Source: a bacterium (lineage in GTDB: Bacteria; CSSED10-310; JAJRTK01). From it: DNA of 35,844 nucleotides. Below are positions 1 to 35,844 of this stretch, piece by piece. Every line of letters starts with the position of its first letter. Position 1 is the first letter of the stretch. The position numbers were made by a program, and so were the translations under genes. The notes below the pieces were generated by a model. It saw only the letters and a program-made list of their open reading frames with translations, was not told where the DNA came from and did no database searches. The stretch covers positions 1-35,844 of the forward strand of contig JAJRTK010000086.1 of the NCBI GenBank assembly GCA_024278345.1, written 5' to 3'.

Positions 1-2263
1 GATCGACGCCTGAGGGAACCCGAACCCTCAGGGGAGTTGTTCCCAGTTCCCTCCTTGTTCCCGTCATCGGGTTGCGAACTGTCGCCACCACCGAAACCGG
101 AAGCCGAATGTCGAGCCAGCCCTGGGTCAGGTCTTCCTTCACGACAAATTGCCCGCCGGCTTCCAAGACGAAAGATCGTTCCAAACGTGCCCCGAAAGTC
201 TCGTTGATAATGATCACGTGGTGGGGACCCGGCGGAAGTTTTCTGGGCTTCACCGGCGTACTACCCAGGGTTTTTCCGTCAAGAATGATGTCGCCCCAGG
301 GTTTGATCCGAAACTTCACCGTTCCCGTGGCGGGTTGGGCCACTGTTGGAGTGGCTCGCCGAAGGGATGGCTGCTTCACGTGGGCTGTGGCTGGGGTTTC
401 ACTCTTCTTGGCGGTTCCTCTGCTCTGTTCCATGGCTGTCGCCGTGGCCTTGGCATTCCGCTGTTGCCGTTGCTCTTCGGCCAGGCGCCGTTGGAGCCGG
501 TCCGCACGCTCCCGAAGGGCCCGTGTCCGGTCTTCTGCCAGCCCTGTCACCCGATCTTGAAGCTGCCTTGGCTGCGGCCAGTCCGGATAACCGGTCACGA
601 GCTTTTCCAGACGTCCCATACTTTTCTCGAGCTGTCCCGCCGCAATCTCGCTCTCCACGGCCGATAGCTCCTTGGCGGCCTTCGCCCGTTGATGAAGTTC
701 TTTTTCGAGCTTCGCCAGGACCGGAAGGCCCGGCGCCGCGGCCTGAATCTGCTCCAGGACGATCCGGGCTCTCCGGAGCTCGAAGCGATCCAAAGCCCGC
801 CGGACATCCTCAGCGAGTTGATGGACAGACGCCTGTTTTCGACGCTCCTGAAGAGCTTTTTCAAAGTGAACACGGAGCGCTGAATCCGACGGATTCGCAC
901 GCAAAGCCCATGAAAAGAGTGCGATAGCGTGCTGGATATTACCTTGATCCATGGCTTCTTCACCAAGCTGACCGTAGCGGTGGGAGATTTCCCCGATCTT
1001 CTCCAACGCTTCGGAATCAAAAGGTCGAAGAGCGAGTACTTCCTGGTAGGCGCGAAAAGCATCCAACTCCGCCTCATCGGAAATCAGGATCTCCCGCTGA
1101 AACAGGTCTCGCGCCCTGGTGACGGTACTCTCGTACGCTAGATTCCGGGCCGCTTCTTCCTCCGTCGGTTCCCCCGGGCTGGCACTGCCCCGCTCTTCTT
1201 CCCGGTAAGGCAGGGTTTCCACGGATTTTGGTTCCTGAGGCTTCGCGGGCTCCGGCGGAACCAAGATGAGGTAGCCCAGAACTCCGGTGGTGGCCAGAGC
1301 CAGCGCGATGGCGGCTCCCGCCATGAATTGGATTACGCCCCAACTGGAGTCGCCGTGGATCGGCGCCACGGCCGTCACCATGGCGTCGGCTTCTTTTTCT
1401 GTCGGCGACCCCGGTTCCCGCGGGTCCTCCAGGATTTTCTCAATGGCTTCCTGGACGTCCGCTCCCGATTCGAATCTCTCCCGCGGGTCTTTGGCCAGAC
1501 AGATGTTCACCAGATCAGCCACGTCATGGGGGACATCCGGCGCGATGGATGGCAGGGCTGGCGGCGGATCGTTGATGTGGGAGTAGCAGAGTGACATGTA
1601 GTTCTGCGACTTGAAGGGCGGCTGCCCGGAGAAGAGGATGTACAGTAAGACGCCCAGAGAATAGATATCGGACTGGGGGCTGGCGCCTTTCCCCAGCAAC
1701 TGCTCAGGTGCCATATAAAGGGCGGTTCCGATGATTTTGCCCGCTTGAGTCATGGTGGCAAGATCGTCGGTCATGGCAATCCCGAAATCCATGACCTTCA
1801 CGTGGCCTTGCCCGTCGAGCATAACATTCTCGAGCTTGAGATCCCGGTGGATGACGCCTTTCTTGTGGGCTACGTCAAGAACCTCCGCGATTTGGCCCGC
1901 GATGCGGAGCTTTTCTTTCAGATCCAGCGGTGGCTTCCGCCCGGCCCGTGCAAGGAGGGTCTCTCCATCCACGAATTCCATGGAGATGACCTTGATGCCG
2001 GGGAACTCGTTGAAATCGTAGATCTGGCAGACGTTCTCATGGCGGACACCCCGGCCCAGGAGGACCTCTCTCTTGAAGCGGGTGACCTGTTCCTTGTCTT
2101 CGGTCAGGTTGGGATGGAGGATCTTCAGGGCGCACTCGATCTCCAAGGTTCTATCCCAGGCTCGGAAGACACTCCCAAAGCCACCACGGCCCACGAGCTG
2201 CCGGAGCTCGTATCTCTGGCCGAGGACCATGCCCGGCTTGAGTTGGAAAAAGAGGTGCTTCAT
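1..2263 (-). CDS. Ser/Thr protein kinase with TM segment, TPR-like region and PEGA domains (3' end outside window)
   Basis: Membrane-anchored Hanks-type kinase predicted to phosphorylate Ser/Thr on target proteins. Reading the minus strand from the ATG at 2263 gives an open frame of 754 residues that continues past base 1, so the C-terminus is missing. Kinase motifs are complete: the glycine loop VGRGGFGSV near residues 24-32, the Lys in ALKIL near 47, HRDLKLEN near 139-146, DFG near 159 and APE near 185. A single hydrophobic helix lies near 310-335, followed by TPR-like helices (about 380-500) and a charged coiled-coil-like stretch (about 520-610). A PEGA domain starts near 643 and a second PEGA-like unit follows near 715. 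PEGA is a beta-domain usually found on the extracytoplasmic side of such kinases. The ATG has only a weak ribosome site; an in-frame TTG upstream is an alternative start. The substrate is unknown. Confidence 0.93.
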   Translation of the reverse strand, partial: MKHLFFQLKPGMVLGQRYELRQLVGRGGFGSVFRAWDRTLEIECALKILHPNLTEDKEQVTRFKREVLLGRGVRHENVCQIYDFNEFPGIKVISMEFVDGETLLARAGRKPPLDLKEKLRIAGQIAEVLDVAHKKGVIHRDLKLENVMLDGQGHVKVMDFGIAMTDDLATMTQAGKIIGTALYMAPEQLLGKGASPQSDIYSLGVLLYILFSGQPPFKSQNYMSLCYSHINDPPPALPSIAPDVPHDVADLVNICLAKDPRERFESGADVQEAIEKILEDPREPGSPTEKEADAMVTAVAPIHGDSSWGVIQFMAGAAIALALATTGVLGYLILVPPEPAKPQEPKSVETLPYREEERGSASPGEPTEEEAARNLAYESTVTRARDLFQREILISDEAELDAFRAYQEVLALRPFDSEALEKIGEISHRYGQLGEEAMDQGNIQHAIALFSWALRANPSDSALRVHFEKALQERRKQASVHQLAEDVRRALDRFELRRARIVLEQIQAAAPGLPVLAKLEKELHQRAKAAKELSAVESEIAAGQLEKSMGRLEKLVTGYPDWPQPRQLQDRVTGLAEDRTRALRERADRLQRRLAEEQRQQRNAKATATAMEQSRGTAKKSETPATAHVKQPSLRRATPTVAQPATGTVKFRIKPWGDIILDGKTLGSTPVKPRKLPPGPHHVIIINETFGARLERSFVLEAGGQFVVKEDLTQGWLDIRLPVSVVATVRNPMTGTRRELGTTPLRVRVPSGVD

Positions 2264-2471
2264 CTCAAGAAGAGTTTCCAATCTGGGCCGCCGCTCAACC
2301 TGCGGGAGGCAACAGGCGAGACGAGCCGATCATCCCTTCAAAGGTCCAGTTCGGCGACACATTTATGTAAAAACCGGGGGATCTCGTGCAGAATGCCCAG
2401 GTCAGGCCATCGGATTTGCACCCTGTGCAAGAAAAACGACAAGAGACAATAAGTCTGCCACCCAATCCGCT

Positions 2472-3377
2472 CTATTCAAAGCATGTACAGACCGTGAGGC
2501 TCGTTTGCCGCTCCACGTCCTGACCGTGATTCTTCTGTGCGTCCAACACTTTGACCCTCAACAGGTGCTGCTGGCAACCCCCGCCGGGAAAGGCTTCGAG
2601 GCCCTGGAAAACGAACGACGTTTCCTTGCTGGAGATGGTCTCCCATCCCACTTCCGTGAATTTGGCGTCCTCGCTTCGACGCAGGGAAAAGGTCAGGGCG
2701 TAGGGACTTTCTCCGTCATCGATGGCTACGCTGAGCTCCACCTCCCCGGGCGCAAAGACCCCGGGCGGCCGGGTACAGTTTGGCTCGGGCAGCTTGAGAA
2801 CAAGATCCGGGGCCACATAGCCGTCCCCACCGCCACCCGAAAGTAGGACCGCCGCCGTGATCCCCACGGCGCCGACACCGGCCCAAAGCCACCATTTTTG
2901 ATACCATTTTCGGCTGAACTCCGACGGAACCTTCTTGAGAGGCGGACTCAGCTTTCCCATCGGTTCTAAAAGAGACACGATGTCAGCCACTTTGGTCGTA
3001 CGGCTGCTGGCACGGGCCTCCTCGAAAGCCGTCCGAAGTTTCGGAGGAAACCGGAGCGGATCGAGGCGGAAATCAGGGACCATGCGGAGCACCTGCTGAA
3101 ACGCTTCTCGAGCCTCTTTTTCCGCGCCGAGATTCAGGCGGCAAAAACCAAGGTAAAGCCATGCTTCCACCCGAATTCCCACCGTTGTCGCCCGAAGAGC
3201 GAGCTCCCGCAGTTGCAGAGCCGCCGTTTCGAATTCGCCGTCCTGGTAAAGGAACTTCGCCTCCTCCAACGCAGCTTCATCCGCGGGCTGCGCCCACGAA
3301 CCATTGGGAAGGCTCCATAAAGCCATCGACCACAAGAGTGCCAGGCAGAGTGAAGCTCTGAAACCTTGTCCGAGCAT
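2472..3377 (-). CDS. Exported/membrane TPR protein
   Basis: Protein of about 301 residues, function unknown. The ATG at 3377 is preferred because it follows a G-rich site (AAAAGGGGGT) and starts a clean signal sequence ending near SWAQ. Earlier in-frame codons would only add a hydrophilic tail. After the signal peptide come TPR-like helices (about residues 30-120, LYQDGEFETAALQL and GFCRLNLGAEKEAREAF). A basic-aromatic stretch then leads into a second hydrophobic helix near 165-185, followed by a Gly-rich turn and a C-terminal beta-rich, Ig-like region containing several Cys. It is transcribed toward the Ser/Thr kinase with a 208-bp gap, so both may share a transcript. The topology, periplasmic TPR before a second TM, is inferred from hydrophobicity only. 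Confidence 0.8.
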   Translation of the reverse strand: MLGQGFRASLCLALLWSMALWSLPNGSWAQPADEAALEEAKFLYQDGEFETAALQLRELALRATTVGIRVEAWLYLGFCRLNLGAEKEAREAFQQVLRMVPDFRLDPLRFPPKLRTAFEEARASSRTTKVADIVSLLEPMGKLSPPLKKVPSEFSRKWYQKWWLWAGVGAVGITAAVLLSGGGGDGYVAPDLVLKLPEPNCTRPPGVFAPGEVELSVAIDDGESPYALTFSLRRSEDAKFTEVGWETISSKETSFVFQGLEAFPGGGCQQHLLRVKVLDAQKNHGQDVERQTSLTVCTCFE

Positions 3378-3741
3378 GATTTCGGACCCCCTTTTCTTGG
3401 GTGGTGGTGACGCCCCGCTATGGGTCATTGAGAGGAAAGAATTTTTTCTCTCTCATGGAACGTGTTTTGAGTCGAGTTCCGCTCCCGTCGCTCACGGCCG
3501 TTTCGCGCCACTCGCCCCCTTCTTCAGAAGGAGCGGGCCAGAAACCCCGAGCCCCGGCCTTTGGCGATTTGGTGGATCCCCCTGGACGGTTTTTGGCACG
3601 TTTTCCGGATTGTACCGCAAGTCGCTGTGGAAAGGAAACGAAAAAATTGCAATAATAATCGCGGGCAAGTTGGGAATGCACGCGTCTATCTGACGAGGAA
3701 CCGGCTGGCCAAGAAAATAGACCATCATCGGGAAAGATACC
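3378..3741. other. Intergenic region between divergent genes
   Basis: 364 bp separating the minus-strand TPR gene from the plus-strand exoprotein, so it should hold two divergent promoters. It contains repeat copy A (3474-3516), an imperfect hairpin of GAGAGG and CTCTCTC arms near 3430-3454, a short palindrome CCTTCTTCAGAAGG near 3519-3532 and an AT-rich patch at 3640-3660 with AATAAT at 3651-3656. That patch could be a -10 box for the exoprotein, but no good -35 lies upstream of it. Confidence 0.6.
3474..3516 (-). repeat. Intergenic repeat, copy A
   Basis: Reads GGCGAGTGGCG at its start and GGGAGCGGAACTC at its end on the minus strand, with a 19-base variable middle. It is followed by a purine-rich tail (GAGAGAGAAAAAA). 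The same end sequences recur at 10749, 13193, 26637 and 32850. It lies between two divergent genes and is not inside any plausible coding sequence. Confidence 0.75.
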
Positions 3742-6700
3742 ATGAAACGAATCGAACCTCTCGCACTTTCTTTTTTCGTCTCTTGTTTCCTGGTTGCCAC
3801 GGTCCATGGCGGGGAATCAGCCAGCATCGGAAAGAGGGGAGCGGTCGGGGTGGAGTCTGGTTTCGCGGCGCGGGCGCCGATTCCTATCCCGGACAATGAT
3901 CCCGCCGGAGTCTTCGATGATATCGTTCTCACGGAACCTGGAAAGCTTCTTGACCTCGACGTGAAGATCACTATTGCTCACCCCTTGGTCGGGGATCTTT
4001 CGGCGATACTGAGCCACCAGGAGACCGGCACGTCGATGGTGCTTTTTGATCGGCCAGGGTTTCCAGCATTGACGGCGGGCTGCTCCCTGCCGGATATCGA
4101 CGCCGCTCTTGACGACGAGGCCGTTTCCCTCGTGGAAGAGGCTTGTAGCGATGTCTCCCCAGCCATTGCCGGCAGCCTCTCTCCCCAAGAGAAACTGGCG
4201 GTTTTTGATGGCGAATACCTGGCTGGGACTTGGCGGCTTCTGGTTGTCGATGGGGCTGCAAAAAACACGGGGATCCTCCAGGGATGGAGCCTGATCTGGA
4301 CCGTGGATACGGCTGCGGGAACGCCGACCTCGACGGCGACACCTAGAAATACAGCCACCCCGACACCCACGTCTACCGCCGCATCGACGGCGACGCCCAC
4401 CCATAGCCCAACCGTCACGTGGACACCTACCGTCAAATCCACTGCCACAGCCACGCCGACCCCGACCGTTACCCCCACCTCCACCCCAACGCTTCCTCCC
4501 GCCATAGGTTCTCTAGCCATGGTGTCAAGCAGTGCCGCTCACGACGTCCGGGGGATCTTCCCCGATGGTGATCATGTCTGGGTGGCCACGCCTCAGGGGC
4601 TCTTATCTTGGGACCTGGCAGGTGCGGCGCCTCGGATGGAGTTTTTGGACACCTTGAGCTCGGGGGTCCCGTCCAGCGATATCACCGACGTGGCCCGAGG
4701 TCATGATGGCGCCCTTTGGATCGCCACGGCGGATCGTGGTGTGACTCGTTACGACGGGGTGGGATGGCAGAGTTTCGACATCTACAACACCGCTGGAGGT
4801 CCGGGAGGCGGTCTCGGGTCTGACGAGGTCCGCGCCATCGCCATGGCAGCGGATCGCACCTGGTTTGGGTTGGCAAACCCCGGTGCCATAGCATTTTTCG
4901 ACGGTTCCCAGTGGGACACGCGACTACTTCCCTATCCAGCCGACGGCGATAGGGTCGTGGACATGGCCCTAGATACACAAGGCATCCTTTGGATCGCCAC
5001 GGCCCAGTCCGGGGCCTTCACCTATGACGGAGCAGAGTTCGGGGTTTTCGGTGTTGCCGAGGGTTTGCCGGCGGGTCTCAGCTCCGTCGGGATCGACCTT
5101 CAGGGGCGCGTCTGGTTTGGACTCGTGGACCAAGGCGTTTACCGATACGATGGGACATTACCGCTCCAGCCCGTTCTCAACGGCCTCCCCTACATGAATG
5201 TGGCCGATGTCGCCGTGGCTCCCGACGGAACGGTTTGGTGCGCCCCTGATAACCTGGGGACGGACGGCTGGACTTCCCGGGCCGGAGAAAGTCGCTCCCA
5301 CGCTCCAGGCGGTCGGCCAGCCTTCGTTTTCTACGACGAGTCCGCCGACCTCTGGACGGAACCGGCAGGCGCGGCCATCTCCAGTACAGCCGCCCTCTCC
5401 ACCATGGAGGTCGCCGGGGACGGAACTCTTTGGCTTGGCTCCAAAGACGAAGGAATGTTTGCCGTTTCCGGCCTGGGTCCCGGCGGTCGCGGAAGGGCGG
5501 CGGTCCAGGTGCTGGACGTGGGAACGACTCCCCCCTGCGTCGATATAAAGGCCTTGGTTCTGGATGGGCAGAGGCGCCTCTGGGCCGGGTGCGCGGCCAA
5601 CGGCATCGCCATGCAGGATGAATCGGGGTGGACCGTTTTTGATAGCGGCAATACCACCGGGCTGCCCATGGCGGCGGAAAGCGTGACCTCCGGCGTGTGG
5701 CAACCGCCTGGAACAGTTTGGTTCGGTACTGCCGGAGGAGGACTACTTTGGGTTGCCAGTGGCGTTTTCGGCACCTTGACCACCGCCGACGGGCTCCCGT
5801 CGAATCAAGTCTGGGCCGTGGCCGTGGACAATGATGGCAATCTCTGGGTTGGAACGAGCTTGGGGGCGTCATGGTACGACGGAGGCAGCTTCTCCACCAC
5901 CTACACCACTGGCGATGGCCTGGCGGACAATGTTGTGACCGGCATCGCCGTGGAGCCTTCTCCGGCCACGGGAGTCTGGTTTGCCACTCCGTGGGGTCTG
6001 AGCCGCCTGGAGGGCGGAGCAATGACGACCTACGCCACGGGCTCGAACCAGCCAGGCGATTTCACGGTCGATCCCTTTCCCGGTGATTTTCAGGAGGTGG
6101 CCGTCGATCCCGATGGCCGCGTCTGGGCGGTCTCCAGCACCGGCGGAGCTGTCTACCTGGAAAACGGGCTGTGGATTCGGGTCGATGAGTCCTGGGGAGT
6201 GGGCCAGACCGCCCTGTACTCCTTGGCCGTCGATGCCGATGGCGCCGTCTGGCTGGGGGGGGAGAGCGAGCTCTATCGATGGCACGACGGAGAAATTATG
6301 GAGTCGCTTGACCGGGAAGATGGCCTTCCCGCTGGCCGGGTCCAGCGACTGCTTTCCGACCAGAGCCTGTCGGGCCGCTTCTGGCTTGGCGGATCTACGG
6401 CGGGCGTCGTGAGCCTGGCCAGGCAGGACAACCGCCCCGTGATCCTCAGTCAGCCAGATCCCGAGGATTTGGCCTGCTCCAGCGTGGAGCTTCGCTGGAC
6501 CCGGTACCGTGGCGACGGCTTCGCCGGCTATCGCCTGATGAGGGCCGAAGTGGCCGTCCTGGATGGCCCAGCGGCAGATTGGAAGATCGGGCTGCTTCTG
6601 ATGCTCCTCGGTACTGGATTTGTTTTTCTGGCAAGGAAGCCGTGCCTGCGAAGAGGAATGGGTATTCTGCTGCTCTTTGCCGCCTGGCATGGCTATGAAG

Positions 6701-7917
6701 GACTGTCGGCCAACCGCGCATTGCAGTACCAGCTCCTCCAGAGCTTCGAAGGCCGCGGCGAAACCGTCTATAGCGACGAAACAGCGGAAGAAGGCAAGTC
6801 GTACCGATATCGGGTCGATGTCATGCTCCAAACCTTCCGAGGAAGAGCGGCAGGATTGTTACCACTTTCCAGCGACGTCATTGTCGTCCGACCTTCCGGC
6901 CGGAGACCCGCCAAGCCCATCCTGCAGTTTGGCGCTGCCACCCATGATTCCGTTCGTCTCGATTGGCCTGCCCCCGTCGCTGGCGGCTTCTGTCCCGCCA
7001 AGGATCTTCAGATCTATCGGGTCGAGGGAAGCCAGATGACGGCTCTTCTGGGAACGCCGGCAGCGCCCACGGCCGGCAGTTTCACCCACACCGGCCTGAC
7101 GGCGGGAACCCGTTACCGCTACCTTTTGCAGGCCTCCAACGCTAACGGCGAATCTCCCGTTTCAGAGCCCATCGATGCCACAACCTCCCTCACCAGCAGC
7201 CAGGAGGGGTTTTGCCGGCCGCTTTCACCGAAGATTTTGACGGCCCGCCCACTTGGGAAAGACAGAATTCGTTTGCGCTGGCAGCCACAGAGTGTTCGAG
7301 GCGCCTGCCGGGCGCGGGGTTACGCCTTATACCGGGTTGAACAAGCGGGAAGATCCCTTGTGGGAACCGTGGGCAAGGGACAGACAACATTCCTTGTGCG
7401 AAACCTTCGTCCCAACACCCAGTACAGTTATGTCGTCACCGCCATGGGGGATCAGGTGGAGTCCGACCCGTCCCTCGAAGCCACCGCGGTAACCACCAGC
7501 AATTCAACCAGAATCTTCGTTCCCGGCGACAGGGCCAACGTCCGAACCGGCCTGGTGCCCCTCCCGGGCCAGACGGTGAACATCTCCTGGATCCGGGGAG
7601 ATGTCCGGTTCAATACCATCCAGGATTTCGGAACGCTGGTGGGCCCAAAAGGCTACGACCGGGCAAGCTTTTTCGTCCATTGGCCCGAGGATGCCAGGTT
7701 TTCCGATCCCTTGAACGGAGCCGAAGACGGCCATGCCGGCCTCCTGGCCATCGTCGATGGCAGGGCCAGCACTGTCGGCGAAGGCAGCAGCATCACCTCC
7801 AACCTTGGCGGAGGCGAGATCCGCCTTGGTATCAACGATGGAACTCTTACCGCCAGTGACGATCCGCTTCTTTCTAACTCCGGAGGTTTCGTGGTGGAGG
7901 TCTCGTTGGAGAATTAG
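3742..7917 (+). CDS. Large secreted P-domain / beta-propeller / FN3 protein
   Basis: 1391-residue exoprotein of unknown role. An N-terminal signal peptide ends near residue 24. Residues about 45-190 resemble a proprotein-convertase P-domain (VGDLSAIL, LAGTWRLLVVD, GWSLIW). A Thr/Pro-rich linker of TPT-type repeats covers about 193-253. Residues about 255-900 form many propeller blades of the two-component-regulator propeller type (GLPSNQVWAVAVDNDGNLWV and relatives). Three FN3-like domains follow (about 905-1030, 1050-1145, 1160-1250). The C-terminal ~135 residues have a GLLAIVDGR...LGINDG pattern reminiscent of LecA/PA-IL-like lectin folds, a weak call. The first FN3 domain is interrupted by a hydrophobic hairpin near 938-996. 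Start: ATG after GGGAAAG. It stands alone as a transcription unit. An adhesion or carbohydrate-binding role would be only a guess. Confidence 0.9.
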   Translation: MKRIEPLALSFFVSCFLVATVHGGESASIGKRGAVGVESGFAARAPIPIPDNDPAGVFDDIVLTEPGKLLDLDVKITIAHPLVGDLSAILSHQETGTSMVLFDRPGFPALTAGCSLPDIDAALDDEAVSLVEEACSDVSPAIAGSLSPQEKLAVFDGEYLAGTWRLLVVDGAAKNTGILQGWSLIWTVDTAAGTPTSTATPRNTATPTPTSTAASTATPTHSPTVTWTPTVKSTATATPTPTVTPTSTPTLPPAIGSLAMVSSSAAHDVRGIFPDGDHVWVATPQGLLSWDLAGAAPRMEFLDTLSSGVPSSDITDVARGHDGALWIATADRGVTRYDGVGWQSFDIYNTAGGPGGGLGSDEVRAIAMAADRTWFGLANPGAIAFFDGSQWDTRLLPYPADGDRVVDMALDTQGILWIATAQSGAFTYDGAEFGVFGVAEGLPAGLSSVGIDLQGRVWFGLVDQGVYRYDGTLPLQPVLNGLPYMNVADVAVAPDGTVWCAPDNLGTDGWTSRAGESRSHAPGGRPAFVFYDESADLWTEPAGAAISSTAALSTMEVAGDGTLWLGSKDEGMFAVSGLGPGGRGRAAVQVLDVGTTPPCVDIKALVLDGQRRLWAGCAANGIAMQDESGWTVFDSGNTTGLPMAAESVTSGVWQPPGTVWFGTAGGGLLWVASGVFGTLTTADGLPSNQVWAVAVDNDGNLWVGTSLGASWYDGGSFSTTYTTGDGLADNVVTGIAVEPSPATGVWFATPWGLSRLEGGAMTTYATGSNQPGDFTVDPFPGDFQEVAVDPDGRVWAVSSTGGAVYLENGLWIRVDESWGVGQTALYSLAVDADGAVWLGGESELYRWHDGEIMESLDREDGLPAGRVQRLLSDQSLSGRFWLGGSTAGVVSLARQDNRPVILSQPDPEDLACSSVELRWTRYRGDGFAGYRLMRAEVAVLDGPAADWKIGLLLMLLGTGFVFLARKPCLRRGMGILLLFAAWHGYEGLSANRALQYQLLQSFEGRGETVYSDETAEEGKSYRYRVDVMLQTFRGRAAGLLPLSSDVIVVRPSGRRPAKPILQFGAATHDSVRLDWPAPVAGGFCPAKDLQIYRVEGSQMTALLGTPAAPTAGSFTHTGLTAGTRYRYLLQASNANGESPVSEPIDATTSLTSSQEGFCRPLSPKILTARPLGKDRIRLRWQPQSVRGACRARGYALYRVEQAGRSLVGTVGKGQTTFLVRNLRPNTQYSYVVTAMGDQVESDPSLEATAVTTSNSTRIFVPGDRANVRTGLVPLPGQTVNISWIRGDVRFNTIQDFGTLVGPKGYDRASFFVHWPEDARFSDPLNGAEDGHAGLLAIVDGRASTVGEGSSITSNLGGGEIRLGINDGTLTASDDPLLSNSGGFVVEVSLEN

Positions 7918-7975
7918 ATTTCTTCAGGAGAACTCATTACGAGTCGCCATCGGACTCACTGTCGGCCACAAAAAA

Positions 7976-8195
7976 GCGCGCAGCGCACAAAATGTGAGTC
8001 CAGGGATCTAGCGCCCTGGCGGGTGCAGGGTAAACGCCGGGCTCCGTCCATCGTTTCGGCCACCATACGACGCGGAGCGTCGTACATAAATGTGGGTCCA
8101 GGGAGCACGCTCCCTGGCGTGGGTCTGGGAGCAGCGCTCCCAGCGGAGGTCCGGAGGCGGCGCCTCCGCCGGGTTCCAGGGCCGGAGGCCCTGGG
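7976..8195. repeat. Array of GC-rich stem-loops
   Basis: Perfect or near-perfect hairpins follow one another. They are GCGC/GCGC at 7976-7986, CCAGGG/CCCTGG at 8000-8019, TACGACGC/GCGTCGTA at 8066-8084 and CCAGGGAGC/GCTCCCTGG at 8098-8117. CTGGGAGC/GCTCCCAG at 8125-8143, CGGAGGC/GCCTCCG at 8152-8168 and CCAGGGCC/GGCCCTGG at 8176-8194 complete the set. The last four repeat at about 26-nt spacing, each introduced by a GGGTCC-like lead. Arm sequences differ while pairing is kept. A hairpin followed by A-rich ATGTG and GTCCAGGG occurs twice (7976-8005 and 8066-8103), showing an internal duplication. Confidence 0.8.
8039..8063 (-). repeat. Left arm of imperfect inverted repeat
   Basis: Read on the minus strand this segment begins GTGGCCGAAACGATGGACG and matches 8217-8241 on the plus strand at 22 of 25 positions. 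The two arms enclose the main hairpin array. Confidence 0.65.
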
Positions 8196-8216
8196 GTAGC
8201 GCCCGGATTCTACGAC

Positions 8217-8241
8217 GTGGCCGAGACGATGGACGAGGCCC
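8217..8241 (+). repeat. Right arm of imperfect inverted repeat
   Basis: Begins GTGGCCGAGACGATGGACG and is the partner of 8039-8063 (22 of 25 matches). It overlaps the start of the kelch-like remnant, so part of the similarity could be old coding sequence. Confidence 0.65.
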
Positions 8242-8329
8242 ATACGCCGTCTGGACCGGGGAAGAAATGCTTGTTTTCGGGGGTGGCACCACCGGCGGGA
8301 GACCGGCCACCGATCTTGGCGCACGCTTA
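8217..8329 (+). pseudogene. Short kelch-like coding remnant
   Basis: One plus frame encodes YAVWTGEEMLVFGGG followed by RPATDLGAR. This resembles a single kelch blade of secreted kelch proteins (AVWTGxEMxVWGG ... PATD). There is no start, no second blade and no usable ribosome site, and the frame runs out into the end of the GMC gene. Best read as the residue of a decayed or transposed kelch gene; chance resemblance is possible because only about 30 residues are involved. Confidence 0.4.
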
Positions 8330-8333
8330 GCGT

Positions 8334-9869
8334 CTACTGTCGCCCATGCTTCTCCACGATATGCTGACCGATCCAGGTGGCAAGGGCCATAATCGTCACT
8401 TGTGGGTTCACGCCGATGGGGCTTGGAAAAATACTGGCATCGGCCACGAAGAGGCCCGAGAGCTGGTGGTGCTCACCGAAAGGACCGATGACTGAGGTTT
8501 TCGGGTCGCCGCCCATGCGGCACGAGCCCATGGCATGGACGGTGAGGACTTCATCGAGAGCCCCTCGGTCGACGCGGGGGTGGAAGATCTTTGGGATCTC
8601 GTCGGGGCTGGAAAGTTTGTTCAATCCATGAACTGGAAGAAGGACCTCTTTTGTACCGGAAGCGAAAAGAACTTCGGAGGCCAGTGCCAGTCCCCGCTTG
8701 AGGTTGTGGAAGTCCCTGTCGCTCATGGTGTAGGTCATTCTGGGTTCTCCGAACCAAGAGCGAATGCGGCCGGCGGAGTCGCTGTCTTCGATGAGAGCTC
8801 CGGCCGTGAGCATTTGGTTGTAACGCTCCATGATCTGAAGGTGCCGCTGGCCGATTTCCGGGAAGCCCATGGAGGTCAGGGCCGGGGCGACAAAGGAAAT
8901 CGCCAGCAGAATTCCCTCTTCCATGAATTCATTGATCTGCCAACCTTGGAGAGCGCCTTTCCAGGATTCGAGATCCTCATCGTAGAGCCCCACGGCTTTG
9001 ATGTTGGGGTGGAGGGTGACCCGTTCACCGATGAGGCCGCTTTCGCTCCGGATCTTGCTTTCCTGCAGGAGGATCGGCGTTTGGGTCGCTCCACCGGAGG
9101 CGACAATGATAGGGGCTCGGACTTCGATCTTCCCGTGAAACCCGGACCCGGGGCGCCGGAATCTCCCCGTGACGCCGCGCACCTTGTGCCCGTCGTGGAG
9201 AATCCGTTGAACGCGGCAGTCCGAATAGAGCTGAGCTCCGCGGGCCAGCGCCCGGGGAATGTAGGTCTGGAGCGTGCTCTGCTTTGCGCCGGTGGGACAA
9301 CCGTTGGTGCAGAGATTGGCGCCGACGCAGTGGATCTGGTTTCTTCGGATTTCCGTAGTCCGGTATCCAAGGGCATCGGCACCCTTCTTGAAAGTTCTGC
9401 TGTCGGCTCCGATCGATTCCGGAGATTGCGGTGCCACGTTGATCCGCTTTTCCACCTGCTCGAAGATCGGTTCCAGAGCCTTATAACTAAGCGCTGTCAG
9501 TCCATCCTCCCACTGCCAGCGCTTGATAATCTTTTCGGGAGCTCTCCAACAGATGGCCCCGTTCACCGTAGTGGAGCCGCCGACACATTGGCCTTCAGTG
9601 AAAACGACGTTTGGTTTTCCCATGAAAAGGGAAGCGCCGCCATTTCGGTAAAGATCCCGGAAGCTCTTCATGATGTCGGGACTGTAGTCTTTGGTGTTGA
9701 AATAGCCGCCTTCTTCAAGGATCACCACATCGAGGCCACCGTCGGCCAGCTCCGCGGCGATGGTGCCGCCTCCCGCTCCGGAGCCCACGACGCAGACATC
9801 GGCATCAATGCGAACGTCTTCGTTCAAAAGCCGTCCCTGATAGAGGTTTTCAAGGGGTTGCTGCATCAT
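8334..9869 (-). CDS. GMC-family FAD-dependent oxidoreductase
   Basis: 511-residue flavoenzyme of the glucose-methanol-choline oxidoreductase family, which oxidises alcohol or sterol-type substrates using FAD; the substrate cannot be read from sequence. The FAD-binding Rossmann motif VCVVGSGAGGGTIAAEL lies near residues 25-41, followed by ILEEGGYF. GGSTTVNGAICWR is the second family signature. The C-terminal domain has VHAMGSCRMG with the likely catalytic His near 445 and GVNPQVTIMALA with the second active-site position (Asn near 488). The Cys-rich stretch CVGANLCTNGCPTGAK near 180-195 is common in long-chain alcohol and sterol-type members. The ATG at 9869 follows a good GGGAGG site and overlaps the stop of the upstream gene (ATGA), indicating translational coupling. 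No signal peptide. Confidence 0.93.
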   Translation of the reverse strand: MMQQPLENLYQGRLLNEDVRIDADVCVVGSGAGGGTIAAELADGGLDVVILEEGGYFNTKDYSPDIMKSFRDLYRNGGASLFMGKPNVVFTEGQCVGGSTTVNGAICWRAPEKIIKRWQWEDGLTALSYKALEPIFEQVEKRINVAPQSPESIGADSRTFKKGADALGYRTTEIRRNQIHCVGANLCTNGCPTGAKQSTLQTYIPRALARGAQLYSDCRVQRILHDGHKVRGVTGRFRRPGSGFHGKIEVRAPIIVASGGATQTPILLQESKIRSESGLIGERVTLHPNIKAVGLYDEDLESWKGALQGWQINEFMEEGILLAISFVAPALTSMGFPEIGQRHLQIMERYNQMLTAGALIEDSDSAGRIRSWFGEPRMTYTMSDRDFHNLKRGLALASEVLFASGTKEVLLPVHGLNKLSSPDEIPKIFHPRVDRGALDEVLTVHAMGSCRMGGDPKTSVIGPFGEHHQLSGLFVADASIFPSPIGVNPQVTIMALATWIGQHIVEKHGRQ

Positions 9870-10456
9870 TTTGTCCCTCCCAAGATCATGGAAACGGTTT
9901 GCGGAGCAGCTTGCCGGGCGGCTTCGTCAGCCTTCAGAAGAGCTCGGCGACGGGAGCACATCTCCACAGTGAATCCCTCGACTCGGTATCCCACCTGCAT
10001 CCGGACTTCGGGGAGGTCGTAGAAGGCGAAGTAGATGGCGGCTCGCAAGGCGATGGCGGCTTGGCGGACAAAATAGGAAGAGGAAGACTGGATCTGTTCA
10101 AAGATCTCCTTGCGGGTGGCAACGGGCAGGCTCGACAAAGAACGGGGCGACTTCAGGCTTGCCAGCGGGAGCCATTCCATCAAACGGAGACCCAGCCGAA
10201 GGCCAAACCAGGCCAGAGGCGTCATCCTTGCTCCCGATAGCATGACTTCGTGAGTCGTTCTTGCCGCGACGTTCCAGCTTGGATCCACCGGCGGCAGAAT
10301 TGCCTCGCACAAGGCAAGGAGAGTTCGGTTCAGGGCCAGCGCATCCACTGCCACCCCTTCTGATCGACCCGCGGGCATGCGTGGTTCCAGTTTTGCGGTG
10401 AATCCGTCCACTTTCTGCGGATCAAGAACGGGTATCGTCCGGGTCTGGACAGCCAT
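9866..10456 (-). CDS. Small partner protein of the GMC oxidoreductase
   Basis: 196-residue helical protein encoded directly upstream of, and overlapping by four bases with, the GMC oxidoreductase. The ATG at 10456 is chosen because AGGAGG sits five bases upstream; longer in-frame starts lack such a site. The sequence (LALCEAILPP, FEQIQSSSSYFVRQAAIALRAAIYFAFYDLPEVRMQVGY) resembles the N-terminal helical extension or separate small subunit accompanying many GMC dehydrogenases, similar in idea to gluconate-2-dehydrogenase subunit 3. The tight coupling suggests the two proteins form a complex. No twin-arginine or other signal peptide is visible, so the complex is probably cytoplasmic or membrane-peripheral. 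Confidence 0.8.
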   Translation of the reverse strand: MAVQTRTIPVLDPQKVDGFTAKLEPRMPAGRSEGVAVDALALNRTLLALCEAILPPVDPSWNVAARTTHEVMLSGARMTPLAWFGLRLGLRLMEWLPLASLKSPRSLSSLPVATRKEIFEQIQSSSSYFVRQAAIALRAAIYFAFYDLPEVRMQVGYRVEGFTVEMCSRRRALLKADEAARQAAPQTVSMILGGTK

Positions 10457-10556
10457 CTCATCCTCCTGCTGTTCCATCGATTGTGGGTCATTAGGGCGGA
10501 TGCCCGGAAGCGTGCGCCGGGAGTTCTGGTTTCTATCCGGGCCTTCCTGGCGGAGC

Positions 10557-10575
10557 AAATTGGTTCAACCAATTT
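10557..10575. promoter_or_regulatory. Operator palindrome O2 (PdhR/LldR-like)
   Basis: Perfect 19-bp palindrome AAATTGGTTCAACCAATTT centred at 10566. The core TGGT-N3-ACCA within AATTGGT-N3-ACCAATT is the recognition pattern of FadR-subfamily GntR regulators such as PdhR and LldR. It lies about 50 bp downstream of the predicted start of GMC operon transcription. Confidence 0.75.
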
Positions 10576-10604
10576 TCCGGGCAAATCCAACACGGTCGCG
10601 CGGG

Positions 10605-10623
10605 GAATTGGTTCAACCAATTC
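10605..10623. promoter_or_regulatory. Operator palindrome O1 overlapping the GMC promoter
   Basis: Perfect 19-bp palindrome GAATTGGTTCAACCAATTC centred at 10614, sharing its 17-bp core with O2 and lying 48 bp from it centre to centre. It overlaps the predicted -10 box and start region of the GMC operon, so a bound repressor would block RNA polymerase. No FadR-type GntR gene is in this window. Confidence 0.78.
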
Positions 10624-10649
10624 TTGCCTTCAAAAAAATCAATTGTCAA
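10620..10649 (-). promoter_or_regulatory. Predicted sigma70-type promoter of the GMC operon
   Basis: On the minus strand, a perfect -35 TTGACA (10644-10649) is followed after 18 bp by AAGAAT (10620-10625), a 4/6 match to the -10 consensus. The T-rich spacer stands out in this GC-rich region. Transcription would start near 10613, leaving a leader of about 155 nt before the ATG at 10456. Confidence 0.65.
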
Positions 10650-10748
10650 GGGGGGAATCTGAAATTCCCTTGAGGTTCTAAAAGAGAGGCTTTAGAAACG
10701 GGTGGTGAGCCTCCTTCGGGGGACTGGTTCCGTCTGGGGGTGATGAAG

Positions 10749-10792
10749 GGCGAGTGGCGGCGGACGGACTGCCGCCGCCGGGAGCGGAACTC
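10749..10792 (+). repeat. Intergenic repeat, copy B
   Basis: Reads GGCGAGTGGCG ... GGGAGCGGAACTC on the plus strand, 44 bp, followed by CATAAAAAAGGAG. The middle forms a GC-rich hairpin (GGCGGCGGAC with TGCCGCCGCC). It lies about 170 bp upstream of trpS. See copies A, C, D and E. Confidence 0.75.
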
Positions 10793-10963
10793 AGCCATAA
10801 AAAAGGAGACTCCACGGGAATGGAATCGTTGGGCAAGAGGGTGGCGATGGGCGGTTGCTTGAACCGCGAAGTTGTGGAACGATGAATCCGAGCAACCGGC
10901 TCGAGGTTGTCCATGTTTTAGCTCGACAGGCGAAAACGCCCAATTGACGGGGGTGAATGCTCC

Positions 10964-11926
10964 ATGCGCGTACTCTCAGGAATCCAGCCGTCGGGAATCC
11001 TTCACCTAGGCAACTATTTCGGGGCGCTCCAGCAGCACCTTGAAATGCAGCACCAGGGGGATGCTTACTATTTTATTGCCAACTATCATGCCCTGACGAC
11101 TGTCAGGGATACGGATCGCCTTCGGGAGATGACGCTCGACGTGGCGCTGGACTATCTGGCATTGGGGCTTGATCCAGAAAAATGCTGTCTTTATCGGCAA
11201 TCGGACCTTCCCGAGGTGACGGAGCTGACCTGGCTTCTATCGACGGTAACGCCCATGGGCCTGTTGCAGCGTTGCCATTCCTACAAGGACAAAATTGCCA
11301 GGGGACTCAGTCCCGACCACGGTCTTTTCGCCTATCCCCTGTTAATGGCCGCGGACATTTTGATCGTGGATGCCCGGGTTGTGCCGGTAGGCAAGGACCA
11401 GAAACAACACCTGGAGGTGACGCGGGACATTGCGCAGCGATTCAACCACATCTATGGCGATGTTTTCGTGATTCCCGAAGCTCGCATCGTTGAGGAGGTC
11501 GCCGCCGTGCCGGGGACGGACGGACAGAAGATGTCCAAGTCCTACGGCAATACGATTGACATTTTCGCCAGCGGCAAGCGTTTGAAACGGCAGGTCATGG
11601 GAATCGTCACCGATTCAACCGAGCTCGCTGATCCCAAGGACCCGGATTCGTGCAATGTGCTTGCCCTCATGAAGCTCTTTGTCGAGCCGGAGGAGCTGGA
11701 AGATTGGCGGCGCCGCTATCGTGCGGGGGGCACGGGGTACGGGCATGCGAAGCTCCGCCTCATCGAGCTCATCGATGGGCGTTTCAAAGATGCTCGGGAT
11801 CGCCGTGCACAATTGGCGCGACAACCGGATCGAGTTGAAAAAGTGCTTCAAGAGGGTGTGGAGCGGGCTCGGCAGGTGGCGGGCAAGACTTTGGAGAGGG
11901 CGAGGCAAGCCTGTGGATTGTCATGA
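10964..11926 (+). CDS. trpS: Tryptophanyl-tRNA synthetase
   Basis: 320-residue class Ic aminoacyl-tRNA synthetase that charges tRNA-Trp with tryptophan in the cytoplasm. The HIGH-type signature is PSGILHLGN (HLGN at residues 14-17) and the KMSKS loop is at 189-193 (TDGQKMSKSYGN). GKDQKQHLEVTRDIAQRFN is the typical mid-domain motif. The length agrees with bacterial TrpRS (about 330). The ATG is preceded by GGGGGTGA. It is followed after 130 bp by fbp on the same strand. The long leader carries repeat copy B, but no recognisable T-box. Confidence 0.97.
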   Translation: MRVLSGIQPSGILHLGNYFGALQQHLEMQHQGDAYYFIANYHALTTVRDTDRLREMTLDVALDYLALGLDPEKCCLYRQSDLPEVTELTWLLSTVTPMGLLQRCHSYKDKIARGLSPDHGLFAYPLLMAADILIVDARVVPVGKDQKQHLEVTRDIAQRFNHIYGDVFVIPEARIVEEVAAVPGTDGQKMSKSYGNTIDIFASGKRLKRQVMGIVTDSTELADPKDPDSCNVLALMKLFVEPEELEDWRRRYRAGGTGYGHAKLRLIELIDGRFKDARDRRAQLARQPDRVEKVLQEGVERARQVAGKTLERARQACGLS

Positions 11927-12056
11927 CCGATCCTGCCCGCTGGTGAAGCTTGTGGGGCGCGGGCCGTGGAACAGCCATGACGCCGTGCGTTCCTTTCGTG
12001 GGGAAGGAGTGCCGGGGATCTGGTGAAACGGGACTTCCCAGGAGGAGAAAGAACTC

Positions 12057-13064
12057 ATGTTTCCAAAGAAGTATATGACTCTATCGCGCCATATCCGCGA
12101 GGAAGAACGGCGTTATCCCAGCGCCACGGGGGTCTTTTCGAATTTGTTGGACCACCTGGCTCTCGCGGGGAAGCTCATCGTCCGGGAGGTGAACAAGGCC
12201 GGGCTTGTGGATATTCTGGGGCTCACCGGCGAGATGAATGTCCAGGGTGAAGAGGTTCAGAAGCTGGACGACTTCGCTCACCAGATGATGGTCAAAATGC
12301 TGGATCACAGCGGGCTGCTTTCGTCCATGGCCTCTGAAGAGGTGGAGGACATCATCCCCATCCCGCCCGACATGCAGCGCGGGCCCTACGTCCTGCTCTT
12401 CGATCCCCTGGACGGATCGTCGAACATCGACGCCAACGTCAGTATCGGGACGATCTTCAGCATTCTCAAGAAGGTTTCCGCCGGTGAAGAGGGTGTCCTG
12501 GAAGACTGCCTTCAGCCAGGGTGCCGTCAGGTGGCCGCAGGTTACATCATCTATGGTTCCTCGACGATGCTCGTTTATACCACGGGAAACGGGGTCCACG
12601 GCTTTACTCTCGATCCCAGCGTCGGCGAGTTCCTGCTTTCTCACCCGGATATCAGAATTCCCAAGAGGGGCAAGATTTTCAGCGTGAACTTGGGAAACTT
12701 TCGCCGCTACGACGAAAGGCTGCAGAACTACATCCGCTACCTCATGGGAGAAGAGAACGCCATCGGCCAGCCCTATAGTTTGCGCTATATTGGCTCACTG
12801 GTGGCCGATTTCCACCGCAATTTGCTCTATGGCGGCATTTTCATGTACCCGGGCGATTCCAAGAACAAGAATGGCAAGCTCCGCCTCTTGTACGAGGCGA
12901 ATCCCCTGGGAATGGTCGTGGAGCAGGCTGGCGGGAAGATTTCCAACGGTTGGGAGAGCATCCTGGAGATCCAGCCCCGGGAGCTGCACCAGAGAGTTCC
13001 CCTTTTCATCGGAAGCCACGACGATGTGATGGAGGCCGAGGAGTTCATTCAGGGCAAGCGATGA
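12057..13064 (+). CDS. fbp: Fructose-1,6-bisphosphatase, class I
   Basis: 335-residue cytoplasmic enzyme that hydrolyses fructose 1,6-bisphosphate to fructose 6-phosphate, the committed step of gluconeogenesis. The class I metal-site motif DPLDGSSNID is at residues 116-125, with the acidic SEEVED segment near 93-98 and the sugar-phosphate-binding region RYIGSLVADFHRNLLYGGIF near 243-262. KLRLLYEANPLGMVVEQAGG near 277-296 completes the fold signature. Length is normal for the family. AGGAGG lies upstream of the ATG at ordinary spacing. It may be co-transcribed with trpS, but the 130-bp gap is long enough for its own promoter. Confidence 0.97.
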   Translation: MFPKKYMTLSRHIREEERRYPSATGVFSNLLDHLALAGKLIVREVNKAGLVDILGLTGEMNVQGEEVQKLDDFAHQMMVKMLDHSGLLSSMASEEVEDIIPIPPDMQRGPYVLLFDPLDGSSNIDANVSIGTIFSILKKVSAGEEGVLEDCLQPGCRQVAAGYIIYGSSTMLVYTTGNGVHGFTLDPSVGEFLLSHPDIRIPKRGKIFSVNLGNFRRYDERLQNYIRYLMGEENAIGQPYSLRYIGSLVADFHRNLLYGGIFMYPGDSKNKNGKLRLLYEANPLGMVVEQAGGKISNGWESILEIQPRELHQRVPLFIGSHDDVMEAEEFIQGKR

Positions 13065-13376
13065 GTGACAAGGCGCCACCTTCTTCAGGTGCCCAACCAG
13101 AAACCTCCCCGATGGCATGAGCTGGACGGGAATCCGGTTGGTTTGCCCCTGTAGGCCATGAATTGGTAGAAACGCTTTTCCTTCCTTGGGTTGAGTCCGC
13201 TCCCGTCGTCGTCCATCCGGCCGCCGCCACTCGCCTTTCCATGGGTTCTGGAGCATCATTAGCGCCCTGGCGTGACCCTGTCGAAATCCGTGCGGCCGCT
13301 AGCCACGAGGCAGCCTGTCCCATCTGGATGTGTCGGTAGTTCGCGACGCCTGAGGTGGCGGACTTGGCGGCTCTTC
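13065..13376. other. Intergenic region between convergent genes
   Basis: 312 bp between the 3' ends of fbp and the cyclase-homology/AAA gene. It contains repeat copy C (13193-13235) and a 13-bp stretch TAGCGCCCTGGCG at 13260-13272 that also occurs inside the hairpin array at 8009-8021. A weak hairpin (CACCT/AGGTG, 13076-13094) lies just after fbp but has no T-run, so no terminator is called. Confidence 0.55.
13193..13235 (-). repeat. Intergenic repeat, copy C
   Basis: On the minus strand reads GGCGAGTGGCG ... GGGAGCGGACTC (one A fewer than copies A and B), 43 bp, with GCCGGATGG in the middle as in copy D. It is followed by AAGGAAGGAAAAG. It sits between two convergent genes, so it is not a 5' leader of either. 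Confidence 0.75.
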
Positions 13377-15440
13377 TCAAGTCACCAAACCCCAGCCTGA
13401 GGCGTCGCCGAGATCTTCGACGCCATGAGGAATGGTGAGTTTTCCAATCCCCTCGATCAAGAGCCGGGGATTGCCCCGGCTTTCCTCTGCCAGGAGCAAG
13501 ATCTCTTCGTCAGTGGGACGAAGGGACTGGGGGATCACCGAGAGAATCAATTCCACTGCTTCCTCGTGATCCAGCGGCTGGAGCTCCAGGAGCTCGAAGC
13601 TTGACCTAAGCGGTTCTTCGGCACTTTCAGAAGCCTCGGTGGCCGCTACCAAGACGATGGGTTTTCTATGGAGGAGCATGGTCAATTTTGCCAATACTCC
13701 TCTTGTCAGGCGCGTGGTCCCGTGAAGATCGTCGAAAGTTGCCAGAATCGGGGTTCTGGAAGCCACCTCGAAGATTTTTCCGGCCAGCGCTTCTGCAAAG
13801 GTGTTGGGTTTCTTTGGAACTTCCAGGCTCTTGTCGCCGGCTAAGGCAAGAAAAAGCTCTGCCAGAGGTTGGAGGTCCCAGGGGCTTTCAGGCGGTTGAC
13901 ACTGGATGGTGGCGACGTGGAACCCCCTGGTTTTGGCCTTCTTGGCTGCACTCTCCAAGATCCGGCTCTTGCCAAGCCCCTTGGCGCCGGTGATGAGGAG
14001 AGCTGTCCCGGTGCCTTGAGCCAGAGCTTCTTCCAATGCCGCATCGATGGTGGCAATCTCCAGAGCACGCCCGACCAACGGTGCCACAGTTTCCTCACGT
14101 TCCTGAGAACGGCGGACGGAGATCAACATGTAGCCGCCGGGAGGTTCTTGAGTGGGCTTGCGCTGAAACCGAAGGTCTCCGCTGGGCGGAGGCCGATGGA
14201 CCTGGAAGACAAACTTTTTTGAGGCGCCGGCCCGTGTGCGCGGGCAAACCAGCGTTTGGCCGGGTTCCGCCAATTGGCAGAGACGCCGCGCTGTCGCCAG
14301 GGCTGGCCCCAGCAGCACGATCTGGTGCCGGACATCAGTTCCTACTTCGCCTCGAAAGACTCTCCCCTGCGCCATCCCTGCCGCCGGTTTTTCAAGGTCG
14401 AATCGTCCTCCGAAATCAAAGAAGGAAGCGAGTTCCAGGGCTGCGCCAACGCATTCCAGGATGGCAGGTAAGCTCGCCATAAGGCTCAGCTCTCCCGTGG
14501 AAACGGTGGCATGCTGGAGTCGACCACCGATTTTCTTGAGGTGCGTGGCGAAGGCTCTGGCAACGGAGTCAAGAATCTGAATTGCCAGCGTGTCGGGAAT
14601 CGTCCGGTGCCCTCGAACTCGCAGGAAGACGATCTGTCGATGATGAAGAGAGATACAGGCGGAAGGTGGATCACTGTCGCACAGTTCCCGGATCTCTCTT
14701 CCCACTGCCTCGGAGAGCCAGCGGGCCAGTTTTGGTCCTGCACGGACAAGGCCGGCATCCACGGGTTCGAAGCGATCTTGCAGGAGAGGAACCCCTCGCA
14801 CCAGCGCCCCGCCGGGATGGCGGAATGCATCGTCGGTCCGCACGGTCCCGGCCCAGGAAAGGAGCTCGTTGGTGGCAAATACGCTGTTCGTTTCCGTGGA
14901 AAGGGCAGCCTCCAGGCTTTCGTGGACGGCCTTGCCCAGAAAGAGGGGAGTCCAACCTCCCAAGTCGATGGCGCCGAGGGTGGCATGACCGAAATGACAA
15001 CCGACGCGAACCCCCGGGAAAAGTCTGAGAGGTCCTTTCCCAGAGCCCCCGGCGGGGTCGGTCATCCGGAGGGCAGCCTCCAGTGCAGCCTGGCAAGCTC
15101 GTTGACGTATGTCAGGGGCCGAGGCCGCCGGGAAGAAAGCCCAAAGACCGTCGGCATCCAGCGATATCGTGGAGCCCCCCGCCCGATGCACTTGCTGGCA
15201 GCAAGGGCCGTAGAGGGCGTCCAGTGCCTGTTTCAACGCCAGACCCTCGTCTTTGCTGGCAACCTGCGGTGCCACGCCATCCAGGAGTTGTCCGAACTGG
15301 ACGCGGAGGATCGCGCCTTCCACGGCCGCTGTCCAAGGCGCGGTGGGCGGAAGGCGGCTCTCCGCGGCCAAGACCCGAAAAACTTCCGGAAGAAAAGGTG
15401 CCAGGCGGCGATGGAGAAAAGGAGGCTGTTGGGGGGGCAT
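13377..15440 (-). CDS. Degenerate double cyclase-homology domain / AAA ATPase protein
   Basis: 687-residue cytoplasmic protein. Two class III nucleotide-cyclase homology domains (about residues 35-215 and 260-445) precede an AAA/STAND-type ATPase module (about 465-687). The ATPase has Walker A GAKGLGKS near 491-498 and Walker B ILATFDDLH. Both cyclase domains look inactive. In the first, the usual FxDLxGFT motif is replaced by RVQFGQLLDG, so the first metal Asp is lost, while the second Asp survives in DADGLWAFF. The Asn-Arg catalytic motif is absent in both. Relatives with this order usually have a long C-terminal TPR region; this one stops after the ATPase. The ATG at 15440 follows GGAAAGAG; an upstream GTG adds seven residues. 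A regulatory, nucleotide-sensing role is inferred. It is 53 bp downstream of the zinc-ribbon gene. Confidence 0.85.
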   Translation of the reverse strand: MPPQQPPFLHRRLAPFLPEVFRVLAAESRLPPTAPWTAAVEGAILRVQFGQLLDGVAPQVASKDEGLALKQALDALYGPCCQQVHRAGGSTISLDADGLWAFFPAASAPDIRQRACQAALEAALRMTDPAGGSGKGPLRLFPGVRVGCHFGHATLGAIDLGGWTPLFLGKAVHESLEAALSTETNSVFATNELLSWAGTVRTDDAFRHPGGALVRGVPLLQDRFEPVDAGLVRAGPKLARWLSEAVGREIRELCDSDPPSACISLHHRQIVFLRVRGHRTIPDTLAIQILDSVARAFATHLKKIGGRLQHATVSTGELSLMASLPAILECVGAALELASFFDFGGRFDLEKPAAGMAQGRVFRGEVGTDVRHQIVLLGPALATARRLCQLAEPGQTLVCPRTRAGASKKFVFQVHRPPPSGDLRFQRKPTQEPPGGYMLISVRRSQEREETVAPLVGRALEIATIDAALEEALAQGTGTALLITGAKGLGKSRILESAAKKAKTRGFHVATIQCQPPESPWDLQPLAELFLALAGDKSLEVPKKPNTFAEALAGKIFEVASRTPILATFDDLHGTTRLTRGVLAKLTMLLHRKPIVLVAATEASESAEEPLRSSFELLELQPLDHEEAVELILSVIPQSLRPTDEEILLLAEESRGNPRLLIEGIGKLTIPHGVEDLGDASGWGLVT

Positions 15441-15493
15441 GGACTTCTCTTTCCAGGTCACGATGGAGCCAAACCCTGAGATTCTGCCCGAGG

Positions 15494-16231
15494 CTACGGC
15501 CTTCGAAGTTCTCCCTGGACTTTTCTGGGAGGAATGCCGAGGCCTTTTTCCAGTTGGTCTTCGATGAAAAAGGCCTGCTCGGGATGCTTGAGCCCCGAGG
15601 TGAGGCCGATGGTCGCCCCGGAATGGAGGATCGCCCGGACTTGGTAGGAAGCGTGGCGGTGGCCAAGGCTGTTGTGCCGAACACTTTCAACACAGTAAAT
15701 CTGTTTGACATCTGGAACAGGGATATTTCGTTTTCCGAACCAGGGCAAGGGACGCTGACGAACGGTGAGGAAACGGCGATCCGCTTGAATCACCGTCGAG
15801 TTGACGAAGCGGGCCAGAGTGAAGTACGCGAAGAAGACTCCGCCACCGGCATAGAGCGTCGTGATCATCTTGAGACTGAAGTCAAGGCCAGGATAATAAA
15901 GTTCTGTAAACCACAAGTAGAGAGGCGCGTACCACAAGAGACAACTGACCAGGGAAAGAAAGGCCAGTTTCTCGAACCACCGCTGCGTGATTCTTACGCT
16001 TCCAGCCATCGTCTTGATGGTCATGCCAGCGGGAAGAGCGACGGGGTCTTGATGGGGCTTCCACCCTTGCCGGATGGCTTCCTGCAAATGGGCGATAGAG
16101 CCGGTCGCGGACCCCAGCACCTCGGCAAAGCTGAAGACGAAGCCACAGTGGCTACACTTGGCGATGGCATGTTCGAGGTTCATGTCGCCGGCCAGGATGG
16201 GCGTGTCGCATTGCTGGCAACTCAGGTGCAT
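15494..16231 (-). CDS. Zinc-ribbon membrane protein
   Basis: 245-residue protein of unknown function. The N-terminus has CQQC and, 20 residues later, CSHC, a four-Cys zinc ribbon. Two hydrophobic helices lie near residues 90-110 and 122-143, and the remaining C-terminal domain is mixed alpha/beta with no recognised motif. The ribbon and C-terminal domain are predicted on the same, cytoplasmic, side. It lies 53 bp upstream of the cyclase-homology/AAA gene and is probably co-transcribed with it, though no functional link is evident. The ribosome site is weak (GCGAGAAG). Confidence 0.8.
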   Translation of the reverse strand: MHLSCQQCDTPILAGDMNLEHAIAKCSHCGFVFSFAEVLGSATGSIAHLQEAIRQGWKPHQDPVALPAGMTIKTMAGSVRITQRWFEKLAFLSLVSCLLWYAPLYLWFTELYYPGLDFSLKMITTLYAGGGVFFAYFTLARFVNSTVIQADRRFLTVRQRPLPWFGKRNIPVPDVKQIYCVESVRHNSLGHRHASYQVRAILHSGATIGLTSGLKHPEQAFFIEDQLEKGLGIPPRKVQGELRRP

Positions 16232-16413
16232 GGGGCTTCTCGCGGTTCCACGGGTTCACTTTGCGGTTCAAGACGAAGCCCATCTTACCGCTCCTGAGCC
16301 GGAACGTCACGTGTTCACCTTCGCGGTGGAACCAACTCCCACCCGAAACGGCGCCGGCGTCGAAGTTGCCGAAAAAATGCTCTGTGATCGATGCGCCTCG
16401 AGCCTTGGAAGGG

Positions 16414-17319
16414 ATGACTTTGGCTACCAAGTTCACTTCCCGGTTGAATGTGTGTGCTGCCGCGGCCTTGTTTTCTACAGGGGGAGCCGCCATCAAGAGC
16501 TGTGGTCTCACGGCCTGGCAGGTTGCGGGCTTTCGCTCCGCCATCGCCGCGGTTGCGCTCCTTTTGCTGTTACCGGCCTCAAGGCTCTGGTCGTGGCGGC
16601 GAGCATTGGTGGGGACGGCCTATGCGGCCACCATGATTCTCTTCGTGCTCGGCAATCGTTTGACCACCGCGGCGAACACCATTTTCTTGCAATCGACAGC
16701 GCCTCTTTATGTTCTTCTACTGGGTCCGTGGTTGCTTCGAGAAAAGATCCAGCGGCGGGATCTATTCTTCCTTCTGGCACTCGCCGCGGGTTTTGGCCTC
16801 TTCTTCGTGGGAGTTGAACCGCCGAGGAAAACGGCGCCAAACCCGGAGGCGGGCAACTTCCTGGCGGCCTTGGCCGGGTTTTGCTGGGCCCTGACGCTGG
16901 TAGGACTCAGATGGGTGGAACGTAGGGAAAGTGTGGACGCCGGGGGGGGAGCTTCCGCCGTGGCCATAGGGAATCTCATGGCATTTGCCGTGTCGATTCC
17001 CCAGCTATTCCCCGTCCCATCGGTCAACGCCGTAGATTGGCTTGTTGTTGGATACTTGGGGATCGTGCAGATCGGTCTCGCCTACCTTTTTCTGACGCGG
17101 GGGCTTCAACGAGTCCCGGCGTTTGAAGCCTCCCTCTTGCTGTTGATCGAGCCAGTCCTCAACCCTATCTGGGCTTGGCTGATCCAGTCAGAGGTACCGA
17201 GTTACTGGGCCGTGGCAGGGGGGCTCATCATCATCGTTTCCACCGGCGCGAAGACAGCCGTGGACGCACGATTGTCTCGCCCGCGCCTTCATGAAGGGAA
17301 AGCATCGTTCAAACCGTGA
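16414..17319 (+). CDS. EamA-family (DMT) transporter
   Basis: 301-residue inner-membrane protein with about ten hydrophobic helices in two EamA repeats, the architecture of drug/metabolite transporters. LTTAANTIFLQSTAPLYVLL in the first half and LGIVQIGLAYLFLTRGLQRV followed by LLLLIEPVLNPIWAWLI in the second half are typical of the family. The substrate cannot be predicted. The ATG at 16414 directly abuts GGAAGGG, so the in-frame TTG two codons later (16420) is an equally good start; upstream in-frame starts give a hydrophilic extension not typical of the family. Its stop lies inside the last codons of tadB on the other strand, and a terminator overlaps both. Confidence 0.88.
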   Translation: MTLATKFTSRLNVCAAAALFSTGGAAIKSCGLTAWQVAGFRSAIAAVALLLLLPASRLWSWRRALVGTAYAATMILFVLGNRLTTAANTIFLQSTAPLYVLLLGPWLLREKIQRRDLFFLLALAAGFGLFFVGVEPPRKTAPNPEAGNFLAALAGFCWALTLVGLRWVERRESVDAGGGASAVAIGNLMAFAVSIPQLFPVPSVNAVDWLVVGYLGIVQIGLAYLFLTRGLQRVPAFEASLLLLIEPVLNPIWAWLIQSEVPSYWAVAGGLIIIVSTGAKTAVDARLSRPRLHEGKASFKP

Positions 17320-18190
17320 TGGTGACGGTTTTTTTGATGAAGATGTAGCCAAGGATGTCAAAGACGACAGCCAAAAATATGCAAATCCGACCGATGGTGG
17401 TTGTGAGAAGGGGTCGGACGAGCTGGGGTTGCATAAGTCCCAAGAGGGCGATGAATGCGAAGGGCAAAAAACAGGCGACGATGCCTTGGGTCATGCCAAG
17501 TGCCGTGAGAGACTCGATCTTGCCTTCCACTTTTTTCCGTTCCCGGATCGTATAGGTCACGGTGTCGAAAGTTTCCGGAAGGCTGCCGCCGGTTTCCCGG
17601 AGAGTGAGGATTGCCGTGATGACGATATCGAGATCCTTGATGTGCAGTCGGTTGCTCATGTTCAAGAGAGCATCGTCCAGAACGGCTGACAGCTTCTGTT
17701 CTCGCAGGACCAGCTCGAACTCCTGGGAGATGGGGGGAGACATTTCGGCGACGACGATCTTGAATCCCTGGAGCAGCGACAACCCGGAGCGGAGCGCGTT
17801 GGCCAAAAGAACCAGCGCATCGACAAGCTGCGCTTCAAATTCCCTCTTTCGTTTTTCGATCCGCCGCCGGGCCAGCCATGCCGGGATCTTCCATCCCAGC
17901 CAGCAGCCGAAGACAAGCAAGATGAAGCAGTAAAAGGGGATCGCGAAACCAAGGACGATGGGCAAGAAGAAGCCGAAAGCCACTCCCACAATGAGCATCG
18001 AAAACAAGATTTGAAGCTTGGCTTGGAAAGGGGTGAGGCCCTTGAATTGAAACTCGGCCTGGTCCGTGAGCCATTGAGCGTGTTTTCCAAGGAGACCATC
18101 CTTTTCGTTGGAGAGGGCTCTGTACAGCATGGACCCGGCCGACGTAAAGATAAGGAGCAGTGCGAAGTAGAACGTGACATGGTGAGTCAT
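17309..18190 (-). CDS. tadB: Tad pilus assembly platform protein TadB
   Basis: 293-residue inner-membrane protein of the GspF/T2SSF family, the platform of Tad (Flp) pilus machines. Hydrophobic helices lie near residues 5-20, 60-80, 85-103 and two at the C-terminus (about 235-255, 270-288). The cytoplasmic T2SSF domain has the usual pattern LVDALVLLANALRSGLSLLQ and LRETGGSLPETFDTVTYTIR. The ATG overlaps the TadZ-TadA stop by four bases (ATGA), so translation is coupled to the motor ATPase. A second platform gene, TadC, normally follows but is absent; the next gene is the convergent EamA transporter, which overlaps by 11 bp. Confidence 0.92.
   Translation of the reverse strand: MTHHVTFYFALLLIFTSAGSMLYRALSNEKDGLLGKHAQWLTDQAEFQFKGLTPFQAKLQILFSMLIVGVAFGFFLPIVLGFAIPFYCFILLVFGCWLGWKIPAWLARRRIEKRKREFEAQLVDALVLLANALRSGLSLLQGFKIVVAEMSPPISQEFELVLREQKLSAVLDDALLNMSNRLHIKDLDIVITAILTLRETGGSLPETFDTVTYTIRERKKVEGKIESLTALGMTQGIVACFLPFAFIALLGLMQPQLVRPLLTTTIGRICIFLAVVFDILGYIFIKKTVTITV
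17311..17335 (+). terminator. Rho-independent terminator overlapping two stop codons
   Basis: AAACCGT (17311-17317) pairs with ACGGTTT (17325-17331) around a 7-nt loop, followed by further T residues (seven in a row overall). It terminates the EamA gene and lies over the stop codon of that gene and the last codons of tadB. Confidence 0.72.
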
Positions 18191-20430
18191 GATGAGCTTC
18201 CTGCCGTGAGCAGCCCCATTTCGCTTGGCTGTCCTGTTTCTTGGCGGTACTCCCGAAGAATCCGCAAGTCGGCGCGATCCTTGACCTTGAAGACCGATAG
18301 CGGCAACTGGATCCCCCTGCGGGCAAGTTCGTGAACGAAGGGGGGAACGTAGCCTGTGGGAATGAATCGCCCCACGACACGGCCGTCCGCGGAGGTGCCG
18401 GTTTGCTTGAAGATGAAAATGTCCTTGAGTTGCATTTCCCCCACTCCACCTGGCTGGAGCACGTGAGTCACGTGGGTGATTTTGCGGCTGCCGTCGATGG
18501 AGAACCTAGTGGTCTGGACGATGATGTCGATGGCTGCTCCGATTTGGTCTCGGATGGCTCGACTCGGGAGTTCGAGGCCGGCGAAGAGGACCATCGTTTC
18601 CAGCCGGGAGAGGGAATCGCGGGGACTATTGGCGTGGATGGTGGTCAGGGAGCCGTCGTGGCCCGTATTCATCGCCTGGAGCATGTCGAGGGCCTCACCG
18701 CCTCGGCATTCGCCCACCACAATTCGATCAGGTCGCATGCGAAGAGCATTTCGAACGAGGTCTCGGATGGTGACCTCTCCTTCGCCCTCGATGTTGGAGG
18801 GCCTTGCTTCCAGTCGCCCGACATTCTCCTGAGGCAACTGGAGCTCAGCGGCATCTTCCAGGGTCAAAATCCGCTCGTGGGCCGGAATAAAGGAGGAGAG
18901 AAGGTTGAGAAGAGTCGTCTTTCCCGATCCCGTGCCTCCAGCAATAAGAATGTTCATGCGTCCCACCACTGCAGCCTCGAAGAATTGCGCCATGGATTTG
19001 TTCAGGCTGTCAAAGCGAATGAGATCGTCAATGGTGAAGGGCACTTTTGCAAATTTCCGAATGGTCAACATCGGGCCGTCAATGGAGATGGGCGGAATGA
19101 CCGCATTGACTCGCGATCCGTCCGGCAAACGCGCATCGACGAAGGGAGTCGATTCATCGACTCGCCGGCCCAGCGGGCTGACAATTCGTTCGATCACTCC
19201 CAATAACTGCTTGTTGCTGACGAAAGAAGAGTCGGTCAGCTCGATTCTACCGCCTCTTTCGACGTAGATCCGGGTGGCGCGGTTGACCATGATTTCCGAA
19301 ACTGTCGGATCCGCCAAAAGTTCTTCCAAGGGGCCGAGGCCTAGCGCCTCGTCAAGGATTTCTCGAGCGGTTCGTCTGCGATCCGCTCTGCTAAGGAGAC
19401 CTGCACCTTCCTCGTCCAGGATATCCACGATGGCCCGCAGGGTTTCGTCTCTTACGGCGCGAGCTCGATCCGGATCACCTGCCGTATCAAAATCCATGTG
19501 CCTCAGATCGAGCTTCTCGATGAGGCGGCCATGCACTTTCTCCTTGATGGCGTTGATGGCCAGTTGGCGCTGTTCGTGTTCGCTGATTTGGCCTCGGCCC
19601 GGCTGTTGCCCCCGGTGCCCGGGTGTCTTCGAAGCCGCGGCGGGAATACCAGTCTGTTGCAGAGCAACTTTCCCAAGGAGACCATCGCCCTTACCCTTGG
19701 CCCCAGCGAGCTTGAGAGCCAGTTCCGTGATTTTCCTCGATACCGCGGCCCGAGGCGACGAAGTAACGAGAGGCACTTGATCGCTCATCGACTGAACAAC
19801 GGAACTCGTATCGGACGGAAATGTCGCCATCACCGGTCGGCGGAGGTTCTGCTCGATCATCCGTGGGTCAACGGGGCTCCGACGGGACAAACGGTTTGCC
19901 AGGACGTGAATTCGCTCCCGCGCAAAATGCTGCTCCTGGAGATACCCGATGAGAGATCGCCCCTGGTGAACGGAGAGAAGGGAGGGGCCCATGAGGACAC
20001 AGATGCCGTGGCTTTGGTCCAAAAGCGCCATGAGATGCTCCGACAGGCAAGCACCTCCATCAACGACGATAAAATCGTAGACGGGCGACAAGAGGCGCAG
20101 AATCTGCGACACTTGCTCCCCGCTCAGGGGGAGAGCCTCGCTTTCCAAGAGGGACGCCGCCAGCACTTCGATACCCGACTCGTGCCGTGTCATGTACCCT
20201 CGCAGCAAAGCTGGATCGAGCGTGTCCAGGACGGCGGCCAGGTCAAGCATCGAACGGCAGCTATCAAGGCCCAACATAAAGTTGGCATCACCACCGAAGG
20301 GGGTGTTGAAATCAATGAACAGGACTTTCCGCCCCGTCAGCCTGCGAAGCTCGACGGCGAGGTTCACGGCGATGAAAGTCGCACCCTCGCCGCCCTTGGA
20401 GCCCAGTATCGAAACCACCTGCGCGGCCAT
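18187..20430 (-). CDS. tadA: TadZ-TadA fusion: MinD-like localisation domain joined to Tad motor ATPase
   Basis: 747-residue fusion of two Tad proteins that are normally separate. Residues 1-245 are a TadZ/CpaE-type MinD-like ATPase with the deviant Walker motif KGGEGAT (12-18), [18 protein letters not shown] near 39-56 and [12 protein letters not shown] near 122-133. This family places the machine in the cell. A linker (about 245-285) leads into a full CpaF/TadA secretion ATPase. That part has [20 protein letters not shown] near 361-380, Walker A GGTGSGKT near 498-505, the Asp box [31 protein letters not shown] and [13 protein letters not shown]. The frame is open throughout and ATG 20430 lies 16 bp past the cpaC stop. 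An upstream in-frame start would overlap cpaC. The operon is cpaC-this gene-tadB. Confidence 0.93.
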
Positions 20431-20446
20431 CAGCTTCGTCCGTTGC

Positions 20447-21898
20447 TCAGTTACTGGAAAAATCGACGGAAAATTTCGGTTCCACGCCAATGTCGAACTC
20501 TAGCTTTTCCTTGAGCTTCGCGTCCACTTCAGGGATCCCGTCCATGGGCGTGAGAACCGTCGGCGTCACGAAAATCACGAGTTCAGCCTTGTTGAGATCC
20601 AACCTCTTTGCGCCGAAAAAATGGCGGATGAGTGGGATTTTGCCCAAGAAGGGCCACCCCGAGAAGTTTCGTCGCAGCCGGTTCGACAAGAGCCCTGAAA
20701 GGACCAGGGTCTGATTCTTTCGCAGAATGACCGACGTTTTGACCTCGTCTTTCGAAAAGGCTTGGGCGAAGACTCCTTGTCCCCGGACGACGTCCGAGGG
20801 GAAAACCGCCGCCACTGAAATCTGGACATCGACGTTGTCGTCCTTGTCCACAAGGGGCGACACTTCCACGATGATGCCGAACTCTTTGTATGTCACCGAG
20901 ACGTTGTTGTTGGTGACGACGATGACTGGAACTTCGCCGCCATCCACGACCTCGCGGGCAGTTTCCCCGTTTTTGCAGATGATTCGCGGATTCAGAAGCT
21001 GCTTGCCCGCACCTTCATCCACGAGGATGTTAATGCTGGGCAAAAAATTCTCCAGGATCGCCTCCGACTTCCAATCGAAGTCCTCCGTCTTGCCGTCGGT
21101 CAAGGTGTAACTGCTTTTGCTCTCTCCCAAGGTATTGCCCCAGTCCAGACCCCAGTCCCGAAGATCGGTATACCGAATCGAGACGAACCGAATATCGAAG
21201 TGAACCATCTTGTCGTCCCGGAAAAATCGGCCCTGATCTTTGAGCTCGATGACGTTCACCACCCGATCCGGAGAAAGGCTCCTGGCGATTGATTCGGCGC
21301 GCTCAAGTTGACTTTTCGAGTAGGCGAAGCCCTCGAGGAGAATGCTGTCTTTGAGGACTCGAGCGTGGATTTCCTGCCGCCTAATCGCCTTTTCGATCTC
21401 CTGCGCCAGAAGATCCAGCGCCTCGGGATCCAGGCGAACTTCATTGACCACGACATCACTGACGCCGGATACCTGCTTGGCAACGAACTGGAAGTCCTTT
21501 TCCGAGTAGACGGAGCCCCGGATGAAGATGCGATCCTGCTTGATGAGGATTTCAATTCCCGTAATGTTCTCGAAGAGCTGGGCCAAGTCTTGAGCAAGGC
21601 GGGTCAGGTCGGGAACGACCTGGACCTGATAGGAGTCACGTTTCACGCCTTTGGTGTCAAAAAGGATGAGATTCGTCGTGCCACGCCCCTTGGGCACAAG
21701 AATAATCTGCATCCGATCCTTAGGCACCACAAAGTCGCAAACACCGGGGTCACCGATGGAAGTACGCCCGATCTTGTAGCCCGGACTCATGACGTGATTG
21801 ACGCCTCGAATGAGTGTCAAAGAAGAAGACTGTGCGTGGAGGCTCTGTCCCGCTGACAAGAACAGGCCTACCAGAAGCATCGTCGCCCAACGTTTCAT
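20447..21898 (-). CDS. cpaC: Tad outer-membrane secretin (CpaC/RcpA)
   Basis: 483-residue secretin that forms the outer-membrane channel of Tad pili. The ATG at 21898, after GAGAGG and before MKRWATMLLVGLFLSAG, starts a signal peptide ending at HAQ; an earlier in-frame start would put hydrophilic residues before it. The N-terminal pilus-secretin domain has KIGRTSIGDPGVCDFVVP. BON-like repeats follow (IRGSVYSEKDFQFVAKQVSG and ILLEGFAYSKSQLERAESIA). The C-terminal secretin domain covers about 240-460, with VPVIVVTNNNVSVTYKEFGI, VILRKNQTLVLSGLL and the end motif KIPLIRHFFGAK...ELVIFVTP. It is the first gene of the three-gene Tad operon. Confidence 0.93.
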   Translation of the reverse strand: MKRWATMLLVGLFLSAGQSLHAQSSSLTLIRGVNHVMSPGYKIGRTSIGDPGVCDFVVPKDRMQIILVPKGRGTTNLILFDTKGVKRDSYQVQVVPDLTRLAQDLAQLFENITGIEILIKQDRIFIRGSVYSEKDFQFVAKQVSGVSDVVVNEVRLDPEALDLLAQEIEKAIRRQEIHARVLKDSILLEGFAYSKSQLERAESIARSLSPDRVVNVIELKDQGRFFRDDKMVHFDIRFVSIRYTDLRDWGLDWGNTLGESKSSYTLTDGKTEDFDWKSEAILENFLPSINILVDEGAGKQLLNPRIICKNGETAREVVDGGEVPVIVVTNNNVSVTYKEFGIIVEVSPLVDKDDNVDVQISVAAVFPSDVVRGQGVFAQAFSKDEVKTSVILRKNQTLVLSGLLSNRLRRNFSGWPFLGKIPLIRHFFGAKRLDLNKAELVIFVTPTVLTPMDGIPEVDAKLKEKLEFDIGVEPKFSVDFSSN

Positions 21899-22142
21899 CC
21901 TCTCGCTCTCCTGCATTGGTGACCGCGCAACGAGGGTTTCCGCCAACTCAAGGAATTGGATCCCCTACCGGAATCTTGCTGCAGACCTTCCAAACACATC
22001 CTCGCTTCGGAAGGTGACAGTGGAAGACCCGCAAAGCTTAACAGGAGCTATACTGGTTTTGGCGGCAAAGGTCGACCGTTCTCACGGGACAAGCCCCATC
22101 CAAAAAAACGCTCCAAGGCTCTAAGATCCCCGCGGTAGTGGG

Positions 22143-23468
22143 TTACGCAATCCTCGACCACTTGATGAGGGACTCGGGATCGGTTTCCCACTCCCCGGTC
22201 CAATAAAGCCAAGACTCACGAGCCAGGCTCATTCCCCTCCGGATTCGAATCCGAAGCGGCTCGAGATAGCCGACCTCCTCCAGGCACGCCTGACGTTTTA
22301 GCCCGTTAGCTGCGATTTCAACGAGCTCCGTGGCAAGATCGAGGGCCGTTCCCTTCTCAGTCCGCGCCCTTAGACCGAAAAAACCAACATCCCGCGCGAA
22401 TTGAAGACGCTCCGGGAAACTCTGATCCGCCACCAACTTCCAGGCTTGTTCCAAAGCCCGGTCATCGTACAGCAATCCCTTCCAGAGCGCGGGGAGGGCC
22501 AGGAGCATCTCCGATGGACCCGCATCCGCGCCTCGCACTTCGATGAAGCCCTTGAGGCGCACTTCCGGGAAGACCGTGCTCATGTGGAGCTCAAAATCAT
22601 CCATCGTGGCCTCACCTCTCTCCACCAGCCGGCGGAAACTCTCACCGGAACAGTCGATGAGCTTGCCGTCTCGCACCAGGAAATAGATCGGAACGTCCAA
22701 GAGCCAGTCCGCGTACTCACGGAATCGGAATTCAGGCCGAAAAACGAAATCCAGAAGACCACATCTGTCCGGATCGGTGTCCAGCCACTCCAAATAGCGC
22801 CTGTCCATGGCCGGTTTCCCATCCAGCGGGAGACCGGGAGTGATGGAGCTGTTTGCGAAGAGCGCGGTGACGATGGGGCTCAGGCCCATGGAAATCCTGA
22901 GCTTCCGACAGGCGTCCTCTTCATCCGTATAGTCGAGGTTCGCCTGGACCGTAGCCGTCATCTTCATCATATAGAGGCCCCGGCTGCCCCTTCTGGGCAT
23001 GTAGGATCGCATGATCCGGTACCGCTTCTTGGGCATCCAGGGAATCTCTTCCAGGGGAACAAGAGGGTTGCGGCCCAATGCAAGCCACACGCAATCCAGA
23101 TCTTCAGAGACTTCCCGAAGCTCCGTCAGGTGATTCCGGAGTTCCTCTTCCAGCTCAGGAATCGTCGTTTTTGGCATCCCCGAGAGCTCGAGCTGTCCAC
23201 CTGGTTCCAGCGTAATGAACTTTGTGCCGTCGGCTTCGAGGCCGATGGTCCGACCGTTCTCCAGAGTCCGTTCGTAGCCGCGGAGCCGGTGCAATCGCAG
23301 AAGAATCTCCTCGATTCCCCCCGGACCGTCAAAAGGCAAGCTGGAAAGCGATGAGGGCCGGATTCCAAACTTTTCGTGCTCGAGACCGACCTTCAAGTTG
23401 TCGCGACCTTTGGATTGCGCCCGGAAATAGTCGATGATCTGCTCGACCCGTCGCAAGGAGTGGCTCAT
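22143..23468 (-). CDS. gshA: Glutamate-cysteine ligase
   Basis: 441-residue cytoplasmic enzyme of the GCS2 family, plant/alphaproteobacterial type, which joins glutamate and cysteine to form gamma-glutamylcysteine, the first step of glutathione synthesis. Family patterns include KVGLEHEKFGI near residues 26-36, ITLEPGGQLELSG near 85-97, MKMTATVQANLDYTDEED near 168-185 and EVRLKGFIEVRGADAGP near 301-317. Length agrees with the family (about 450). No gshB is in the window, so the product could instead feed another thiol. AAGGACG precedes the ATG. The gene stands alone between the Tad operon and a TPR gene. Confidence 0.9.
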   Translation of the reverse strand: MSHSLRRVEQIIDYFRAQSKGRDNLKVGLEHEKFGIRPSSLSSLPFDGPGGIEEILLRLHRLRGYERTLENGRTIGLEADGTKFITLEPGGQLELSGMPKTTIPELEEELRNHLTELREVSEDLDCVWLALGRNPLVPLEEIPWMPKKRYRIMRSYMPRRGSRGLYMMKMTATVQANLDYTDEEDACRKLRISMGLSPIVTALFANSSITPGLPLDGKPAMDRRYLEWLDTDPDRCGLLDFVFRPEFRFREYADWLLDVPIYFLVRDGKLIDCSGESFRRLVERGEATMDDFELHMSTVFPEVRLKGFIEVRGADAGPSEMLLALPALWKGLLYDDRALEQAWKLVADQSFPERLQFARDVGFFGLRARTEKGTALDLATELVEIAANGLKRQACLEEVGYLEPLRIRIRRGMSLARESWLYWTGEWETDPESLIKWSRIA

Positions 23469-23620
23469 GGTTCAGATTCGTCCTTTCGTGGGGTCCAGCC
23501 ATCGCCGCCTGGCTAAATCCGGTGCCTGGAGGCGGTGAGGTCCGCCCTCTGAAGGGGGCACCCTTCGCCGTTTTTCACGTGGAAGGACCCCGTGGCATAC
23601 TGCGGATCAAGCAGTGAATG

Positions 23621-24571
23621 TCAATTCCTGTTTTCGGCACCACTCCCGAAACCCGCTCCCGGTTCCCATCTCCAATCGACTGGAGAATCCTCCATCGCCT
23701 GGATCCGCTGGCGCGACAGCTTGGCCCAACGGCTTTTGGGGGCCGTGTCCATGGCCTCTGAGAGGTGGTGAATGGCCTGGTCGCGCCATCCAAGGGATGC
23801 ATAGCATTGGCCCAGGAAATAGTGGTCCGCCGCAACGTGGCTGGACATTGCCTTCTCGGGCCCGGTCAGGGCATACTCGATAGCCTCGATAGCCTCCCCG
23901 GGATCGCCGCCAGACAGGTAGATAGCCGCACCATAAGTGCTATAAAACGCTTTCGTTTCCGGGCAGAGCCCAAGAGCCTGTTTCGCTCGGTGAAGAGCCA
24001 TCGACGCGGCGCCTCCAGACTCGATGCTGAACCAAGCCCAATTGTTCCGAACCAAGGCGAGGAGCGTTTGGTTCAGAGGCTTGTCAAGCCAATCCTCAAG
24101 ACGTTTTGCCGCCTCCGCGGAACATTCCATCTGTCCCAAAAGTTCCGCCTCCAGAAGCAAAAAAGTCACCTTCGCTGTCAGCTCGAGTTTCGAGGCGTCC
24201 ACCTTGGAGATGAGTTCCATAGCCTCTTCTGGCTTCCCGTCCATCCCCAAAAGGGATGCTTCCAGGAGGGGCAGAAATTGCTTTTGCGCCATCTGCAAAT
24301 GGGCCGCATCGACCTTGGCGAAACAGGCTCTAGCCTCGGTTTCCCTGCGGTGGCTGCAGTAGGCCATCGCCTTGTAGAAATGGGCCTCTGAGTGGTTCAT
24401 GCAGGGGAGCCACGAGTCTCCCGATGCTCCATCGCAAATTTCGACAATTGCGTCGAGGTCCGACCGCGCCATCGCCTGGGTCAGGCGGTACGTTACCACG
24501 GCCCGCCGGAAAATTAGCACGAATGGCGGCGCCATCGTGGCAGCCAAACTAATCAGCACGATCTCCAGCAT
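23621..24571 (-). CDS. Membrane-anchored TPR protein
   Basis: 316-residue protein with an N-terminal hydrophobic helix (residues 3-22) and about eight TPR-like helix pairs over the rest (for example HFYKAMAYCSHRRETEARACF, HYFLGQCYASLGWRDQAIHH). The C-terminus is short and polar. TPR scaffolds bind other proteins; the partner is unknown. It is transcribed toward gshA with a gap of 152 bp and is divergent from the secreted protease gene. Confidence 0.82.
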   Translation of the reverse strand: MLEIVLISLAATMAPPFVLIFRRAVVTYRLTQAMARSDLDAIVEICDGASGDSWLPCMNHSEAHFYKAMAYCSHRRETEARACFAKVDAAHLQMAQKQFLPLLEASLLGMDGKPEEAMELISKVDASKLELTAKVTFLLLEAELLGQMECSAEAAKRLEDWLDKPLNQTLLALVRNNWAWFSIESGGAASMALHRAKQALGLCPETKAFYSTYGAAIYLSGGDPGEAIEAIEYALTGPEKAMSSHVAADHYFLGQCYASLGWRDQAIHHLSEAMDTAPKSRWAKLSRQRIQAMEDSPVDWRWEPGAGFGSGAENRN

Positions 24572-24911
24572 CGGTCCCGACTCCCGTTTCCTATTCCCTA
24601 CACTAAATTCTAGTCGTTATTCCCCAAATTCGCCAACCTTGTGGTCCGGCAGCCATAGCCGGTCACAAACTTTCCACAAGAGTAACAAATCGGACACAAT
24701 TGTGGCGGAAAATTTACAAAGTGTGACATGGAATACGCTGTTTTTCCGGGAAATACCACGGAACTTCTGGAAAAGTCCAATCGTGACTGCCAATTACTGG
24801 GCAGCATGGTTTTTGGCACGATAACCGCTGAAACTCCCTATGAGCGTCTGGGGAAGTTCACCCCAATCTGCCCAATGTGGCAACTCGAGTCGTAATTTAG
24901 GAAAGAGTATC
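24572..24911. other. Intergenic region between divergent genes
   Basis: 340 bp, noticeably AT-richer than its surroundings, between the TPR gene and the protease gene. It contains the short palindrome CACAATTGTG near 24696-24705 and several TTTTCCG / CGGAAAA-like runs. No promoter with both boxes could be assigned confidently. Confidence 0.5.
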
Positions 24912-26036
24912 ATGAGAATCAAAGTTCTGGCTTGCGCGCTTCTCCTGTTGGCGGTTCCGGCCCTTGCTCAGGAAAAAATCGGAGATGTAATACCTGGGTT
25001 GGCCGCCGATTCCGCAATGCCCGATACGGTTCAGGCTTCGAACGATGGGTTCCAGAACAGGGAATACGTCATTTACCGGCCAGATGCCGGTTTTGTAAAG
25101 CTACATTTCAGCTCCTTTTCCCTCACGCCCGGTGAAAGCGTGACGGTTCGGGATGGCAACTACGACGCCATCGAGACGTTCGTTGCCGGCGGCCCGGGGG
25201 GAAGCGGTTCCTTTTGGGCCGTTTCCGTAGAGGGGGACACGGCTATTATCGAGTACCGCTCCAAGGGTGGTGGTTCGTTCAAGGTGGACAAGTTGGCCAT
25301 CGGGACGCCTCCGAGGTTCGGTATCGAATCGAGTTGTCCCGGCAGTGGAAATGACTACACGGGTGTTGCCTGTGCCTCCAACCTTTCCGGCCCCGGTTCC
25401 TATCTCACTCCCGATCTCGAGAGCTCCGTTGCCCACGTTCGGTTTGTGAAGAACGGGGGAGTCTACATGTGCACGGGATCGGCTGTCTCTCCCACGGGCC
25501 ACTTCTTGACCAATGAACATTGTTTTTCCGAGCACACCCAGGCCCAGTGCGACAGCTATGAAGTCTACTTCAACTACGAGTCGAGCAATTGTTCCGCGAC
25601 TTCCGGCAGCAAGGGGACCGCTCTCCGTTGTAGCCAGCTCGTGAAATACAATTACGAGCTCGATTACGCTCTCTTCCAGATGGACAGTTATCCGGGGCAG
25701 CACCTGAGCTTGACAGCTCGGGCCCTCACGGCCGGCGAAGATCTTTTCATCATCCAGCACCCGTCGGGCTATCCCAAGAAGGTTTCGGAGGATGCGGTTC
25801 TCGTGCCCCAGATCGATGGGCGGGGTACGGACACGGATCTCAGTTACCAGGCCGACACGGCGGGTGGCAGCTCCGGCTCTCCCGTCTTCGATGCCAACGG
25901 TGAGGTCATCGGGTTGCACCATTTCGGCGGATGCTCTTCCTCGGCGGGGAACCAAGGGGTGAGGATGGAGCTTATTCTGCCAGAGATCGCCAGCATCATC
26001 GGTGCGCCCTCCACGAGGACGGCGGCTATCCGCTAG
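24912..26036 (+). CDS. Secreted trypsin-like serine protease
   Basis: 374-residue exported protease of the chymotrypsin clan (S1), similar in layout to lysyl endopeptidases. The ATG at 24912, after AGGAAAGAG, gives a clean signal peptide cleaved near AQEK. Residues about 25-130 form a beta-rich N-terminal domain that could be CUB-like. The catalytic triad is His203 in LTNEHC, Asp251 in ELDYALFQ and Ser321 in GGSSGSPVF. Eight Cys residues in the catalytic half suggest disulfides and hence extracytoplasmic folding. Whether the N-terminal part is a pro-region removed on activation is unknown. An intrinsic terminator follows. Confidence 0.9.
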   Translation: MRIKVLACALLLLAVPALAQEKIGDVIPGLAADSAMPDTVQASNDGFQNREYVIYRPDAGFVKLHFSSFSLTPGESVTVRDGNYDAIETFVAGGPGGSGSFWAVSVEGDTAIIEYRSKGGGSFKVDKLAIGTPPRFGIESSCPGSGNDYTGVACASNLSGPGSYLTPDLESSVAHVRFVKNGGVYMCTGSAVSPTGHFLTNEHCFSEHTQAQCDSYEVYFNYESSNCSATSGSKGTALRCSQLVKYNYELDYALFQMDSYPGQHLSLTARALTAGEDLFIIQHPSGYPKKVSEDAVLVPQIDGRGTDTDLSYQADTAGGSSGSPVFDANGEVIGLHHFGGCSSSAGNQGVRMELILPEIASIIGAPSTRTAAIR

Positions 26037-26062
26037 GAAGCTTGCGAGCAACGAGAGTCAAG

Positions 26063-26102
26063 GGGCCAACCGGCGCGGATGCGGCGGTTGGCCCGTTTTC
26101 TT
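26063..26102 (+). terminator. Rho-independent terminator of the protease gene
   Basis: GGGCCAACCG (26063-26072) pairs perfectly with CGGTTGGCCC (26085-26094) and is followed by GTTTTCTT. It lies between two convergent genes and serves the plus-strand protease; there is no T-run on the opposite side. Confidence 0.85.
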
Positions 26103-26119
26103 AAAACGAACTCGCGAGC

Positions 26120-26518
26120 CTATTGATTTTGTGCCCACTCTTTTCCAGCCTTCACCGAAAGGCTCCCAAGATATGCCGCCTCCAGAACGCGGATGGCGGC
26201 CAACGATCCATAGGGAGGGCCGATGAGGCCGCCCGTCCAGAACCAGAGCAAAAAATGGACGATCCCGTCCGCCATGAGTGCCAGGCAGTAGATCGTGGAA
26301 AGCTTGGTGCCCCACGATTTCTTGCTCAGGAGTCCCAGGCCAACCAGGAGGGGCAAAAGGGCGGTATAGGACCCCACCACGCTTGCCACAAGGAAGGGGA
26401 GGGGAAGAAGGCTAAGGACAAAAGGAGTGGATGCCGCCGGGTACCATAAGATTGTCCCCGACACGGCCAAAAGGATAAGGGCGAGCCGCTTGGATGTGCG
26501 ATGGGGTCCTTTGATCAT
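26120..26518 (-). CDS. Small four-helix membrane protein
   Basis: 132-residue integral membrane protein with about four hydrophobic helices (residues about 12-30, 38-58, 60-78 and 85-108) and no recognised motif. The ATG at 26518 is preferred because GGGAG lies seven bases upstream; an earlier in-frame start adds only polar residues. It is convergent with the protease gene. Function not recognised. Confidence 0.75.
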   Translation of the reverse strand: MIKGPHRTSKRLALILLAVSGTILWYPAASTPFVLSLLPLPFLVASVVGSYTALLPLLVGLGLLSKKSWGTKLSTIYCLALMADGIVHFLLWFWTGGLIGPPYGSLAAIRVLEAAYLGSLSVKAGKEWAQNQ

Positions 26519-26636
26519 GCCAATCTCCCTGCTGAGGCTCTTGTTCAAACTCAAAGGGAGCGGCTCTGGTTCCCGGCTGACCCATGGGCGGCGGAGAAGG
26601 AACTCCGGTCGGGGGCTCGCGGTCTTCAGGAAAGAA

Positions 26637-26679
26637 GGCGATGGACGCGCACCGGATGGGAGCGGCCGGAGCGGAACGC
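26637..26679 (+). repeat. Intergenic repeat, copy E
   Basis: 43 bp on the plus strand, GGCGATGGACG ... CCGGAGCGGAACGC, followed by AACAAAAAGAAG. The right end is as in copy D (GGAGCGGAACGCAAC) and the middle carries ACCGGATGG. The left end is the most divergent of the five copies. It lies between the small membrane protein gene and tRNA-Cys. Confidence 0.68.
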
Positions 26680-26739
26680 AACAAAAAGAAGCGACTTACG
26701 TCAAGGGACGGAACCCGCCGTTTTTCCAGGGAAACAGAA

Positions 26740-26813
<74 letters not shown>

Positions 26814-26852
26814 TCGGGGTGCGATCTGGGTTCGCGATCACTTGGTGAGCCT

Positions 26853-26881
26853 TGTATAACACCCCTTTCCAGCTTCGACAA
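26853..26881 (-). promoter_or_regulatory. Predicted promoter of tRNA-Cys
   Basis: On the minus strand TTGTCG (26876-26881) and TATACA (26853-26858) are separated by exactly 17 bp, each a 4/6 consensus match. Transcription would start near 26845, about 30 nt before the mature tRNA 5' end. Confidence 0.5.
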
Positions 26882-27001
26882 CCGGACGAATGAGAAAACC
26901 TGGCAAAAGCCGATTCCATGCCGGTGCAGCCACTTTTAGGAAAACCTCCGGAGGGAGATGCTCAAGGCTTCGGTGTCGATGATTCCACAGGAGGTGAGGA
27001 G

Positions 27002-27547
27002 ATGAGAGACCAGGTCCTGACTCTTTGGCCAGAAATCGATTGGATCCGGAATGACGATTTGAGGGAGCAGGTGATCAAGACTTGGATCTTGGCCCTGGAA
27101 CAGAGCGTCTTGACGCCGGACGATCTCCAGCGAATTCCCTTTACCCTGCTGGCAAAAGACTGCACCGTGTCGTTTATGGCTCACAAGCGATCGGTCGTTC
27201 ACATTGCCGTGGAATCGGCAAAGGCGATGCTGAGCTTCTATGGCGATCAGCTTCCCATCGATATGGACACGCTCATTGCCGGGGCCATCCTCATCGACGT
27301 GGGCAAACTCCTGGAGTACGACCTGGACCCCTGTGGCAAGGCTGTCGTGGGGAGAACGGGAAAATACCTTCGCCATCCCTTTACAGGCGTTTCGTTGGCC
27401 TTGAGCTGTGGCGTGCCGGCGGAGGTGTGCCATCTCATTGCCGCGCACTCAAAGGAAGGAGATATCGGTCAGCGGAGCGTCGAAGCAATCATCGTCCACC
27501 ATGCCGATTTTATGAGCTTTGAGCCCTTCGTTGCCCGGATTCACTAA
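27002..27547 (+). CDS. HD-superfamily-like protein lacking the signature His
   Basis: 181-residue cytoplasmic protein resembling small HD-domain phosphohydrolases. Metal-binding positions seen are an N-terminal His in AHKRSVVHIAV (61 or 67), His125 in LRHPFTG, His149 in IAAHS and the VHHAD segment at 165-169. At the defining motif, where relatives read LLHDVGK or LLHDVSK, this one reads LIDVGK (Ile98-Asp99), so the His of the HD doublet is lost while the Asp remains. It may be inactive or use an altered metal site. The start follows a strong AGGAGGTGA; the upstream in-frame start is poorer. No operon partner. Confidence 0.78.
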   Translation: MRDQVLTLWPEIDWIRNDDLREQVIKTWILALEQSVLTPDDLQRIPFTLLAKDCTVSFMAHKRSVVHIAVESAKAMLSFYGDQLPIDMDTLIAGAILIDVGKLLEYDLDPCGKAVVGRTGKYLRHPFTGVSLALSCGVPAEVCHLIAAHSKEGDIGQRSVEAIIVHHADFMSFEPFVARIH

Positions 27548-27665
27548 GAGCCCGGTTCATAGCCGCGCCGTTCGTCGGGACCTCGGTTTTCCATGGCGCC
27601 CTTCGTCTGGCGGTGTGAGGTTCCATCCCGGAGCTCTCATGACGGATCGCAGCAGCGCCTTCTGA

Positions 27666-27696
27666 GGCCGAATTCTTTGTGGATTCGGTCTTTTTT
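27666..27696 (+). terminator. Rho-independent terminator
   Basis: GGCCGAATTC (27666-27675) pairs with GGATTCGGTC (27681-27690) over ten base pairs, two of them G-U, followed by TTTTTT. It ends transcription of the HD-like gene before the GntR promoter. Confidence 0.82.
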
Positions 27697-27718
27697 CGTT
27701 TTCTTCGCCCGGACTCGA

Positions 27719-27747
27719 TTGACAGAGGTTGCGACTGAGTGTATTAG
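27719..27747 (+). promoter_or_regulatory. Promoter of the GntR-slipin operon
   Basis: Perfect -35 TTGACA (27719-27724), a 17-bp spacer and TATTAG (27742-27747) as -10. It sits directly after the preceding terminator and 70-100 bp before the regulator gene. Confidence 0.75.
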
Positions 27748-27771
27748 TTTACTAGGACACTAGAACTTTAG
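27744..27771. promoter_or_regulatory. Likely GntR (YtrA-type) operator
   Basis: A dyad of CTAG half-sites, CTAG-GACA-CTAG (27752-27763), with AT-rich flanks lies across the predicted transcription start. YtrA-subfamily regulators are commonly autoregulated through CTAG/GTAC-containing dyads in this position. Outer positions match imperfectly (7 of 11), so the exact limits are unsure. Confidence 0.5.
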
Positions 27772-27815
27772 CTCACTGGTTGATTTTTCCGCCAGATCAA
27801 GGAAGGGAGGGCGGA

Positions 27816-28193
27816 TTGGCCGTTCGGATCCAGCTCGATCTCAAGAGCGGTGTGCCGTTCTATCGCCAGATCATCGATCAGGTGAAGAGCGCCATTGCCA
27901 CTGGAAGCGTGGAGCCCGGGGCTCGTTTGCCCACGGTGAGGCAGCTCGCGGTGGATTTGTCGGTCAATCCCAACACGGTGAGCCGGGCCTACACGGAGCT
28001 CGAGCTTACGGGACTCGTGGAGACACAGATGGGGACGGGAACGTTCGTGGGGCGAAAGAAAGTGGAGCGGGACGATCTGGAGCGTCGGAGGCTTTTGGAC
28101 CAGATCGTCCAGGAGTTTTTGTCTCGGGCGGCATCTCATGGTTTCACGCTGGAAGACTTGATGAAGAACCTGGGAGAACGGGCCTGCCGTTGA
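27816..28193 (+). CDS. GntR-family transcriptional regulator, YtrA type
   Basis: Repressor of about 126 residues with an N-terminal winged helix-turn-helix (VPFYRQIIDQVKSAIATGSV, RLPTVRQLAVDLSVNPNTVS, ELTGLVETQMGTGTFV) and a short C-terminal helical region. This is the YtrA subfamily, which lacks a ligand-binding domain of the FadR or HutC kind. The start is probably TTG at 27816, five bases after GGGAGGG; an earlier in-frame TTG (27780) lies almost on the promoter. YtrA genes usually precede ABC transporters; here the next gene, 45 bp on, is a slipin, so the regulator most likely controls that gene and itself. Confidence 0.9.
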   Translation: MAVRIQLDLKSGVPFYRQIIDQVKSAIATGSVEPGARLPTVRQLAVDLSVNPNTVSRAYTELELTGLVETQMGTGTFVGRKKVERDDLERRRLLDQIVQEFLSRAASHGFTLEDLMKNLGERACR

Positions 28194-28238
28194 GAAAGCT
28201 TGGCGAAGCTGGCTCGTTGCCAAAACTGGAGGGAAGAG

Positions 28239-29390
28239 ATGAAAAAACGAGAGCGCGGCTTGAGCCTGGGCTCGCTGGAACAGTTTGCCACGAGTTTTCA
28301 TGCGGACTTTCGATTTGCACCTTTGAACATCATGTTGCTCCTTGGGATCAGCTTGGTGGGATTGGTGATTCAACTGCGGGTTTACGGATATTCTTTGCCG
28401 GTGGTGTTGACCTTTGGTGGGACAGCTCTGGGACTTGCCATCTTCTACCGGGTGACTCAGGTTTGGGAGGCAGCTCTTGTCCTGACCTCCATCGCGGGCC
28501 TGACGAGCTACATGCTCCACCGTTCGGAGAGCGGGATTCTCATTGCGACGATCTTCTTGTCGGGAATCTTGAGTCCTTGTTTGCAGATGGCTTACCAGTG
28601 GGAAAAGGCGGTGCTGCTCCGGTTTGGTGGCTTTCTGGGACTCCGCGGCTCCGGGCTTTTCTTTATCTTCCCGGTCATCGACAAGGTGTCGAATTACGTG
28701 GATCAGAGGATTCGCGTGACCGATTTTCGGGCAGAGACGACGCTGACCAAAGACACGGTGCCCGTGGATGTCGATGCCATAGCCTATTGGTTGGTCTGGG
28801 ACGCGGAAAAAGCGGTCCTCGAGGTTCGGGATTTCCAGGACGCCGTGATCCTGTCGGCCCAGACGGGGCTTCGTGACGCCATTGGCAAGCACGAGCTGGG
28901 GGAGATGCTTTCCCAGCGGGATCAGCTAGGGAGGGAGATTCAGAAGACCTTGGATGCCAAGACGAATGGTTGGGGGATCACGATCCAGGCAGTGGAGATC
29001 CGCGACATCGTCATCCCAAAGGCTTTGGAAGATGCCATGAGCCGGCAGGCTCAGGCGGAAAGGGAGAGACTCGCAAGAATCATTTTGTCCAAGGCGGAAA
29101 CCGAGATCGCGGAGAAATTCGCCGCGGCGTCGAAGTTCTACATCAACAACCCGGTTGCCCTTCACTTGCGGGCCATGAATATGGTTTACGAGGGCCTGAA
29201 GAAGAAGGGCTCGATGATCATTGTTCCGTCCACGGCGGTAGAGACCATGGGATTGGGGGCCATGGGCGGATTGACGGCTTTTGACCGGATCCTGGGAACC
29301 CGCTCTTCGGATTCGGAGGCCGACTCCGGAGAGGGCGCAAAAGAACCGGAAGAAGGGGGCCGAGCTCCAGAAGCCCCGCAACCCTCGTGA
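28239..29390 (+). CDS. Slipin (SPFH/band 7) protein with multi-helix N-terminus
   Basis: 383-residue membrane protein of the stomatin/slipin group of SPFH scaffolds, which organise membrane microdomains. Residues about 30-125 hold four hydrophobic helices, more than the single N-terminal hairpin usual in slipins. The SPFH domain follows, with the slipin pattern EKAVLLRFGGFLGLRGSGLF, TKDTVPVDVDAIAYWLVWD, QTGLRDAIGKHELGEMLSQR, WGITIQAVEIRDIVIP and the helix MSRQAQAERERLARII. The C-terminus is acidic and disordered. The ATG follows GGAGGGAAGAG. It lies in an operon with the YtrA regulator and is convergent with a TPR gene 91 bp away. No NfeD partner, common for bacterial slipins, is adjacent. 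Confidence 0.9.
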   Translation: MKKRERGLSLGSLEQFATSFHADFRFAPLNIMLLLGISLVGLVIQLRVYGYSLPVVLTFGGTALGLAIFYRVTQVWEAALVLTSIAGLTSYMLHRSESGILIATIFLSGILSPCLQMAYQWEKAVLLRFGGFLGLRGSGLFFIFPVIDKVSNYVDQRIRVTDFRAETTLTKDTVPVDVDAIAYWLVWDAEKAVLEVRDFQDAVILSAQTGLRDAIGKHELGEMLSQRDQLGREIQKTLDAKTNGWGITIQAVEIRDIVIPKALEDAMSRQAQAERERLARIILSKAETEIAEKFAAASKFYINNPVALHLRAMNMVYEGLKKKGSMIIVPSTAVETMGLGAMGGLTAFDRILGTRSSDSEADSGEGAKEPEEGGRAPEAPQPS

Positions 29391-29481
29391 GCTCCGACTT
29401 TTCTGGCGATGGCGGGCGCTGAACGGCGTGGACCGAACCACAGGCTTGGTTTTTCGAAGCTGGGTTTGTGCAGCCATGGCT

Positions 29482-31503
29482 TCAAGGGGGCGCGACCTCC
29501 GCCACCAGTGCGTGGACAAGACTCTCCAGAGCCTCTTGGCTTGGCGGGAGGCCGGGCCGGAAGAGTTGGCGGTGGAGCTCCTGGTATAGGCGTATGGCCG
29601 ATTGCTTGGCTGTGGCCTTGGGCCAGGGCGTGACTTTCGCGCAACGGCCAACCTGCATGGCGTCTCTGGCGACGCAGGCCGAAAGAAGACCGGATTCCGT
29701 GCGGATCTCCAGCGGCAGCCCCCACTCCCGTCCCTCCAGGCGAGGGGATTTTTGGAGCAAGCGGAGCGCAGCTTTGGCAGCCCTGCCGGTAGTGGGAACG
29801 AAGAAGACGGGAAGGCGCAGCTCAAGCCTTCGCAGGACTCCGGGATCGCCTTGGAGGAGCTTCTGAAATAGGGATTTTGCCAGGCGCGTTTGCCCGGTTT
29901 TGGCTGCGGCGTGGCCAGCGATGGCGGTGACCCGGCTTCGAAGAAGGGCTTCAGAGGAGGAGAGGCCTTGGAGGGCGCTTCGAGCAAGAGTCAGCGCTTC
30001 TTCATGCTCTTGCCGCCGAAACCGGATCTCCGCTTCCACGGCATCCAGATAGGCCTTTGCCGCCATGCCCGGCAGGCTCAGGCGTGCTGCCGCAACCGAG
30101 GCCAGAGCAACCCCGGATCCCAGTATGGGAATAAGCTCGCCCCGATGCCATTCTGGAAGCTTTGGACCCCCGGGGGCATAGGGCTCAAAGGCCTTCTTCA
30201 GTATGCCGCCGCGGGAGAGGAGGGATGCTGTCCGCCGGGCGAGCTTCCAGCGCTGGAGACGAAGCTTCCATCGCTCAAGAATTCCGGCGCCATACGCCGC
30301 CCAGCCCATCAGGGGCAGCCTCTCCGAAAGTCGTCCAATGCTGAGAGTTTTCGCCCCGTGGCCGCTGGCCGCCGCGGCAGTGAGAATCCGGCGGACATCG
30401 AAGCTGGCCAGTCCCGTTCTTCCCGGTTGTTCCAAGACTCTTCGCGCCAGGTCCGCCGCCTCGGGTCCGTCGCCTGCCACCAGGAGCAGGAGGGATCCCG
30501 TCAGGAGGGTCTCGTCGGCGCTGAGCTGCCGGAGGCTCGGCGGTTGCCGTGCGGCCCAGGCGGCCGCTTTTTGCAGGCCGTCCGCGGCCTTGGCCCACCT
30601 ACCCTGAGCCAGTTCCAGCCGGGTGGCATCGCTCCAGGGATTGACGGAGGCGCTCCACGGGGAGAAGGTCACTGTTTTTTCCAGCCACTGGCGCGCGAGG
30701 TCGAACCGGAACACGCCAAGGGCGGCCTGAGCTGCGTTGAGGAATACCTGGGCCGTCTCCAAATCGTGCTCCCGGTCGTAGCGGGCGGCATCTGAGCAGG
30801 CTTCGAATGCCTCGGCGCGCCTACTCAGCTCCCATTCTAGGGCGCAGAGGGTTGTTTTTGCATAGCTTACTTCCTCGGGTTGCCCAGTTTCGAGGGCCTT
30901 CTTGATGGCTGCTCTGGCGGCGTCGTATCTTCGGAGCCGAAGGAGAGGCCAGCCATCACGGCCAGCCCAGCCGGGGAAGGAGAACCCGTGCAATTTCCGG
31001 ATCTCCATCACTAACTTTCGCCGTTTTTCGTGAAGGTTGAGCTGCTCCTGAAAACGCTCCATCTCGCCAGCGATGCTGGCTAGTTCTTCCACCGCCCAGA
31101 GCCGCCAAAGAAAAGGTGCTGTTGCAAGATCTTGCCCTTGGAGCTGCCGCCACGCCAGGTGTAAATGGCGGGCCGCTTGCGGCAGGCTCCCTTCGCTTCG
31201 GTGAAGAGAGAAGCCCATCAGGAAATGCCCCAGGTAGGAATCCGGTTCTTTCCGCAAGATCTTCTCTGCCAGCGTTCGGGCCTCCATGAGTTGCTCTTCG
31301 GCGACGACCTTGAATGCGTCCAAGCGGACTGGTTCGTTCCCGAGGCCCGGGATTTCTTCCCTGGTTTCTTCCCCGCCTTGCGGAGGCTGGGCTGGAAGAT
31401 CAAGTGTGCAAAAGAAGAGAAGGAGAGCAAGAAAAGCCACCTGGCCCTGGCTGCCGGGGAGTCTCCGCACAACCTGAAAACTCGATGGATGGAGGTTTTT
31501 CAT
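29482..31503 (-). CDS. Long TPR protein, exported or membrane-anchored
   Basis: 673-residue protein. The N-terminus has a hydrophobic stretch (VAFLALLLFFCTLDL) ending in PAQ, consistent with a signal peptide or anchor. Most of the rest is TPR-like helix pairs (for example ARTLAEKILRKEPDSYLGHFLMG, ALGVFRFDLARQWLEKTV, AKTGQTRLAKSLFQKLLQGDP). The start is taken at the ATG at 31503; the next upstream in-frame codon is a TTG that adds eight residues. No enzyme motif. It lies about 90 bp after the MoxR gene on the same strand, so it probably belongs with the MoxR/TgpA-like cluster, where TPR proteins are common partners. Confidence 0.82.
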   Translation of the reverse strand: MKNLHPSSFQVVRRLPGSQGQVAFLALLLFFCTLDLPAQPPQGGEETREEIPGLGNEPVRLDAFKVVAEEQLMEARTLAEKILRKEPDSYLGHFLMGFSLHRSEGSLPQAARHLHLAWRQLQGQDLATAPFLWRLWAVEELASIAGEMERFQEQLNLHEKRRKLVMEIRKLHGFSFPGWAGRDGWPLLRLRRYDAARAAIKKALETGQPEEVSYAKTTLCALEWELSRRAEAFEACSDAARYDREHDLETAQVFLNAAQAALGVFRFDLARQWLEKTVTFSPWSASVNPWSDATRLELAQGRWAKAADGLQKAAAWAARQPPSLRQLSADETLLTGSLLLLVAGDGPEAADLARRVLEQPGRTGLASFDVRRILTAAAASGHGAKTLSIGRLSERLPLMGWAAYGAGILERWKLRLQRWKLARRTASLLSRGGILKKAFEPYAPGGPKLPEWHRGELIPILGSGVALASVAAARLSLPGMAAKAYLDAVEAEIRFRRQEHEEALTLARSALQGLSSSEALLRSRVTAIAGHAAAKTGQTRLAKSLFQKLLQGDPGVLRRLELRLPVFFVPTTGRAAKAALRLLQKSPRLEGREWGLPLEIRTESGLLSACVARDAMQVGRCAKVTPWPKATAKQSAIRLYQELHRQLFRPGLPPSQEALESLVHALVAEVAPP

Positions 31504-31594
31504 GAAATCGCCCCGTCGGAATGACAACGGAACTCCCGCTTCAGGCTCAAGTTTCTGGAAGGGATGGCTTTGCGCTTGTGAAGAAAAGCAGGCT

Positions 31595-32692
31595 CTAGCG
31601 GCTGCTCAGGGTCGCCTTGGCCAGCCGTTCCAGAGGGGCAAAGGCCGCGTCATTCAGGATGTCCTGAACCTCGATAACACCGGGCGCAAGTTCCATTCTG
31701 TGACCAAAGATTCTGGGGCAGAGCTCCTCGATATCTTCCGCGGAGACATAGTCCCGCCCTTTCAGAGCCGCGTGGGCCTGGAGCGCCGGGAGCGATAGAA
31801 CGAGGCTTCTGCTAGATGCCCCTTGAAGCACCCGTTCGTCCGCCCTCGTGGCCCGAGCGATATCCACAAGACACTCCTTGATGAGGTCGCTGATGGCCAC
31901 TTGCCGGTCCACCACCTGCCGCGCCTGGGAAATCTCCGTCCGCGTGACCTTGGGAAGGCCGCACTTTTCCAGGTTTCGCCGTTCCCGATAGGTACCAAGA
32001 ACGCGAATCTCCGCTTCCCGATCGATGTGGTCCATCTGGATACGGAATAGAAAGCGGTCCATTTGCGCCGCCGGCAGGGGATAAGTTCCGGCGAGATCCA
32101 GCGGGTTCTGCGTCGCGATGACAAAAAATACCTCGTCCAGGGGAAAGGTCACGTTGTCCACGGTGACCTGCTTTTCCGCCATCGCTTCCAGCATCGCCGA
32201 CTGGACTTTCGGAGAGGTCCGGTTGATCTCATCGGCAAGCACCACGTGGGCGAAGATGGGCCCATGGCGGAAGTGGAAGCTGCTGGTGGAGGCATCGAAC
32301 ACCGAAATGCCTGTCACATCTGATGGGAGAAGGTCTGGGGTAAACTGTATCCTTCGAAACGCAGCGACGTAGTCGTCGGGTCGGTCGTCGATGATGGAGA
32401 GCCCCAGCGCTTTGGCCAGGGTTGTCTTTCCCGAGCCCGGGCAATCTTCCAAGAGCAAGTGCCCATCGGCCAGGAGCGCGACAATGACCAGGTCGATCAC
32501 CTCGTCGCGACCGATCATCGCGGCCTGCATTCGTTTTCGGAGGCGATGGGCGATCTCCGTTACCTGTTCCAGGGACTCCACGGATCGGCGGCGCATCTCA
32601 CTGGGGACTTTCCGAATCGCGGTCCGTTCCGCTTCGTCCATCTGCAGGAGAGGAGATTGTTTGGCGTCGGTCATGGCGCTTTCGTGCTGCAT
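31595..32692 (-). CDS. MoxR-family AAA+ ATPase
   Basis: 365-residue cytoplasmic AAA+ ATPase of the MoxR group, chaperone-like enzymes that help assemble or activate other proteins. Walker A is EDCPGSGKTT near residues 82-91, where Cys-Pro and Ser replace the usual VPGVGKT. Walker B is VLADEINRTSPKVQSAMLEA near 151-170, the sensor is IATQNPLDLAGTYPLPAAQMDRF near 191-213, and the C-terminal lid has VSAEDIEEL. The ATG at 32692 follows GGGAGG at seven bases. Members usually sit beside a DUF58 gene and a transglutaminase-like gene; here the TgpA-like gene is upstream and the TPR gene downstream, but no DUF58 gene is present between 31503 and 35121. Confidence 0.95.
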   Translation of the reverse strand: MQHESAMTDAKQSPLLQMDEAERTAIRKVPSEMRRRSVESLEQVTEIAHRLRKRMQAAMIGRDEVIDLVIVALLADGHLLLEDCPGSGKTTLAKALGLSIIDDRPDDYVAAFRRIQFTPDLLPSDVTGISVFDASTSSFHFRHGPIFAHVVLADEINRTSPKVQSAMLEAMAEKQVTVDNVTFPLDEVFFVIATQNPLDLAGTYPLPAAQMDRFLFRIQMDHIDREAEIRVLGTYRERRNLEKCGLPKVTRTEISQARQVVDRQVAISDLIKECLVDIARATRADERVLQGASSRSLVLSLPALQAHAALKGRDYVSAEDIEELCPRIFGHRMELAPGVIEVQDILNDAAFAPLERLAKATLSSR

Positions 32693-32849
32693 TCAGTCGC
32701 CTCCCGGCGGGTAGGGGATCGTGCCAGGGATTCATAGCCAACGGTGTCAACGGAGAAACTCCATCCCATTCGCCGCATCATGCCAGTCAACCCGACTTTC
32801 TTCTACTGTTGCCGGATTTGGCAGCCCCCTTTCCTCTCTCTCATCAGTT

Positions 32850-32894
32850 GCGTTCCGCTCCCATCGCCCGCCATCCGGCGGAGCGCTGCTCGCC
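32850..32894 (-). repeat. Intergenic repeat, copy D
   Basis: 45 bp on the minus strand, GGCGAGCAGCG ... GGGAGCGGAACGC, followed by AACTGATGAGAGAGAGG. The middle contains CCGCC-GGAT-GGCGG, a small hairpin. It occupies the 236-bp gap between the TgpA-like gene and the MoxR gene, which otherwise shows nothing recognisable. Confidence 0.75.
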
Positions 32895-32928
32895 AATCGT
32901 TCCCCCGGGGTCAGTCGCCCGCCGGTGA

Positions 32929-35121
32929 TCAGCGGGATCGAGCCCAGGAAAAGGGGTCTAGCAGCCGCAGGAGGCGGCGCCCCCCGGAAACTGGCCCCTG
33001 CAGCTCACGGTGAACGGCCAGAAGGAGGGAGCGGACCCTCCCGGCAGGCTCCGGTACCTTGCGTGATCCCAGGGCCGCCGCAAGGTGAATTTCAGTGAGG
33101 ACCGGGAACGAAGGAGAGAAGTCGGCTACGCGCTGGGCGAAACGCTCCCGACTTTCGCCATCTCGCCGCACAATCCCGGTTTCCGCTAACGCGTCGAGGG
33201 CCGCCCGGTAAGCCTGAAAAGGAATCCGGCCGCTCCGAAAGAAAGGCCGCCAACGCCGAAAAAACTTGATGCCGTAGATCCCAAGAAAGAGCAAACCCGC
33301 AAGGCGAAGGAGGATCGCAATTCCCGCGGGAAAGCTAAATGGCGGAGGGAGGCCCGCACTCTCCGGGACCTCGGCGCGGAGCTCTTGGAGAAGTAGCTCT
33401 CCAAGAAGAGTCTGCAATTCCCAGTCAGGCTCCGCGGGAGCCCGTGCCCCCAGCTTCGGCCGTGGATCGATGGGAACCCAGCCCGCGCCAGCCAGGTAGA
33501 TTTCGCACCAGGCACGGGCGTCGGCACCCCGAAGGAGCAGCGTCGATCCCTGTCTTTTCCGGGATTCAGGGACCGCGTATCCCGTGACAACGCGGCTGGG
33601 AAGACCCAGGCTCCGAAGGAGAAGTGCCGCGGACTGGGCAAAGAAAAGGGAATGCCCCTTTCGACTCCGAAAGAGGAATGAGCCCATGGGATCGTCTCGA
33701 TCCGCGGCGCGGCATTCACCCATGAGCGTTCCCCGCTCCCCGAGCCAGTCCCGGATTGCCAGGGCCCGGGCAAAAGGAGAGGAGGCGCGTTCCACGGGAA
33801 GAGCCGCGACAATCCGCCGCGCCAGATCCCCATAGCGCGGATCCGAGGGCGCACGGGACAGGATTGCCCGTTCCTCCCATGTCCAGTCTTGGTTTCCTGC
33901 CTCTTCGGCCAGCAATTCGGAGAGAGGAGTCGAAGGCAGCCGCGTCCGAAGTCCGTAGATCCAGCGGAAACGATGGCGCGAAGAGGTGGCCTCGGGCCAG
34001 ATCTCCAATGCATCTCCCAGGACAAAGGGCCGGATCCTCTCAGAGAGCAGCCCCACGCGGACTTCTACCGGGATTTGGTCCTCGGAGGAAGCGCCATGGA
34101 GAGGGAAAGTGGTCCGCGGAAAAGGGAGAGATCGCGGAGGCTCGAGGTTTTTGGCGTTGAGCTTTCCCAGGGACTCTTTTTCACCGTGGAGCCGGGGGTA
34201 GATGCCGGAGGAAAAATAGTAGAAGCCTCCGGGAGTAGAGGTCTCATTCCCAAAGAGGACCACCGCCACTGGTTCGGTGGCACCGAAGGTGGGGTCGAGC
34301 CGCTCTGGTTGGAGCCCTTCAAAGTAAGGGGAAAGCTGGGCTGCCCGAAGCTCCCCTTGGTTCGGAAGCCTTGTTCCCGGAGAGAGCCCCAGTCCCGGAC
34401 CTTCTGGCGAGGGTGGCGCCGGCGGCCCCAACCAGGCAAGGGATAACGCGGTTCCGGCCCCGGCAAGTCCCAGAAGCACGGCCTGGAGACCGAGCCGCCC
34501 ATTTTTGCTCTCACGGAGCAGCAATCCGGCCATGACCAGGGCTGTCAATCCGCCGAAAACCAGGAGAACCAAGGCCGGATCAAGCCCGTTGGTGAAGCTC
34601 CAATCCGAGAGAATCCGGGGCCGGTGGATTTGCCCGCTCCTGTGCCCTCCCAGGGCCGTCGCCACCGCCGTAGCGACAAAAGCAATCTCTAGGAAAACCG
34701 CCATGGGTTGCCGGCGAGCCAACATTTGCAGAAGAAAGCCGCCGGCCAACATTGCGGGGCACCAGAAGAGTATCTCCCCCAGCAAAAATAGGAGACCGGG
34801 ACCCAGTAGGTGGCTCAGTGCCTCGCTGTTGACCGCGCTGCCGGAAAACCAGCTTCCCCCAAGAAAAAAAAAGAGCCCCGCCGCCACCGCCACGCGGACA
34901 GGGAACCGCCTGTTCGCCAGAAAGGCCCCCGCCAATCCCCCCGCAAAGCAGAGAATGGTCCCTGCCAGTAAGACGGGAAAAACCGTCCAAGGCCAAAACA
35001 GAAGCCCTGCCGCCCCTGCCATGGCCAAGGAATGAAAGATAGAATGCAATGAGAGGGAGCTGGTTGAGCTCATGGAGAGAAACAGTGCTCCACCGGCCCC
35101 CCTTTCCACTTCGGCACCCAT
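32929..35121 (-). CDS. TgpA-like membrane protein with inactive transglutaminase-like domain
   Basis: 730-residue protein with about six N-terminal hydrophobic helices, a periplasmic domain and one more helix near 600-620. It ends in a DUF4129-like cytoplasmic tail (RIPFQAYRAALDALAETGIV, ESRERFAQRVADF). The transglutaminase core is recognisable (FFAQSAALLLRSLGLPSRVVTGYAV, AGWVPIDPRP). The catalytic Cys of the usual GHC-xxFA is Ser (GHSLFFA, about residue 491) and the catalytic His of DAHAW is Arg (DARAW, about 536); only the Asp of IDP remains. So it is predicted not to cleave or cross-link peptides. The ATG at 35121 follows GGAGG; a GTG five codons earlier is possible. Operon with MoxR. Confidence 0.88.
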   Translation of the reverse strand: MGAEVERGAGGALFLSMSSTSSLSLHSIFHSLAMAGAAGLLFWPWTVFPVLLAGTILCFAGGLAGAFLANRRFPVRVAVAAGLFFFLGGSWFSGSAVNSEALSHLLGPGLLFLLGEILFWCPAMLAGGFLLQMLARRQPMAVFLEIAFVATAVATALGGHRSGQIHRPRILSDWSFTNGLDPALVLLVFGGLTALVMAGLLLRESKNGRLGLQAVLLGLAGAGTALSLAWLGPPAPPSPEGPGLGLSPGTRLPNQGELRAAQLSPYFEGLQPERLDPTFGATEPVAVVLFGNETSTPGGFYYFSSGIYPRLHGEKESLGKLNAKNLEPPRSLPFPRTTFPLHGASSEDQIPVEVRVGLLSERIRPFVLGDALEIWPEATSSRHRFRWIYGLRTRLPSTPLSELLAEEAGNQDWTWEERAILSRAPSDPRYGDLARRIVAALPVERASSPFARALAIRDWLGERGTLMGECRAADRDDPMGSFLFRSRKGHSLFFAQSAALLLRSLGLPSRVVTGYAVPESRKRQGSTLLLRGADARAWCEIYLAGAGWVPIDPRPKLGARAPAEPDWELQTLLGELLLQELRAEVPESAGLPPPFSFPAGIAILLRLAGLLFLGIYGIKFFRRWRPFFRSGRIPFQAYRAALDALAETGIVRRDGESRERFAQRVADFSPSFPVLTEIHLAAALGSRKVPEPAGRVRSLLLAVHRELQGPVSGGRRLLRLLDPFSWARSR

Positions 35122-35147
35122 CACCGAGGCCTCCACTTCAGAGGGTG

Positions 35148-35844
35148 TTATGACTTCATCTTGGCGTACAGTTTCGTGGCCTCATTGCAGTTGATCAAGA
35201 GCTGAATGTTGTAGTTTCCTATGATTTTGAGATCCTGGGGCGTGGGAAGAGCGCCACCCGCCGTGCTTTCCAGTCGAGGCCGAAAGGCGCTCCAAATCCG
35301 ATCCACACGGTCAAGGAATTTCAGTATCGCGTCATCCGTGGTTTCGCTCAGGCCAAGACCTTCATCTCCCCCGCGCAGCCCCGTGTTTGACTTGTCGAAG
35401 AGCTCGAACGTCTTGCGAAGTCGCTTCCGGTTTTCTTCCCGGGCGACATCCAAGGCGATAAGAAAATACTCTTTCGACATTTTTTGACTCAGCATGCGCT
35501 GCCGACCCGCAATATTCACGGCATTGGCTGCTGATCCCTTGGACTGGGAGATCACGGATTTTGCTCGGGCGACGTACATTTCCACCGCCCGGTTGCTCTC
35601 TACGAGAAGTGAAAGCCCCAATTCGTCGAGCTTGAGTAAAACACTGGGCGGAAAAGCGCCTTGATCCGCTCCCGCTTCCAACTGGCCTTTGTATTGGGTC
35701 CAGATGCCAAGGATCTTTTCGAGTTGAGCCAGGATCTTCGGATCCTCCGTTGCCGGCAGTCCCAGACCTTTGTTGGGACCTATCAAATCCCCGTGTTTTT
35801 GCTTTACACTCCGCGGCGCCGCCCTGGTGGCACCGGCATCTTGC
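35148..35844 (-). CDS. PilJ-type sensor-domain protein (5' end outside window)
   Basis: The frame is open to the right window edge, so the N-terminus, probably with a signal peptide, is missing; 231 residues are visible. Two related helical units are present, each ending in a similar Asn-containing motif (LLVESNRAVEMYVARAK and LLINCNEATKLYAKMK). Between them is the PilJ/NarX-like signature IAGRQRMLSQKMSKEYF. In other proteins this domain is a periplasmic ligand sensor of type IV pili methyl-accepting or nitrate sensor proteins, but here no signalling domain follows, since the stop comes right after the second unit. It may be a free-standing periplasmic binding protein. It is 26 bp upstream of the TgpA-like gene, likely the same operon. 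Confidence 0.82.
   Translation of the reverse strand, partial: QDAGATRAAPRSVKQKHGDLIGPNKGLGLPATEDPKILAQLEKILGIWTQYKGQLEAGADQGAFPPSVLLKLDELGLSLLVESNRAVEMYVARAKSVISQSKGSAANAVNIAGRQRMLSQKMSKEYFLIALDVAREENRKRLRKTFELFDKSNTGLRGGDEGLGLSETTDDAILKFLDRVDRIWSAFRPRLESTAGGALPTPQDLKIIGNYNIQLLINCNEATKLYAKMKS

Follow-up and report, generated by a model that had tools for sequence, protein, structure and literature searches.

Locus

The window (the whole stretch of DNA analysed here, 35,844 nucleotides of contig JAJRTK010000086.1) carries on its minus strand a gene for a TgpA-like protein, placed between a PilJ-domain gene that is cut through by the contig end and genes for a MoxR-family ATPase and a TPR protein. 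The features of the locus, with active-site residues assigned by alignment to relatives, are as follows.

35148..35843, minus strand: PilJ-domain (PF13675) gene, truncated by the contig end, occupying the place of DUF58 in relatives
32929..35136, minus strand: TgpA-like protein that has lost the catalytic Cys and His, 735 aa from GTG (ATG at 35121)
34429..35049, minus strand: N-terminal membrane helices, residues 30-236 (hydropathy and AlphaFold2 model), with normal conservation
33367..34284, minus strand: predicted periplasmic domain, residues ~285-590 (fold model), with anomalous loss of conserved residues
33463..33795, minus strand: Transglut_core (PF01841) match, residues 448-558 (Pfam, E 5.6e-17)
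33649..33651, minus strand: Ser496 (TCC), at the catalytic Cys position
33514..33516, minus strand: Arg541 (CGT), at the catalytic His position
33505..33507, minus strand: Cys544, three residues after Arg541, found in 5 intact orthologues too and not diagnostic
33466..33468, minus strand: Asp557 (GAT), the kept third member of the triad
32932..33333, minus strand: C-terminal membrane helix and predicted cytosolic DUF4129-like tail, residues 602-735, with normal conservation
31595..32692, minus strand: MoxR-family AAA+ ATPase (PF07726), intact, with 120 of 123 near-invariant residues kept
29482..31527, minus strand: TPR protein, orthologous to the fourth gene of the operon and with a signal-like segment at its N-terminus
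Locus L126, 2929-4287, minus strand: displaced DUF58 orthologue, beside aminotransferase-like and histidine kinase-like genes

The TgpA-like frame is open for 735 codons, starting with the GTG at 35136 and closing with the stop at 32929; the end at 35121 given in a preliminary description of this DNA is the ATG at codon 6. Third-position G+C is normal (0.67). The hydropathy profile and an AlphaFold2 model built from 33 aligned sequences (mean pLDDT 77) agree on the layout of the TgpA-like family: membrane helices at the N-terminus, then a large domain (residues ~285-590), a further membrane helix (602-633) and, last, a helical tail; the periplasmic side of the large domain is read across from TgpA and is thus a predicted one. 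The Transglut_core match (62.4 bits) lies above the Pfam cut-off of 23, and a DUF4129 match at residues 642-695 is weak (21.4 bits; cut-off, 24.8), despite which the tail can be aligned to orthologues. The domain modelling called for in the preliminary description gave a confident transglutaminase fold in the core (pLDDT ~85-95), and the best PDB fold match was the TgpA periplasmic domain (6g4h/6g49), which was also the first choice of the sequence profile.

Passages of the published work on Pseudomonas aeruginosa TgpA (PA2873) describe an essential protein whose gene shares a transcript with PA2875 and PA2874 and whose periplasmic part acts as a transglutaminase in vitro (PMC3507681). Like that protein, the one encoded here has inner-membrane helices, a transglutaminase domain predicted as periplasmic, a further membrane helix and a tail, and its gene is clustered with neighbours. 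Unlike TgpA, which has Cys-His-Asp, it lacks the Cys and the His, and identity over the fold alignment is ~19%. Judged by its residues, it is a homologue within the TgpA-like family and not an enzyme of that family.

Two other regions of the window were annotated. A 1391-aa protein (3742-7917) combines propeller repeats of the two-component-regulator type with two fibronectin type III domains and a P-domain-like match. Consecutive genes at 17309-21946 encode a secretin, a T2SSE ATPase that carries a fused MinD-like domain, and a T2SSF protein; this row is probably a pilus or secretion cluster of the tad type.

Orthologues and operon

Orthologous loci were located by scanning with the MoxR protein of the window (~70% identity to its best matches), which returned 80 loci; a contig scan with the TgpA protein itself, using search patterns drawn from variable stretches, matched no relative. 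A long TgpA-like relative lay directly before MoxR in 74 of the 80 loci. Addition of whole-genome matches and removal of copies gave 159 TgpA orthologues, among which some near-copies may remain. No TgpA or TPR orthologue was found in seven other genomes of the same phylum.

The gene order in relatives is DUF58, TgpA, MoxR, TPR, with MoxR after TgpA in all 74 and TPR after MoxR in 65, and the order of these last three genes is identical in the window. The window TgpA is a true orthologue, in an operon conserved in Acidobacteriota and Myxococcota (loci L038-L117). Those operons differ from the window in keeping the catalytic Cys and His and in having DUF58 directly before TgpA (57 of the 58 relatives with room upstream, small overlaps counted), where the window has the PilJ-domain gene, 12 bases from TgpA. 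This was the only PilJ-domain gene found in the genome, and no homologue of it was present in the 80 MoxR loci. The DUF58 orthologue of the genome is on another contig, C497 (40% identity to the DUF58 protein of L043), where it adjoins a branched-chain aminotransferase-like gene (named from sequence). A join of C497 to the contig end of the window was considered and rejected (no overlap; no PilJ start on C497).

The departure of DUF58 from the operon favours one rival account of the protein, relaxed selection after operon break-up, in which catalysis became unneeded and the gene is in early decay with no stop codon yet. The intact frame of 735 codons with normal third-position G+C speaks against it; the conservation data given below bear on it from both sides.

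Active site

Alignment to relatives bore out the residues read in the preliminary description: the catalytic Cys is Ser496 (TCC), the catalytic His is Arg541 (CGT) and the Asp is kept (Asp557). Further changes surround the nucleophile position (V497L, H498F, H501Q) or lie elsewhere (R309S, D330N and D332E, among others). Catalysis by the classical triad thus appears to be lost. Sequencing or assembly error was rejected as a cause because 17 near-invariant positions are changed in an open frame with normal third-position G+C.

Across the 159 orthologues, the Cys is kept in 158 and the His in every one, and the third position is Asp in 149, Glu in 9 and Asn in 1; set against them, the window alone has lost both Cys and His. 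The preliminary description had counted orthologues with Cys-His against its own reading, and, taken literally, that is what the family holds; on the sequences compared here, the change would be private to the window lineage, since Cys-His is found family-wide. Because the His was never lost and the Cys only once among the orthologues, the Ser/Arg state is, on this alignment, a loss derived along a single long branch.

The sole Cys loss among the 159 is in genome G684 (L226/L248), where Cys is replaced by Ala. There, the orthologue (L248:2180-5767, minus strand) is a 1196-aa protein with two transglutaminase domains, an ancestral one that carries the Cys to Ala change and an inserted one with the motif KGVCRHRAYAF and a triad that looks intact. 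The G684 protein resembles the window protein in having an ancestral domain without the catalytic Cys; it differs in keeping the His and in carrying the second domain. Separately, a distant TgpA-like protein (L021, genome G027) has Ser at the catalytic Cys position and keeps His and Asp.

By combining the loss of Cys with a gained intact domain in one chain, L248 gives some support to the idea that activity has moved to another protein of the lineage, leaving the window protein as a non-catalytic partner. Seven proteins of the window's genome match Transglut_core, the window TgpA included; at least two of the six others have intact triads in MoxR-type operons, namely those on contigs C373 and C140, each encoded within a MoxR-DUF58 cluster and with Cys, His and Asp all in place. 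Against this idea, the other proteins are distant paralogues in operons of their own, with nothing that ties them to the window operon, and we consider such a transfer of labour very unlikely. The same search answered the preliminary description's concern that a second active paralogue might mark this copy as decaying: the two intact TgpA-like proteins are not second copies of the window gene, and no second active orthologue was found in the genome sequence searched.

A domain still active through altered chemistry, with Ser496 or a migrated Cys544 as nucleophile, has a precedent in the migrated catalytic residues of papain-like folds (for example, GP42, with His next to Cys; PMC10318531), and Ser, Cys and Asp all lie near the site. 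The canonical His is lost, however, as are the conserved H498 and H501 beside the nucleophile. The Cys three residues after Arg541, described earlier as new, is correctly placed (Cys544) and is not peculiar to this protein: 5 of the 159 orthologues, all with intact Cys and His, have Cys there, so that it means little and was rejected as a replacement for the lost nucleophile. Likewise, six orthologues with the canonical His in place also have His at the position of His495, which hence gives no sign of a new base. Altered chemistry is accordingly the least credible of the accounts weighed here and should be given hardly any weight.

Distribution of conserved-residue loss

Near-invariant residues were scored leave-one-out over 69 aligned full sequences. 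The window TgpA has lost 17 of 62, and the next worst orthologue 5 of 59. For the other proteins of the same lineage, losses were 3/123 (MoxR), 2/30 (DUF58) and 5/24 (TPR), the last being similar to other TPR orthologues. All TgpA losses fall within residues 298-583, and every scored near-invariant residue in the membrane and cytosolic parts is kept. Relative to the identity of orthologues with one another, identity of the window protein is 0.90 in the membrane part, 0.98 in the cytosolic tail, 0.78 in the transglutaminase core and 0.60 in the first periplasmic lobe. The ratio of periplasmic identity to that of the membrane and cytosolic parts is 1.02 in the window, compared with 1.38 in 108 orthologues (SD, 0.06; minimum, 1.22).

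End branches follow the same division. For the periplasmic part, the window branch is 2.32 long (next longest, 1.23), and for the rest of TgpA it is 1.14, with two other rows about as long; the lineage is a long branch for DUF58 and TPR too, and only the periplasmic part of TgpA stands far beyond the next row. In a Fisher test of losses inside and outside the periplasmic part, 14/36 against 0/10 gave p 0.02 at a conservation threshold of 95%; at stricter thresholds the test was not significant (p 0.14 and 0.29) because few columns remain. From the identity, branch and residue-loss comparisons, the enzyme part is seen to be altered while the membrane and cytosolic parts are conserved normally, as are the partners MoxR and DUF58; the loss is local, as far as these alignments reach.

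Two statements of the preliminary description need to be narrowed in this light. It held that the transglutaminase core was otherwise well kept, which is true of the fold and not of the conserved periplasmic residues, lost far beyond any orthologue. It also took the intact frame as a mark of selection; the protein is still constrained, mainly in its membrane and cytosolic parts.

Early decay gains from two features of these data, namely that the conserved-residue losses are many and scattered across the periplasmic domain, and that the window TgpA is the fastest evolving of the 69 relative to MoxR (rank 1). It is the main rival to a retained non-catalytic role, and a recent loss still under relaxation would give a pattern similar to that of a retained pseudoenzyme. 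Membrane and cytosolic parts of normal identity with all scored near-invariant residues in place are not predicted by decay of the whole gene, however, and the periplasmic domain also keeps many of its structural residues. We regard early decay as unlikely, while giving it more weight than any other rival; the pattern fits a protein that would have lost catalysis and been retained rather than decay of the whole gene.

Interpretation

The window protein is likely to be an orthologue of the transglutaminase-like membrane subunit of the DUF58-TgpA-MoxR-TPR envelope system, in a derived and catalytically dead form that would keep its membrane and cytosolic role; it probably serves as a membrane component without enzymatic function. 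Its conservation suggests that it may have been retained for the link that the membrane and cytosolic parts still provide between the cytosolic MoxR ATPase and the envelope. What remains of the periplasmic domain would be a folded module, without catalysis, that serves in docking or sensing and has perhaps been adapted to the PilJ-domain protein encoded directly upstream, and any crosslinking or hydrolysis still needed could be done by the other transglutaminase-like proteins of the genome. The binding or scaffold role proposed in the preliminary description is something we infer only. In a stronger version, the pseudo-transglutaminase would have been remodelled into a sensor's receiver. Bound to it, the PilJ-domain protein would control MoxR by way of the conserved membrane and cytosolic parts, taking the place of both catalysis and a local DUF58; we think this improbable, placing it below early decay and above a transfer of activity to another protein.

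Inactive proteins with the transglutaminase fold are known in eukaryotes (for example, EPB42 and FBXO21), and migrated active sites also occur in the fold (PMC10318531). EPB42 and FBXO21 likewise have the fold without catalysis and use it in assemblies; they differ from the window protein in belonging to an unrelated lineage and setting, with no MoxR operon. A literature search of open-licence papers found none on a natural TgpA-like pseudoenzyme, and a search there on inactive transglutaminase-like proteins of bacteria likewise returned none.

The window TgpA can be viewed as a natural experiment on a widespread and poorly understood MoxR system. The essential TgpA of P. aeruginosa raises the same question, because the published passages on it do not separate activity from the presence of the protein. 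If the window protein works without the triad, TgpA-like subunits would have a second role, the coupling of the ATPase to the envelope, that is separable from enzyme activity.
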